Shown here: positions 1 to 62,284 of the stretch, piece by piece
How positions within the stretch are numbered: position 1 is the first letter of the stretch
Layout: the number at the start of each line of letters is the position of its first letter
Assembly (NCBI RefSeq): GCF_024345475.1
Contig: NZ_JAGQBE010000008.1
Span: forward strand, 1 to 62,284
Direction of reading: 5' to 3'
Length of the DNA stretch: 62,284 bases
Source: Cyanobium sp. T1B-Tous
Lineage (GTDB): Bacteria > Cyanobacteriota > Cyanobacteriia > PCC-6307 > Cyanobiaceae
Translations under genes and position numbers: made by a program
The notes under the pieces: generated by a model
The model's database searches: none
Told to the model about the DNA's origin: nothing
Seen by the model: only the letters and a program-made list of their open reading frames with translations

Positions 1-257
1 AGCAGCTCAACGGCATAGGAAGGGCAGCGGCGTGAGGCCAGATCCGCCACGAAGCGCCGGCCGATGCGCCGCCAACTGGGCTCCTTACTGCGCCAGGCCA
101 GACGGCAGCAGGGCCAGGGCAGCTCCTCGCGATCAAACAGGCGGCAGCAGGGGCCCAGCACCCGATAGCTGTACTGACCACCAGGGCTGGTGTGCTCGCT
201 CCCCGGCTTCAGCAGGGCTGCGACGTTGCCCCGGGAGGGGGGTGCCTGGGCTGACAC
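1..257 (-). CDS. Unrecognised cysteine-containing protein, C-terminus cut by window edge
   Basis: An open frame on the minus strand runs off the left edge. From a GTG at 257 it reads SAQAPPSRGNVAALLKP and continues for about 85 codons with a natural composition. It has two Cys pairs (GPCCRLF and PWPCCRLAW) about 17 residues apart and a basic, Arg/Trp-rich tail. I do not recognise the family and assign no function. The start is uncertain: an ATG at 323 is also in frame, but that extension would translate through the petF terminator hairpin, so the GTG downstream of it is preferred. If so, the promoter must lie in or just before the terminator. It could be a metal-binding protein, but that is only suggested by the Cys pairs. 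Confidence 0.5.
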   Translation of the reverse strand, partial: MSAQAPPSRGNVAALLKPGSEHTSPGGQYSYRVLGPCCRLFDREELPWPCCRLAWRSKEPSWRRIGRRFVADLASRRCPSYAVEL

Positions 258-282
258 AGAACGACGGCTCCGAGATGACAGC

Positions 283-305
283 AAAAAGCCACCCCGCAGG
301 GTGGC
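283..305 (-). terminator. Rho-independent terminator of petF
   Basis: A perfect 7-bp stem (GCCACCC / GGGTGGC) with a 4-nt loop is followed on the minus strand by five T. It sits 65 nt after the petF stop codon and is the only convincing terminator there. Confidence 0.85.
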
Positions 306-370
306 AGAGAGGGAGCCGGCCATCAAGCACGCAGGCGTGCCTGGAAGGGGCCATCACCCGGATGGGGAGC

Positions 371-670
371 TCAGTAGAGCTCTTCTTCGGCGTGGGTCTT
401 GATGGTGCAGTCGCTGGTGGGGTAGGCCACGCAGGTGAGCACGAACCCAGCTTCGATCTGGTCGTCGTCCAGGAAGCTCTGGTCGCTCTGGTCCACGGTG
501 CCGGCGGTCAGCTTGCCAGCGCAGGTGGAGCAAGCGCCGGCACGGCAGGAGTAGGGCAGGTCAATGCCCTGCTCCTCAGCGGCGTCGAGGATGTACTGGT
601 CATCAGGAACCTCGATGGTCTTGTTGAGGCCTTCGCTCTCGCTGATGAGGGTGACCTTGTAGGAAGCCAT
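371..670 (-). CDS. petF: Plant-type [2Fe-2S] ferredoxin
   Basis: This is a 99-residue soluble electron carrier that takes electrons from photosystem I and passes them to FNR, ferredoxin-thioredoxin reductase and assimilatory reductases. The cluster ligands are all visible: Cys42, Cys47 and Cys50 in the CRAGACSTC loop and Cys80 in LTCVAYP. The acidic surface ([24 protein letters not shown]) is typical of photosynthetic PetF. Length and ends match the family exactly. The gene stands alone: its own terminator follows at 283-305, and 141 nt separate it from prmA upstream. A second, different [2Fe-2S] ferredoxin lies at 32450-32812. The assignment is secure; which of several paralogues it equals in other strains is not determined here. 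Confidence 0.97.
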
Positions 671-811
671 GAAAGGGATTGGGGCTCACAGGCACCCGGA
701 AGCCGGGCCTGTAGGACCCGCCCTTCATACATCCGCCGCGCACCTTTCCCGTCGATTTGTCAGCGAGGACGGAGGAAGCCCAATCAAAGCCAAGGCACAG
801 ATCAGCGTGCC

Positions 812-1714
812 TTATGCAACACGGCGGATCGTCAGCAGGCCCCACTGGCTCTGCTGGGCCGTGAGCTCGGCCCGCCAGCCCTCCTCCAGCAACGCCTGTT
901 GGAGGGCGGGGGCCTGGTCCACCAGCAGGCCGCTGAGCAGGCCGACACCGTGGGGAGCCAACAGGGTGTGAAAAGCCGGACAAAGGGCCTGAATCACCGG
1001 CGCCAGGATGTTGCAGAGCAACAGATCGGCCGGCTGGCCATCGAGCAGGCCGGCCAGGGTGTCCGCCGAGCCCAGCGCCACCCGCAGCTGGTGCTTCAGC
1101 CCGTTGAGGGCGGCGTTGTCGGCCGTGGCCCGCACCGCCAGGACATCGGTGTCGGCGGCCGCCACTGCAACCGCCCCCAGCCGCAGGGCCGCCAGGCCCA
1201 GCACGCCGCTGCCGCAGCCGAGATCGGCCAGCCGCACCCCCGCCAGATCGAGGGATTCGAGCGCTTCGAGACACAGGCGCGTGGTGGGGTGGCTGCCGGT
1301 GCCGAAGGCGCTGCCGGGATCCATGACGATCACCTGCCGCCCAGCGTGCTCGGGCGGGCAGGACAACCAGGCTGGAAGGATCAGCAGCCGCTGGCCCACT
1401 GGATCGGCCTGCCAGTGCTGCTTCCAGCTGAGGCTCCAGTCTTCCTCGGCCTGCTGGCTCCACTGCAGGGGTGGCAGGGCCACGCCGAAGGGCTCCGCCA
1501 GGGGCGCCAAGGCCTGCTCCAGCTGCCAGCGCTCGTGCTCGGGCCAATCGCTCGCCGGCAGCCAGGCGATCAGCTGGCGCTCAGCGGGAGTCCCGGGAGG
1601 GTGCTGGACCGCAACTCGGGGAATCCCCAGGGCGCCGAGCTTCCACAACAGGGATTCCTCGAGCTCCGGCGGGGACGCCAGCTCCAGTCGCCACCAACCC
1701 GGGGCCGCGGCCAT
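812..1714 (-). CDS. prmA: Ribosomal protein L11 methyltransferase
   Basis: The product is a 300-residue cytosolic SAM-dependent enzyme expected to methylate ribosomal protein L11. The N-terminal part (WWRLELASPPELEESLLWKL) resembles the PrmA substrate-recognition domain. The class I methyltransferase fold follows, with the hallmark segment DPGSAFGTGSHPTTRL and the SAM-binding loop LADLGCGSGVLGLAAL. A PrmA-type N/D-P-P-Y-equivalent region reads LLLCNILAPVI. The ATG overlaps the serA stop codon by one base (TGATG), so it is probably translationally coupled to serA. A weak hairpin follows the stop codon but has a poor T tract. Confidence 0.92.
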   Translation of the reverse strand: MAAAPGWWRLELASPPELEESLLWKLGALGIPRVAVQHPPGTPAERQLIAWLPASDWPEHERWQLEQALAPLAEPFGVALPPLQWSQQAEEDWSLSWKQHWQADPVGQRLLILPAWLSCPPEHAGRQVIVMDPGSAFGTGSHPTTRLCLEALESLDLAGVRLADLGCGSGVLGLAALRLGAVAVAAADTDVLAVRATADNAALNGLKHQLRVALGSADTLAGLLDGQPADLLLCNILAPVIQALCPAFHTLLAPHGVGLLSGLLVDQAPALQQALLEEGWRAELTAQQSQWGLLTIRRVA

Positions 1715-3300
1715 CAGAGGGTGACCGGGTTTGCTTCCTGAATGCCGTTGATGGCGTGCACCGAAGCCAACAGGCTCGGAGGAATCGGATCGTCGAGGCT
1801 GAGCACCATCACGGCGTCGCCGCGCACGATGCGGCGACCCACCTGCATCGAGGCGATGTTGACGTTGTGCTCACCGAGCAGGGAGCCCAGCTGGCCGATG
1901 ATTCCGGGCATATCCCGGTGACGGGTGAACAGCATGTGGCGGCTGGGGGCCACGTTCACCGGAAACTCATCGATGGTGGTGATCCGCAGTTCCCCCTCGG
2001 CGAATACCGCCCCGGTGACGGTGTGGTTGCCGTTGGAGCCCTTGGAGCTCAGCTGCAGGGAGCCGCCCGCGAAATCGCGGCTGGCGTCGTCCTTCACCTC
2101 CACCACGTGGATGCCCCGCTCCTTGGCCTCCAGGCTGGCGTTCACGTAGTTGATGCTGTCGCCAAGAGCGGTGGAGAGCAGACCCTTGAGGGCCGCCACC
2201 ACCAGGGGCTGGGCGGGGTGGGCGGCAAAGTCCCCCTGGAGCCGCACCTCCAGCTCGTTGATCGGGCCGCCGGCCAGCTGACTCAGCAGTTGCCCCAGGG
2301 TTTCGGCCAGTTGCAGGTGGGGCTTGAGCTGCTCCATCACCTCGGCATTGAGGCCGGGGATGTTCACGGCGCTGCGGGCCGGCAGGCCCAGCAACACATC
2401 CCGGATCTGCTCCGCCACATCGATCGCCACGTTTTCCTGGGCCTCTTCGGTGGAGGCGCCCAGGTGGGGGGTGAGGATCAGGCGCTCCCGCACCTGGCGC
2501 AGGGGCGAGCCGGCCTCGAGGGGCTCGTTGGCATACACGTCCAGGGCGGCGCCGCCGATGGTGCCGTTCTCCACCGCCTCGGCCAGGGCCGCCTCGTCGA
2601 TGATGCCGCCGCGGGCGCAGTTGACGAGGCGGGCCGTGGACTTCATGGTCTTGAGCAACTCCGCGTTCACCAGGTTCTCGGTGTCCGGGGTGCGGGGCAG
2701 GTGGAGGCTGATGAAGTCGGCCTCGGCGAACAGGGCCGGCAGGGGCATCAGCCGCACCTGCATCTGCTGGGCCCGCTCCGCGGACACGAAGGGGTCGTAG
2801 GCCATCACGTCCATGCCCATGGCCTTGGCCACCCGGGCCACGTGGGAGCCGATCTTGCCGAGGCCCACCACGCCGAGCTTTTTCTTGTAGAGCTCGTTGC
2901 CCACATATTTCTTGCGGTCCCAGCCGCCGGCCATGGTGCTGGCGTGGGCGTGGGGCACATGGCGGGAGAGGGCCAGCATCAGGGCCAGGGCCTGCTCGGC
3001 GGCGGCGATGGTGTTGCCCTCGGGCGAATTCACCACCAGCACACCCCGCTTGGTGGCCGCCGGCACATCCACGTTGTCCACCCCAACGCCGGCGCGGCCG
3101 ATGATCCGCAGCTTGTCGGCAGCTTCGATGATCTCGGCGGTCACCGTGGTGCCCGAGCGGATCATCAGGGCGTCGTAGTCGCCGATGATCGCCTTGAGCT
3201 CTTCAGGCGGAAGCCCGGTGCGCACATCCACCGTGGCCACTTGGGACAGGATGTCGATCCCCGCCTGGTCGATGGGATCCGAAACGAGAACCTTTGTCAT
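1714..3300 (-). CDS. serA: D-3-phosphoglycerate dehydrogenase
   Basis: The enzyme oxidises 3-phosphoglycerate with NAD+ as the first step of serine synthesis. The protein is 528 residues from the ATG at 3300 (MTKVLVSDPIDQAG), the normal length for the long SerA form. The NAD-binding motif is GVVGLGKIGSHVA, and the catalytic histidine lies in LILTPHLGASTEEAQ. The C-terminal half carries the intervening domain and an ACT domain (HRDMPGIIGQLGSLLGEHNV), the site expected to sense serine. The frame stays open upstream to 3420, but that part has no family similarity and the internal ATG fits the family start. It is followed by prmA with a one-base overlap. Confidence 0.96.
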   Translation of the reverse strand: MTKVLVSDPIDQAGIDILSQVATVDVRTGLPPEELKAIIGDYDALMIRSGTTVTAEIIEAADKLRIIGRAGVGVDNVDVPAATKRGVLVVNSPEGNTIAAAEQALALMLALSRHVPHAHASTMAGGWDRKKYVGNELYKKKLGVVGLGKIGSHVARVAKAMGMDVMAYDPFVSAERAQQMQVRLMPLPALFAEADFISLHLPRTPDTENLVNAELLKTMKSTARLVNCARGGIIDEAALAEAVENGTIGGAALDVYANEPLEAGSPLRQVRERLILTPHLGASTEEAQENVAIDVAEQIRDVLLGLPARSAVNIPGLNAEVMEQLKPHLQLAETLGQLLSQLAGGPINELEVRLQGDFAAHPAQPLVVAALKGLLSTALGDSINYVNASLEAKERGIHVVEVKDDASRDFAGGSLQLSSKGSNGNHTVTGAVFAEGELRITTIDEFPVNVAPSRHMLFTRHRDMPGIIGQLGSLLGEHNVNIASMQVGRRIVRGDAVMVLSLDDPIPPSLLASVHAINGIQEANPVTL

Positions 3301-3382
3301 GCCCGGCGGTGGGGTGGGTGAGCCGGCGGTGCAGTGTAGTGAGCGGCGAGAATCCCCCCATCCCGAAGGAGCAGAGCGCAGC

Positions 3383-3886
3383 GTGGGCACGAGTGTGGTG
3401 GTGGTGCTGAACGACCGCAAACGGCTGCATCAGCTGCGGGATCGCCTGGCGGCCCTGCAGCCGCCGATGGTGCAGCTGGAGGTCATCGGCGAAGGGGAAC
3501 AGACCCTGGCGGAGGTGGCGCGGCTCAATCCGGCGGTGGCCCGCCGCCTCCGCCAGCGCTCGATGGCCCGCTGGCTGATCCCCTTCGGCTTCCTGGCCGG
3601 CCTCACCTTCACCTACATCACCGACCTCGACACCTTCGCCTTCGCCGGCGCCTGGAGCCAGCACCTGATCGGCGCCCTGCTCGGCATGGGCTCGGGGTGG
3701 ATGGGGAGCTTCGCCGCTGCGGCGAGCGTGCGCTCGGAGGAAGATGACCGCATCCGCAGCCTGCGCAACCGGGTGGAGGAGGGCCACTGGCTGCTGCTGG
3801 CCGAAACGGCCAACGGCGTCGAGATGCCCTGGATCAGCCTCCAACAGGCCAAGCCCTTGGCGGTGGTGCGCCTGGGCGATGGCTGA
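3383..3886 (+). CDS. Two-helix membrane protein of unknown function
   Basis: From the GTG at 3383 the product is 167 residues. The start is chosen for the AAGGAG ribosome-binding site at 3366-3371. The protein has a soluble N-terminal part (about 1-55), two hydrophobic segments (WLIPFGFLAGLTFTYITD and HLIGALLGMGSGWMGSFAAA) forming a hairpin, and a soluble tail with an acidic-basic stretch (RSEEDDRIRSLRNRVEEG). I do not recognise a named domain. It ends 15 nt before the photosystem II S4 protein on the same strand, so the two are probably co-transcribed. It starts 83 nt from the divergent serA. A membrane role connected with thylakoids is a guess from the neighbour only. Confidence 0.72.
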   Translation: MGTSVVVVLNDRKRLHQLRDRLAALQPPMVQLEVIGEGEQTLAEVARLNPAVARRLRQRSMARWLIPFGFLAGLTFTYITDLDTFAFAGAWSQHLIGALLGMGSGWMGSFAAAASVRSEEDDRIRSLRNRVEEGHWLLLAETANGVEMPWISLQQAKPLAVVRLGDG

Positions 3887-3901
3887 ACAGGCCCGGATCT
3901 G

Positions 3902-4687
3902 ATGCTGCCGCAGCGCGACCTGCTGGTGGGGAGCCAGCACCCGAAGGAGCTGGCCGCCGTGCTCGCCGTCGCCGACCAGGCCCTGCGCACCTGGGAACCG
4001 GTGTGGACGGGGTTTGTGGACGGGGGCGTGCGAGAGGAAGCCACCGAACGGCTGGGCGCCCTGGCCGAGCTGACCCTGACCAGCACCGGGGGCTATCCCG
4101 GGGCCGAGCGGCAGCGGCTGCTGGTTCAGCGGAGCGACGCAGCCCTGGATCTGGAGGCTGGGGCAGCCGGCTTGATGGGCCTCGAGATCAGCGGCAATTT
4201 TCTGTTCGATCCCGCCGAGCGCAGCGATTTCCGCGCTGGCCTGCTGGCCCTCGGCCCCCCGGAGGAGGCGCTCGGCGACATCTGGGTGCGGGGCGACCGG
4301 GGGGCCCAGGCCGTGGTCACCGCAGAGCAGGCTGCGGCGCTGGATGGCCGCACCACCAGCGTGCGCACGGTGGAGGTGCGGCTAGAGGCCAGGCCGCTGG
4401 ATCAACTGCAGCTGCCCGCCCAGCGCCACCCTCGCCGCTTCCAGACAGTGGAGGCCTCCCTACGGCTGGATGCGGTGGCCTCGGCCGGATTCGGGATCTC
4501 CCGCAACCGCATGGCAGAACTGATCCGTCAGGGCAGCGTGGGGGTCAACTGGCAGCCCATCTCCAGCCCCAGCCGCCTGCTGGTGGCCGGGGATCGGGTG
4601 CAGCTCGAAGGACGAGGAGAGCTGCAACTCGAGGCGGTGCAGGCCACCAAGCGCGAGCGGTGGCGGATTGAGCTGGTGCGGTGCTGA
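3902..4687 (+). CDS. Photosystem II S4-domain RNA-binding-like protein
   Basis: This 261-residue protein matches the cyanobacterial and chloroplast PSII S4 family. The N-terminal two-thirds has the family features LTSTGGYPGAERQRLL and LMGLEISGNFLFDPAERSDF. The C-terminal S4 RNA-binding motif covers about residues 180-245 (LDAVASAGFGISRNRMAEL, SVGVNWQPISSPSRLL). Family members have been linked to PSII, but the biochemical role is not established; the S4 fold implies RNA binding. It lies directly after the two-helix membrane protein. The gene after it is convergent, and no good terminator is visible in the 58 nt between them. Confidence 0.9.
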   Translation: MLPQRDLLVGSQHPKELAAVLAVADQALRTWEPVWTGFVDGGVREEATERLGALAELTLTSTGGYPGAERQRLLVQRSDAALDLEAGAAGLMGLEISGNFLFDPAERSDFRAGLLALGPPEEALGDIWVRGDRGAQAVVTAEQAAALDGRTTSVRTVEVRLEARPLDQLQLPAQRHPRRFQTVEASLRLDAVASAGFGISRNRMAELIRQGSVGVNWQPISSPSRLLVAGDRVQLEGRGELQLEAVQATKRERWRIELVRC

Positions 4688-4745
4688 CTGGAGTATTGAT
4701 GCAGAACGGCCCGATGGGCGCAGGGTCAGAACCGCTCCCAGGCAT

Positions 4746-5231
4746 TCACCAGCGTCCCCCCTGGCAGTCCACCGAGCCGGTACAGACGCGCTCGAGGGTG
4801 CCATCAGGGTTGACATTGACGCCAAAGGTCGAGCCCGGCATCACATCGATCGTGACCACAAATGGAACGACCTGCGGACCACCACACTCCGGGGGATCAG
4901 GGAGCAGGCGAAATCCCTCCCCAGCCGACGTACCCAATGCAAAGGCGACCCCTTCTGTATCCAACATCCAGCGCAGACATTCCCGGGCCGCCGACGCCAC
5001 CACCGCCTTGGCCGCTGAGACGCGCGCCTTGTTGCCATAGCGGATCACAGCGCCTGCACTCAGACCGGCGAGGACGGCGATGATGATTACCACCACCAAC
5101 AGCTCCACCAAGGTGAAGCCGCGACTTTGCCCTGCCCTGCGAACCCGCCACAGACGGGGGCGACCACCAAGACCGTGGCAAGACGGAGTAGCCGAGCGAG
5201 TCCTATCCAGAGCTAGAGCGGGGGCGATCAA
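4746..5231 (-). CDS. Type IV pilin-like / pseudopilin protein
   Basis: The protein has the class III prepilin signature: a basic leader ending in Gly, then FTLVELLVVVIIIAVLAGL with the conserved Glu at mature position 5. A single hydrophobic helix and a small globular domain follow. The mature protein is about 123 residues, with Cys in REC, PPEC, VCTG and VDC that could form disulfides. It would be cleaved and N-methylated by PilD and assembled into a pilus or pseudopilus. The leader read from the ATG at 5231 is 38 residues, longer than usual, and no better start is obvious. It stands alone, with no pilus genes nearby. It is probably a minor pilin or competence pseudopilin. Confidence 0.82.
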   Translation of the reverse strand: MIAPALALDRTRSATPSCHGLGGRPRLWRVRRAGQSRGFTLVELLVVVIIIAVLAGLSAGAVIRYGNKARVSAAKAVVASAARECLRWMLDTEGVAFALGTSAGEGFRLLPDPPECGGPQVVPFVVTIDVMPGSTFGVNVNPDGTLERVCTGSVDCQGGRW

Positions 5232-5365
5232 AAAGCAGCTTTTGCAGTTCCTGCATTGGAACGCGCCTCCCGCAGATCCACCAGCAGGTGAGACCCATCG
5301 ACACCATCGACCCAGTCCGGTCCAGGAGGCAGCGGCGGCCGTTCTGTAAAGTCAGATCGCTTCTG

Positions 5366-5437
5366 GGGCGATTAGCTCAGAGGTAGAGCACTACCTTGAC
5401 ACGGTAGGAGTCACTGGTTCGATTCCAGTATCGCCCA
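5366..5437 (+). tRNA. tRNA-Val(GAC)
   Basis: A 72-nt cloverleaf: acceptor stem GGGCGAT / ATCGCCC, D-arm GCTCAGAGGTAGAGC, anticodon stem CTACC / GGTAG with loop TTGACAC (anticodon GAC), T-arm ACTGGTTCGATTCCAGT, discriminator A. The 3' CCA is not encoded. It reads Val codons GUC/GUU and sits 25 nt before murD on the same strand. Confidence 0.97.
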
Positions 5438-5462
5438 TTTCAATTCAACTGCATTTCCTGAG

Positions 5463-6881
5463 ATGGCAGTCACGGTGAGCGATTTGACCGTGGTTGTCGG
5501 TCTGGCGCGATCCGGAATCGGTGCGGCCAAGCTGTTGCATCAGGCCGGCCGAGCGGTGCTCGTGATCGACAGCCAGCAGGGACCAGACCTTGAAGCCAGG
5601 GCCGCCGATCTGCGCCAGCTGGGCATCGCCGTGCAGCTCGGCACCCCCCTCCATCCGGACACCTTCTCGGCCCTGGCCAGTCCCCCCGCGGCGGTGGTGG
5701 TGAGCCCGGGCATTCGCTGGGATCACCCCACCCTGGAGGTGCTGCGCCAGCAGGGCATCCCCACCGTTGGCGACCTGGAGCTGGCCTGGCAGGCCAGCCG
5801 CAACGTGCCCTGGATCGGCATCACCGGCACCAACGGCAAAACCACCGTCACCCACCTGGTGAGCCACCTGCTGCAGCATGCGGGCCTCGACGCGCCCATG
5901 GGTGGCAACGTCGGCTTTTCAGCGGCTGAGCTGGTGCTGGAAAGAATCCAACCCAACCTCCCCCAACCCAACCGCCCCCAGCCCGACTGGCTGGTGATGG
6001 AGCTCAGCAGCTACCAGATCGAAGCCGCCCCACGGGTGGCCCCCCAGGTGGGGATCTGGACGACCCTCACCCCGGACCACCTGGAGCGCCATGGCACCCT
6101 CGACGCCTATCGCGCCATCAAACGGGGCCTGCTGGAGCGCTCACGTGAGCGCATCCTCAACGCGGATGACGCCGATTTGCGCGCCCATGCCGACCGCTGG
6201 GACCAGGCCACCTGGATCACGGCGGGCCGGCGCGAGAGCCTGCCCGCCACCATCACGCCCAGCCTCTGGATCGAAGGGGGCCAGGTGATGCACGCCAGCC
6301 CGTCCGGCGGCACCGCCCTGATGGCCGCCGACTGCCTGGCCATGCCCGGAGCCCACAACCGCCAGAACATGCTGCTCGCCGCCGCTGCCGGCCTGGTGGC
6401 TGGGCTGTCTGGAACGCAGATGGAAGAGGCCTTCCGGGCCTTCCCCGGCGTCCCCCACCGACTCGAGCGCCTGCGCGAAGACCAGGGCATCACGTACTAC
6501 AACGACAGCAAGGCCACCAATTACGACGCGGCCGAGGTGGCTCTCCAGGCCTTGGAAGGTCCCTTGGTGGTGTTGGCGGGGGGCGAAGCCAAGCAGGGCA
6601 ACCCCAACAGCTGGCTGGCGGCCCTGGGCCAGAAAGCCGCCGCCGTGGTGTTGTTCGGCGCGGCCCAGGCGGAATTCCAGCACCTGCTCACAGCCGCAGG
6701 CTTCCCGGGAGCGGTGCACTGCTGTGAGGGCCTGGACACGGGTGTTGCCCTGGCCGCCCAACTGGCACGCACCCATCGGTGCCAAGCGGTGCTGCTCTCA
6801 CCGGCCTGCGCGAGCTTTGATCAATACAGCGATTTTGAAGCCCGCGGGAATCACTTCCGCCACTTGGTCGCTGGGCTCTAG
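5463..6881 (+). CDS. murD: UDP-N-acetylmuramoylalanine--D-glutamate ligase
   Basis: MurD adds D-glutamate to UDP-MurNAc-L-Ala with ATP in the cytoplasmic stage of peptidoglycan synthesis. The protein is 472 residues. Residues 1-95 form the UMP-binding domain (VVGLARSGIGAAKLL). The ATP-binding P-loop GITGTNGKTT is at 119-128, followed by the central ligase domain (MELSSYQIE). The C-terminal domain has GVPHRLERLREDQGITYYND and SPACASFDQYSDFEARG, both MurD signatures. Length and motifs are complete. It follows tRNA-Val closely and precedes the EVE-domain gene by 72 nt, with no other mur genes alongside. Confidence 0.97.
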   Translation: MAVTVSDLTVVVGLARSGIGAAKLLHQAGRAVLVIDSQQGPDLEARAADLRQLGIAVQLGTPLHPDTFSALASPPAAVVVSPGIRWDHPTLEVLRQQGIPTVGDLELAWQASRNVPWIGITGTNGKTTVTHLVSHLLQHAGLDAPMGGNVGFSAAELVLERIQPNLPQPNRPQPDWLVMELSSYQIEAAPRVAPQVGIWTTLTPDHLERHGTLDAYRAIKRGLLERSRERILNADDADLRAHADRWDQATWITAGRRESLPATITPSLWIEGGQVMHASPSGGTALMAADCLAMPGAHNRQNMLLAAAAGLVAGLSGTQMEEAFRAFPGVPHRLERLREDQGITYYNDSKATNYDAAEVALQALEGPLVVLAGGEAKQGNPNSWLAALGQKAAAVVLFGAAQAEFQHLLTAAGFPGAVHCCEGLDTGVALAAQLARTHRCQAVLLSPACASFDQYSDFEARGNHFRHLVAGL

Positions 6882-6953
6882 GGCTGCGGGGCCGGCAAAC
6901 CACGACAACGCTGCCCCTACCATTCCGGGGCGAGCCGTTCGCTGCAAACGCCC

Positions 6954-7412
6954 ATGGCGTACTGGTTGATGAAGAGCGAGCCCGAGGTCTACGGGATCGA
7001 CCACCTGCAACGGGAAGGCACGACCCTGTGGGATGGCATTCGCAACTATCAAGCCCGTAATTTCATGCGGGCCATGCAGATTGGCGACCAGGCTTTCTTC
7101 TACCACTCCAACACCAAACCACCAGGAATCATCGGCCTGATGGAGGTGATCGAGACCCAGCTGATCGATCCCAGCCAGTTTGATCCCACCTCAAATTATT
7201 TCGACCCCGGCGCCACCCCCGAGAAGCCCCGCTGGGATTGCGTGAAGCTCCGCTATGTGCGCCAATTTGCGCGCCTGCTGAGCCTCGACACCCTGCGGGA
7301 GAACTTCAGCCCCGAGGAGCTGGGGGTGGTGAAACGGGGCAACCGCCTCTCGATCCTGCCGGTGAGTGCCGCCAGTGCCGAACGGCTGCTGAGCCTGCTG
7401 GACGCCCCGTGA
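6954..7412 (+). CDS. EVE-domain protein (thymocyte nuclear protein 1-like)
   Basis: The 152-residue product is a single EVE domain, a PUA-like fold that binds modified bases in DNA or RNA. Family landmarks are YWLMKSEPEVYGIDHL at the N-terminus, LWDGIRNYQARNFMRAMQIGD, FFYHSN and GIIGLMEVI, with RWDCVKLRYV further on. The physiological substrate in bacteria is not settled. Its stop overlaps the GTG start of the next gene (GTGA), so the two are probably translated together. Confidence 0.92.
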   Translation: MAYWLMKSEPEVYGIDHLQREGTTLWDGIRNYQARNFMRAMQIGDQAFFYHSNTKPPGIIGLMEVIETQLIDPSQFDPTSNYFDPGATPEKPRWDCVKLRYVRQFARLLSLDTLRENFSPEELGVVKRGNRLSILPVSAASAERLLSLLDAP

Positions 7413-8173
7413 GCCAGTCGGCACCGATCAGCCCGGCCCCCCTGGCGATCCGCGGCGCGGTGGAGCGGGGTTGGGCAGCCTTTGCCCACTGCCCCTGGGT
7501 GCTGATGGGCTTCACCCTGCTCAGCGGTGGCGCCAACCTGCTGGCCCAGCTGCTCTACCGCTACGAGAGCGGCCTGGTGATCTCGCTGCTGGGCCAACCG
7601 GATCCGATCTCGATCGTCTTGGCCGCCATGGCCTGGATCCTCTATGTGCTCACCGGCCTGTGGCTGGTCGTGGGCCTGCTGCGTGGAGCCCAGCTGGCCC
7701 TCCACCGTCGCCGGCCCCAGCTGGGGGAGCTGATCCGGGTGGATGGCCGGGCCATGCTCCGCTGTTTCGGCACCGTGCTGCTGATCCTGGTGGTGCTGGC
7801 CGTGATTGTGCGTCTCGCCCAGGCCAGCTCCTGGCTGCTCACCCTGATCCAGCCGCTGCTCGCCCCGCTGCCGCTGCTGGCGGGCTGGGCCGTCGTCGTG
7901 TATTTCAGCGCTGACCAGATCCTGAGCCTGCCCCTCACCGTGATTGGCGGGCTGGGTCCCCTAGGCGCCTTTCGCCGCGGCCGGGCCGCAACAGACCCCC
8001 ATTGGCTCCATGCCCTGGGACTGACCCTGGTGCTGCTGGGGATGGTTCTGGCCGGCTTCCTGGTGCTGCTGGCGGGCTTGGTGGTGGCCTTGCCTGTGGC
8101 GGCCTGCACCCTGACAGCCGCCTACCAGCAGCTATTCGAACCGGGCGACCCGAGCGGGATCAGCGTCCCCTGA
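7409..8173 (+). CDS. Polytopic membrane protein of unknown function
   Basis: The start is the GTG at 7409, which overlaps the EVE-domain stop by four bases. The 254-residue product has about six hydrophobic segments, e.g. WVLMGFTLLSGGANLLAQLL, WILYVLTGLWLVVGLLRGA, FGTVLLILVVLAVIVRLA, LLAPLPLLAGWAVVVYF and LALGLTLVLLG-like stretches near residues 200-235. Short polar loops include LHRRRPQLGELIRVDGRAML and GAFRRGRAATD. The layout resembles small integral membrane proteins of the DUF975 kind, but I cannot confirm the family. Its last 14 nt overlap the convergent DUF2811 gene. Confidence 0.75.
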   Translation: MSQSAPISPAPLAIRGAVERGWAAFAHCPWVLMGFTLLSGGANLLAQLLYRYESGLVISLLGQPDPISIVLAAMAWILYVLTGLWLVVGLLRGAQLALHRRRPQLGELIRVDGRAMLRCFGTVLLILVVLAVIVRLAQASSWLLTLIQPLLAPLPLLAGWAVVVYFSADQILSLPLTVIGGLGPLGAFRRGRAATDPHWLHALGLTLVLLGMVLAGFLVLLAGLVVALPVAACTLTAAYQQLFEPGDPSGISVP

Positions 8174-8447
8174 AGCTCGCCTGGGCTGGGAAGAGATTGG
8201 CCAGATAGCAGCGGGTGACCTCCCGATTCTTGAGGCCGTTCTGAACCAGAAACCCCGCCAGGGCGGCTTGAAAAAGACGGTATTGATCCCAGTTGGGATG
8301 CTGCTCGATGAACCCGCGCATCGACGCCAGCAGGACCTCCGGCACCTCAGCCTGGAAACTCACCGTGGCCGGATCAACGCCCGTCAAGGGCTGGTCACTG
8401 GCCTGCAATTCCATGGAGGTGGGTTCGAGATGGCACCAGTTCTCCAC
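8160..8447 (-). CDS. DUF2811 protein
   Basis: A 95-residue protein matching the small cyanobacterial DUF2811 family: VSFQAEVPEVLLASMRGFIE, HPNWDQYRLFQAALAGFLVQ and NREVTRCYLANLF. It looks all-helical and soluble. No function is known for the family. The 3' end overlaps the convergent membrane-protein gene by 14 nt. An internal Met at residue 12 is an alternative start. Confidence 0.8.
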   Translation of the reverse strand: MENWCHLEPTSMELQASDQPLTGVDPATVSFQAEVPEVLLASMRGFIEQHPNWDQYRLFQAALAGFLVQNGLKNREVTRCYLANLFPAQASFRGR

Positions 8448-8750
8448 ATCCAGCCGAAGCCGTCAAATCGGGACCAAGGCCCCAAACCGCGACGCTCGCA
8501 GACTGAGATTGCAGGCCCCTGAAGGGATTGGCCCCGCCGACGGCCAGCCGCAATCGCCCAGGAGGGAACCGCCCCAGCCTGTCAAGGGGAAAGGCTGCAG
8601 CGGCAGGGTTTTCCCCAGGCTCCCGGCGCTCGCGGCCTCCCGGGAGCCAAAGCTGGGGAAAACCTGGGCAAATCCACGGCCGATCTGGGGGCTGCGCAGG
8701 AATCCCGCCATCATCAGCAGTGCTGATCATGGGGCTACGGCCCTTGGGTC
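8448..8750. other. 303-nt intergenic region with a strong hairpin
   Basis: No frame here looks coding on either strand. The region lies between DUF1818 and DUF2811, both on the minus strand. Its one clear feature is the inverted repeat at 8607-8664, listed separately. Any DUF2811 promoter should also be here, but I cannot pick one out. Confidence 0.6.
8607..8664. repeat. Long two-part inverted repeat (hairpin/cruciform)
   Basis: Outer arms of 12 bp are perfect (GGTTTTCCCCAG at 8607-8618, CTGGGGAAAACC at 8653-8664). Inner arms of 9 bp are perfect (GGCTCCCGG at 8618-8626, CCGGGAGCC at 8640-8648). The arms share one base, and 4 unpaired bases (AAAG) lie on the right side. The loop is about 13 nt. 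There is no T tract on either side, so it is not a standard terminator. In the DUF1818 transcript it would be a stable 3' structure. Confidence 0.8.
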
Positions 8751-9164
8751 TCAGGCGGGACCGTGAGGAGCCGCCCACAGTTGGCCCGCCCCATCGGCAG
8801 ACGCCCCCGGGTCCAGGGCCGCCACCAGGGCTGCGCTGGCCCCAACGCCCCAGCTGCCCTCCACGGCGCGGCTGCCCCCCCCAGCCGGGGTGAGCACAAA
8901 CCGGAGCTCCCAGGCCTGCCGGTCACCCTCGAGCGCCATCCAGAGCGATCCCCGCTCCAGCTCCAGGCTGATCGCCTCCTCGCCCATCAGTTGGTCGGCC
9001 AGCCCCCTGTGCTCCCGCGCCAGCCGGGCCAACCCCTGCTGCAGCTCCCGGGCTTCCTCCGCGGTGAGCTCGACGGCCCAGCCCTGGCCACCCACCAACA
9101 CAGAAAAGGGGTGGCTGGCCGGATCCACCAGCCAACGCCACCCCTCCCCTTCCTGGACCTGCAT
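8751..9164 (-). CDS. DUF1818 protein
   Basis: A 137-residue protein of the cyanobacterial DUF1818 family: EGEGWRWLVDPASHPFSVLV, GGQGWAVELTAEEARELQQG, then a long helix (LARLAREHRGLADQLMGEE), a beta region (ISLELERGSLWMALEGD) and RQAWELRFVL. Function is unknown. It starts 10 nt after the rpoZ stop on the same strand, so it is the second gene of an rpoZ operon. That placement hints at a housekeeping role, but nothing firmer. Confidence 0.85.
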   Translation of the reverse strand: MQVQEGEGWRWLVDPASHPFSVLVGGQGWAVELTAEEARELQQGLARLAREHRGLADQLMGEEAISLELERGSLWMALEGDRQAWELRFVLTPAGGGSRAVEGSWGVGASAALVAALDPGASADGAGQLWAAPHGPA

Positions 9165-9174
9165 GCGGCGACGG

Positions 9175-9405
9175 TCAGCCGGGCAGCAGGTCGGGCTGGT
9201 CCTGTTCGTCGCTCAACTCAATGATGGCGCGCTGCACAGGCTTGATCATGGAGTCGTCGAGCAGACCGTCGAAGTCATCGAAACGGCGCTGCTTGGCCCG
9301 GAAGGCAATGCGCACCGTGGTGAGGTAGCGATTGCTGGAATGGCGGATCAGGCTTTCGGCCCGTTGGGCCAGTTCCTTGGGATTGACATCAAGTCCGCTC
9401 TGCAT
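9175..9405 (-). CDS. rpoZ: RNA polymerase omega subunit
   Basis: The 76-residue product matches cyanobacterial omega: [57 protein letters not shown]. Omega binds the beta' subunit and helps assemble RNA polymerase; in cyanobacteria it also affects sigma factor choice. The ATG at 9405 is chosen because GGAG lies 8 nt upstream; a GTG two codons earlier would be only 2 nt from that site. DUF1818 follows in the same operon. The divergent Hsp70-like gene begins 63 nt away. Confidence 0.93.
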
Positions 9406-9468
9406 GAACACCGCTCCAATTCAGCCAATCTAGGTCAGCAGGTGCCGCGTCCCGATTAGAAGATCACC

Positions 9469-11049
9469 ATGCGGGGCACCCTGGCCATCGATCTGGGCAG
9501 CAGCACCACGGTGGTGGCCTACCAGGAGGCCGGTGCCGCAGCGCAGCTCCTCGCCCTGCCTCCCTACAGCAGCAGCGAGCCCGTGGTGGTTCCCACCTTG
9601 CTGTGGCTGAGCGATCCCGCCCGATCCAGGCCCCTGATCGGACGCCAGGTGCTGGAGGCGGGCCTGGCCCACACCGAGGGGCCCGAGCTGCACCGCGACT
9701 TCAAACGGCGGATCGGGGCCACCCCCCGGAGTGGGACCCTCCCCCCGGGTCCGGCCCGATCCATCACCCTGCCGCTCAGCCCGGAGCAGGCCGGGGCCCT
9801 GTTGCTGCAACAACTCTGGGCCGCCCTGCCCACGGATCTGGACCCTCAGCGGCTGGTGCTCACGGCCCCGATCGACAGCTACCCCCGTTACCGCCAGTGG
9901 CTGCAGGAGGTGTGCCGCGAGCTGGAGGTGGCGGAACTGGCCCTGGTGGACGAACCCACCGCCGCCGCCATCGGCGCCGGATTGCCCGCCGGCAGCACGG
10001 TGCTGGTGGTGGACCTCGGCGGGGGGACGATCGACCTCTCCCTGGTGGCCCTGGAGGGGGGTGAGGGCCGGCCGGCGCCCATGGCCCAGCTGCTGCGCTT
10101 CGCCGGCCGTGACCTGGGCTCCAGCCGCCAGGCCCTGCGCTGCGCCCGGGTGATTGGCAAGGCTGGGCTCGCCCTGGGGGGCCGGGATTTCGACCGCTGG
10201 ATCGCCGCCCATCTCTGTCCAGAAGCGGCCTTGAGTGGCGATCTGCTGGCCGCTGCCGAAGCCCTCAAGTGCCAACTCAGCAACCAGGAGGAGGCTCTGG
10301 TGCTCTGGAGCCCCCCTGGGTCAGGCCTCCCCCCCCAGGCCCTGCGGCTGAACCGGAGCGACCTCGAGGCCCTGCTGCGGGAACGGGGCCTGGTGGCCCA
10401 GCTGGATGGATTGCTCGAGGAAGTGCTGGCCGCCGCCCGCCGCGAGGGGCTGGCCCTGAAACAGATCACAGCGGTGCTGCCGGTGGGGGGCAGCAGCCGA
10501 CTCCCCCTGATTCGCCAGTGGCTGGCCGAACGCTGCAGCGGGATTCCCCTGCGCCACGAGCGGCCGGTGGAGGCCGTGGCCCTCGGCGCCCTGGCCCTCA
10601 CCCCCGGCGTCCAGGTGCGCGACATCCTGCGCCATGGGGTGTCGCTGCGCTGCTGGGACCAGCGCTCGGGCCGTCACCACTGGCAGGCCGTGTTTGTGGC
10701 CGGCCAGACCTGGCCCAGCGACCGTCCCCTGGAGGTGGTGCTGGCCTGCAGCAGCCCTGACCAGCGGTCCCTGGAGCTGGTGCTCGGGGAACCGGACAAC
10801 GAACAGCGCAGCGAAGTGGTGTTTGAGGGTGGCTTGCCGGTGCTGCGGCCACGGCCCGCCGGCGAGGGCCGCGTCCAGCCCTGGAGTCAGCAGCCCCCGG
10901 CCCTGCTCCTGGAAACGCCGGGCCAGCCCGGTGAGGATTGCCTGCGCCTGGCCTTCGAGATCGATCCCCAGGGCCAGCTCCTGCTGGAGGTCACCGACCT
11001 GCGCAGCGGCCAACGCACCCCGCCGCGGGCGCTGGGCCCGGTGCGCTGA
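9469..11049 (+). CDS. Hsp70-like chaperone without C-terminal lid
   Basis: The 526-residue product has an intact Hsp70 nucleotide-binding domain: phosphate-1 AIDLGSSTTVVAY, the catalytic Lys in DFKRRIGA, DEPTAAAIGAG, phosphate-2 VLVVDLGGGTIDLSLV and adenosine motif VLPVGGSSRLPLIRQW. After about residue 375 comes a short beta-rich substrate-binding region (DILRHGVSLRCWD, VFVAGQTWPSDRPLEVVL, LELVLGEPDNEQ). The sequence ends about 100 residues short of DnaK, without the helical lid or EEVD-like tail. ATPase activity is likely; a full DnaK cycle with lid closure is not. It sits 117 nt before a membrane-anchored protein on the same strand, a possible partner. Confidence 0.9.
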   Translation: MRGTLAIDLGSSTTVVAYQEAGAAAQLLALPPYSSSEPVVVPTLLWLSDPARSRPLIGRQVLEAGLAHTEGPELHRDFKRRIGATPRSGTLPPGPARSITLPLSPEQAGALLLQQLWAALPTDLDPQRLVLTAPIDSYPRYRQWLQEVCRELEVAELALVDEPTAAAIGAGLPAGSTVLVVDLGGGTIDLSLVALEGGEGRPAPMAQLLRFAGRDLGSSRQALRCARVIGKAGLALGGRDFDRWIAAHLCPEAALSGDLLAAAEALKCQLSNQEEALVLWSPPGSGLPPQALRLNRSDLEALLRERGLVAQLDGLLEEVLAAARREGLALKQITAVLPVGGSSRLPLIRQWLAERCSGIPLRHERPVEAVALGALALTPGVQVRDILRHGVSLRCWDQRSGRHHWQAVFVAGQTWPSDRPLEVVLACSSPDQRSLELVLGEPDNEQRSEVVFEGGLPVLRPRPAGEGRVQPWSQQPPALLLETPGQPGEDCLRLAFEIDPQGQLLLEVTDLRSGQRTPPRALGPVR

Positions 11050-11166
11050 GCCCAGCGCCCGGGGCGCGGGACCGCCAAGGACAGTGGACGCCGGAGCCGC
11101 TGCCCCCTGCCAAGGGCGGCGGGGCCCCCAGCCCCATAAAACGGGGAGACTTGCCCTCCTCTCGCC

Positions 11167-11994
11167 TTGGCCCTGCGCCGCCACAGGCTGCCCCGTTTCT
11201 GGCTGGGCCTCACCCTGGGCCTGGTGGCCTCCGGCCTCGGGGCGGCCTACTGGTGGGAGCAACAACTGCCCCAACGGCTGGAGCAGGCGGCCAGGAGCGG
11301 GGATCTGCAGGCCTGCCTTCGCTACAGCGAACAGCTGGAAGCCCTGCGCTGGCTGGGAGGGCAGGCACCGGCGGAACAGGGAAGCTGCCGGCGGCGCCAG
11401 GCGGCCCGCCTCTGGCAGCAACAGCAGTGGGCCGCGGCCCTGCAACTGCAACTGCAACTTGTGAACTCCCAGGCCGGCAGTCCGGCCGACCGCGACCAGC
11501 TAAACCGCTGGCAGCAGTCCCTGCAACAGCGAGCCCTGAGCCGCTTTCAGGACGGCGACCTCCAGGCCGCTCTGGCACTCCTGGCCGTGATGGGGGACGA
11601 CCGACGGGCCGATGGCAACAGCCTGGGGGACAAATTCCGAGAAAACTGGACCCGCAACCGACTCCAGTTCGAGCGGGCCAAGGCCCTGGGTGATCAACGG
11701 CGGTGGTGGGAAGCCCTCGATGCCCTCACCCGCATCGACCATCCCTGGTGGAAAACCCACAGCCGGGCGCTACAGGCCACGGTGCAGAAGGGCATTGAAG
11801 GCCTGGCAGGACAGGAGCGTGAACACGACGCCCACGGGCAGCTGCCCCACACCGTGCCCACCGACCAACTCGACGCCCAGGTGCAGCTGAGGATCGCCAA
11901 GGGCATGAACGAATGGGCGGCCTTCCAGGACGCCTGCCGGGCCCTCGGCGGGACAGTGGTGGAGGCCGGGCCGGAGACAGCCTGTCAGCGCTGA
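11167..11994 (+). CDS. Membrane-anchored protein with helical repeat-like ectodomain, unknown function
   Basis: From a TTG at 11167 the product is 275 residues. A basic N-terminus (ALRRHRLPR) leads into one hydrophobic helix at about 12-30 (FWLGLTLGLVASGLGAAYWW). The rest is Gln/Leu/Ala-rich helix that could be a solenoid of TPR type (RLEQAARSGDLQACLRYSEQ, FQDGDLQAALALLAVMGDD, DQRRWWEALDALTRID). No named domain is recognised. The ectodomain contains Cys in QACLR, GSCRR, DACRA and TACQR. The TTG start is uncertain, but the reading frame is clear. Position directly after the lidless Hsp70 suggests the two act together. Confidence 0.7.
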   Translation: MALRRHRLPRFWLGLTLGLVASGLGAAYWWEQQLPQRLEQAARSGDLQACLRYSEQLEALRWLGGQAPAEQGSCRRRQAARLWQQQQWAAALQLQLQLVNSQAGSPADRDQLNRWQQSLQQRALSRFQDGDLQAALALLAVMGDDRRADGNSLGDKFRENWTRNRLQFERAKALGDQRRWWEALDALTRIDHPWWKTHSRALQATVQKGIEGLAGQEREHDAHGQLPHTVPTDQLDAQVQLRIAKGMNEWAAFQDACRALGGTVVEAGPETACQR

Positions 11995-12061
11995 CCCCCT
12001 GGGGATCCCCAGGGCCGGCTGGCGCATGACAAGATTGGCCGCGCGATGAAGCTCCGGGGCC

Positions 12062-12280
12062 ATGCAGCCAGGTGATCAGGTCAAGGTCTCCCAGAGCGTG
12101 GTCGTCTACCACCATCCCCAGCACCGCGGCGAAGCCTTCGACCTCCAGGGCCAGCAGGGCGAAGTGGTGACCGTCCTCAACGAGTGGAAAGGTCGGGTGA
12201 TCAGCCCAACCCTGCCGGTGATCGTGGCTTTTGGGAAATTTCGCGCCCACTTCCGCGGCGACGAACTCGAGCCCGCCTAA
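12062..12280 (+). CDS. ftrV: Ferredoxin-thioredoxin reductase variable chain
   Basis: This 72-residue protein is the variable (alpha) subunit of ferredoxin:thioredoxin reductase, which passes electrons from ferredoxin to thioredoxin in the light. It is an SH3-like barrel with no cluster of its own. Family motifs are VKVSQSVVVYHHPQHRGEAF, DLQGQQGEVVTVL and KFRAHFRGDELE. The catalytic chain (ftrC) is not in the window. Its stop codon overlaps the convergent pyrR stop by four bases. Confidence 0.93.
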   Translation: MQPGDQVKVSQSVVVYHHPQHRGEAFDLQGQQGEVVTVLNEWKGRVISPTLPVIVAFGKFRAHFRGDELEPA

Positions 12281-12813
12281 GGCTCGGGTCGCAGCAAATA
12301 GACCCCTTCCTCGCCGTCGATGGCCTGGAGACAGAGCTGGATCGACTCCTGACGGCGGGTGGGCACCACGCGGCCGCAGAAATCGGGCTGAATCGGCAAC
12401 TCCCGATGGCCCCGATCCACCATGGCCAACAGACTCACCCGCTTGGGCCGCCCCCAGGCCTGCAGGGCCTCTAAGGCCGCTCGCACGGTGCGCCCGGTGA
12501 AGATCACGTCGTCCACCAGCACCACCTGACGTCCATCCAGGGCCACAGGCAGGTCGGTGGGTTGGCCCAGGCGGGTGCCCACCCGTTCCAGATCATCACG
12601 GTGAAAGGTGGGATCCACCGTGCCCTGGTCAATCGGATGACCCGTCATCGCCGCCAGCCGCTGGGCCAGGACCTCAGCCAGCGCCACGCCCCGGGTCGGG
12701 ATGCCGAGCAGCACCAGGGAGCGGCTGTCGAGGGCACTTTCCAGCACCTGGGAGGCCAGGCGATCGAGGGTGCGGCCGAGATCCAACGCGGAGAGCAATT
12801 CCAGCCGGTGCAT
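12277..12813 (-). CDS. pyrR: PyrR bifunctional pyrimidine regulator / uracil phosphoribosyltransferase
   Basis: From the ATG at 12813 (MHRLELLSALDLGRTLDRL) the product is 178 residues, the normal PyrR length. It has the phosphoribosyltransferase PRPP loop VVLVDDVIFTGRTVRAALEA, the dimer region LVLLGIPTRGVALAEVLAQR, and the C-terminal PyrR motif LLAMVDRGHRELPIQPDF followed by VGR-equivalent CGRVVPT. PyrR converts uracil and PRPP to UMP, and in many bacteria binds pyr mRNA. No pyr genes or PyrR-binding RNA are visible nearby, so enzymatic salvage is the safer call. The frame is open upstream to 12894 without family similarity. Confidence 0.93.
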   Translation of the reverse strand: MHRLELLSALDLGRTLDRLASQVLESALDSRSLVLLGIPTRGVALAEVLAQRLAAMTGHPIDQGTVDPTFHRDDLERVGTRLGQPTDLPVALDGRQVVLVDDVIFTGRTVRAALEALQAWGRPKRVSLLAMVDRGHRELPIQPDFCGRVVPTRRQESIQLCLQAIDGEEGVYLLRPEP

Positions 12814-12973
12814 CAGGACAGCCACGGATAAAGAGCCCCGGCGAATTGGCCTTGGACCATCAGTGTGGCCAAAGCCTGACCCGGCCGGGATCAAGCGGGA
12901 TCACCGCACATCCGCACTGTAGGTTGGGCTTGGAAGGCGTTGATTCAACGTCGCTAGGCGAATCGGTCGCTAG

Positions 12974-14641
12974 GTGAGACGGGTGACAGCATTTCCCTCA
13001 CAGCAGCAATCCACCCTGTCCGAGGGCCCTTCTCCCACTTTCCGGGACCCATCCGGTGTCGCCCCCGTTGTGCTCGCGATTCTGGATGGCTGGGGCTACA
13101 GCCATCAGGCCGAACACAACGCCATCCGGGCCGCCAGCACCCCGGTGATGGACGCCCTCTGGCATGCCTACCCCCACACCCTGATCGAAGCAAGCGGCGG
13201 CGCCGTGGGCTTGCCCGACGAGCAGATGGGCAACTCGGAGGTGGGGCACCTCACCATCGGCTCCGGCAGGATCATTCGCCAGGAGTTGGTCCGGATCAGC
13301 CAGGCCGTCAACAACGGCAGCATTGCCGATAACACCGCCCTCAATGCCCTCGCCGCGGGGCTCCAGCAACGCGGCGGCACCCTGCACCTGATCGGCCTCT
13401 GCTCGGACGGCGGGGTGCACAGCCACATCAAGCACCTGGGAGGTCTGCTGAGCTGGGCCGCCGCACGAGGCCTGTCCGACGTGTGTGTGCACGTGATCAC
13501 CGACGGCCGTGACACCGACCCGAGCAGCGCACCGCGGTTCGTGACCCAGGTTCAGGAGCAGATCAACCGGGCGGGTGTAGGCCGCATTGCCACCCTCTGC
13601 GGCCGCTACTGGGCGATGGACCGCGACAACCGCTGGGATCGCACGGAAAAGGCCTATCGCCTCTACACCGAACCGGCGCCCATCTCCGAACTCAGCCCGG
13701 TCAACGCCATCCACGCCTCCTACGCCCAGGAGATCGGCGATGAGTTCCTCGAACCGGTGCGGCTGGCGGAGGGTCTGATCAAGGCCGGTGACGGCGTGGT
13801 GTGTTTCAACTTCCGGCCCGACCGGGTGCGGCAGCTGATCCGAGCGCTGGTGCTGGCCGAGTTCGATGGCTTCGCCCGGGAGCCCATCAGCCCGATCGAT
13901 GTGGTCACCTTCACCCAATACGAAAAAGGGCTGCCCGTGGCCGTCGCCTTTCCCCCCGAATCCCTCGACGGGCTGCTCGGGCAGGTGGTGTCGGAGGCGG
14001 GACTGCGCCAGTTCCGCACCGCCGAAACGGAGAAATATCCCCACGTCACCTACTTCATGAACGGGGGCATCGAGCAGGCCTTCCCCGGCGAAGACCGGCA
14101 CCTCGTTCCCTCACCGAGGGTGGCCACCTATGACCAGTCCCCCGCCATGTCGGCGGGCCAACTCACCGACAGCTGCGTCGCCGCGATCCAGAAGGGCATC
14201 TATGCCCTGGTGGTGATCAACTACGCCAACCCCGACATGGTGGGGCACACCGGCAAGATGGCGGCCACCACGGAAGCCATCACCACCGTGGACACCTGCG
14301 TCGGGCGGCTGATGGAGGCCACCAACCGCATGGGTGGCACCCTGCTGATCACCGCCGACCATGGCAATGCGGAGGTGATGGAAGGCCCCGATGGCCGGCC
14401 CTGGACGGCGCACACCACCAACCCGGTGCCCGTGATCCTGGTGGAGGGCGAGAAGCGCAAACTGCCCGGCCATGGCACCAACGTGGTGTTGCGCGACGGC
14501 GGCGGCTTGGCTGACATCGCCCCCACCCTGCTGGAGATCCTCCACCTGCCCAAGCCAGCCACCATGAGCGGCGAGTCGCTGATCCTGCCCGCCGCCACCA
14601 CCGCGGACACCAGCCGCATCCCCCAGACCCTGGGCGTCTAG
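12974..14641 (+). CDS. gpmI: 2,3-bisphosphoglycerate-independent phosphoglycerate mutase
   Basis: The enzyme interconverts 3- and 2-phosphoglycerate in glycolysis, using two metal ions (usually Mn) and a phosphoserine intermediate. The N-terminal metal site is [12 protein letters not shown], the nucleophile Ser lies in [18 protein letters not shown], the substrate loop is [11 protein letters not shown], and the second metal site includes [12 protein letters not shown] and ITADHGNAE. The 555-residue length fits with an N-terminal extension of about 25 residues. GTG codons at 12974 and 12983 are both possible starts. It is followed 24 nt later by secG. Confidence 0.96.
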
Positions 14642-14665
14642 CCTGCGCTCACCAGGGAAGGAACT

Positions 14666-14896
14666 GTGATCACGTCGGTGTTGTCTTGGGTGTGGATCGG
14701 CAGCGGGGTGCTGCTGATCATCAGCGTGCTGCTGCATAGCCCCAAGGGCGATGGCATGGGCGGGCTTGCCGCCAGTGGTGGCTCGATGTTCACCAGTGCC
14801 CGCAGCGCCGAAGCCACCCTCAACCGCATCAGCTGGACCCTGCTGGCCATCTTTCTCGGATTGGCCGTGGTGCTCAGTGCCGGCTGGCTGAGCTGA
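14666..14896 (+). CDS. secG: Preprotein translocase subunit SecG
   Basis: A 76-residue protein with two membrane helices (VWIGSGVLLIISVLLHS and ISWTLLAIFLGLAVVLSAGW). The SecG loop between them includes PKGDGMGGLAASGGSMF. It is an accessory part of the SecYEG channel. The start is GTG with AAGGA 5 nt upstream. It lies between gpmI and msrB on the same strand, a typical cyanobacterial arrangement for gpmI-secG. Confidence 0.93.
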   Translation: MITSVLSWVWIGSGVLLIISVLLHSPKGDGMGGLAASGGSMFTSARSAEATLNRISWTLLAIFLGLAVVLSAGWLS

Positions 14897-14903
14897 GCCA
14901 GCG

Positions 14904-15392
14904 ATGTCGATGCCCCGCCGCAACCTGCTGGTGGCCCTGGGATCCAGCCTGGGCGCCTTTTTCAGCGGCACCTCCCGAGCCCACGCCGCTGCCAAGGCCC
15001 AGGATCCAACCTGGCAGCTCAGTGATGCTGCCTGGAAACAGCGCCTCAGCCCCGCCGCCTATCAGGTGCTGCGCCGAGAGGGCACCGAACGGCCCTTTTC
15101 CAGCCCCCTGAACAGCGAAAAGCGGGCGGGCACCTTCGTCTGCGCCGGCTGCGCCCTACCCCTGTTCAGCTCCAAGGCCAAATACGAGAGCGGCACGGGC
15201 TGGCCAAGCTTCTGGCAGCCCCTGCCCAACGCCATCGCCACCCAGGTGGATTTCAAACTGCTCGTCCCGCGCACCGAATACCACTGCCAGCGCTGCGGCG
15301 GCCACCAGGGGCACGTCTTCGGCGACGGCCCCAAGCCCACCGGCAAGCGCTACTGCAACAACGGCGTGGCGCTGGTGTTCAAGCCGGGCTGA
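14904..15392 (+). CDS. msrB: Peptide-methionine (R)-S-oxide reductase with Tat-like signal
   Basis: MsrB reduces the R epimer of methionine sulfoxide in proteins. The catalytic domain (about 36-162) shows zinc cysteines in FVCAGCALP and YHCQRCGGHQGHVF, substrate residues ESGTGWPSFW, and the catalytic Cys in KRYCNNGVALVF. The first 28 residues form an export signal: PRRNLLVALG (twin Arg), a hydrophobic stretch and a SRAHA cleavage site. The mature enzyme should therefore act in the periplasm or thylakoid lumen. An electron donor there is not evident. It ends 104 nt before the convergent groEL, with a shared terminator hairpin between. Confidence 0.93.
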   Translation: MSMPRRNLLVALGSSLGAFFSGTSRAHAAAKAQDPTWQLSDAAWKQRLSPAAYQVLRREGTERPFSSPLNSEKRAGTFVCAGCALPLFSSKAKYESGTGWPSFWQPLPNAIATQVDFKLLVPRTEYHCQRCGGHQGHVFGDGPKPTGKRYCNNGVALVFKPG

Positions 15393-15423
15393 TCCAACGC
15401 CAAGCCAGGCCGAATGGGCCAAC

Positions 15424-15450
15424 AAAAAAGCGCCCCCGCAGGGGCGCTTT
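15424..15450 (-). terminator. Terminator of groESL, possibly bidirectional
   Basis: A 7-bp GC stem (GCGCCCC / GGGGCGC) with CGCA loop at 15430-15447. Six T follow on the minus strand and three on the plus strand. It should end groEL transcription and may also stop msrB. Confidence 0.88.
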
Positions 15451-15496
15451 GACTGGGTTCTGAAGGAACGACTCAAACCGTGGATCTCGATCGAGA

Positions 15497-17185
<1,689 letters not shown>

Positions 17186-17220
17186 TCACAAGGCGCGATC
17201 GCTCAGTGCGCCGGGTCAAC

Positions 17221-17532
17221 TCAGTTGACGATGGCGAGGATGTCCTTCTCGGAGAGCAGCACGAATTCGTCGCTGCCGAGCTTGATGTCGGTACCGGCGT
17301 ACTTGCTGTAGAGCACCTTGTCGCCCACGCTGACCTCGGGAGCCTGACGGCTGCCGTCGTCGTTGCGCTTACCGGGGCCGATCTGGACCACCTCGCCCAC
17401 CTGGGGCTTTTCCTTGGCGGTATCGGGCAGCAGGATCCCGCCGGCGGTTTTCTCCTCCGACTCCGACACCTTGATGAAAATGCGATCTCCGAGGGGCTTG
17501 ACCGTGGAGACGCTGAGAGAAACAGCAGCCAT
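17221..17532 (-). CDS. groES: 10 kDa co-chaperonin GroES
   Basis: A 103-residue protein from the ATG at 17532 ([20 protein letters not shown]). The mobile loop that contacts GroEL is [19 protein letters not shown]. The roof loop and end ([16 protein letters not shown]) are intact. It caps the GroEL cavity. It is the first gene of the groESL operon; the CIRCE operator lies 78 nt upstream of the start codon, in the leader or promoter. Confidence 0.97.
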
Positions 17533-17609
17533 GGATGAATTGCGACAGCAACGGCATGGCGCCAAAGACGCCACAGAACAGCGAGCGGGAGTGCGCCGAA
17601 AAAGGCGAA

Positions 17610-17636
17610 TTAGCACTCGGGCCCGTTGAGTGCCAA
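17610..17636. promoter_or_regulatory. CIRCE operator (HrcA site) of groESL
   Basis: The sequence TTAGCACTC, nine bases, then GAGTGCCAA matches the CIRCE consensus (TTAGCACTC-N9-GAGTGCTAA) with one mismatch. HrcA binds it as a heat-shock repressor. It is 78 nt before the groES ATG and 166 nt before the divergent atpD ATG. Confidence 0.93.
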
Positions 17637-17741
17637 CCTATGCGGGCGCACACCGCCCGCGCCAGGCCTGGCCTGTGCGGGTGACCGAACCCCCCGGCGG
17701 GGCCTGCCCAGGTTGCTCTCGCGCGCCAGGCGCAGTGGTAA

Positions 17742-19262
<1,521 letters not shown>

Positions 19263-19291
19263 TCCCCTCCCCGTTCTGAGGACCTCCCCCC

Positions 19292-19699
19292 ATGAGTCTC
19301 ACCCTGCGCGTTCTGGCCCCTGATCAGAGCGTTTTTGATGGAACCGCCGAAGAGGTGATCCTGCCCAGCACCACCGGTCAGGTGGGCATCCTCCCCGGCC
19401 ACGTCACCATGCTGGCCGCCCTTGACACCGGCGTGATGCGGCTGCGCTCCGGCGGAGCCTGGTCCACGATCGCCCTGATGGGTGGCTTTGCCGAAGTGGA
19501 AGCCGACGAAGTCACCGTGTTGGTGAACGGCGCTGAGCTGGGCACCAGCATCGATGCCAACGCCGCTGAAGCCGCCTTTGAGGCCGCCCAAAGTGCAGCT
19601 GCCGCCTTTGAAGGCCAAGCCACCAGCGCCGACAAAGTCAAGGCCCTGCAAGCTCTGGCGACAGCCCGAGCCCGCTTCCAAGCCACCAAGGCTGGCTGA
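19292..19699 (+). CDS. atpC: ATP synthase F1 subunit epsilon
   Basis: The 135-residue subunit of the central stalk, which couples rotation and can inhibit ATP hydrolysis. The N-terminal beta-sandwich shows SLTLRVLAPDQSVFDG, GQVGILPGHVTMLAAL and MGGFAEVEADEVTVLV. The C-terminal helical hairpin (EAAFEAAQSAAAAFEGQA) is Ala-rich and complete. It lies 29 nt after atpD and is followed by a strong terminator at 19722-19746. Confidence 0.97.
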   Translation: MSLTLRVLAPDQSVFDGTAEEVILPSTTGQVGILPGHVTMLAALDTGVMRLRSGGAWSTIALMGGFAEVEADEVTVLVNGAELGTSIDANAAEAAFEAAQSAAAAFEGQATSADKVKALQALATARARFQATKAG

Positions 19700-19721
19700 A
19701 GCCAAGCCGCCACCAAGTCTC

Positions 19722-19746
19722 AAGCGCCCGACAAGGGCGCTTTTTT
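19722..19746 (+). terminator. Terminator of atpD-atpC
   Basis: A 6-bp stem extended by A-T pairs (AAGCGCCC / GGGCGCTT) with loop GACAA, followed by six T. It ends the atpDC transcript. Confidence 0.93.
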
Positions 19747-19793
19747 GTGGGTTGGCTCGATCAACAACACCCCACACAGTGGGGCAGGACCAC

Positions 19794-19819
19794 AAAAAAA
19801 GCGCCCCACTCGGGGGCGC
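19794..19819 (-). terminator. Terminator of the PSRP-3 gene
   Basis: On the minus strand a 7-bp stem (GCGCCCC / GGGGCGC) is followed by seven T. It sits 27 nt after the PSRP-3 stop and faces the atpDC terminator. Confidence 0.92.
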
Positions 19820-19846
19820 AAAGGGAAGTGTGGACAGACCCACCAA

Positions 19847-20347
<501 letters not shown>

Positions 20348-20400
20348 TCAAACAACTAACCTACCAGCCGCCCTGCCGGCCCCCGGCCTGTTCTCCGGCC

Positions 20401-21060
20401 ATGGCCCTGCGCCTGTTCCTCGATTCGGCCGACCCCCTGGCCTGGCAGCAGTGGTTGCCCAGCGGGCTCTTCCACGGGGTCACCACCAACCCCACCCTGC
20501 TGCGCCGGGCGGCCCAGCCCTGCAGCCTGGAGCGGCTGGCCCAGATCGCCCCCCTGGCCCTGGCCCACGGCATCCAGGAACTGCATCTGCAGGCCTGGGG
20601 CACCACCGCCGCCGACATGCTCCAGTGCGGCCTGGCCCTGGCGGCCCTGGCCCCTGGTCACATCGCGGTCAAGCTGCCCGTGACCCAGCAAGGCGCGGCG
20701 GTGGCCCGCGATCTCGGTCGCGCCGGCATCCCCATCACCTTCACCGCCTGCTACGAGCCCCACCAGGTGCTGATCGCCGCGGCCCTCGGGGCGGCCTACA
20801 TCGCCCCCTACCTGGGTCGGATCAACGACCAGGGGCGCGACGGGACCGCCGCGGTGATCGCCATGCACCGAAGCCTGTCGGGTCTGGGCTCCAGCGTCCG
20901 GCTGCTGGTGGCCAGCCTGCGCCAGCCCGGCGAGCTCACCCGCCTGGCCGCCGAAGGCCTCAACACCTTCACGATCAGTCCCGAGCTGGCCACGGCCCTG
21001 GTTCGCTGTGACGCCACCGAGGCCGCCAGCGCCCAGTTTGAACGCGACGCCCAATCCTGA
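20401..21060 (+). CDS. Transaldolase-family protein (fructose-6-phosphate aldolase-like)
   Basis: A 219-residue protein of the short transaldolase family. The Schiff-base Lys is in HIAVKLPVTQQG. The N-terminal motif LRLFLDSADP and GVTTNPTLLRRA are characteristic, as are ITFTACYEPHQVLIAAALGA and YLGRINDQGRDG. The enzyme could cleave fructose 6-phosphate, exchange C3 units, or act on another sugar phosphate; sequence alone does not decide. The main pentose-phosphate transaldolase of cyanobacteria is longer, so this is probably a paralogue. A HAD phosphatase follows 34 nt later. Confidence 0.88.
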   Translation: MALRLFLDSADPLAWQQWLPSGLFHGVTTNPTLLRRAAQPCSLERLAQIAPLALAHGIQELHLQAWGTTAADMLQCGLALAALAPGHIAVKLPVTQQGAAVARDLGRAGIPITFTACYEPHQVLIAAALGAAYIAPYLGRINDQGRDGTAAVIAMHRSLSGLGSSVRLLVASLRQPGELTRLAAEGLNTFTISPELATALVRCDATEAASAQFERDAQS

Positions 21061-21094
21061 TCCCGCTTTACCCCCAACACCCCTGCCGAGACCG

Positions 21095-21871
21095 ATGTCC
21101 ACCCGCCCCCAGGCCGTTGTGCTGTTCGACATCGACGGCGTGATCCGCGACGTGAGCGGCAGCTACCGCCGGGCGATCGTCGAGACGGTGCACCACTTCC
21201 ACGGCGAGCGGCCCGATCCCGCCGCCATCGACGCGCTCAAGAGTGAAGGCGGCTGGAACAACGACTGGGAGGCCTCGCTGGAACTGCTGCGGCGGGCGGG
21301 CCACACGCCCCTGCCGGCCTTTGAGGCTTTGGTGGCTGTGTTTGAGACCTTCTATTTCGGGGGGGATCCCAACGGCGATCCCAGCCGCTGGCAGGGGTTC
21401 ATCGGCGACGAGCCGCTGCTGGTGCAGCCGCCCTTCTTTGCCGCCCTGAGCGCGGCCAACCTGGTCTTCGGCTTCGTGAGTGGCGCCGAGCCCCCCTCCT
21501 GCCGCTACGTGCTGGAAAGCCGGCTGGGGCTGAAGGATCCGCCCCTGATCGCCATGGGGGATGCGCCCGACAAGCCCGATCCCACCGGCCTGCTGCAGCT
21601 GGCCAGCCATCTGGCCGGCGGGGCCCTGGGGGCCAGCGCACCGCCCGTGGCCTACCTGGGCGACACGGTGGCCGATGTGCTCACCGTGCAGCGGGCCCGC
21701 GCCCAGTGTCCCGACCAACGCTTCCTCAGCCTGGCGGTGGCGCCGCCCCACCTGCACGGACACCCTGAGGCCCGCGCCAGCTATGAGGCCAAGCTGCTGG
21801 AGGCCGGCGCCGATGCGGTGATCCCAGCCACCGGCACCCTGCACCAGCACCTGGAGCTGCTGCTGTCCTGA
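21095..21871 (+). CDS. HAD-superfamily IA phosphatase (TIGR01548-like)
   Basis: From the ATG at 21095 (MSTRPQAVVLFDIDGVIRDV) the product is 258 residues. HAD motif I is LFDIDGVIRD, motif II has Ser in FGFVSGAEPPS, motif III is near DAPDKPDPTG, and motif IV is AYLGDTVADVL. A large cap domain (GGWNNDWEASLELLRRAG) fits the cyanobacterial subfamily IA hypothetical group. The substrate is unknown. It follows the transaldolase-like gene, so a sugar-phosphate substrate is plausible but unproved. It ends 4 nt before the convergent pepP gene. Confidence 0.88.
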   Translation: MSTRPQAVVLFDIDGVIRDVSGSYRRAIVETVHHFHGERPDPAAIDALKSEGGWNNDWEASLELLRRAGHTPLPAFEALVAVFETFYFGGDPNGDPSRWQGFIGDEPLLVQPPFFAALSAANLVFGFVSGAEPPSCRYVLESRLGLKDPPLIAMGDAPDKPDPTGLLQLASHLAGGALGASAPPVAYLGDTVADVLTVQRARAQCPDQRFLSLAVAPPHLHGHPEARASYEAKLLEAGADAVIPATGTLHQHLELLLS

Positions 21872-21875
21872 AGCC

Positions 21876-23195
21876 TTAGCGCTCGAGCGCCGCCGGAGCC
21901 TTGAGGGCGGAGGCGGTGAGGTTCTCGTGGCCGTGGTCGGTCACCGCCACATCGTCTTCGATGCGGATGCCGATCCCCTTCCAGCACTCCCCAATCTCCG
22001 GCTGGCCCTCGGGCACCGGCAGCCGATCGCTCACATAGAGGCCCGGCTCCACCGTGAGCACCATGCCGGGCTCCAGCTCCACATGGTGCTCGCCCAGCCG
22101 ATAGGCCCCCACGTCATGCACATCGAGCCCCAGCCAGTGGCCGGTGCGATGCATGTAGAGATGGCGGTAGGCCCCCTGCTCGATCACCCCCTCCACCGAG
22201 CCCGCCAGCAGCCCCAGGTCGAGCAGGCCTGCCACCAGCACCCGCAGGGCCGTGTCATGCACCCCCTCGGCGGTGAACCCCGGCGCCACCGAGGCCACCG
22301 CCGCTTCCTGGGCCGCCAGCACCAGCTCATACAGGGCCCGCTGCTCACCGCTGAAGCGGCCATTCACCGGAAAGGTGCGGGTGATGTCGCCGTTGTAGTA
22401 ATCCGACAGCGAGCAACCGGCGTCGATCAGCAGCAGGTCGCCGTCGTTCAGCGGGGAACTGTTGGCGGTGTAGTGGAGCACGCAGGCGTTGTCGCCGCCG
22501 GCCACGATCGTGCCGTAGGCCGGCCCGCGGGCGCCCTGCTCCAGGAAGTGCTGCTCGATCACCGCCTGCACCTGGCGCTCGAGGAGGCCCGGCCGCACCA
22601 CCTGGCGCGCCAGTTCATGGGCCTCCGCCGAGATGCGGGCCGCCTCCCGCATCCGCTCCAGCTCCTCGGGCCCCTTGCGCAGCCGCAGCGCATGCAACAG
22701 GGGGCAGGGGGCCACCAGGCCGAGGGCGGCCGAGCCGCTGCGGGGGGCGCGGTCCAGCTGGCCGGCCCAGGCCGCCAGCACCAGCGGCTCCACCTGGGGA
22801 TGCTTGCCCACCCGGAAGGCAATGCCCTCAGCCCCCTTGAGGTACTCGGGCAAACGCTGCTCCAGTTCGCTGCGGGGATGGGCCAGGTCGGCGCCAAACG
22901 CGGCCACGGCCCCTTCACACCCCCAGCGGAAGCCGTTCCACACCTCAGCGCTGGCCTCGCGGGGCTGCACGAACAGCACGAAACGTTCCCCCTCGGGCCG
23001 GTGCGGCAGGAACAGGGCCACCGCCTCCGGCTCATCGAAGCTGGTGAGATACCAGAAATCGCTGTTCTGGCGAAAGGGCCACTCGCAGTCGGCGTGGTGA
23101 ACCGCCAGCGCCGCCGCCGGGATCACCGCCGCCGCCCCTCCCAGCTGCTCGAAGAAGCGCCTGCGCCGCTGGGCAAAGATCGACGGATCGTGCAT
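21876..23195 (-). CDS. pepP: Xaa-Pro aminopeptidase
   Basis: The 439-residue product removes N-terminal residues next to proline. The N-terminal domain (MHDPSIFAQRRRRFFEQLGG, RQNSDFWYLTSFDEPEAVAL) is typical of AMP-P. The pita-bread metallopeptidase domain supplies the two-metal ligands: Asp in LLIDAGCS, Asp in NGDITRTF, His in HRTGHWLGLDVHD, Glu in LTVEPGLY and Glu in GIRIEDDV. The ATG at 23195 fits the family start; the frame upstream is not similar. The gene ends 4 nt from the convergent HAD gene. Confidence 0.94.
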   Translation of the reverse strand: MHDPSIFAQRRRRFFEQLGGAAAVIPAAALAVHHADCEWPFRQNSDFWYLTSFDEPEAVALFLPHRPEGERFVLFVQPREASAEVWNGFRWGCEGAVAAFGADLAHPRSELEQRLPEYLKGAEGIAFRVGKHPQVEPLVLAAWAGQLDRAPRSGSAALGLVAPCPLLHALRLRKGPEELERMREAARISAEAHELARQVVRPGLLERQVQAVIEQHFLEQGARGPAYGTIVAGGDNACVLHYTANSSPLNDGDLLLIDAGCSLSDYYNGDITRTFPVNGRFSGEQRALYELVLAAQEAAVASVAPGFTAEGVHDTALRVLVAGLLDLGLLAGSVEGVIEQGAYRHLYMHRTGHWLGLDVHDVGAYRLGEHHVELEPGMVLTVEPGLYVSDRLPVPEGQPEIGECWKGIGIRIEDDVAVTDHGHENLTASALKAPAALER

Positions 23196-23302
23196 GGGGA
23201 GTGGCCTGCGGGCCCTGGCTGGGCACCAGTCTGGAGCAGGCACCGGGACAGGCGTTGGCAGAGACGATTGAATAGGGGAATGGCCAGCGGTAATCCGGCG
23301 GA

Positions 23303-24319
23303 ATGAACGACCTGCTCGCTCTGGCGCTGCTGGTGGTGGTTGTGATTGCCGGATCGGCCCTGTGCTCGGGCGTGGAGGCGGCCCTGCTGACCGTCAACCC
23401 CGTACGGGTGCATGAACTCGCGGCCCGCAGCAAGCCGGTGCGAGGAGCCCGGCGGCTGGAGCAGCTGCGTCAGCGGCTGGGGCGCACCCTCTCGGTGCTG
23501 GTGATCGCCAACAACGGCTTCAACATCTTCGGCAGCCTGATGCTGGGCGGCTATGCCGCCATCGTGTTCAAACGGCACGGCATTGAAGGGGTGGCCCTGC
23601 CCCTGTTTTCCGTGGGGCTCACGGTGCTGGTGATCCTGCTGGGCGAAATCCTGCCCAAGGCCCTGGGCAGCCGTCTGGCCATGCCGGTGGCCCTGGCCAG
23701 CGCCCCCACCCTGGCGGTGATCGCCCGGCTGATGCTGCCGCTGGTGCTGCTGCTGGAGCAGCTGCTGCCGGCGATCACCGCCGAAAACGAGATCAGCACC
23801 GACGAGGAAGAGATCCGGCTGCTGGCCCGCCTGGGCTCCCAGAAGGGCCAGATCGAAGCCGACGAGGCCGCGATGATCGCCAAGGTGTTCCAGCTCAACG
23901 ACCTCACCGCCCGGGATCTGATGACCCCACGGGTGGCCGCACCCACCTTGGAGGGGGCCGCGAGCCTGGAGCAGCTGCGCGGGGAATTGCTGGCCAACAA
24001 TGCCGAGTGGTGGGTGGTGCTGGGGGAAGAGGTGGACGAGGTGCTGGGGGTGGCCAGCCGGGAGCGCCTGCTGACGGCCCTGCTCCAGGGCGAGGGGGGC
24101 CGCAGCGCCTCCTCCCTGAGCGAGCCCGTCGACTACGTGCCGGAAATGATCCGGGCCGACCGGCTGCTCACCGGCTTCCGCCGCAACAGCACTGGCGTGC
24201 GGGTGGTGGTGGATGAATTCGGGGGCTTTGTGGGCGTGATTGGTGCCGAGTCTGTGCTGGCCGTGCTGGCCGGCTGGTGGCGGCGGCCCCAGCCCGCGGC
24301 CGAGGGCGCCCGCCCATGA
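23303..24319 (+). CDS. DUF21/CBS membrane protein (CorC/HlyC-like)
   Basis: The 338-residue product has an N-terminal DUF21 (CNNM-type) transmembrane domain of about 170 residues with segments such as LLALALLVVVVIAGSALCSG, and the family motif GEILPKALGSR. A short acidic helix (ISTDEEEIRLLARLGSQKGQ) leads to a CBS-like region (LNDLTARDLMTPRVAAPTLE, GVRVVVDEFGGFVGVIGAES). Related proteins export Mg/Co or other ions, but the ion is unknown here. The C-terminal CorC domain is missing. Its stop overlaps the GTPase start (ATGA), opening a run of six closely packed genes. Confidence 0.88.
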   Translation: MNDLLALALLVVVVIAGSALCSGVEAALLTVNPVRVHELAARSKPVRGARRLEQLRQRLGRTLSVLVIANNGFNIFGSLMLGGYAAIVFKRHGIEGVALPLFSVGLTVLVILLGEILPKALGSRLAMPVALASAPTLAVIARLMLPLVLLLEQLLPAITAENEISTDEEEIRLLARLGSQKGQIEADEAAMIAKVFQLNDLTARDLMTPRVAAPTLEGAASLEQLRGELLANNAEWWVVLGEEVDEVLGVASRERLLTALLQGEGGRSASSLSEPVDYVPEMIRADRLLTGFRRNSTGVRVVVDEFGGFVGVIGAESVLAVLAGWWRRPQPAAEGARP

Positions 24320-25641
24320 GGCCCATCCCTGGCGCCACTCCCGTGCCCGCCACCCCCGAGCGCTGCCGGCTGCTGCTGGAGCAGTGGCGCAGCCAGCTCC
24401 AACTCAGCGGCCGGGAACAGAGCCAGCTGGCCGGCCAGCACCAGGCCCTCGATCGCCAGCTGGAGCGCCTGCGCCAACGCTGCCTGCGGGTGGCCGTGTT
24501 CGGCCGGGTGGGGGTGGGCAAGTCGAGCCTGCTCAATGCCCTGCTGGGGGAGGAGGCCTTCGCCACCGACGTGGCCCACGGCTGCACCCGCCATCAAGAG
24601 GCCCGAACCTGGCACCAGCCCATTGAGGGGCTCCAGCGGGTGGAGCTGGTGGACACCCCCGGCATCGACGAGATCGCCGCTGCGGCCCGGGCCCGGCTGG
24701 CGGCCCGGGTGGCCCTGGGCTCCGACCTGGTGCTGCTGGTGCTCGACGGCGACCTCACCAGCGTTGAGCACGACGCCCTGGCGCCCCTGCTGGCCAGCGG
24801 CAAGCCCCTGCTGCTGGTGCTGAACCGCTGTGACTGCTGGAGCGAGGCCGAACAGGCCGCCCTGGTGGCCAGCATCCAGCGGCGCCTGCCCGCCGCGGCC
24901 CGTCACCTGGAGCTGATCCCGGTCGCCGCCGCACCGCGCCAGCCCGAGCTGCTGGCCGATGGCCGGGTGCGCAGCGTCGTCCAGGCGCCCCGGGTGGCCC
25001 CCCTACAGCGGGCCCTGGTGTCCCTGCTGGAACAGCACGGCGAGCTGCTGCTGGCCCTCAATGCCCTGGGCGCCGCCGACCGCTTCCACCAGGCCCTGCA
25101 GCGCTGGCGGCTGGGGGTCAGCCGCCGGGCCGCCCAATCCCTGATTGGCCGCTTCGCCGCCCTCAAGGCCACGGGTGTGGCCGCCAACCCGCTGGTGCTG
25201 CTGGATCTGGCGGGCGGCCTGGCCTGCGATACGGCCCTGGTGCTGCAGCTCTGCCAGCTCTATGGCCTGCCAATGCACGGCGCCGGTGCTCGCCAGCTGC
25301 TGCGGCGCCTGTCGGGCCACAACGCCCTGCTGGGTGGGGCCCAGCTCGGCATCCAGCTGGGCCTGGGGGCCCTGCGCCAGCTGCTGATGGTGGCCGCACC
25401 GTTCACCGGAGGGCTCAGCCTCGCCCCGGCGGCGCCGGTGGCCCTGGCCCAGGCCGCCCTGGCCGTGCACACCACCCGGCTGACGGGCCGGCTGGCCGCC
25501 GCCGAACTACTGCGGGGCGCCCAGAGTGGGGGCCGCCCCGGCGCCCTGCTGCGCCGCCTGGCCCACAGCGATCCCCAGGTGCGCCTGTGGCTGGGAGAGC
25601 GCCCGCATCCTCCCGCCAACCTGCAGGCCCTGCTGCCATGA
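24316..25641 (+). CDS. Era-like GTPase with C-terminal membrane region (DUF697-like)
   Basis: The 441-residue product starts at the ATG at 24316, overlapping the preceding stop. GTPase motifs: P-loop VFGRVGVGKSSLLNALLG (G1), a Thr in HGCTRHQEARTW (G2), VELVDTPGIDE (G3) and VLNRCDCWSE (G4, with Arg-Cys in place of Lys-x). After about residue 280 the sequence becomes Ala/Leu/Gly-rich with hydrophobic helices (LVLLDLAGGLACDTALVLQL, QLGIQLGLGALRQLLMVAA), as in DUF697 proteins that attach to membranes. The function is unknown. It lies between the DUF21 gene and nadD with four-base overlaps on both sides. Confidence 0.87.
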   Translation: MRPIPGATPVPATPERCRLLLEQWRSQLQLSGREQSQLAGQHQALDRQLERLRQRCLRVAVFGRVGVGKSSLLNALLGEEAFATDVAHGCTRHQEARTWHQPIEGLQRVELVDTPGIDEIAAAARARLAARVALGSDLVLLVLDGDLTSVEHDALAPLLASGKPLLLVLNRCDCWSEAEQAALVASIQRRLPAAARHLELIPVAAAPRQPELLADGRVRSVVQAPRVAPLQRALVSLLEQHGELLLALNALGAADRFHQALQRWRLGVSRRAAQSLIGRFAALKATGVAANPLVLLDLAGGLACDTALVLQLCQLYGLPMHGAGARQLLRRLSGHNALLGGAQLGIQLGLGALRQLLMVAAPFTGGLSLAPAAPVALAQAALAVHTTRLTGRLAAAELLRGAQSGGRPGALLRRLAHSDPQVRLWLGERPHPPANLQALLP

Positions 25642-26261
25642 GCGGCGGGGGCATGCAAGCCGGAGAGGGGGCGGTCGCCCTGTTCGGCACCAGCGCCGAC
25701 CCGCCCACCCGGGGGCACCAGGCCCTGCTGGAGGGGTTGCTGCAGCTCTATCCCACGGTGGCCACCTGGGCCAGCGACAACCCCCTCAAACAGCACGGGG
25801 CGCCGCTGGAGCAGCGGGCGGCCCTGCTCGGCCAGCTGGTGGCCGCCATCGGCAATCCCCGGCTCCGCCACCGGCAGGAGCTGAGCAGTCCCTGGGCGAT
25901 CACCACCCTGGAGCGGGCGGCGGCGGTCTGGCCCGGCCGCGACCTGGTGTTTGTGGTGGGCAGCGACCTGGCCCCCCAGATGACCGGCTGGAAGCAAGCC
26001 CAAGCGGTGCTGGAGCGCTGCGTGCTGGCCATTGCCCCCCGGGCCGGCTTCCCGCTCCAACCCAGCAGCCTGGAAGCCCTCGAGACCCTTGGCGGGCGGG
26101 TGGTCACCCTCAACCTGGAGGTGCCCGCCACCGCCAGCTCGGCGGTGCGCGAAAACCCAGACCCCAGCCAGATCCCCGCCGCCCTGGTGCCACTCCTGCT
26201 GGAGCACAATCTCTACGGGCTGACCCGCTCGAGCCCCACCTGCCGCCTCGAAAGCCCCTGA
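25638..26261 (+). CDS. nadD: Nicotinate-nucleotide adenylyltransferase
   Basis: NadD joins nicotinate mononucleotide and ATP to form deamido-NAD. The 207-residue product has the nucleotidyltransferase start LFGTSADPPTRGHQALLEGL. The usual HxGH reads TRGH, a variant also expected in cyanobacterial members. Other features are FVVGSDLAPQMTGWKQ and the C-terminal ATP motif TASSAVRE (ISSTxIR type). The ATG overlaps the GTPase stop by four bases. Its stop overlaps the nadE start by one base, so the last two steps of NAD synthesis are coupled. Confidence 0.9.
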   Translation: MSGGGMQAGEGAVALFGTSADPPTRGHQALLEGLLQLYPTVATWASDNPLKQHGAPLEQRAALLGQLVAAIGNPRLRHRQELSSPWAITTLERAAAVWPGRDLVFVVGSDLAPQMTGWKQAQAVLERCVLAIAPRAGFPLQPSSLEALETLGGRVVTLNLEVPATASSAVRENPDPSQIPAALVPLLLEHNLYGLTRSSPTCRLESP

Positions 26262-27982
26262 TGCGCCTCGCCCTGGCCCAACTCAATCCGTTGGTGGGCG
26301 ACCTGACGGGCAACGGCGAGCGGATCCTGATGGCCTGCCGCCAGGCCGCCGCCGAGGGGGCTGATCTGGTGCTCACCCCCGAGCTCTCCCTCTGGGGCTA
26401 TCCGCCGCGCGACCTGCTGCTGCGGCCGAGCCTGCTCGCCCAGCAGGCCACCGCGCTGCAGCGGCTGGCCGAGGCCCTGGCCCTGGAGTGGCCCGATCTG
26501 GCCGTGCTGGTGGGGGTGGCCGAGCCGATTGGGGCCACCGACAGACCGAATCTGTTCAACGCCATCGCCCTGATTGGGGCGGGCCAGTGGCGCATCGTCG
26601 CCCGCAAACGGCTGCTGCCCACCTACGACGTCTTCGACGAGCAGCGCTACTTCCGGGCTGGGGAGCAGGCCTCGGTGCTGGACCTGGAGCACCAGGGGCG
26701 CACCTGGCGCCTGGGTCTCACCATCTGCGAAGACCTCTGGGTGGAGGAGGAGCTGCAGGGCCACCGCCTGGCCGGTGCCGATCCCGTCGCCGAACTGCTT
26801 CCGCGCCACGTCGACCTGCTGCTCAACCTCTCGGCCTCCCCCTTTGGCCAGGCCAAGGCGGCCCTGCGCCATCGCCTCGCCGCCCGGGCCGCCCAACGGT
26901 TGCAATGCCCGGTGGTGTACGTGAACCAGGTGGGCGGCAACGATGAGCTCGTCTTCGACGGGGCCAGCTTTGTGGTGGCGGCCAGCGGCACGGTGGTGAG
27001 CCAATTGGCCTGTTGCCGTGAGCAGGTGGCGGTCTGGGACACCCCTGGACCCGACCCGGCCCCCAGCCCCCCAGCGGCGGATCTACCCGAGGCCAGCGAA
27101 CAACTGTTTCGGGCCCTGGTGCTGGGCGTGCGTGACTACGCCCGCAAGTGCCGCTTCGCCCAGGCCCTGCTGGGGCTGAGCGGGGGGATCGATTCGGCCC
27201 TGGTGGCGGTGATCGCCACGGCGGCGCTGGGGCCTGAACACGTGCAGGGGCTGCTGATGCCCTCGCCCTGGAGCTCGGCCGGATCCCTCGGGGATGCCAC
27301 AGCCCTGGCCCAGCGGCTGGGGATGGGCACCCACACGCTGCCGATCGCTGCACTGATGGCGGGCTTTGATGCCGCCCTCCACCCCGCACTGGCGGGGCCT
27401 CCCGCTGGGCTCACCGCCGAAAACCTGCAGTCGCGCATCCGCGGCACCCTGCTGATGGCCGTGGCCAACCAGCAGGGCCAGCTGCTGCTCTCCACCGGCA
27501 ATAAATCGGAGCTGGCCGTGGGTTACTGCACCCTCTACGGCGACATGAACGGGGGCCTGGCGGTGATCGGCGACCTCTACAAAACCACGGTGTTTGCCCT
27601 CTGCGCCTGGCTCGACAGCCCCGCGGCCGCACCCTGCCGCGCCGAACTGGGCCTCCCCGCCCAGGGCGAGCTGGTGGGCCGCGCCATCCGCGAGAAACCC
27701 CCCAGTGCGGAGCTGCGTCCCGACCAGCGCGACAGCGACTCCCTGCCGGATTACGCGCTGCTGGACCCCATCCTCCAGGCCCTGATCGAAGACCTGCGCA
27801 GCCCCGAGGAGCTCGCCAGCCAGGGCCTGGCCGATGGCACGGGCGTGGATCTCGCCGACGCCGAGCGCATCCTGCAGCTGTTGCGCCGGGCCGAATTCAA
27901 ACGGCGCCAGGCGGCCCCCTTGCTGAAGGTGAGCCGCCGCGCCTTCGGCAGCGGCTGGCGCATGCCCATCGCCGCAGCGTGA
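26261..27982 (+). CDS. nadE: Glutamine-dependent NAD+ synthetase
   Basis: The enzyme amidates deamido-NAD with ammonia released from glutamine. The 573-residue product is the two-domain form. The N-terminal nitrilase-type glutaminase (1-270) has the catalytic Glu in LTPELSLWGY, Lys in ARKRLLPTYDVFDEQRYF and Cys in LTICEDLWVEEE. The C-terminal synthetase has the PP-loop LGLSGGIDSALVAVIA and STGNKSELAVGYCTLYGDMN. The start ATG shares its A with the nadD TGA. The following permease begins inside its stop codon. Confidence 0.96.
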   Translation: MRLALAQLNPLVGDLTGNGERILMACRQAAAEGADLVLTPELSLWGYPPRDLLLRPSLLAQQATALQRLAEALALEWPDLAVLVGVAEPIGATDRPNLFNAIALIGAGQWRIVARKRLLPTYDVFDEQRYFRAGEQASVLDLEHQGRTWRLGLTICEDLWVEEELQGHRLAGADPVAELLPRHVDLLLNLSASPFGQAKAALRHRLAARAAQRLQCPVVYVNQVGGNDELVFDGASFVVAASGTVVSQLACCREQVAVWDTPGPDPAPSPPAADLPEASEQLFRALVLGVRDYARKCRFAQALLGLSGGIDSALVAVIATAALGPEHVQGLLMPSPWSSAGSLGDATALAQRLGMGTHTLPIAALMAGFDAALHPALAGPPAGLTAENLQSRIRGTLLMAVANQQGQLLLSTGNKSELAVGYCTLYGDMNGGLAVIGDLYKTTVFALCAWLDSPAAAPCRAELGLPAQGELVGRAIREKPPSAELRPDQRDSDSLPDYALLDPILQALIEDLRSPEELASQGLADGTGVDLADAERILQLLRRAEFKRRQAAPLLKVSRRAFGSGWRMPIAAA

Positions 27983-29310
27983 CGAACGAGCTGCGGCGCT
28001 GCCTGGGGCCAGTGGCGGTGACGGCCCAGGCCGTCGGCACCGTGGGGCTCACCCTCACCGCCGTGTTCAACATCCCGGAGGCCATGCGCAGCGCCGGGCC
28101 AGCCACCTGGATCAGCTACGCCCTGGCCCTGGTGGTGGTGGTGCTGGTGGGCGAAACCCTGGTGCTGTTCCGCCAGCTGCCGGGCAGCCCCAGCGGCATC
28201 GCCGGCTACGTGGCCGCGGGGCTCGGTGTCCGCATCGGCGCCGCAGCCAGCTGGGCCCTGCTGCTGGGCTACGGCGCCACGCTGCTTGGCTGCCTGGTGT
28301 TCTTTGGCTTCTTCTTGGAGCAGCTGCTCCTGCACCTCGGCTGGCAGGCGCCACGCCTGCTGGCCTACCTCCTCGGCGGGCTGGGCTGCCTGGAGCTGGC
28401 CCGCCGCGACGTGCAGCTCTCCACCCGCACCATGCTGCTCACCGAGACGATCTCGGCCCTGATCATCCTCAGCCTCACCCTGGTGATCGCGCACCAGGGC
28501 TGGGGAGCAGCGGATCTGCGGGCCATCAACCCCCTCGCTGACACGGCGGGCCAGGTGCGCTCCGGCCTGATGGTGGCCGTGCTGAGCTTCATCGGCTTTG
28601 AGAGCGCGGCCAACCTGGGCCGCGAGGCGCTGCAACCGGAGCGGGCTATCCCACGCAGCATCCGCACCGCCGTGCTGATCGCCGGGGTGCTGTTTGTGAT
28701 CTGGGGGGCCTTTCTGCCGGAGGGGCTGGGCTGGTTGCCGGCCTCCGCGCGTCAGGGTCTGGATCCCCTCAGTGCCCTGGCGGAGCAGCTGGGGATTCCG
28801 GGGGCGGGGTTATGGATCAAGGTGGGGGCGCTGCTGTGTCTGTTCGGCACCTGCCTGGGGTCGCTCACCGCCCTGGCTCGGCTGGGCTACGGCTTGGCGG
28901 AGCAGCGCCTGCTGCCCCAGGCCCTCGCCCGCGTGCATCCCCGCAGCGGTGCACCCGCCAACGCCCTGCTGAGCATCGGCCTGCCACTGGTGGCCGGGGG
29001 TGCCCTGGTCGTGCAGCACAACCTGAGCATCAGCCAGATCTTCGGCCTGTTCGGCGGCTTTTCGGTGTTGTGTTTCCTGCTGGTGTACGGGCTGGTGGCC
29101 TGCTCCAGCCTCCAGGTGGCCCTGCCGGGCAACTCCCGTCGCCGCCGCTGGCTGGTGGGCGGCACATGCCTGCTGGCTGTCGCGGCCATCGCCGTGGCCT
29201 ACCTCACCAGCGTGGTGGGTCAGCAGAACGGCATGCTCCTCACCGTTGCCGGGCTGCTGCTGCTCGGTGCGCTGCGGGCCTGGTGGGTGTTGCCAGCGGG
29301 CCGGGCCTAG
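27979..29310 (+). CDS. APC-superfamily amino acid permease
   Basis: The 443-residue product has about 12 transmembrane segments and the APC layout: TM1 with VGLTLTAVFNIPEAM, later GSPSGIAGYVAAGLGVRIGA, TM6 region VAVLSFIGFESAANLGREAL (the conserved FxGFE-type motif) and LTALARLGYGLAEQRLLP. The substrate is not readable from sequence. The start is a GTG overlapping the nadE stop (GTGA). An alanine dehydrogenase gene lies downstream, so alanine or a similar amino acid is a reasonable candidate. Confidence 0.88.
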   Translation: MTNELRRCLGPVAVTAQAVGTVGLTLTAVFNIPEAMRSAGPATWISYALALVVVVLVGETLVLFRQLPGSPSGIAGYVAAGLGVRIGAAASWALLLGYGATLLGCLVFFGFFLEQLLLHLGWQAPRLLAYLLGGLGCLELARRDVQLSTRTMLLTETISALIILSLTLVIAHQGWGAADLRAINPLADTAGQVRSGLMVAVLSFIGFESAANLGREALQPERAIPRSIRTAVLIAGVLFVIWGAFLPEGLGWLPASARQGLDPLSALAEQLGIPGAGLWIKVGALLCLFGTCLGSLTALARLGYGLAEQRLLPQALARVHPRSGAPANALLSIGLPLVAGGALVVQHNLSISQIFGLFGGFSVLCFLLVYGLVACSSLQVALPGNSRRRRWLVGGTCLLAVAAIAVAYLTSVVGQQNGMLLTVAGLLLLGALRAWWVLPAGRA

Positions 29311-29412
29311 GGGCGTTGCTGGCGCGTGCCGGCCGCCGCGGCCAATCTGGAGGGACGTCTCCGCAGCGCATCCATGGCAGCCTCCAGCCCAGGCCTGGGC
29401 CTCAAGGCACCG

Positions 29413-30525
29413 ATGGCCAGCATCGGCGTGCCGGCGGAAATCAAGCGCGACGAGCAGCGGGTGGCCCTCACCCCCGATGCGGTGCGTGACCTGGCGGGCC
29501 AGGGCATGGAGGTGCGGATTGAAGCCGGCGCGGGCCTGGGGGCGGGATTCGCGGACGCAGCGTTTGCCGCCGCCGGCGCCCGCCTGGTGAGCGCTGAGGA
29601 GGCCTGGGCCGCCCACCTGGTGGTGAAGGTGAAGGAGCCGCAGCCGCAGGAATTCGGCTATCTGCGGCCCGACCTGGTGCTGTTCACCTACCTGCATCTG
29701 GCGGCCTATCCGGAGGTGGGCCGGGCCCTGCTGGAGGCGGGCACCACGGCGGTGGCCTACGAAACGGTGCAGCTCGAAGACGGCAGCCTGCCCCTGCTGG
29801 CGCCGATGAGCGAAATCGCCGGCCGCCTGGCCGCCCAGGTGGGGGCGCACCTGCTGGAACAACCCCATGGCGGCCGCGGGATCCTGATGGGTGGTTGCAC
29901 CGGAGTGCGTCCGGCCCGGGTGGTGGTGCTGGGGGCGGGCAGTGTGGGCTGGAATGCGGCCCGGATCGCCGCCGCCATGGACGCCGAGGTGTTGCTGCTC
30001 GACCGCTCGCCCCAGAAACTGCGCAGCCTGGAAGCCCACCGCAGCGGGCGCCTGGTGAGCCTGGTGAGCAACCGCAGCCTGATCGAACGCCTGGTGCCGG
30101 AAGCCGACCTGCTAATCGGTGCGGTGCTCACCGCCGGGGGCCGGGCCCCCACCCTGGTGAGCGAAGCGCTGGTGGGGCAGATGCAACCGGGGTCGGTGAT
30201 CGTGGATGTGGCGATCGACCAGGGAGGCTGCATCGCCACCAGCCGCGAAACCACCCACACCGATCCGGTGCACACCCTGCACGGCGTGCAGCACTACGCC
30301 GTGGGCAACATGCCCGGCGCCGTGCCCTTCACCTCCACCGAAGCCCTGGTGAGCGTCACCCTCCCCTACATCCTGGTGATGGCCGGACGGGGCCTGGTGG
30401 AGGCCGTCACCGACCGGCCCGAGCTGCTCTCGGGCCTCAACACGGTGGACGGGGCCGTGTGCCATCCCGGCGTGGCCCAGGCCCTGGGCGTGGCTCCCCG
30501 CCATCCCATGGCCTGCCTGCGCTGA
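29413..30525 (+). CDS. ald: Alanine dehydrogenase
   Basis: Ald reversibly deaminates L-alanine to pyruvate with NAD+. From the ATG at 29413 (MASIGVPAEIKRDEQRVALT) the length is 370 residues, the family norm. Substrate residues are in PAEIKRDEQRVAL and VKVKEPQPQEF, the catalytic His in FTYLHLAAYPE, the NAD-binding loop is VVVLGAGSVGWNAARIA, and the catalytic Asp segment is VDVAIDQGGCIATS. In-frame starts at 29374 (ATG) and 29326 (GTG) would add N-terminal sequence without family similarity. It follows the permease on the same strand. Confidence 0.95.
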   Translation: MASIGVPAEIKRDEQRVALTPDAVRDLAGQGMEVRIEAGAGLGAGFADAAFAAAGARLVSAEEAWAAHLVVKVKEPQPQEFGYLRPDLVLFTYLHLAAYPEVGRALLEAGTTAVAYETVQLEDGSLPLLAPMSEIAGRLAAQVGAHLLEQPHGGRGILMGGCTGVRPARVVVLGAGSVGWNAARIAAAMDAEVLLLDRSPQKLRSLEAHRSGRLVSLVSNRSLIERLVPEADLLIGAVLTAGGRAPTLVSEALVGQMQPGSVIVDVAIDQGGCIATSRETTHTDPVHTLHGVQHYAVGNMPGAVPFTSTEALVSVTLPYILVMAGRGLVEAVTDRPELLSGLNTVDGAVCHPGVAQALGVAPRHPMACLR

Positions 30526-30553
30526 CGCCCGGCTTGCGCTGATGAAACATGGG

Positions 30554-30961
30554 TCAGGCCAGTTCCAGCGCCTCCAGGTAGAGCCAGCCGCCGTCGAGGC
30601 TGTTGCCCGTCCGCCCGAACAGCGAACACTCCCGCATCACAGCCCGCTGGCCGGCAGCGACGTAGTGGGCCTCAAAGGTCACCGTGCCGCTGAGATCGTC
30701 CCCGCCGCCGGCCGTAACCGTGATGATCTGTAGCCGCTGCCAGTGGAGCTGACCCAGGCTGCCCAGCAGCTCCCGACGCCGGCGCGCCAGGGGCACCGGG
30801 GAGGGCTGGGTCTGCAGCAGGTACTCCACTTCCCCCAAGGCATAGGCGCTGTAGCGCGAGCGCATCAGCTGCTCGGCCGTGACCGCCTGGCGTTCGCCGC
30901 GGTGCAGCGGCGCGCAGCAGCTGACGTAGAGAAAGCCACCACAGGGGCAGGGGTTCTGCAT
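30554..30961 (-). CDS. YchJ-family (UPF0225) SEC-C protein
   Basis: A 135-residue protein with an N-terminal SEC-C-like zinc motif (NPCPCGGFLYVSCCAPLHRG) followed by the YchJ core: TAEQLMRSRYSAYALGEVEY and HWQRLQIITV. The core resembles an NTF2-like fold. Function is unknown. It ends 29 nt from the convergent ald gene and starts 4 nt after the DUF3326 stop, so the two are one transcript. Confidence 0.88.
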   Translation of the reverse strand: MQNPCPCGGFLYVSCCAPLHRGERQAVTAEQLMRSRYSAYALGEVEYLLQTQPSPVPLARRRRELLGSLGQLHWQRLQIITVTAGGGDDLSGTVTFEAHYVAAGQRAVMRECSLFGRTGNSLDGGWLYLEALELA

Positions 30962-30965
30962 GGAT

Positions 30966-32021
30966 TCAGGCTGACCCAGCCAGCGGGCGGGTCAGGGCCG
31001 CCGGATCGATCCCCTCGCGCAGGGCCAGCACCAGCCCGGCGGCTTCGGCGTAGGAGCTGGCCGGGATCGCCGCCAGCCCCAGCGCCACGGCGGTCACCTC
31101 CAGCAGGCAGGGATTGGCGACGCTGATCAGGGGGATGCCCCGCTCGGCACAGGCCAGCACCGCCGCTCCGCCCAGGGCACCAGCGGGGGCCACCACCGCG
31201 CCCAGCTGCGCGGCGTGCAGCAGCGGAGCCGTTCCGCGCGTTGCTGAGTCCACCAGGGGCACCAGATCCGGCGCCCGGCTCAGTCCCACCAGCACGCAGG
31301 GCAGAAAGGTGTGACCCAGCTCTTCGGCCGCGGCACGGGGATCTAGCGCGGGATCGAGAGGCAGGGGCAGCAGCGCTGGGGCATGGGCACAGGGAATCCC
31401 CAGATGGCGCACCAACAGGTGGCTGATCACCGCTTCGGCGCCCGCCAGGGCATCGACGCCCGATCCAGCCCGGTAGGCCGCTAGGGCTTCGCTTTCGGGA
31501 TCCTCAGGGAAGCGGGCCACCACGGCGATGGCCGTCGCACCGGCCGCCACCAGCTGCTCGCCGGCGCGCAGCAGGACATCGGGGCGTTCGATCGTGCCCC
31601 AGCTGCTGCCGCTGCTGCCAAGCTGCAGACTCACTCCCAGGGGCAGCTCGCTGCTCATCACCGGCCCGATCGGCAGGCCGAGGCTGGCCCGGCAGGCGTC
31701 GATCACCTGGCGGTGGCGTAGGACCAGCTCCGGCTCGATGCCGGAATCGAGCAGCACGCCCACCCGCTGCGATGCTCGCGGCGCCAGGGCCAGCTCGCCG
31801 GCTGCGAAGCGATCCAGGGCCCAGCCCTCCACGTAGTGGATGCGCCGATCGCTCCAGTAGAGGGAGGCCGCATTCATCACATTGGGATGGGTGATCAGGC
31901 AGCCGCTGGCCGCCGCCAGCAGCCGCGCCGCCGGCAGGCCATCGCCGGCATAGCCGCCCTGCTGGCAGCCGATGCCGGTGGGGATCACCAGCAGCGTGGG
32001 CAGGGGCGGGGTGTCGCTCAT
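30966..32021 (-). CDS. DUF3326 protein
   Basis: The 351-residue product matches the cyanobacterial and plant DUF3326 family. Landmarks are LLVIPTGIGCQQGGYAGDGL, CLITHPNVMNAASLYWSD, YVEGWALDRFA, then AIAVVARFPED, AEAVISHLLVRHLGIPCAHA and GHTFLPCVLVGLSRAPDLV. It is soluble and Ala/Gly-rich, with repeated beta-alpha units. The biochemical role is unknown. It is followed four bases later by the YchJ-family gene. Confidence 0.88.
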   Translation of the reverse strand: MSDTPPLPTLLVIPTGIGCQQGGYAGDGLPAARLLAAASGCLITHPNVMNAASLYWSDRRIHYVEGWALDRFAAGELALAPRASQRVGVLLDSGIEPELVLRHRQVIDACRASLGLPIGPVMSSELPLGVSLQLGSSGSSWGTIERPDVLLRAGEQLVAAGATAIAVVARFPEDPESEALAAYRAGSGVDALAGAEAVISHLLVRHLGIPCAHAPALLPLPLDPALDPRAAAEELGHTFLPCVLVGLSRAPDLVPLVDSATRGTAPLLHAAQLGAVVAPAGALGGAAVLACAERGIPLISVANPCLLEVTAVALGLAAIPASSYAEAAGLVLALREGIDPAALTRPLAGSA

Positions 32022-32136
32022 CGCTGCGGGCTGGGATCAGGGAGCAGGAGAGCGCTCCACTGGGCACTGTCAGAAGCACTTCCGAGGAGCGAGCCCCGTG
32101 TGGATCCCCAGCAGGGGGGTAAGAGGCCAGTGCATC

Positions 32137-32442
32137 TCATCGCCAGCAGGCCCCGGCGCCGCTGATCCCCACCCCTTCCAGCTGTAGGCCCCGGTTGGGA
32201 TCAACGGCGGTAATCGCCCAGCGCAAGGGTTCGACCCCAGGCCAGCCGAGGCCCGCCAGGTGGGCGGTGATGGCGGCGCTCATGGCGGCGACAGCGGGGG
32301 GGCGGGGGGCCTGGTCAGCCGTGGCGGTGGACAGGGGAAGCCAGAACCCGAAGGGCACCAGAACGGGTGCCTGGAGCTGCAACGGGTCACCCGGCCCATC
32401 GGGCCAGGCGGCCCCTTCGATCAGCCCCGCCTCAACAGTCAT
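32137..32442 (-). CDS. Small conserved-looking protein of unknown function
   Basis: A 101-residue protein, third gene of a run after the oxygenase and ferredoxin, starting 7 nt after the ferredoxin stop. It contains PVLVPFGFWLPLSTATADQA, an Ala-rich helix (AVAAMSAAITAHLAGLGWPG) and WAITAVDPNRGLQLEGV. No signal peptide or membrane helix is evident. I do not recognise the family. Tight spacing and natural composition support coding. Confidence 0.65.
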   Translation of the reverse strand: MTVEAGLIEGAAWPDGPGDPLQLQAPVLVPFGFWLPLSTATADQAPRPPAVAAMSAAITAHLAGLGWPGVEPLRWAITAVDPNRGLQLEGVGISGAGACWR

Positions 32443-32449
32443 CCCCGGC

Positions 32450-32812
32450 TCACTTCTGGTACTGACCGAACTGGGCTTCGTAGAGGGCGTCTTCCTGGCC
32501 CGCCTTCAGCTTGAGGTCGGCAAGGGGGAAGGACACACACAGCAGGGCAAATCCCTGCTGCTGCAGCTCCGCCTTGACGCCCATGGCGTCGGGCTGGTGC
32601 ACGCTGCCCTCGCTGATCAGCGCGGCGCAGGTGGTACACACCCCGGAGCAGCAGGAACTCGGCAGGGGCACGCCCGCCGCCTCGGCCGCCGCCAGCACGG
32701 TCTGGTCGCTGCGGCAGGGGAAGGTTTGCTGGGCGCCTTCGAATTCGGCGGTGATCGTGAAGGTCTGGGGATCGGTCACGGGAGGGGCCGGATCGGAACA
32801 GCGGTGCACCAT
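32450..32812 (-). CDS. [2Fe-2S] ferredoxin, not PetF
   Basis: From the ATG at 32812 the product is 120 residues. The cluster motif is SSCCSGVCTTCAALISEG with a final Cys in FALLCVSFP, giving four standard ligands plus one extra adjacent Cys. The body (FTITAEFEGAQQTFPCRSDQ, TVLAAAEAAGVPL) is a beta-grasp ferredoxin but differs from PetF, e.g. in the C-terminus EDALYEAQFGQYQK. GGAGG lies 12 nt upstream of this ATG; a GTG at 32779 is a shorter alternative. It lies between the 2OG oxygenase and the small unknown protein. Confidence 0.88.
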   Translation of the reverse strand: MVHRCSDPAPPVTDPQTFTITAEFEGAQQTFPCRSDQTVLAAAEAAGVPLPSSCCSGVCTTCAALISEGSVHQPDAMGVKAELQQQGFALLCVSFPLADLKLKAGQEDALYEAQFGQYQK

Positions 32813-32849
32813 CTTCCCAGCCCGCCTCCTCCCGCCCTGCGGGGGCGCC

Positions 32850-33572
32850 TCAGCATTCCTGCCATTGGCTGGGATGGGGCGCGAGGTATTCCGGCGGGGG
32901 AGCACCAGCCTCAGCCGGGGGGGCCGTCAGGAGGAAATCGAGGCTGAGGGAACAGCGCAGATCATCGGGATCCCCATTGGGCAGCACCGCATGATCGAGG
33001 CAGCTGGGGAAGAGCAGCAGCAGCCCGGCCCTGGGGGCCACATCGACCCAGGGAAGCGTCCAGGCGGAGGGGCCCAGCGGACCACCGTGCCCCACGGCCA
33101 TCCCCGGCACCAGCTCATTGGCCTGCCGCTGGGGCCAGAGGCGCAGACAGCCGCTGCGGCCGCTGCCATCGCCGTTGAGGTAGTAGATGGCACTGAGGTG
33201 GGCGTTGGGATGGTGATGGCGCCCCACCACCTGCCCCTCCTCACTGAGCACCGGCCAGCAGCGCTGAATGTGCAGGGCCACCTGGGAGCGATCAAAGCCG
33301 AGTTGCGCGAGATAGGCCTCCGCCTGGTCCACGAGGTTGGCGATCAAGGGGGCAAAGACCGGGTGCCGATGCAGCTGCCAGACGCCGTTGAGATCGCCGG
33401 TCCAGGCGCAACCAGGATCGGGATTGGAGCCGGCCTCGCCCCGCAGGCCATGCAGAGCCTGGATCTGCAACGCCGTGTCGAGGGGATCGGGCTGCAGCTG
33501 CACCCGGCCAAGGGCCACCGGGAACAGGGGCTCGAGCATCAGGCCCATGCCGGCAGGCAACGGCGACAGCAT
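32850..33572 (-). CDS. 2OG-Fe(II) oxygenase family protein (TIGR02466-like)
   Basis: The 240-residue product resembles the putative 2-oxoglutarate/Fe(II) oxygenase family common in picocyanobacteria and their phages. Key segments are VGRHHHPNAHLSAIYYLNGD (metal-binding His region), LLLLFPSCLDHAVLPN (second His) and DDLRCSLSLDFLL (2OG-binding Arg). The ATG at 33572 is preceded by GGAGG at a 5-nt spacing; longer in-frame starts at 33608 and 33659 lack this. The substrate is unknown. The ferredoxin follows 37 nt later on the same strand. The atp operon terminator lies just upstream. Confidence 0.82.
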   Translation of the reverse strand: MLSPLPAGMGLMLEPLFPVALGRVQLQPDPLDTALQIQALHGLRGEAGSNPDPGCAWTGDLNGVWQLHRHPVFAPLIANLVDQAEAYLAQLGFDRSQVALHIQRCWPVLSEEGQVVGRHHHPNAHLSAIYYLNGDGSGRSGCLRLWPQRQANELVPGMAVGHGGPLGPSAWTLPWVDVAPRAGLLLLFPSCLDHAVLPNGDPDDLRCSLSLDFLLTAPPAEAGAPPPEYLAPHPSQWQEC

Positions 33573-33657
33573 CGGCTCCTCCAAAGCACAGAGATTCCCC
33601 TCCAGCATCCCAGGCTGCAAAAGAATCGTGGACCCAGAACCCGCCCGTGCAGCCAGC

Positions 33658-33724
33658 AAAAAACCCCGGATGTCCCCAGCAGTGGTGCACGTTGGGCGTG
33701 CAACACCACCGAGGAGATCCGGGG
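33658..33724 (-). terminator. Large composite terminator of the atp operon
   Basis: Outer 8-bp perfect stem (CCCCGGAT 33664-33671, ATCCGGGG 33717-33724) encloses a second hairpin (GTGGTGCACG pairing with CGTGC and ACCAC). On the minus strand six T follow. It lies 45 nt after the atpG stop. Confidence 0.82.
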
Positions 33725-33768
33725 ATGGCGAGGCGGGGAATCAGAAGATCCCCGAGGGCTGGGCTGGC

Positions 33769-34722
33769 TCAGCTCATCGCGGCCGCACCGCCCACCACTT
33801 CCAGGATTTCCTGGGTGATGGCGGCTTGGCGGGCCTTGTTGTAATCGAGGGTGAGGGTCTTGGCGAGCGCCTTGGCGTTGTCGCTGGCGTTGTTCATGGC
33901 CGTCATCCGGCTGGCCAGCTCGGACGCCGCCGCCTCCTGGAGGGAGCGCAGCAACTGGTTTTCCAGATACAGGGGCAGCAGGGCATTGAGCAGCTGGTCC
34001 GGGCTCTGGTCAAACACGATGTCGGAGGGCAGCTTGGGCTGCGCGTTGGTGGCCGTACCCACCTCAACGCCCAGCTGACCATCCCGGGTGGTGAGACGGA
34101 AGATCTCGTCCTCGGGGATGGCGATGCCCTGGGGATCCAGGGGAAGCAGGGTCTGAATGACCGGCTTGGAGCTCACCAGGTTGATGAACTTGGTGAAGAT
34201 GATTTCCACCCGATCCGTGGAACCGGAGAGGAATTCAGCCAACACCTCATTGGCAATCCCCATGGCCTCACTGGCCTTGGGCACCTGCTCGAGGCCCGTG
34301 AAGGTGGCCCGGATGGTGTAGAGGCTGGCCCGGTTTTGGAAGTAGGTGATCGCCTTGCGGCCAATCAGCACCAGATCCACCTTGTAGCCCTGGCCCTTGA
34401 GCTCGGCGACGCGCTGTTCGGTCCGCTTGATGATGTTGGCGTTGTAGCCGCCGCAGAGACCGCGGTCACCGGTCACCGAGAGCAGGGTGATGGTGGAGAC
34501 GTCGCGCTGCTCCAGCAGGGGAGCATCGGCGTCTTCAAAGCGCATGCGCGACTGGAGGTTTTCCAGCACGCGGGCCAGGCGGTCGGCGAAGGGCCGACTG
34601 CGCAGCACCTGCTCCTGGGCGCGCCGCACCTTGGCGGCGGCCACCAGGCGCATGGCCTCGGTGATCTTGCGGGTGTTCTTGACCGAACTGATCCGGTCGC
34701 GGATGTCCTTAAGGTTTGCCAT
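33769..34722 (-). CDS. atpG: ATP synthase F1 subunit gamma
   Basis: The rotor shaft subunit, 317 residues. The N-terminal helix ([20 protein letters not shown]) and the C-terminal helix ([40 protein letters not shown]) form the coiled coil. The central Rossmann-like part starts [20 protein letters not shown]. The cyanobacterial insertion around residues 195-235 is present and lacks the chloroplast thiol-switch Cys pair as far as I can see. It is the last gene of the large atp operon, followed by the composite terminator. Confidence 0.97.
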
Positions 34723-34737
34723 CGGTAATGCCCCTCC

Positions 34738-36888
<2,151 letters not shown>

Positions 36889-36889
<1 letters not shown>

Positions 36890-37413
36890 CAGGCTTTCCC
36901 CAGGGTCGTGATGGACTGATCGATCAACCGTGCCTGGGCACTGGCATCGAGCTTTCCAGGGAGGGTGGAGAGGGCCTTGGCGATCGCCCGATTGGCGGCC
37001 TCACGGCGCAGCTGGTCGGTGACCCGGGCGGCCTCGGCGCTGAGATCGGCGATGGCCCCCTGCTTGAGGCGAGCCATTTCCTCAATGGTGCGCTTCTCGC
37101 TCTCCTGACGCAGGGCCTCGGCACGGGCCTGGCCATCGGCGCGAATCTGGTCCGCCTTCTGCTGGGCAGCCGCCAAATCCTGCTGGGCCTGGGCCAGGGC
37201 AGAGGTGGCCGACACCAAACGCTGCTCGGCGTCCTGAAGGTCGCTCAGAATCGCGTTGCGACGGCGCTCCAGGATGCTGCCGAGGAATCCGGGCAGAAAC
37301 TTCCAGAGCCCGAAAATGACGATCGCCAGGTTGATGATGTTGGTCTCAAACGGATTGAGATTGAGACCAAAACCGCCATGGCTGGCGAGCAGGGTGGGAA
37401 GCAGAACGGTCAT
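36889..37413 (-). CDS. atpF: ATP synthase F0 subunit b
   Basis: A 174-residue subunit with one N-terminal membrane helix ([20 protein letters not shown]) and a long coiled coil ([40 protein letters not shown]). It pairs with b' to form the peripheral stalk. It overlaps b' by four bases upstream and delta by one base downstream. Confidence 0.96.
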
Positions 37414-37880
37414 GAGGTGGCCAGCAAGCGGGACACGATCAGGTCACCGAGCTTGTCGGCATCCTTGTTGAGCTGGGTCATCGCCTGATCCCGCTGGGCA
37501 TCGATCTCGCGGCGAGCCTGCTCCCGGGAAGCATTGGCATCGGCCGTAGCGGCTGCCAGGGCGTCGCGGTAGAGACGATCCATTTCCTGTTCCGCCTCCA
37601 AAATCAGCTTCTGGGACTGCTGACGCGCGTCCTTGAGCTGTTCCTTGAGGTCGGATTCAAGCCGCTCAACCTGAGCCAGCTTCTGCTTGGCATCGGCGCG
37701 GCTGGTGGAAATGAAGCTCTCGCGCTCCTCCACAGCCCGTCCAACGGGGCGGAAGAACAGCGAATTCAGAATGAAGGTGAGGAGAACCACCTGCACCGCC
37801 ATGAGCGGCAGGGTGGCGTCGAGGTCAAACAGACCTCCCTCCGGGACACCTGCTTCGGCGAGCAGAAGCCAGCTGGTCAT
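37410..37880 (-). CDS. atpF': ATP synthase F0 subunit b'
   Basis: A 156-residue second b-type subunit, specific to photosynthetic bacteria and chloroplasts. One membrane helix ([20 protein letters not shown]) precedes a long coiled coil ([20 protein letters not shown]). It forms a heterodimer with b. It starts 97 nt after atpE and overlaps atpF by four bases (ATGA). The symbol atpG is also used for this gene in cyanobacteria. Confidence 0.95.
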
Positions 37881-37977
37881 TGGGGCGAGGGCGCTGGAAC
37901 GGTCGGGCGGGATGGGCGGTGGTGAGGTTGGGAGGGCAGGGGCTCAAGCCCCCACCTTCCGTCCACTCACGCAACGA

Positions 37978-38346
<369 letters not shown>

Positions 38347-38386
38347 TTAGCAGAGCGCCGAAGCAGCCCCGCCAAACGGAGAGCGC

Positions 38387-39106
38387 CTAGTGGTGCTCTT
38401 CGTGCACCGCCTCGCCGATGTAATAAGCGGCGAGGGTGGCGAAGATCAGAGCCTGGATGGCGCTGGTGAACAGTCCCAGGAACATGGCCGGCAGGGGCAC
38501 GATCAGGGGCACCAGAAACGCCAACACCGCCACCACCAATTCGTCGGCCAGGATGTTGCCGAACAGACGGAAGGAGAGGGAGAGAGGCTTGGTGAAATCT
38601 TCGACAATCTTGAACGGGAGCATGATCGGGGTCGGCTCCACGTAGTACTCGAAATAGCGGAGGCCCTTTCGGCTCAGTCCGGCATAGAAGTAAGCCAGGG
38701 AGACCAGCAGAGCCAGCGCAATCGTGGTGTTGATATCTGCGGTGGGCGCACCCAGTTCGCCGCTGGGCAGATGGATCAGCTTCCAAGGAACCAGGGCGCC
38801 GCCCCAGTTGCTCACGAAGATGAACAGGAACAGGGTGCCGATGAAGGGCATCCAGTCGCGGTAGGCCTTCTCACCGATTTGCTCGCGGGAGAGGTCGCGG
38901 ATGTAATCCCAGAGGAACTCCAGCAAGTTCTGGGTGCCGCGGGGATCCCGCTCCAGCTTGCGGGTGCCCACCACCACCAGGGCCAACAGGGCACCGATCA
39001 CCACCCAGGAGCTCAGGAACACCTGGCCGTGGATTTTGAGGTTGCCGAGTTGCCAATAGAGGTGTTGACCAACCTCCAGTTCGGCAAAGGGGAGAAGGAG
39101 AGGCAT
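38387..39106 (-). CDS. atpB: ATP synthase F0 subunit a
   Basis: A 239-residue membrane stator subunit that forms the proton half-channels with the c ring. The essential Arg is in [15 protein letters not shown]. Other features are [18 protein letters not shown] and [20 protein letters not shown] near the C-terminus. It lies 55 nt after atpI and 160 nt before atpE, the widest gap inside the operon. Confidence 0.97.
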
Positions 39107-39161
39107 CGGAGCCAGCGAAGGGGAGTTCGGGGTCGCCGGGGCGACGGAACGGGATGGGGCT

Positions 39162-39581
39162 TCAGGTGTCGAAGACGGCCTGAAGAATCACCGCCGGCTT
39201 GTAGAGCAGGAAGCCCAACAGGGCCGGCAGAGTCGAGAGCTGGGGAACCCTGGACGACACCAGCACCAGGGCGACCGGCACCAGCAGCTGGGCCTTGCTC
39301 ATGCGGCGGGAATTCTCTCCCAACCGGGTGACGCTGCGGCTCAACAGCCACAGGTAGAGCAAGCCGGCCAGGGCACCCACGAACAGGCTGAAGGCCGTTG
39401 CGAGGGAACCGAGGACGGCGGTGGCGACCACGGCCACTGCGGAGAGCAGCAGGGTGGCGAGCAACAGCCGGCGTTGCAGCCGGAAGTAGTCGTCCATGCC
39501 GTTGCTGGGATCAAGCGAGGCTCGATCGTCAGCTGCGGGGGGAACCACAGCCAGGGGGGACGCGGTGCTGGAACCATCCAT
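39162..39581 (-). CDS. atpI: ATP synthase protein I (Atp1)
   Basis: A small membrane protein found at the head of cyanobacterial atp operons; it helps assemble the c ring in other bacteria but is not a structural subunit. It has about four hydrophobic segments ([72 protein letters not shown]). The ATG at 39581 gives 139 residues with a polar N-terminus; an ATG at 39497 ([13 protein letters not shown]) would give 111. It is the first gene of the operon; its promoter should lie between 39581 and the MTase stop at 39715. Confidence 0.85.
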
Positions 39582-39714
39582 CTGATCCAGATCCACCGAC
39601 ACCAGGGGGGCAGCCAAACCGGCTGGTCCGGGGTCGGGGAGCGAGGAACAGGGGAGGGAAACCGGCAAGTGCGTTCGACCCCTGAAAAGGCGCGCGGAAT
39701 CTATCACGGTCGGG

Positions 39715-40914
39715 TCACCGCACCGGCAGCAACACCCGTTGCTCCAACAGCTCTCGAGCCACCGCAACCCGTTGCGCCACGGGCCAATCCAGCGGCAGCT
39801 GGCCGATCCCCAGCTCGGGGGCTGCCTCCAGGGCCCGCATCAGGCACAGCCCCTCCTCGCTCAGGCTGAGCGGCATCAGGTCGGGGCCCATCAGGCTGGT
39901 GGAGGGCCAGCCCCAAAGGCAGCGGTTCACCTCACCCCGGGCAGCGAGCAGGGCGGCATCGGAGCTCCAATCAGCAGCGGAGACCGGGCCCTTGCTGAGG
40001 AAAAACTCAAAGTGACTGATGTCGGGATCGAGCTCTTCCACCAGCGCCCATTGCTGGCGGGGGGGCAGCGCCAGCGCTCGATCCAGCAGCGCGCCACTCA
40101 GGAGGCGCGCCGGCGACCAGACTTCGGGATTGGAGAACCCGGCGAAGTCCAACCCAGCTGAGGCCACAAAGGCCATCAACCGCTCGAGGTTGTAGCTCGT
40201 CTCCTGGGGGTGGAGATACATGTCGGCGAAGTTGGCGTCGGCCGTCGTGTCGAGGGCCCAACGCTGCTCGTGGTGGCGGCGCAGCCGATTGGTGTCGGGC
40301 AGCTCCGCCAGCAGTTGACGACCGAGGCGCAGCCCGTCCTCGCCCGTGCCCGCCCCCAACAGCGCCAGGGCCCTCTGGGTGCGATGGATTTCCCAGCGGC
40401 CGCCGTCGGCATACAGAAAGAGATGGAGCAGCCCACCCGGCCTCAACAACCCGGCCAGGGCCCTCAGACCCGCTTCCGGCTCGCGCAGGTGGTGCAGCAC
40501 CCCCACCGAGTTGATGTAGTCGAACAGGCCCTCGCCCTCCAGATCCAGCAGGCTGCGCTCCTCAACGCGCAGCTCCTGCACCTGGGCAGCGGCTCCGGAG
40601 CGCCGGGTGCGCTCCCGCGCCACCTCGAGGGTGCCGGGGCTGATGTCCACCGCCAGCACCGAGGAGCCCGGATTGAGGTGGCAGAGGTAGTCGGTGCTGA
40701 CGCCGGTGCCGCAACCGGCATCCAGGATCCGCCAGGTGCGCGGGCCGCTGGCCGGAGGGGAGGGCAAAACGCCGAAGGCGGCGGCCCAGGCGCTGTCGAC
40801 ACACCAGCGCCAGTTGTATCCGGGTGGCGGCCCGTCCTGAAGGGGGTCGCCCGGGTAGGGGAAACGGTCGTAGAAGGCGCTCACCACCGGCGTGGCGGCA
40901 TCACTGGCGGGCAC
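39715..40914 (-). CDS. Class I SAM-dependent methyltransferase
   Basis: The 399-residue product has the SAM-binding motif ILDAGCGTGVSTDYLCHL, then LAVDISPGTLEVARERT and FDYINSVGVLHHLREPEAGL. Residues 245-390 form an extra C-terminal domain (NLERLMAFVASAGLDFAGFS, HFEFFLSKGPVSAADW). The N-terminus VVSAFYDRFPYPGDPLQDGP is typical of cyanobacterial methyltransferases of this type. The substrate is unknown. It is divergent from apcE with 150 nt between the starts, and precedes the atp operon on the same strand. Confidence 0.88.
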   Translation of the reverse strand: MPASDAATPVVSAFYDRFPYPGDPLQDGPPPGYNWRWCVDSAWAAAFGVLPSPPASGPRTWRILDAGCGTGVSTDYLCHLNPGSSVLAVDISPGTLEVARERTRRSGAAAQVQELRVEERSLLDLEGEGLFDYINSVGVLHHLREPEAGLRALAGLLRPGGLLHLFLYADGGRWEIHRTQRALALLGAGTGEDGLRLGRQLLAELPDTNRLRRHHEQRWALDTTADANFADMYLHPQETSYNLERLMAFVASAGLDFAGFSNPEVWSPARLLSGALLDRALALPPRQQWALVEELDPDISHFEFFLSKGPVSAADWSSDAALLAARGEVNRCLWGWPSTSLMGPDLMPLSLSEEGLCLMRALEAAPELGIGQLPLDWPVAQRVAVARELLEQRVLLPVR

Positions 40915-41064
40915 GGGGGCATCAGCGGGAACGGGCCGAGCTTTTCACGGCCCGGCGCCCCCGCGACGGCCCAGCGCCAAAAGCGGCTGCAAACATTTGT
41001 TCATGCCCCGACGAAGGCCCAGAGGGGCAGCCGTAACGTGGCCCAACCCGGTTCGCTCTCGTCA

Positions 41065-44000
41065 ATGACCGTGACCGCCAGCAGCGGCAGCACCAGGGTT
41101 TCACCCCAGCGCTACGACACCCTGCCGCTCTCCAGCGTCCGTCAGGCGGAGCAACAGGACCGCTTCCCCGACGGCGGGGAACTCGACACCCTGGTGGCGT
41201 TTTTCCAGAGCGGGCAGCAGCGGCTGGAGGCCGCGCGCCGCATCTCTGAAAACGCCGACTTCATCGTGGCCAAGGCGGCCAACCGGATCTTCTCCGGCGG
41301 CACGCCGCTCTCCTATCTCGATGCCCCCCTGAGCATCGGTGCCAGCGGTGGCGGCGATGACGCCACCCCCCTCGCCGCCGACCAGGCCGCCTTCCAGCGC
41401 TCGGTGCAGACCTTCGCCCAGGGCACGGGCAGCTCCAACGGCACTCTGATCTCGCGGTTGCTGGAGGGCGCCGGTGGCGATGCCGACGTGCGCGTCGTGC
41501 TGCCCACGGGCTTCAGTCCGATCGCTGTGGGGCGCTACGGCACCGACCGGATGCGCAAGTCGCTCCGCGACATGGCCTGGTTCCTGCGCTACGTGGGCTA
41601 TGCCCTGGTGGCCGGCGATCCCAGCATCCTCGTGGTCAACACCCGCGGCCTGCGCGACATTCTGGAAAAAGCCTGCTCCCTGGCGGCTACCAACGTGGCG
41701 CTGCAGGAGATGCGCGCTGCTTCGGCCGGCCTCTGCAAGGACAATCCCCAGGCCCGCCAACTGGTGATTCAGTACTTCAACGTGCTGATCGCCGAGCTGG
41801 AGGTGGCCACCCCCTCCACCCGTCAGCGCCTGGGCAGCCCGGAGAACCAGGGCCTGCAACTGCCTGCCACCTACGCCCTGGCCGCCGATGGCAAGCAGCG
41901 CTTCATCATGCGCCCGCGGCTGAGCGGCGCCCAGAAAGCTGAAGTGATCCGCGCCGCCTACCGCCAGGTGTTTGAGCGCGACATCGCCAAGGCCTACAGC
42001 CAGATGCCCTGCCCGGTGGAGGCCACCCAGGTGCGCCAGGGCCAGCTCTCCATGCGGGAATTCATCCGCTCCCTGGGCCACAGCAAGGAATACCGGCAGC
42101 AATTCTTCGGACGTTTCTCCAACAGCCGCGCCGTCGAACTGGCCTTCCGCCACTTCCTGGGCAGGGGCATCAGCTCCCGGGAGGAGTTCACCCGTTACTT
42201 CGACATCGTCAGCGCCCAGGGCCTCCATGGCCTGGTGGATGCCCTGATCAACACGCTTGAGTACGCGCGCGTCTTCGGGGAAGAAACCGTGCCCTACCTG
42301 CGGGATCTGGGTGAAGAAGCCCAGGAGAGCGCCGGATGGGGATCCAACCGCAAGCTGTTCCGCTTCAGTGCGCCATTTGAAGGCGCCCCCCAGTACGTCA
42401 CGCTCTACGCCTCCTACCGCCAGCCCTTCCCGGATCAGCACGCCTACGGCGGCGGCAACGATCCACTGGCCCTCAACTACGGCGCCATCTTCCCTTCCGG
42501 TACCGCATCGGTGGCCACTCGCCCCGTGCCCTATGGCTATGACAGCCGTCGGATCCTGATCGGCAACGGCCTCACCCAGCCGGGCCAGATGGACAGCGTC
42601 CAGTTCCGCCAAGCCAAGCCTCGCCGAGTGGGCCCGAAGGTGTTGCGGCTGCAGCAGATCGCCACCGGTGGCAGCTCCGTGCCTCGCCGCGGCGGCCAAC
42701 CCAGCATCCGGGGCACAGAAGCCAGCACCCAGGCCGTGATCAACGCGGTGTACGTGCAGATCCTCGGCAATGCCGGCTACGCCGGGGAACGCAACAAGGT
42801 GGAGGAGATCAAACTCGAGAACGGCGACATCAGCCTGCGCGAGTTCGTGCGTCAGGTGGCCCGTTCCACCGCGTTCCGACGTCGCTATTGGAGCGGCCTT
42901 TACATCACCAAAGCCCTTGAGGTGATGCACCGCCGGATCCTGGGTCGCCCCACCTTTGGTCGCTGGGAAATCGACGCCTACTTCGACACCGCCGCCCGCT
43001 CTGGCTTCTACGGCGTGGTCGACAAAATGCTGTCCAGCCGCGAATACAACGACTGTTTCGGCGAGGACACGGTGCCCTATGAGCGGTTCATCACCGCCGG
43101 TGACCGCAATGCCCGCAAGGTTCCGGGCCTGAACCGGCCCTTCAATGCGGCCGCCTACGCCGACCTCTCCGGCGGCAAACGCCCCGATGTGGCGCCGCCA
43201 CAGAGCCTGCGCACCACCACGGATGTGGTGTCCAGAAACCTGGCCGATCGGCCGCGCGTGGTGATGGGTGGCTGGAGCGCCCAGATCGCTGGTGGCGAAA
43301 CCATGGCTGCTCCGACCAGCGCCATGCCCACAGGGCCTGGCAGCATCCGCCAGGCCCCGGCGCCCAACCGTCGCTGGAAGCAGGCCCCGGCCACCACAAC
43401 GGGCTTCTGGAGCTCCGCCCCTGCGGGCGCTCCCTCCACCTCCAGCACCACGCCGCTGATCAGTGGGGATTGGCGGGCCGCCGTGGGCAGTGGCCAGACC
43501 AGCGGTCTCGCCAACCAGCCCGGCGCCGCCATGGCCAAGGCGATGCAACCGGGCCGTCCCCAGGGCTTCGGCCGGCGCCAAAGTGTCGCCCCCCCCGTCC
43601 GTCTCGGCCGCAGCACCACCGAAACCGAGGTGCAAGAAGCCCTCGAGACGGTGTACAAGCAACTGCTCAACCGGGTTCCCTTCACCGCAGAACGGCTGGG
43701 CGATGCCGAATCCCAATTCCGCAACCAGCAGCTCACCGTGGCGGAGCTGGTCACCCAGATCGCCGGCAGTGAGCTGTTCCAGCAACGGCTCAACCTTATG
43801 GCGCCCCTCCGGGCAGCGGCAGCGGCCTACCTCGCCCTGCTCGGACGGGCGGCCCAGCCCCAGGAGGTGAGCGCCTTCCTGGCCACCCGCGCCAACCGGG
43901 GCCAACAGGCGGCCATCGATGCCCTGCTCAGCAGCCAGGAATACGCGGAAGCCTTCGGACAGGACACGGTGCCCTACATCCGTGGGCTGGCCACCGCCGA

Positions 44001-44088
44001 TGGCATTCCGCTCGCCACCGTGAATCGAACCGCCCAGCTCTACGGCGGCAACGCCGGCCTCACCCCTAGGCCCAATGCGGCGATCTGA
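41065..44088 (+). CDS. apcE: Phycobilisome core-membrane linker (L-CM), ApcE
   Basis: ApcE organises the phycobilisome core and passes energy to photosystem II. The 1007-residue product begins at the ATG at 41065. Residues 20-245 form the phycobiliprotein-like domain with an inserted loop (about 80-140). The terminal-emitter bilin Cys is Cys204 in LEKACSLAATNVAL. Three linker (REP) domains follow at about 285-420 (AEVIRAAYRQVFERD), 550-690 (INAVYVQILGNAGY) and 855-985 (LETVYKQLLNRVPF). The last two are joined by a Pro/Ser/Thr/Ala-rich linker. Three repeats predict a tricylindrical core. It has its own terminator. Confidence 0.97.
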   Translation: MTVTASSGSTRVSPQRYDTLPLSSVRQAEQQDRFPDGGELDTLVAFFQSGQQRLEAARRISENADFIVAKAANRIFSGGTPLSYLDAPLSIGASGGGDDATPLAADQAAFQRSVQTFAQGTGSSNGTLISRLLEGAGGDADVRVVLPTGFSPIAVGRYGTDRMRKSLRDMAWFLRYVGYALVAGDPSILVVNTRGLRDILEKACSLAATNVALQEMRAASAGLCKDNPQARQLVIQYFNVLIAELEVATPSTRQRLGSPENQGLQLPATYALAADGKQRFIMRPRLSGAQKAEVIRAAYRQVFERDIAKAYSQMPCPVEATQVRQGQLSMREFIRSLGHSKEYRQQFFGRFSNSRAVELAFRHFLGRGISSREEFTRYFDIVSAQGLHGLVDALINTLEYARVFGEETVPYLRDLGEEAQESAGWGSNRKLFRFSAPFEGAPQYVTLYASYRQPFPDQHAYGGGNDPLALNYGAIFPSGTASVATRPVPYGYDSRRILIGNGLTQPGQMDSVQFRQAKPRRVGPKVLRLQQIATGGSSVPRRGGQPSIRGTEASTQAVINAVYVQILGNAGYAGERNKVEEIKLENGDISLREFVRQVARSTAFRRRYWSGLYITKALEVMHRRILGRPTFGRWEIDAYFDTAARSGFYGVVDKMLSSREYNDCFGEDTVPYERFITAGDRNARKVPGLNRPFNAAAYADLSGGKRPDVAPPQSLRTTTDVVSRNLADRPRVVMGGWSAQIAGGETMAAPTSAMPTGPGSIRQAPAPNRRWKQAPATTTGFWSSAPAGAPSTSSTTPLISGDWRAAVGSGQTSGLANQPGAAMAKAMQPGRPQGFGRRQSVAPPVRLGRSTTETEVQEALETVYKQLLNRVPFTAERLGDAESQFRNQQLTVAELVTQIAGSELFQQRLNLMAPLRAAAAAYLALLGRAAQPQEVSAFLATRANRGQQAAIDALLSSQEYAEAFGQDTVPYIRGLATADGIPLATVNRTAQLYGGNAGLTPRPNAAI

Positions 44089-44128
44089 GCGCCAGAGTCA
44101 CCCCCAGCCAAGCCGATCGGCACCCCCA

Positions 44129-44158
44129 ACCTCCCGGATAGCAAACGGGAGGTTTTTT
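44129..44158 (+). terminator. Terminator of apcE
   Basis: A 9-bp stem (AACCTCCCG / CGGGAGGTT) with an 8-nt loop is followed by six T, 41 nt after the apcE stop. It separates apcE from apcABC. Confidence 0.93.
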
Positions 44159-44457
44159 GATGGAAAGAAATAACGATGGCCGCAAACATCGAGTCGCAGG
44201 GTGAAACGAGCGAGCGAATCAGCGCGACTGAATGGTGAACAATTGCTGCGGCAAAGCTCTATCAGCAACAGCCGCCAAAGCCATTGCAGGGCAAGGGTTT
44301 TCCCGCCAGGCAGCGCCATGAAGAACTGTTACCGCACCCCGGGGCTCTGCGACCCGTTGCCACAGAATGCTTGGGAGATCGGCGCGAGTCGATCACTCCC
44401 TTACCCACCGGATATCGGTCTCCGTCAAGGCGGCCGCTTGTTTCGAGGCAGAACTGC
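44159..44457 (+). promoter_or_regulatory. apcA upstream region / probable long 5' leader
   Basis: About 300 nt between the apcE terminator and the apcA ATG contain no credible gene. The apcABC promoter must be here because of the terminator. A GAGG ribosome-binding site lies about 10 nt before the ATG. Possible -10 hexamers (e.g. CTATCA near 44257) are too weak to name. No GTA-N8-TAC site was found. Confidence 0.6.
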
Positions 44458-44943
44458 ATGAGCATCGTCTCCAACTCGATCATCAACGCGGACGCCGAGG
44501 CCCGCTACCTCAGCCCTGGCGAACTCGACCAGATCAAGTCCTTCGTGGGCGCTGGTCAACGTCGTCTCCGCGTTGCTCAGGTTCTCAGCGAGAGCCGCGA
44601 GCGCATCGTCAAGACCGCGGGCGGCGCCCTCTTCCAGCGGCGCCCCGACGTCATCTCCCCTGGCGGAAACGCCTACGGCGAGGAAATGACCGCGTCCTGC
44701 CTGCGCGACATGGACTACTACCTGCGCCTGGTGACCTACGGGATCATCGCCGGTGACGTGACTCCCATCGAGGAGATCGGCATCATCGGTGCCAAAGAGA
44801 TGTACCGCTCCCTGGGCACGCCCCTCGACGCCATGGCGGAATCCGTGCGTGAAATGAAGTCGGTGGCCATGGGCCTGCTCACCGGCTCTGACGCCGAAGA
44901 AGCTGGCTTCTACTTCGACTACGTCGTCGGCGCCCTCTCCTAA
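44458..44943 (+). CDS. apcA: Allophycocyanin alpha subunit
   Basis: A 161-residue phycobiliprotein ([20 protein letters not shown]) that forms the allophycocyanin hexamers of the phycobilisome core with ApcB. The phycocyanobilin attaches to Cys81 in [20 protein letters not shown]. Family motifs [20 protein letters not shown] and [11 protein letters not shown] are intact. It starts the apcA-apcB-apcC operon; apcB follows 47 nt later. Confidence 0.98.
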
Positions 44944-44990
44944 GCAACCTCGCCTCCCCGCACTCCGCCTCTCCGCACTCAGCAGGATTC

Positions 44991-45479
44991 ATGCAAGACG
45001 CCATCACCAACGTCATCAATCAGTCCGACGTTCAGGGCCTGTATCTCGACGGCTCTGCCATGGGCCGCCTGGAGCAGTACTTCGCCAGCGGTGAGCTGCG
45101 GGTGCGGGCTGCCGCCACCATCAGCGCCAATGGGTCGGCCATCATCAAGGAAGCCGTCGCCAAGTCGCTGCTGTATTCGGACATCACCCGTCCCGGCGGC
45201 AACATGTACACCACCCGTCGCTACGCGGCCTGCATCCGCGACCTCGACTACTACCTGCGCTACGCCACCTACGCCATGCTGGCGGGTGACACCTCGATTC
45301 TCGATGAGCGGGTGCTGAACGGCCTCAAGGAGACCTACAACTCCCTGGGCGTGCCCATCGGCGCCACCGTGCAGTCGATTCAGGCCATGAAGGAAACCAC
45401 CGCCGCCCTGGTGGGTCCTGATGCCGGTCGCGAAATGGCCGTCTACTTCGACTACATCTGCTCCGGCCTGGGCAACTGA
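44991..45479 (+). CDS. apcB: Allophycocyanin beta subunit
   Basis: A 162-residue partner of ApcA. The bilin-binding Cys81 lies in [17 protein letters not shown]. Asn71 in [12 protein letters not shown] is the residue that CpcM gamma-N-methylates in phycobiliproteins. The start [20 protein letters not shown] and end [10 protein letters not shown] are the family standard. It lies between apcA and apcC. Confidence 0.98.
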
Positions 45480-45513
45480 TCCCTGCCATCGGCACACCCC
45501 GAGGATCACTCCC

Positions 45514-45714
45514 ATGCGTCTGTTCAAGATCACGGCCTGCATCCCCTGCCCGGAGAAAAGCCGCACCCAGCGCGAGCTTCAGAACACTTACTTCACCAAG
45601 TGGGTGCCGTACGACAGCTGGTTCGCTGAGCAGCAGCGAATCATGAAGCAGGGCGGCAAGATCCTCAAGGTGGAATTGGCGACCGGCCGACGCCAACAGA
45701 ACGTCGGCAACTGA
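45514..45714 (+). CDS. apcC: Phycobilisome core linker L-C 7.8 kDa, ApcC
   Basis: The 66-residue small linker caps allophycocyanin trimers in the core. The CpcD-type fold is seen in MRLFKITACIPCPEKSRTQR and GGKILKVELATGR. An ELQNTYFTKWVPYDSWF segment marks ApcC. The ATG at 45514 is the family start. It lies 34 nt after apcB and 37 nt before a strong terminator. Confidence 0.97.
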   Translation: MRLFKITACIPCPEKSRTQRELQNTYFTKWVPYDSWFAEQQRIMKQGGKILKVELATGRRQQNVGN

Positions 45715-45751
45715 GCTCTGGCTCAGCCACGTGGGCAACCACAAGCACCTC

Positions 45752-45777
45752 AAGCCCGGCTCCGGCCGGGCTTTTTT
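45752..45777 (+). terminator. Terminator of apcABC
   Basis: A 9-bp stem (AAGCCCGGC / GCCGGGCTT type) with a short loop, followed by six T, 37 nt after the apcC stop. Confidence 0.92.
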
Positions 45778-45844
45778 GTTGGCCACCGATTGCGTCGCAG
45801 GGGTCGACAACCACCCCCCGGACACGGCTCAATGGGGCTTCAGG

Positions 45845-47095
45845 ATGGTGCCGCTCAGGCCACCCCCACTCCCTGCTTTGGCCCGCACCGCAGACCCCTC
45901 CCGCAGCATCGCCCCAGCCAGCAACCGCCCGCCCAGCCGGGCGGCAGGCGCCGGGTTGCTTCCCCTCCCCTGGGACCAGTGGCCCGCGGAAGCCAGGCTG
46001 CTGCTCGGCATGGTGGCCCTGTGGAGCGTGATCGGGCTTCTGGTGCTCACGTCAGCGAGCTGGTGGGTGGCCGAGCGGGAAATGGGGGATGGGGCCTTCT
46101 ATCTCAAACGCCAGCTGATCTGGATGGGAGCGAGCTGGGGGCTGCTCTGGCTTGGCCTGCGCACGAGCCTGCGCCGTTGGTTGCACCTGGCACCGCTGGG
46201 GCTGTGGGTGGGCATCGTGCTGATCGCCGCCACCCTGGTGATGGGGAGCACCGTGAATGGAGCGAGCCGCTGGCTGGTGGTTGGGCCGATCCAGGTGCAG
46301 CCCTCCGAGCTCGTGAAACCCTTCGTGGTGCTCCAGGGAGCCGCCCTGTTCGCCCATTGGCGGCGCATCGGGGCCGACCAGAAACTGCTCTGGCTCGGCG
46401 TGTTTGGGGCCCTGATCCTGCTGATCCTCAAACAGCCCAACCTCAGCACCGCCGCCCTCAGCGGCCTGCTGCTCTGGCTGATGGCCCTGGCCGGCGGCCT
46501 CTCCCTGCCCCTGTTGCTGGGAGCCGCCGCTGGGGGGGGACTGCTGGGCACCGCCAGCATCCTGGTGAACGAATACCAGCGCCTGCGGGTGGTGTCGTTC
46601 CTCGACCCCTGGCGCGATGCCCAGGGCGATGGGTACCAACTGGTGCAGAGCCTGATGGCGATCGGCTCAGGAGGCTTTCTGGGGGAGGGATTTGGACTGT
46701 CGACCCAGAAGCTGCAGTATCTGCCGATCCAAAGCACCGACTTCATCTTCGCGGTGTTCGCCGAGGAGTTCGGCTTTGTGGGCTCGGTGGTGTTGCTCCT
46801 GTTCCTGCTGCTCTTTGGCTTTGTCGGTCTGCGGGTGGCCCTGAGCTGCCGCAGCAACCAACAGCGCCTGATCGCGATCGGCTGCACCACCTTGCTGGTC
46901 GGCCAGTCCATCCTCAACATCGCCGTGGCCAGTGGCTCCATGCCGACCACCGGCCTGCCCCTGCCGCTGATCAGCTACGGCGGCAACTCCCTGATGGCCA
47001 GCCTGCTGGTGTGCGGTCTGCTGATCCGCTGCTCCCTGGAGGCCGGCGGCCTGGCCCCCACCCCCCGACGCCGGCGCACCGCAGCCGCCCGATAG
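45845..47095 (+). CDS. ftsW: Cell division SEDS protein FtsW
   Basis: From the ATG at 45845 the product is 416 residues with about ten membrane segments. FtsW polymerises septal peptidoglycan with its partner PBP. SEDS hallmarks include the extracellular Asp region (QLVQSLMAIGSGGFLGEGFG), IQSTDFIFAVFAEEFGFVG and PLPLISYGGNSLMASLL. The cytoplasmic N-terminus is Pro/Arg-rich, as in FtsW, rather than the RodA form. The start is uncertain by some tens of residues. It ends 9 nt before ccdA. Confidence 0.92.
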   Translation: MVPLRPPPLPALARTADPSRSIAPASNRPPSRAAGAGLLPLPWDQWPAEARLLLGMVALWSVIGLLVLTSASWWVAEREMGDGAFYLKRQLIWMGASWGLLWLGLRTSLRRWLHLAPLGLWVGIVLIAATLVMGSTVNGASRWLVVGPIQVQPSELVKPFVVLQGAALFAHWRRIGADQKLLWLGVFGALILLILKQPNLSTAALSGLLLWLMALAGGLSLPLLLGAAAGGGLLGTASILVNEYQRLRVVSFLDPWRDAQGDGYQLVQSLMAIGSGGFLGEGFGLSTQKLQYLPIQSTDFIFAVFAEEFGFVGSVVLLLFLLLFGFVGLRVALSCRSNQQRLIAIGCTTLLVGQSILNIAVASGSMPTTGLPLPLISYGGNSLMASLLVCGLLIRCSLEAGGLAPTPRRRRTAAAR

Positions 47096-47104
47096 GCTGG
47101 GGAC

Positions 47105-47851
47105 ATGATCAGCCTTGGGCCCCAACTGGCCGATTGGGCCCGCAGCAGCGAGGCCCTGCTGCAGCAATCCCTGGCCAGTCCCACGCCCACCACGCTGGCG
47201 GTGGTGTTCGCCGGTGGACTGCTCACGAGCCTGGGGCCCTGTTCCCTGTCGCTGCTGCCGGTGACCCTGGCCTACCTGGCCGGCTTCGGGGCAAGTGCCG
47301 CCCCTGACGCCAGTCGCCCCAGCCAGCCTCCCTGGCAGCGCAGTCTCTGCTTTGCCGCCGGCATCGTGGGTGCCCTGGTGCTGCTGGGGCTGGTGAGTGG
47401 GCTGCTGGGCCGCATCTACGGCCAGATCCCAGGCCTGATTCCCACCGTCGTGGCGGTGCTGGCCCTGCTGATGGGACTCAATCTGCTGGGCCTGCTCAAA
47501 TTGCGCCTGCCCGCCGGCCCTGATCCGGATCTCTGGCGCCGCAAGGTGCCCGCCCCGCTGGCTCCGATCGCCGCGGGCCTGGCCTTCGGACTGGCCGCCA
47601 CCCCGTGCACCACCCCGGTGCTGGCGGTTCTCCTGGCCTGGATGGCTCAGAACGGCAAGCCCCTGGTGGGCATGGTGCTGCTCACCAGCTTCGGAGCGGG
47701 CCAGGTGGTGCCCCTGCTGCTGGCCGGCACCGCCGCCGCCAGCCTGCCGGGCCTGCTCAGCCTGCGCCGCATCGGCCAATGGGTTCCGCCGATCAGTGGC
47801 GTGGTGCTGGTCACCACCGGGGCCCTCACCCTGGTGGCCAATTGGCGATGA
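47105..47851 (+). CDS. ccdA: Cytochrome c biogenesis thiol carrier CcdA
   Basis: A 248-residue membrane protein with six helices. The two redox Cys are in [16 protein letters not shown] and [15 protein letters not shown]. It carries reducing power from thioredoxin in the cytoplasm across the membrane to keep apocytochrome Cys reduced. It belongs to System II c-type cytochrome maturation with CcsB, whose gene overlaps its stop (ATGA). Confidence 0.94.
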
Positions 47852-49158
47852 CGGGCTTCACCAGAGGTTTCACCCGGCTGCTCGGCTGGATCTCCGATCT
47901 GCGGCTGGCGATCGTGCTGCTGCTGGTGATTGCCATCGCCAGCGGCGTGGGCACCGCCATTCCCCAGCGGGAGACGGCCGAGTTTTACCACCGGCTTTAC
48001 GACCCCCAACCCTGGCTGGGTCTCCTGGACGGCGAGGGGGTGATGGCCCTGCAACTCGACCACGTGTATTCGAGTGGCTGGTTTCTGGGCTTGCTGGCCT
48101 GGCTGGCCCTGGCCCTGCTGCTGTGCAGCTGGCGGCGCCAGTGGCCCGCCCTGCAGGCTGCCCTGCGCTGGATCGACTACCGCTCACCGCGCCAGCTCAG
48201 CAAGCTGAGCGTGGCCGAAAGCCTGCCCAGCCAGAGCCCTGGCACCAGCCTTAACAACCTGGCCACCTTGCTGCAAAGCCAGGGCTGGCAGATCCAACTC
48301 CAGGACGGACGCCTCGCCGCCCGCAAGGGCGTGCTGGGCCGGGTCGGCCCCCTGCTCGTGCATGCCGGCATGGTGGTGCTGATGCTGGGGGCCGCCTGGG
48401 GGGCCGTGGCAGGCCAGCGCGCGGAGCAATACCTGGCCCCTGGCCGCAGCCTGGAACTGATGGACAGCCGCGGCAGCAGCCAGCTCACCCTGGCCCTCGA
48501 CGGCTTTTCCATCCAGCGGGATCCCGCCGGGCGGCCTGAACAGTTCACGTCCCAGCTGCGCATCCTGGACGGCGACGGCAGCGACGGGGCCCTGCTGAAG
48601 CAAGCCGAGATCAGCGTCAACCACCCCCTGCGGTTCCAGGGAGTCACCCTGTATCAGGCCGACTGGGCCCTCGCGGCGATCACGGTGCAGCTCGGCAAGA
48701 GCCCCCTGCTCCAATTGCCCTTGCAGAGCTTCCCCCAACTGGGCGAACAGGTGTGGGGGCTGGTGTTGCCCACCCGACCGGATGGCAGTGAACCCGTGCT
48801 GCTCAGCCTGGGCAGTGAGCAGGGCCCCGTGGACATCTACGGCGCCGACGGCAGCTTGCTCAGCCAGATCGCCCCCGGCGGTGAACCGGTGGAGGTGAAG
48901 GGCCTGCCGATCCGGGTGGAGAGCGTGCTCCCCGCGAGCGGCATCCTGCTCAAGCGTGATCCCGGCGTGCCGCTGGTCTATGCGGGCTTCGCCATCGCCC
49001 TGGCCGGCGGTGGTCTCAGCCTGCTCGCCACCCGCCAGCTCTGGGCCATTGCCGAGGCCCCCTCGGGCCAGGAGGGCCAGCTGCACGTGGCCGGCCTCTG
49101 CAACCGCAACCTCACGGGCTTTGCGGCGGAACTGCCCCAGCTGCTGGCCCAGCTCTAA
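47848..49158 (+). CDS. ccsB: Cytochrome c biogenesis protein CcsB (Ccs1/ResB)
   Basis: A 436-residue ResB-family protein of the System II heme-c synthase, working with CcsA. Membrane helices are at about 17-36 ([20 protein letters not shown]), 78-95 and 163-182 ([20 protein letters not shown]), with a large lumenal domain and a final helix ([20 protein letters not shown]). The family signature [13 protein letters not shown] is present. It overlaps ccdA by four bases. Its stop overlaps the convergent queF stop by four bases. ccsA is not in the window. Confidence 0.93.
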
Positions 49159-49580
49159 CAGGGCAGCCTGGATCCGTGGCTCACCCGCACCACCGTGTGC
49201 ACGTTGCCGCGGGGATGGAAGTCAGCCTCCAGCTGCATCCACTGGGGATCCGTGGCCGCCACCAGGTCGTCGAGGATCCGGTTGGCCACCTCCTCATGGG
49301 AGATGGAGCGGTCGCGATAGCTGTTCACGTAGAGCTTGATCGCCTTGAGCTCCACCACCCGGGGACCGGGCTGGTACAGCAGGCGCAGCACGGCGAAGTC
49401 GGGATACCCCGAGAAGGGGCACTTGCAGGTGAATTCAGGCAGCTCGATGGAGATCTCGTAAGGCCGGCCAGGCCTGGGATTGTCGAAGCAGATCAACTCG
49501 GCGTCGGCGATGGCCCGCTCGCCGTACAGGGGGGTCTGGGTGAGATCGGACGATGCGGCAGCGGCTGCGCTGAAGGACAT
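49155..49580 (-). CDS. queF: 7-cyano-7-deazaguanine reductase QueF
   Basis: The enzyme reduces preQ0 to preQ1 with NADPH on the way to queuosine in tRNA. The 141-residue product is the short (unimodular) form. The catalytic Cys54 is in [17 protein letters not shown], with Asp61 following. QueF motif [20 protein letters not shown] is present. The ATG at 49580 ([20 protein letters not shown]) fits; the open frame upstream does not match the family. It overlaps ccsB by four bases and is divergent from glnB. Confidence 0.95.
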
Positions 49581-49659
49581 GGGAACGGAAAGGCCAGGTC
49601 GGCTGAAGCCAGGACGTGATCCTAGAAAGAATGGCGCTGGGCCCCGGTTGAACGGGCCG

Positions 49660-49673
49660 GTAACAACCGCTAC
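49660..49673 (+). promoter_or_regulatory. NtcA-binding box upstream of glnB
   Basis: GTA-ACAACCGC-TAC is an exact match to the NtcA palindrome GTA-N8-TAC. TAATGG at 49698-49703 lies 24 nt downstream as a possible -10, so the box would be centred near -41.5, as in NtcA-activated class II promoters. It is 93 nt before the glnB ATG. Confidence 0.8.
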
Positions 49674-49736
49674 GACGACCCCGGCAAAGCTCGGGCCTAA
49701 TGGGCCCACTCCCTCCCAACGGCAGGGATTTCCTGA

Positions 49737-50105
<369 letters not shown>

Positions 50106-50112
50106 CCCGGGT

Positions 50113-50970
50113 TCAACGGTCTGAGTGAGCTGCCCTGGAGGCCAGCGTGCTGGCCACCAGGGCTCTGATTTGGTCAGGGCTCACCGTGGCGGCTTGTTCC
50201 AGCTCCTGGGGCCCACCAGCCAAGCGCTGCAGCCAGAGCAGATATTCATGGTTGCCGGCCGGGCCGGTAATCGGCGACGCCACCAGGCCGCAGGCCTGCA
50301 GCCCCAACGCCGCGGCCGCGCCAATCACGCCCGCAATGGCATCGCCGTGGGCCACGGGATCGCGCACCACCCCTCCCTTGCCCACCCGGGCCTTGCCCAC
50401 CTCAAACTGGGGCTTGACCAGCAGCACCAGATCCGCCGGGACATCGGGCTGCAGCAACCCCAGCAGGGCCGGCAGCACCAGGGCCAGGGAAATGAACGAC
50501 ACGTCGGCCACCGCCAGGTCGGGCCAGGGATCATCGGCCCCGTAGAGATCAGCGGGGCTGAGATGGCGCAGGTTGGTGCGCTCGCGCAACACCACCCGCG
50601 GATCGCTGCGCAGGCTCCAGGCGGTCTGGCCGTAGCCCACGTCAATGCCGTAGACGCGGGATGCCCCGTGTTGGAGCAGGCAATCGCTGAAGCCGCCGGT
50701 GGAGATGCCCCCATCCAGGCAAACCCTGCCGGACACCGCCAGGGGGAAGGTGTCGAGGGCGATCAGCAGCTTCTCCCCGCCGCGGGAGACGAAGCGGGGG
50801 GGCTGCTGCACCTGCAGCTCCGCCTCAGGCAGCACCTCGGTGCCGGGTTTGTCGAGCACCCGATCACCCAGGCGCACCCGTCCCGCGCGAATGAGCTGCT
50901 GGGCCTGCTGACGGCTGGCGGCCAGGCCGCGGGCCACGAGCTCCAGATCCAGACGTTGCTTGCGGGCCAT
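50113..50970 (-). CDS. TlyA-family rRNA 2'-O-methyltransferase
   Basis: The 285-residue product has an N-terminal S4 domain (RLDLELVARGLAASRQQAQQ) and an FtsJ/RrmJ methyltransferase domain (CLDGGISTGGFSDCLLQHGA, VYGIDVGYGQTAWSL, LAVADVSFISLALVLPALLG, VLLVKPQFEVGK). Homologues 2'-O-methylate rRNA cytidines; some double as hemolysins. The ATG at 50970 (MARKQRLDLELVARG) fits the family. The long open frame upstream is antisense to a small gene and not used. Confidence 0.92.
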   Translation of the reverse strand: MARKQRLDLELVARGLAASRQQAQQLIRAGRVRLGDRVLDKPGTEVLPEAELQVQQPPRFVSRGGEKLLIALDTFPLAVSGRVCLDGGISTGGFSDCLLQHGASRVYGIDVGYGQTAWSLRSDPRVVLRERTNLRHLSPADLYGADDPWPDLAVADVSFISLALVLPALLGLLQPDVPADLVLLVKPQFEVGKARVGKGGVVRDPVAHGDAIAGVIGAAAALGLQACGLVASPITGPAGNHEYLLWLQRLAGGPQELEQAATVSPDQIRALVASTLASRAAHSDR

Positions 50971-51081
50971 GGCACTCGCGCTTTTGTGATCAAACCACAA
51001 CGCAAACGGAACACATTCCAAGCAACGGGGCACTCCCACCAAAACCCAGCAGAGGATGGCCCCCAACGACCGGTAGCGGCC

Positions 51082-51267
51082 ATGGCCAACAACGTGCTGG
51101 AGCTGCTCTACCCCGGCAGTTTCGTCAAACTGCGCAACCAACCTCCCGACCTGCCCCCCTTCCAGCTGATCCAGTGCCGCGGGGGCCGCTGCTGGGTGCG
51201 GCAGCAGGCCTGGGGCCAACAGGTGCATTGGGAAGTGTCCCACCGCCAGCTCACAACGGCGGCCTGA
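51082..51267 (+). CDS. Small protein of unknown function (61 aa)
   Basis: From the ATG at 51082 the 61-residue protein reads MANNVLELLYPGSFVKLRNQ and PPFQLIQCRGGRCWVRQQA. The beta-strand pattern with a GSFVKL turn suggests a small SH3- or KOW-like barrel. No membrane segment. It sits between the divergent TlyA gene (111 nt away) and purB (55 nt after it). I believe it is a real picocyanobacterial small gene, but I cannot name the family. Confidence 0.68.
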   Translation: MANNVLELLYPGSFVKLRNQPPDLPPFQLIQCRGGRCWVRQQAWGQQVHWEVSHRQLTTAA

Positions 51268-51322
51268 GCAGAGTCCAGGGGGCGCCCCCATACATTGGTC
51301 TGGATGTGAGCCAGGCGCGGCC

Positions 51323-52618
51323 TTGATCGAGCGTTACACCCTGCCCGAGATGGGCGCCATCTGGAGCGAGGAAGCGAAGTTCCAGAGCTGGCTGGATGTG
51401 GAGATCGCGGCCACCGAGGCCAACTGCGAGCTGGGCCGGGTGCCTGCCGACGCCGTGGCCACCATCAAGGCGAAGGCCTCCTTCAGTGTGGAGCGCATCC
51501 TCGAGATCGAGGCCGAGGTGCGCCACGACGTGATCGCCTTCCTCACCAACGTGAACGAGCACGTGGGCGATGCCGGCCGCTACATCCACGTGGGCATGAC
51601 CAGCTCGGACGTGCTGGACACGGGCATTGCCCTGCAGATGAAGGCCTCCGTGGCGCTGCTGCGGATCGAGCTCGACCAGCTGGCCGAGGCCCTCAAGGCT
51701 CTCGCCCGCGCCCACAAGGGCACCGTGATGATCGGCCGCTCCCACGCCATCCACGGCGAACCGATCACCTTCGGCTTCAAGGTGGCCGGCTGGCTGGCGG
51801 AGGTGGTGCGCAACCAGGAACGGCTCGAGCGGCTCGAGCGCATGGTGAGCGTGGGCCAGATCTCCGGCGCCATGGGCACCTACGCCAACACCGATCCCCA
51901 GGTGGAGGCCATCGCCTGCGCCAAGCTCGGCCTGGTGCCTGACACGGCCAGCACCCAGGTGATCTCCCGCGATCGCCACGCCGAATACATCCAGACCCTG
52001 GCCCTGGTGGGCGCCGCCCTGGAGCGCTTCTCCACCGAGATCCGCAACCTGCAGCGCACCGATGTGCTCGAGGTGGAGGAGAACTTCGCCAAGGGGCAGA
52101 AGGGCAGCTCGGCCATGCCCCACAAGCGCAACCCGATCCGCAGCGAGCGCATCGGCGGCCTGGCCCGGGTGCTGCGCAGCTATGTGGTGGCAGCCCTGGA
52201 AAACTGCGCCCTCTGGCACGAGCGCGACATCAGCCACAGCTCCGTGGAGCGCATGATGCTGCCCGACTGCTCGGTGACCCTGCACTTCATGCTGCGGGAG
52301 ATGACGGACGTGGTGAAGGGTCTGGGGGTGTACCCCGGCAACATGGCCCGCAACATGAACGTGTACGGCGGCGTGGTGTTCAGCCAGCGGGTGCTGCTGG
52401 CCCTGGTGGAGAGCGGCATCAACCGCGAAGACGCTTACCGGATCGTGCAGCGCAACGCCCATACCGCCTGGAACACCGAGGGGGGCAACTTCCGCGCCAA
52501 TCTCGAGGCCGATGCCGACGTGACCAGCCGCCTCAACGCTGAGCAATTGGCCGATTGCTTCTCCACCGACCTGCACCAGGACAACCTGGACGTGATCTGG
52601 CAGCGGCTGGGGATCTGA
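51323..52618 (+). CDS. purB: Adenylosuccinate lyase
   Basis: PurB cleaves SAICAR and adenylosuccinate in purine synthesis. The 431-residue product starts at a TTG (MIERYTLPEMGAIWSEEAKF), the family start. Catalytic His regions are GMTSSDVLDTG and GRSHAIHGEPITFG. The flexible signature loop is KGQKGSSAMPHKRNPIRSE. The sequence is complete to the C-terminus. Confidence 0.96.
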   Translation: MIERYTLPEMGAIWSEEAKFQSWLDVEIAATEANCELGRVPADAVATIKAKASFSVERILEIEAEVRHDVIAFLTNVNEHVGDAGRYIHVGMTSSDVLDTGIALQMKASVALLRIELDQLAEALKALARAHKGTVMIGRSHAIHGEPITFGFKVAGWLAEVVRNQERLERLERMVSVGQISGAMGTYANTDPQVEAIACAKLGLVPDTASTQVISRDRHAEYIQTLALVGAALERFSTEIRNLQRTDVLEVEENFAKGQKGSSAMPHKRNPIRSERIGGLARVLRSYVVAALENCALWHERDISHSSVERMMLPDCSVTLHFMLREMTDVVKGLGVYPGNMARNMNVYGGVVFSQRVLLALVESGINREDAYRIVQRNAHTAWNTEGGNFRANLEADADVTSRLNAEQLADCFSTDLHQDNLDVIWQRLGI

Positions 52619-52634
52619 GCACCGGGCCGGCGGC

Positions 52635-53072
52635 TCAGGCCCGGTGATAGGGCCCGCCCTGGAGGATGGAGGTGGCGCGATACAGCTGCTCCAGCAGCAG
52701 CAGGCGGGCGAGCTCGTGGGGGAAGGTCATCGGGGAGAGGCTGAGGCGCCAGGTGGCACGGGCCTTCAGGACCGGATCCAGGCCATCGGCGCCGCCGATC
52801 ACAAATGCCAGGCGATCGGAGCCCGAACCGCGCAGCTGCTCGGCGAAAGCCACCGAGTCGGTGGGGCTTCCCTCTTCGGTGAGCACCACCAGCCGTTCGT
52901 CCGGATGCAGAGCAGCCGTGATCGCCTCGGCCTCCTTGGCCATGGTGGAGTCCTTGAGCTCGGTGATCACCAGCCCGGGCAGCCGCTTGCAGTAGAGGGC
53001 CACGCCCTCCTGCACCCAGCCCTTGCGCACCTTGCCGACGGCAAGGATGCGAATGCGGGCCGGATTGATCAC
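52635..53072 (-). CDS. rlmH: 23S rRNA pseudouridine-1915 N3-methyltransferase RlmH
   Basis: The 145-residue SPOUT enzyme methylates pseudouridine 1915 of 23S rRNA. Start GTG at 53072 ([18 protein letters not shown]) overlaps the helicase stop by four bases (GTGA). The knot motifs [19 protein letters not shown] and [20 protein letters not shown], and the end [16 protein letters not shown], are characteristic. The longer open frame upstream lies inside the helicase gene. Confidence 0.95.
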
Positions 53073-55816
53073 GGCATCGGGCGCTCGATCGCCGGATCCA
53101 GCTGACCGTTGCCGCTGGCCAGCAAGTCCTCGATCTCGCACACCGGGAAGCGGTTGATGGCCTTAAGGGCGGCGCGGGCCTTGGTTCGCAGCTGCTCGCT
53201 GATCGCCTCGCAGTAGGGCACCTGGGCCAGCAGATCCACGGTGCGGCGCAGGATCCTCACCACATCGCCCTCATCGAGGGAGGTGTTGGCGATCACGTCG
53301 CTCCAGCTGGCTCCCTTCGCCCAGGCATGCACCAGGCCGGTGAGTTCGGGCTCCCACCAGAGCGGGAAGGTCACCTTGGCGCGCTCCTGCTGGCGCTCCA
53401 GCTCGCGGCGCAGGCCCCGCAGATCGTGCAGGGCCTCCTCGGCGGCCGGAGGCGGTGGGAAGCCGCACCACAGATCGGGCCGGTTGACTTCGGTGGAGAT
53501 GGCTTCGAACACGGCCGCCAGCTGGGGCGGATCGAGCTCATCGAGATGGCCGCTCATCAGGGCCAGCCCCAGCCACAGCTCGTTGTCGCCGCGCAGGGCG
53601 GCCACGGTGCGGCCCACCTCGGTGGGCTCCAGCCCCTCGGCCCCCGCCAGCGCCCCAAAGAAGCGCAGCACCTCGATCAGGGCCAGGAAGGTATCCCAGT
53701 GGCGGTTGGAGCGGAAGTGCAGCAGCCGCTGGCGCTCGTCAATCTCCAGCTGCAGTTCCTCCATCCGCCGGCGGTGCTTCTTGAGCTGGCGCCGGTCGCC
53801 CCAACGGTGGGCCGGATGCAGCTCCAGCTGCTCCTCCAGGTCGTGCACCAGCCGGGCATGGGCCTGCACCTCGCCGGCCAGGTCGTACTGGGGGGTGACC
53901 ATGTCGTGCCGGCTGGCCATGGAGGCCACCGCCAGGGCCAGGCCACCGCTGGCCTGATCCCCGTGGCGCAGCTCGCCGGCATGGCGCAACTCGGGCGCGT
54001 CCACCTGGCTCACCTGCAGGCAGCTGAGCTCGGCATGGAGGGCCACCACGGCACCGCAGGGCAGCAGCAGCCAAACGTTGTCGTCGGTGAGGCAGAGCAG
54101 CAAGGGGAACTGGCCCGGCCCCTTCACCTTCTCCACGATCACCGCCGGCGTCACCCGACCGCGCAGCTGGGGGGCCTTGAGGCTCACCAAGGTGCCTTCA
54201 CTGGCGAACTGCAGGGCGAGGGTGAGCTCGTGGGCGAGGGTTTCCTCGGCCTGCTGCTGCAGGATGCGCAGGATGCGGCGCTCCTCGCGCAGGTGACCCC
54301 GCTGTTTCTCGTAGTCCTCAAAGTCGTCCCATGGCACCTCGCCGGAGCCGTCCTCCAGGCTGTCGAGCTGCTGCATCAGCTGGGCAATCCGGGCCTCGTC
54401 CTCAGCCAGATCGAGGGTGGCCAGGTAGCGGCCGAAGCTGCGCTCCACCAGCTCCTTGGCCTTGGCCAGGTCGTAGCGCTGCAGCAGATTGAGCACCATG
54501 CCGTAGCTAGGCGTGAACTGGCTCACCAGGGGATCGGCGGGCGCCGTGGCCAGCTGGCCCGCCTCGCGCACCCCCTCAAAGCGGCTCTGCACCGTCACCA
54601 CGTAGCCCTGGGAATCGAGCCCGCGGCGGCCGGCCCGGCCAGCCATCTGCAGGAATTCGCTGCCCATCAACGCCCGGTGGCCCCGCTCCGTGCGTTTGGA
54701 GAGGGCCGAGATCACGGTGGTGCGGGCCGGCATGTTGATGCCGGCGGCCAGGGTTTCGGTGGCGAACACCACCTTGATCAACCCCTGCTGGAACAGCTCC
54801 TCGATCAGCTCCTTCCAGGCCGGCAGCACGCCGGCGTGGTGCGCCGCGATGCCGCGCAGCAAGGCTTCGGCGTGGCCCCCCTCCCGCACGGCCTCGGGGG
54901 TGGTCGCCACGAAGGCATCGAGCCGCGCCTTGATGCGGGCCTGCTCGGCTGGGGTGACCAGGGTGGCCTTGCCCAGCTCCTTGACCCCCTTGTCACAGCC
55001 GCGACGGCTGAAGATGAAATAGATGGCGGGCAGCATGTCGCGCTCCGCCATCTGGGCCACCACAAAACCGAGCGGCGGCGCTTCGGGCTGGGGTGGCTTG
55101 GGCGTTTTCGGGCCCTTGCGGTGGCTGCCCTTGGGGGCGCGCCACACCTTGCAGTTGGGATGGAGCCCCGTGCCCTCGTCGTTGAGCAGGGGGTGCAGGC
55201 CCTTGGCACTGCAGAAGCTGAAGGCCAGAGGCACCGGCCGGTAGTCGCTGAACACCAGCCGGGTGGGGCCATGCACCCGCTCGATCCAATCGGTGAGCTG
55301 GCCCGCATTGGCCACCGTGGCCGACAGGGCCACCAGCTGGATGGGCGGCGGGCAATGGATGATCGATTCCTCCCACACGGTGCCCCGCTGGGAGTCGTTC
55401 ATGTAGTGGCACTCGTCCAGCACCACCGCCTCCACGCCCTCCAGCGGGTCATCGCCTGAATCGGCTTCCGCGTAGAGCATGTTGCGGAAGATCTCGGTGG
55501 TCATCACCACCACCTGGGCCTCCCGGTTGAGGCTCAGGTCACCGGTGAGCAGGCCCACCTTGTCGGCGCCGAACTGCTCGCGGAAATCGCGCAGTTTCTG
55601 GTTGGAGAGGGCCTTCAGGGGCGTGGTGTAAAACACCTTCTGGCCATGGGCCAGGGCGCGGTAGATGGCGTACTCCCCCACCAGGGTTTTGCCGGAGCCC
55701 GTGGGGGCACTCACCACTACCGAATGGCCCTGGTTGAGCGCATCGATGGCTTCCAGCTGGAAGTCGTCGAGCGGGAAGGGAAAAATCGCCCCTGGATCCA
55801 GCACCGAATCAGGCAC
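53069..55816 (-). CDS. Ski2-like DEAD/DEAH-box RNA helicase
   Basis: A 915-residue helicase of the Ski2/Mtr4 type. The Q-motif region and motif I APTGSGKT (37-44), motif [13 protein letters not shown], motif [12 protein letters not shown], motif [14 protein letters not shown]. The C-terminus has the DSHCT (NUC185) domain ([20 protein letters not shown]). Such proteins unwind structured RNA for processing or decay. It is followed by rlmH with a four-base overlap, suggesting a link to rRNA. The start [20 protein letters not shown] is natural. Confidence 0.94.
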
Positions 55817-55895
55817 GCTGCTGGCGGGGCTGTGTCATCAGCCCATCCTATGGGCCCCAGGCCTGACCCAGCCCTGCCCTGCCTGGACCTAGCGT

Positions 55896-57137
55896 TTGGG
55901 TGACGCGGTCAGATCATTGGGATCCAGAACGCTGTGGCGCGACGACCTGGAGCAGCAACTCGCCGCGATCGCCCCCGAGCGGCGCCGGGCGTTGCGCAGC
56001 TTCAGGCCCGGTGAGGCCCCCGGCTCCCTGGAAGCCGCCACCCTCCCCACCAGCACCCATCCCCATCCAGCAGCCCCCTTGCTGGATCTGGCCAGCAACG
56101 ACTATCTCGGGCTTAGCCGCCACCCCAGCCTGGTGGCCGCAGCCCAGGCCGCGGCGGCAGGCGAAGGGGTCGGTGCTGGGGCGTCCCGCCTGGTGAGCGG
56201 CAGCCGGCCGGTGCATGCCCAGCTGGAGACGGCCCTGGCCAGTTGGCTGGGGCGGGAGCGGGTGTTGCTCTTCCCCAGCGGCTTCCAGGCGAACCTGGCG
56301 GCGGTGACCGCCCTGGCCGATCGTCACAGCCTGGTGCTGGCCGACCGGCTGATCCACCACTCCCTGCTCAGCGGGGTGCGGGCCAGCGGCGCCCGGCTGC
56401 AACGCTTTGCCCACAACGACCTGGCCGCCCTGGAGCAACGGCTGCAGGCCGCCCGACGGGAGCGGCCCACCCAGCGCCTGCTGGTGCTGAGCGAAAGCCT
56501 GTTCTCCATGCAGGGCACCAGCCCGGAGGTGGGGGCCCTGGCCGCCCTGTGCGCGAGCCACGGCGCCGCCCTGCTGCTCGATGAAGCCCACGCCCTCGGG
56601 GTAATGGGCCCCGGCGGCAGGGGCCTGGGCTACGGCCTTAACGGCGAGGGAGGCCGGCCCGAGATCGCCCTGATCAGCGGCACCTTCGGCAAGGCCTTCG
56701 GCAGCGGCGGAGCCTTCCTGGCCGGCGGCAGCCTGGTGATGGAGTGGCTGCTGCAATTCAGCGGTCCCTTCCGCTACACCACGGCCCTGGCCCCACCCCT
56801 GGCCGCCGCGGCCCTGGCAGCCCTGGCCTGCCTGCAAGCCGATCCGCGCGGGCGGGAGCTGCTGCAACGGGCCGCGCGCTGGCGCACCGCCCTCGAAGCG
56901 GCCGGCTGGCCGCGCCCCCCCGGGACGGGGCCGATCCTGCCACTGCTGGTGGGGGATGACGGCTGCGCCCTGGCCCTGCAGCACCGGCTGGAGGCCGCGG
57001 GTCTGCTGAGCGTGGCGATCCGGCCGCCCACCGTGCCCGAGGGCACGGCGCGCCTGCGCCTGGTGCTGCGTCACGACCTGCCGGAGGGCAGCCTGGAGCG
57101 GTTGCTGTCAGCCCTGGGACCACCCCCATGCAACTGA
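55896..57137 (+). CDS. bioF: 8-amino-7-oxononanoate synthase
   Basis: BioF condenses pimeloyl-ACP and alanine with PLP, the first dedicated step of biotin ring assembly. PLP-Lys lies in SGTFGKAFGSGGAF. Other AONS motifs: LDLASNDYLGLSRHPSLVAA, GAGASRLVSGSRPVHAQLE and LLLDEAHALGVMGPGG. The frame can start at TTG 55896 (413 residues) or at a TTG 7 codons later; no ATG is available, so the N-terminus is uncertain. It is the first gene of the bioF-K-C-D cluster. Confidence 0.93.
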   Translation: MGDAVRSLGSRTLWRDDLEQQLAAIAPERRRALRSFRPGEAPGSLEAATLPTSTHPHPAAPLLDLASNDYLGLSRHPSLVAAAQAAAAGEGVGAGASRLVSGSRPVHAQLETALASWLGRERVLLFPSGFQANLAAVTALADRHSLVLADRLIHHSLLSGVRASGARLQRFAHNDLAALEQRLQAARRERPTQRLLVLSESLFSMQGTSPEVGALAALCASHGAALLLDEAHALGVMGPGGRGLGYGLNGEGGRPEIALISGTFGKAFGSGGAFLAGGSLVMEWLLQFSGPFRYTTALAPPLAAAALAALACLQADPRGRELLQRAARWRTALEAAGWPRPPGTGPILPLLVGDDGCALALQHRLEAAGLLSVAIRPPTVPEGTARLRLVLRHDLPEGSLERLLSALGPPPCN

Positions 57138-57811
57138 TCGCCATGCACGGCTGGGCGAGCGATGCCCAGCGCTGGGGGCCCTTGCAGGCCGCCTGGACCG
57201 CCAGGGGCTGGCACGGCCAATGCGGCGACCGGGGCTATGGCCCCCGCCCCCCCCAGACGGTGGACTGGCTGGAGGGCGGAGGCCCCCGGGTGGTGATCGC
57301 CCACTCCCTCGGTCTCCACCTGCTGCCCACCCCCGTGCTGGAGCGCGCCGATGCGGTGGTGCTGCTGGCCAGCTTCGGCCGCTTTGTGCCAGAGGGCCGG
57401 GAGGGCCGCCCCCTGCGCCACGCCATGACAGCCATGGCCCACCAGCTAGGCGGGCCCCAGGCGGAAGCCATGCTGAAGACCTTCCAGCAGCGGGCCGCCG
57501 CCCCCCAGCCCACCAGCCTGCTGCCGCCTGGCATCACCGCCGAACCCCTGAGCGACAGGGGCCGGCACCAGCTGGAGGAGGATCTCCAGCTGCTGACCAG
57601 CACCGCGGGGCTGCCGGCCGGCTTCCCCCCCCAGGCCCGGGTGTTGATCGTGGAGGGAGGGGAGGATCAGATCGTGGTTCCGGAAGCGCGCCAACTCCTG
57701 CGGAACGCGGTGCCAACCGCCGACATCCTGGTGCTGGCCGGGGTGGGGCACTGCCTGCTCAGCCCAGCACTAGACCCCCTGGTGTGCGGCTGGATCGAGG
57801 GACTGCCATGA
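57128..57811 (+). CDS. bioK: Alpha/beta hydrolase, probable pimeloyl-ACP methyl ester esterase BioK
   Basis: The 227-residue alpha/beta hydrolase lies between bioF and bioC. The predicted triad is Ser60 in VVIAHSLGLHL, Asp180 in VEGGEDQIVVP and His208 in GVGHCLLSP. Its position and type fit the pimeloyl-ACP methyl ester carboxylesterase step that BioH performs in E. coli; BioK is the non-homologous replacement known from Synechococcus. That it acts after BioC is inference. It overlaps bioF by 10 nt and bioC by four. Confidence 0.82.
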   Translation: MQLIAMHGWASDAQRWGPLQAAWTARGWHGQCGDRGYGPRPPQTVDWLEGGGPRVVIAHSLGLHLLPTPVLERADAVVLLASFGRFVPEGREGRPLRHAMTAMAHQLGGPQAEAMLKTFQQRAAAPQPTSLLPPGITAEPLSDRGRHQLEEDLQLLTSTAGLPAGFPPQARVLIVEGGEDQIVVPEARQLLRNAVPTADILVLAGVGHCLLSPALDPLVCGWIEGLP

Positions 57812-58587
57812 CCTCCCCTCCCTTCAGCAGCCCTGACTTCAGCAACCAGGTGAGCGCGCGCTTCAGCCGCCAGGCGCGCAACTATGCCCTCCAGGCCCGC
57901 CTGCAGCAGGGGGTGGCCTGGCGGCTGGCCCACCTCTGTGCCGCACTCCCGGTGCCCGACGGCCCCAGGGCTGACCTGGGCGCCGGCAGCGGGTTGGTGG
58001 GCCAGGCCCTGGGCTGCCAAGGCGAGCCCGGCCCCCTGCTGCAACTGGATCTGTGCGCGGAGCTCCTGGCCCACAACCCCCTGGCCCGCCCCGACTGCCA
58101 GCTGGTGTGGGACCTCAACCAGGGGCTGCCGCACGCTCTGCAGCAGGCCGCCCTGCTCACCTCCAGCTTTGCCCTGCAGTGGCTCGAGGACCCCGCCGCC
58201 CAGCTGCAGCACTGGTGCAGCGCGTTGTGCCCAGGCGGATGGCTGGCCCTGGCGGTCCCCACGGCCGCCAGCTTCCCCCAGTGGCACCGGGCCGCCGCAG
58301 CCGCCGGAGTGCCCTGCACGGCCCTGCCCTTGCCCCAGGCCGACGTCCTCCTGGCCGCAGCCAGGAGCGGGGGGCTGGAGCTGCGGCACAGCCACCGGCT
58401 CACCTTCAGCCGCGCCTATGGCAGCGGCCTTGGCTTTCTGCAGCAGCTCAAAACCCTGGGGGCCAGCGCCAGCCGGTCCCGCCGCCTCAATCCAGACCAG
58501 CTCCGCCGGCTGCTGGACTGCTGGCCGGGCCATGGACGGGTGAGTTGGGACGTGCTGGTGCTGCTGGGCCAGCGCCGGGAGCGATGA
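57808..58587 (+). CDS. bioC: Malonyl-ACP O-methyltransferase
   Basis: BioC methylates malonyl-ACP so the fatty acid synthase can build the pimelate chain. The 259-residue protein has the start SNQVSARFSRQARNYALQAR typical of BioC, the SAM loop ADLGAGSGLVGQAL (shortened), LTSSFALQWLEDPAAQLQHW, and a C-terminal cap near GFLQQLKTLGASASRSRRLN. The family motif FSxxARxYD is visible as FSRQARNYA. It overlaps its neighbours on both sides (ATGA). Confidence 0.93.
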   Translation: MTSPPFSSPDFSNQVSARFSRQARNYALQARLQQGVAWRLAHLCAALPVPDGPRADLGAGSGLVGQALGCQGEPGPLLQLDLCAELLAHNPLARPDCQLVWDLNQGLPHALQQAALLTSSFALQWLEDPAAQLQHWCSALCPGGWLALAVPTAASFPQWHRAAAAAGVPCTALPLPQADVLLAAARSGGLELRHSHRLTFSRAYGSGLGFLQQLKTLGASASRSRRLNPDQLRRLLDCWPGHGRVSWDVLVLLGQRRER

Positions 58588-59270
58588 GCGTGCCCCAGCC
58601 CCTGCCCCAGCCCAACCAACCGGCGCCCCAACTGGTGATCTGCGGCACCGACACCGACGTGGGCAAGACGGTCGTGAGCGCCCTGGTGGTGCAGGGCCTG
58701 GGCGCCCACTACTGGAAGCCGGTGCAGAGCGGCCTCGAGGGCGGGGGGGACAGTGGACGGCTACAAGCACTGCTGCAGCTGCCGGCTGAGCGCCTGCTGC
58801 CGGAGGCCTACCGGCTGCGGGCACCGGTGTCGCCCCACTGGGCCGCCGAACAGGAAGGCATCGCCCTCGATCGGGCCCGGCTGGCCTTGCCGGCGGTGTC
58901 GGGCCCCCTGGTGGTGGAGACCGCCGGGGGCCTGCTGGTGCCGTTGCGGCGCGACTGGCTTCAGATTGACCAGCTGGCGGTCTGGGGGCTGCCGGTGCTG
59001 CTGGTGGCCCGCAGCGGCCTGGGCACCCTCAACCACACCCTGCTCTCGGTGGAGGCCCTGCGCCGCCGCGCCATCCCCCTGCTGGGCCTGGTGCTGAACG
59101 GTCCCCTCCATCGGGACAACCCCGCCACCCTGGCCGAGCTAGCCCAGACGCCGGTCCTCGCCCAGCTCCCGCCCCTGGAACCACTCACGGCCGTGGCCCT
59201 GGCCGCCCAGTGGCAAGCCCAGAACCTGGGCCATAGCCTGGCCCTGGCCCTGAACCACCGGCAGCAATGA
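58584..59270 (+). CDS. bioD: Dethiobiotin synthetase
   Basis: BioD closes the ureido ring of dethiobiotin with ATP and CO2. The 228-residue product has the P-loop VICGTDTDVGKTVVSALVVQ and the GLL region PLVVETAGGLLVPL. The substrate Lys lies in YWKPVQSGLEGGGD. It starts inside the bioC stop codon. bioA and bioB are not in the window. A 51-codon ORF overlaps its stop. Confidence 0.94.
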   Translation: MSVPQPLPQPNQPAPQLVICGTDTDVGKTVVSALVVQGLGAHYWKPVQSGLEGGGDSGRLQALLQLPAERLLPEAYRLRAPVSPHWAAEQEGIALDRARLALPAVSGPLVVETAGGLLVPLRRDWLQIDQLAVWGLPVLLVARSGLGTLNHTLLSVEALRRRAIPLLGLVLNGPLHRDNPATLAELAQTPVLAQLPPLEPLTAVALAAQWQAQNLGHSLALALNHRQQ

Positions 59271-59422
59271 CCAAACAACACTGGCTGGTGAGTGGCGTGC
59301 TGGTACTCCTCTGCGGTGGGGTCCTGGTGCTGTTCACCGACGTCGAAGACTCCCTGGCGCGCTGGATCAACTGCGGGCCCATCGCCACGGACGCCGAGCG
59401 CCGCAGCGCCATCTGCCGCTGA
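59267..59422 (+). CDS. 51-aa single-span membrane protein overlapping bioD
   Basis: Starting at the ATG overlapping the bioD stop (ATGA), the frame reads MTKQHWLVSGVLVLLCGGVL and ends SAICR. It has one hydrophobic helix (about 6-22), an acidic loop (FTDVEDSLARW) and three Cys (LLCGG, INCGP, AICR). The overlap is the same as between the other bio genes, which supports translation. No family is known to me. It is shorter than usual gene-finding limits. Confidence 0.6.
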   Translation: MTKQHWLVSGVLVLLCGGVLVLFTDVEDSLARWINCGPIATDAERRSAICR

Positions 59423-59440
59423 CCGCTGATCAGGCAATCC

Positions 59441-59707
59441 CTAGGGGCCGGCCAGAATCACCGCCTCGGCATCGGCACGGGACAGGCCGTAGGGGAAGTG
59501 GCGGACTGACACCTGACCATCGCGGTGCCAACTCACCTTGAGCTCCTCCACCTCCAGTTCGATCTGGGCGCTCCATTCCGGACGATGCAGATCCCAGAGG
59601 CAGGAGTTGGCGCGCTGACGACTCGCCCCCAGCTCCCCAAGCCAATGCTCCAGGGCCGGCAGGGGATGGTGATACAGGGGCGTCTCGGGACTGGGCAAAT
59701 CGGTCAT
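59441..59707 (-). CDS. DUF3143 protein
   Basis: The 88-residue protein matches the cyanobacterial DUF3143 family: TPLYHHPLPALEHWLGELGA, EWSAQIELEVEELKVSWHRD and FPYGLSRADAEAVILAGP. It starts by overlapping the stop of the J-domain gene (ATGA), so the two are coupled. Function is unknown; this pairing with a J-protein is likely conserved. Confidence 0.85.
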   Translation of the reverse strand: MTDLPSPETPLYHHPLPALEHWLGELGASRQRANSCLWDLHRPEWSAQIELEVEELKVSWHRDGQVSVRHFPYGLSRADAEAVILAGP

Positions 59708-60207
59708 GGAGCCAACCCTGTCATCTTGGCGGCTCCGGAGTCGAGCCCGGCGGCAACCACCGGTTCGCTCCACCAGGAGGGCCACTGCACCAGTTCGACG
59801 CCGCGCATCCAGGCCACCCCCACCCCGAGCACCAGGCTCACCAGCAGGGCGAATCCGAGCAACAGCAGGGCGAGCCACTCCCCGCCGGAGAGATCACGCC
59901 GCACCGAGGCGGGCCTGGGAGCCGGGGCTACCGGCGGCGGGATCGGGGACCGCAGCGGCGGTGCGGGATGGAGCTGGGCGTCGTAACGCTGCCGCTGGGC
60001 GGGATCGCTGAGCACCGCATAGGCCTGCTGCAACTGCTGGAAGGCAGCCGCCGCCTCAGCCGGCGGCAACACGGTGGTGTCGGGGTGGTAGCGCTTGCTC
60101 AGCCCGCGGAAGGCCTGACGCAAGTCCTGCGGCGAGGCCGTCTCCGGCACCTGGAGCAGGGCGTAGTAGCTGGTTGGGGAAGGGGGTGGAGAACTGGCCA
60201 ATGGCAC
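59704..60207 (-). CDS. J-domain protein with C-terminal membrane anchor
   Basis: The 167-residue protein has an N-terminal J domain (residues 12-75): SYYALLQVPETASPQDLRQA, the HPD motif in KRYHPDTTV, and QQLQQAYAVLSDPAQRQRYD. A Pro-rich linker follows, then a membrane helix (EWLALLLLGFALLVSLVLGV). It would recruit an Hsp70 to the membrane. It precedes DUF3143 with a four-base overlap and is divergent from rsmG. Confidence 0.9.
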   Translation of the reverse strand: MPLASSPPPSPTSYYALLQVPETASPQDLRQAFRGLSKRYHPDTTVLPPAEAAAAFQQLQQAYAVLSDPAQRQRYDAQLHPAPPLRSPIPPPVAPAPRPASVRRDLSGGEWLALLLLGFALLVSLVLGVGVAWMRGVELVQWPSWWSEPVVAAGLDSGAAKMTGLAP

Positions 60208-60270
60208 CGCACCGGCGAGGACATCCGGTCTGCGGGATCCTAGAGATCAGAAACCCCACCGCCACGCTGG

Positions 60271-61047
60271 ATGGCCCGCACCCTCACCGGCACTGTCCTC
60301 TGGCAGGAGCTGGGCTGGCAGCCCAGTCCTGGCCAGGAGCAGTTGCTGCTCGACCTGCAGGACCAGCTGCGCCAATGGAACGGCCGGGTCAACCTGACCC
60401 GCCTGGTGGAGGACGACGACTTCTGGATTGCCCAGGTGTTCGACAGCCTCTGGCCCCTGGCACCCCTGCTGCAATCGGCCGCGGCCCAGGAGCCCCTGCG
60501 GCTGATCGACGTGGGCACGGGAGGGGGCTTCCCGGGCCTGGCGCTGGCGATCGCCTTCCCCCAGGCCCAGCTCACCCTGGTGGACTCGGTGGGTCGCAAG
60601 GTGGACGCGGTGCGGGCCATGGCCGAGGCCCTGGGGCTGGGGGAGCGGGTGAGCCTGCGCTGCGAACGGATCGAGCGCACCGGCCAGCAGCAGGCCTGCA
60701 GGGGCCAGTTCGACTGGGCCCTGGCGCGGGCCGTGGCCAGCGCACCCGTGGTAGCCGAATACCTGGTGCCCCTGCTCCAACCCCAGGGCCGGGCCCTGCT
60801 CTACCGCGGCCAGTGGTCGGCCTCCGACCAACGGGATCTCGACGCCGCCCTGGCCCCCCTGAAGGCCGCGACCGAGCGCTGCCTGGCCCGGGAGCTGCCC
60901 GGCGGCCGGGGTGTCCGCCACGCCCTGGTGGTGCAGCCCCTGGCCCCCTGTCCCCGCACCTACCCCCGGGCCGTAGGGGTGCCGGCCAAGCAGCCCCTGG
61001 GAGCCCCTGCCCCACCAAAGGGCGTCAGGAGGTCATCAGGCGGTTGA
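60271..61047 (+). CDS. rsmG: 16S rRNA (guanine-527-N7) methyltransferase RsmG
   Basis: RsmG methylates G527 of 16S rRNA. The 258-residue product has the N-terminal helices ([20 protein letters not shown]), the SAM-binding motif [20 protein letters not shown] and [20 protein letters not shown]. The Arg/Ser-rich C-terminal tail is longer than in E. coli. Its 3' end overlaps the convergent aldo/keto reductase gene by 23 nt. Confidence 0.94.
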
Positions 61048-62251
61048 CGGGCTGACCGCCGAGCCGATCGCGCAGGCGCCGCAGCAGTCCAGGGATGTGA
61101 TCCACCCAGGGGCTGCCGGCCAACGCCGCCCGCAGCTCGGCCTCGTTCACCACCTGGTCCAGCAGATCGGCGCTCTGACCAGGAAACCAGTGGCCGCCAC
61201 GGCCGAGCAAGCCGTAACGGGCCTGGGCAAAGCTCTCCAGATCCCAGGCCTCCAGCAGGTTGTGCAGCCAGAGCAGCACCTTCACATTGAGCTCCCCAGG
61301 CAGCTCCGACCACTCCGGCAGACCCTGCTCCCAGCTGGCCAGCCAGGCCGGATCGAGGGCGTCCCGCCGGGCCTGCTCCAGCCGCGCCTGCACCGGCACC
61401 ACCAGGGCCTGCGCCTGCTCCAGCTGGGCCACCGCCTCCAGGTGCAGGTCGAGGTCGTCGGGGTGGGCGGCCCCAAGGCTGAGGGTGTGCACAGCGGGCG
61501 CTCCTGAAGACGCGGATTCAGCCAGGCAGAAGAGATCGTTGAACACGATCGGATGCAGGGGCGCACACAGCGCGCTCAAACGGGCGGAGGGGGTGTGCAG
61601 GTGGCCGCCCTTGTCGGTCGGGCTGATCACAAACACACCCAGGTCATGGGCCCGGGCCAGCTCGAGGGCGGGACGGTTGTCCTGAAAAATGAAATACCAG
61701 TGCAGGTTCACGTAGTCGAAGGCGTCACTGGCGATCGCCTCGCAGATCAGGGGCAGGGGGGCGTGGGTGGAGAAGCCCACATGGCCAATCCGCCCCTCGG
61801 CCTGCCAGCGGCGCAGCACGTCCCGGCAGCCACCCGGCCGCAGGCTCTGCTCCAGATGCTCGGGCAGGTTGAGGCCGTGGAGCGTCAGCAGATCCACCCG
61901 CGCCACGCCCAGCCGCTCAAAGCTGGTGGCGAGCTCCGCCTCGAAGACCGCCGGATCGGCCTGGGGCGGCACCTTGGTCTGCAGGATCCGCAGGGGATCG
62001 GGCACCTGGTCGAGCAGCCAGCCCAGCTGGCGCTCCGAGGTGCCGTAGTGACGGGCCGTCTCGATGTGGTGAAAGCCCGCCGAAACCGCCTTCTCGAGGA
62101 TGGCCCGCAGGTTGGCCTGGCTGGCCCCACTGATCTGGTCGGGAGGCAGATCGGTCCAGCTTTGCTGAAAGCGCATGCAACCCAGCGACAGCACCGGCAT
62201 GGCCAGCTCGGTCCGACCAAACCGCCGGGTGGGCAGTTGGGCCGAAGGCAT
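61025..62251 (-). CDS. Aldo/keto reductase family protein
   Basis: The 408-residue protein has an N-terminal aldo/keto reductase barrel: [19 protein letters not shown], the catalytic Asp/Tyr region [20 protein letters not shown] (Asp replaced by Glu in ETA), LLTLHGLN and [11 protein letters not shown]. The C-terminal 120 residues ([20 protein letters not shown]) contain extra helices. NADP(H) use is expected; substrate is unknown. The start shares a base with the stop of an upstream gene (TGATG). Confidence 0.87.
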
Positions 62252-62284
62252 CAGAGCGCGTCCCGGCGCGGCAGGGTGCGCTTG
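62251..62284 (-). CDS. C-terminal end of an upstream gene, truncated by window edge
   Basis: On the minus strand, codons enter from the right edge and read KRTLPRRDAL before a TGA at 62253-62251 that overlaps the aldo/keto reductase ATG. Only about 11 codons are visible, so no family can be assigned. The TGATG overlap is the best evidence that it is a gene. Confidence 0.4.
   Translation of the reverse strand, partial: KRTLPRRDAL

Follow-up and report, generated by a model that had tools for sequence, protein, structure and literature searches.

A lidless relative of Hsp70, here called P1, is encoded in the 62,284-nucleotide stretch of Cyanobium sp. T1B-Tous DNA that we analysed (the window), and the reading that we favour, with middling confidence, is that it is a pan-cyanobacterial, non-canonical Hsp70 resembling fungal Ssz1 and perhaps linked to photosynthesis. 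The single-pass membrane protein encoded by the next gene (P2) would then stand outside the core mechanism. In the alignments, the ATP-binding and catalytic residues of P1 are kept, the alpha-helical lid and the hydrophobic LLLD linker are lost, and the J-protein contacts are changed. Neither P1 nor P2 is a chance open reading frame, as both are conserved in many genomes; their parts and neighbours are listed in Table 1.

Table 1. Features of the P1-P2 locus, in window coordinates.
Feature	Position	Strand	Basis or remark
Upstream neighbour, RNA polymerase omega/Rpb6 family (PF01192), 76 aa	9175..9405	-	Pfam
P1, lidless Hsp70-like protein	9469..11049	+	526 aa, ATG start; ORF, Pfam, alignment
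P1 nucleotide-binding domain, about residues 1-382	9469..10614	+	Catalytic residues kept; profile match, alignment
P1 interdomain linker region, residues 383-391, VRDILRHGV	10615..10641	+	Alignment; DnaK hydrophobic LLLD lost
P1 C-terminal strand-only domain, residues 392-526	10642..11046	+	Collinear with DnaK beta substrate-binding domain; no lid
P2, single-pass membrane protein	11167..11994	+	275 aa, TTG start
P2 putative cytosolic tail, LALRRHRLPRFWL	11167..11205	+	First residue is M in the cell; among the most conserved P2 stretches
P2 predicted transmembrane stretch, residues 11-29	11197..11253	+	Hydropathy, model
P2 helical TPR-like domain, residues 30-214, with Cys50 and Cys74	11254..11808	+	Akin to the region behind the membrane segment of Ser/Thr kinases
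P2 C-terminal module, residues 232-275, with Cys257 and Cys273	11860..11991	+	Model, alignment
Downstream neighbour, ferredoxin-thioredoxin reductase variable chain (PF02941)	12062..12280	+	Pfam
Next neighbour, phosphoribosyltransferase (PF00156)	12277..12894	-	Next gene after P1 in those family loci without P2 that were examined

P1 belongs to the Hsp70 superfamily, scoring 70.1 bits with PF00012, whose cut-off is 20.6. An earlier note on this DNA had stated that the nucleotide-binding motifs are kept and that the protein stops before the alpha-helical lid, and had suggested that it may not be a general DnaK; all three points hold. The equivalents of DnaK residues D8, K70, E171, D194, G196, T199 and D201 are present in each of 31 aligned rows (P1 and 30 relatives), and the last residue of P1 aligns to residue 500 of the 635 in a DnaK of the same genome, which is where the beta substrate-binding domain ends and before the lid begins. 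On the NCBIfam equivalog model for DnaK, P1 reaches 59.5 bits, far below the cut-off of 822.55. None of the linker positions L391, L392 and D393 keeps the DnaK residue in any of the 31 aligned rows; of these three, the second DnaK of the window's genome deviates at L392 only.

Arg167 and Asn170 of DnaK are J-protein contact residues. At the Asn170 position every P1 row carries Asp (11 of 11 in the window's family and 20 of 20 elsewhere), and at the Arg167 position Ala is found in 11 of 11 rows of the window's family and Arg in 16 of the 20 rows elsewhere. The combination of Ala and Asp recurs in 39 of 39 family loci (L006-L044), some genomes being counted twice. P1 shares with DnaK a homologous nucleotide-binding domain, the same catalytic residues and a collinear beta domain, but has neither lid nor LLLD linker, is changed at the J contacts and stands on a separate branch of the tree.

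The two domains of P1 are not equally well defined by comparison with known structures. A P1 profile matches the nucleotide-binding domain of DnaK structures with a best E of 8.4e-41, whereas the match of the beta domain is collinear but weak, and insignificant on its own. The predicted structure of P1 is poor (pLDDT 51.8), probably because just nine close sequences were usable, and has no helix beyond residue 386. Foldseek aligned this model over nearly its full length to DnaK, lid-deleted DnaK included, with TM-scores of about 0.4, and the RAC chain 7x3k_B was among its matches. The most hydrophobic stretch of P1 is the phosphate-binding strand motif, not a membrane segment.

P1 was found in 141 of the 151 genomes of the window's family, counting genomes whose P1 match far exceeds DnaK-level matches, and the ten without it are all less than 90% complete. 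The closest named relative found, from Cyanobium sp. FACHB-13342, is 94% identical. In a draw of 194 genomes from the phylum, 86 of the 89 Cyanobacteriia hold P1 at E below 1e-40 (the 89 include the window's own genome, and the 86 include G317, whose copy lies within a paralogue clade), and outside Cyanobacteriia 3 of 105 genomes carry P1 or its paralogue. Overlapping draws gave 116 of 118 genomes for family f7 and 42 of 50 for family f6; like the count of 86 in 89, these were made by eye at the same threshold, on sets that overlap. Across 20 loci outside the window's family we detected no conserved neighbour of P1, the recurring clusters being mostly antisense frames over P1 itself, or unrelated.

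A tree of 51 rows places the P1 proteins of the window's family on a long branch (1.57), resolves two paralogue groups, and separates DnaK from P1. The copies of two genomes from outside Cyanobacteriia (G176 and G194) form a separate branch, and the copy of G317 (L119) falls within a paralogue clade. Omitted from the tree were L095-L102, which are second copies of included genomes and three f1 genomes (L095, L097 and L098) not otherwise shown, as well as L126, a repeat of the L140 gene, and L130, an Hsp70-like protein of greater length. The window's genome also encodes two longer DnaK-type Hsp70 proteins, of 635 and 706 aa, and an MreB-like protein, as recognised by eye. Most marine Synechococcus are described in an available excerpt of PMC7522525 as having three DnaK copies. 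Among the titles and abstract openings that searches of an open-licence library brought up, none describes a lidless cyanobacterial Hsp70; a paper on DnaK duplication concerns, in the portion at hand, DnaK (PMC11019930).

The clearest hint of a function comes from genomes that have lost the gene. Ten Cyanobacteriia genomes outside the window's family are without P1, and seven of these are also without an intact D1/D2 gene of photosystem II (PF00124), which is present in all seven P1-holding controls (G317, with its paralogue-clade copy, among them). By a search for PsaA and PsaB, photosystem I is kept in three of the seven losers (G333, G334 and G338, the last just 78% complete) and is lost or fragmentary in the other four (G292, G322, G367 and G368). 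In G292, G322 and G367, P1 survives as a pseudogene with many stops; the flanking gene is free of stops, at 83-86% identity, and the DnaK frames elsewhere in these genomes are open. In spheroid bodies the Calvin cycle is also reported to be incomplete (PMC5638926, in part). This distribution hints at a function that is no longer needed once photosynthesis is gone, although the seven losses come from few symbiont-like lineages, in which genome reduction is a confounding factor.

A strict partnership of P1 with photosystem II can be ruled out, and a tendency remains. Three P1-lacking genomes keep the photosystem, namely G201 (one contig, 99% complete), G406 and G348 (draft, 91%), and P1 occurs without any PF00124 match in the two genomes outside Cyanobacteriia, G176 and G194 (contamination 3 and 7%). 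P1 is therefore neither needed by all cells that bear photosystem II nor confined to them. The single-contig genome and the two genomes with no PF00124 match would also suit a role for P1 in general proteostasis under light and oxidative stress, in which case its loss from symbionts would reflect a sheltered life and genome reduction. A DnaK-like gene of Synechocystis, slr0086, which may be the P1 orthologue there, would fit such a role too: the consulted parts of two reports have this gene going up under H2O2 and ethanol (PMC7889975, PMC3564720). A general stress role is nevertheless rather unlikely in our judgement, as it sits poorly with symbionts whose DnaKs are intact while P1 decays, and with the retention of P1 in the small genomes of a clade that lacks P2 (see below). 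The contrast between loss or decay in symbionts without photosystem II and retention in small Prochlorococcus-like genomes is what suggests for the Ssz1-like Hsp70 that it may serve photosynthetic or thylakoid proteostasis, which is the weaker step of the mechanism proposed here. The alternatives weighed in this and the following paragraphs are not mutually exclusive.

A protein built like P1 would be unable to run the trap cycle in which a J-protein stimulates closure of the lid. By analogy with Ssz1, it could instead bind ATP, exchange quickly and hold its clients, or one fixed partner, with low affinity. Ssz1 (Pdr13), of the fungal ribosome-associated complex, is described in the accessible part of PMC7083937 as having a nucleotide-binding domain and a complete beta domain, no alpha lid and a non-canonical linker. 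P1 is likewise lidless, with a non-canonical linker and a complete beta domain, the last of these resting on the collinear alignment and a weak model. Unlike P1, Ssz1 is eukaryotic, is bound to the J-protein Zuo1 and to the ribosome, and is said to bind ATP and not to hydrolyse it (PMC7083937, in part); P1 has intact catalytic residues and, in the 20 loci outside the family, no constant neighbour. The likeness is one of form. In the reading favoured here, P1 would hydrolyse ATP, bind clients and work independently of J-proteins.

The loss of the linker, the lid and the J contacts could also be seen in a nucleotide-switched scaffold that is not a chaperone at all, in which ATP binding changes the shape of the protein and the beta domain binds no peptides. 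Two positions of the substrate arch lend themselves to this idea: that of M404 is Trp in 29 of 31 P1 rows and that of A429 is Ser in 28 of 31, both columns lying in the weakly aligned part. At A429 the second DnaK of the window's genome deviates too, and Ser is also found there in one same-genome DnaK. We consider a scaffold unlikely. The beta domain holds positions that are invariant across the 31 rows, which argues that it is under selection, and according to the available text of PMC7083937 nascent chains are still bound by Ssz1 despite losses of a similar kind.

P2 has been characterised by the earlier note as a single-pass protein with a TPR-like, Cys-containing domain, a description that agrees with its hydropathy, its predicted structure and its invariant cysteines. 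There are exactly four of these (50, 74, 257 and 273), and all are kept in a distant homologue and in 28 of 28 family rows, which were chosen out of 78 P2 loci; an extra cysteine, within the membrane stretch, occurs in 4 of the 28. The model (pLDDT 82.9) is helical from residue 11 to 259 and ends in a short pair of strands. Its TPR-like structure matches, mainly over residues 26-120, have a best Z of 8.8, which for repeats may reflect just a common arrangement, and its Foldseek and VIA matches are weak, with a best Foldseek E of 0.011. P2 was rejected as an ordinary TPR protein, since Pfam TPR models gave no match up to E 1.

Profile searches bring up a full-length homologue of P2 in G186 and G469 (135 and 131 bits), two apparently S. 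elongatus-like genomes from another order; there its gene is flanked by an RTX-type gene on one side and a gene for a PP2C-type phosphatase on the other (as named by Pfam in G186). Next in rank come the stretches that follow the kinase domain in two cyanobacterial Ser/Thr kinases, L135 and L136 (E 1.7e-18 and 1.9e-16), followed by weaker matches, mostly to longer proteins, at E 1e-8 to 1e-3. When P2 was compared with the two kinase regions by hhalign, the E was 6.1e-12 and Cys50 and Cys74 stood opposite cysteines. P2 thus has in common with these kinases a transmembrane stretch followed by a helical region with the first cysteine pair. It differs from them in carrying a further module at the C-terminus, with another pair of cysteines, and in having no kinase domain: Pfam gives no protein kinase match in P2, and L135 and L136 have the domain.

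The charges of P2 bear on its orientation. Four basic and no acidic residues precede the hydrophobic stretch 11-29, and in all 28 family rows the tail carries basic but no acidic residues. This pattern, together with the kinase relatives, probably places the P2 domain outside the cytosol, away from P1. Taken with the conserved cysteines, it would fit an N-in, C-out protein whose two disulfides lie in the periplasm or the thylakoid lumen. P2 would accordingly be a membrane-anchored helical domain, probably disulfide-stabilised and kin to the part of cyanobacterial Ser/Thr kinases that follows the membrane segment, with its folded part probably across the membrane from P1.

The two genes are linked within the window's family. 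P2 was found in 80 of its 151 genomes, against 141 for P1, and in 80 of 80 it lies directly downstream of P1 on the same strand, the two matches being separated by 14-182 bp. The other genes of the block keep their order too, however, so that the adjacency is weak evidence for joint function. In all 15 of the P2-less family loci that were examined, P1 is in the same place and the phosphoribosyltransferase gene comes next; these loci form one clade in the P1 tree, which makes a single loss of P2 likely, and the clade is presumably Prochlorococcus. Judged by distance, P1 and P2 are probably in one transcript. The sequence between them contains no promoter-like site, its terminator-like sites are all on the opposite strand, and it folds no better than its shuffles (z -0.27), giving no sign of a structured RNA.

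Outside the family the linkage breaks down. The neighbourhood on which the earlier note had made its proposal depend, that of a dedicated membrane chaperone device formed by the pair, holds for every family genome with P2 and fails in the other order, where the P2 homologue of G186 lies about 890 kb from P1 and that of G469 has no P1 within its flanks of about 1.5 kb. A dedicated two-protein device is mostly not supported by the remaining evidence either. P1 is near-universal and P2 optional, and selection on P1 is similar with and without P2: omega is 0.10-0.21 in four pairs without P2 and 0.14-0.16 in two pairs with it (six of seven pairs gave values, and dS exceeds 1 in two of the six). Moreover, the P2 domain is probably outside the cytosol, whereas the most hydrophobic stretch of P1 is no membrane segment. 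We regard P2 as a separate, optional protein.

One part of P2 still invites a connection with P1. The first 13 residues have a mean entropy of 0.57, compared with 1.37 for the whole protein, and the nine-residue windows starting at residues 1, 2 and 4 rank 2nd, 3rd and 6th of 267 for conservation. An L-P pair occurs within the first 16 residues in 25 of 28 rows, and a distant homologue that is not beside P1 has a different tail. P2 might on these grounds be a membrane anchor of P1, adjacent as it is in all 80 genomes, with the tail motif RHRLPRFW lying in the lidless groove as a built-in pseudo-substrate, in the way that the LP motif of Zuo1 is bound in the lidless domain of Ssz1, as reported in the part of PMC7083937 consulted. 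Yet P1 stays under selection where P2 is missing, the order of the block is kept beyond these two genes, and a basic tail is expected anyway for membrane insertion. Three P1-adjacent rows also have no L-P (L024, L087 and L088; in the last two the aligned part begins late, and the tail of L088, read separately, is likewise without it). Such a tether is, in our estimate, highly unlikely. The fuller proposal, that P1 and P2 are a bacterial, membrane-tied counterpart of Zuo1-Ssz1 in which the L-P tail fills the P1 groove, a kinase-type sensor domain lies outside and the state of the envelope or lumen gates the chaperone, having arisen in picocyanobacteria on an older stand-alone, photosynthesis-tied Hsp70 and been undone in the P2-less clade, strikes us as most improbable.

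For an Hsp70 without a lid or J-protein control, the best comparison known is fungal Ssz1. As the Ssz1-like protein that we favour, P1 would be a natural bacterial Hsp70 that works without a lid and probably without J-protein control. Because it is kept by nearly all sampled Cyanobacteriia and decays in symbionts that lost photosynthesis while their DnaKs are intact, P1 makes a tangible candidate for a photosynthetic-membrane chaperone, and one that is easy to delete.

Beyond P1, the lidless Hsp70-like protein, two more paralogue groups of Hsp70s of lidless length (510-560 aa) were found (L119, L123, L124 and L127; L125, L128, L129 and L140), which share about 28-34% identity with P1 and are carried by some cyanobacteria and also by genome G166. 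With the groEL-like gene near P1 (see table), chaperone genes of two different families lie inside 8 kb.

Genes near P1 in the window
Gene	Position	Strand	Remark
DUF2811 family protein	8160-8447	-	family function unknown; within P1/P2 conserved block
DUF1818 family protein	8751-9164	-	family function unknown; within P1/P2 conserved block
groEL-like	15497-17131	-	name assigned by eye

One genome (G201; one contig, 3.8 Mb) is without P1 and bears photosystem II, with ten PF00124 (D1/D2-family) matches, although its congener G381 has P1. P1 is also present in G176 (L118) and G194 (L138), both non-Cyanobacteriia, from two genera of one family, and neither with a PF00124 match. Their P1 may reflect ancient inheritance, transfer or contamination.

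In two apparently S. elongatus-like genomes, G186 and G469, a PP2C-type phosphatase gene lies ~55-66 bp downstream of the homologue of P2, the single-pass membrane protein (L149:3602-6343; L151). Elsewhere, Ser/Thr kinases carry the P2-type domain as a fusion; together, these arrangements point to a recurrent tie to Ser/Thr phospho-signalling.
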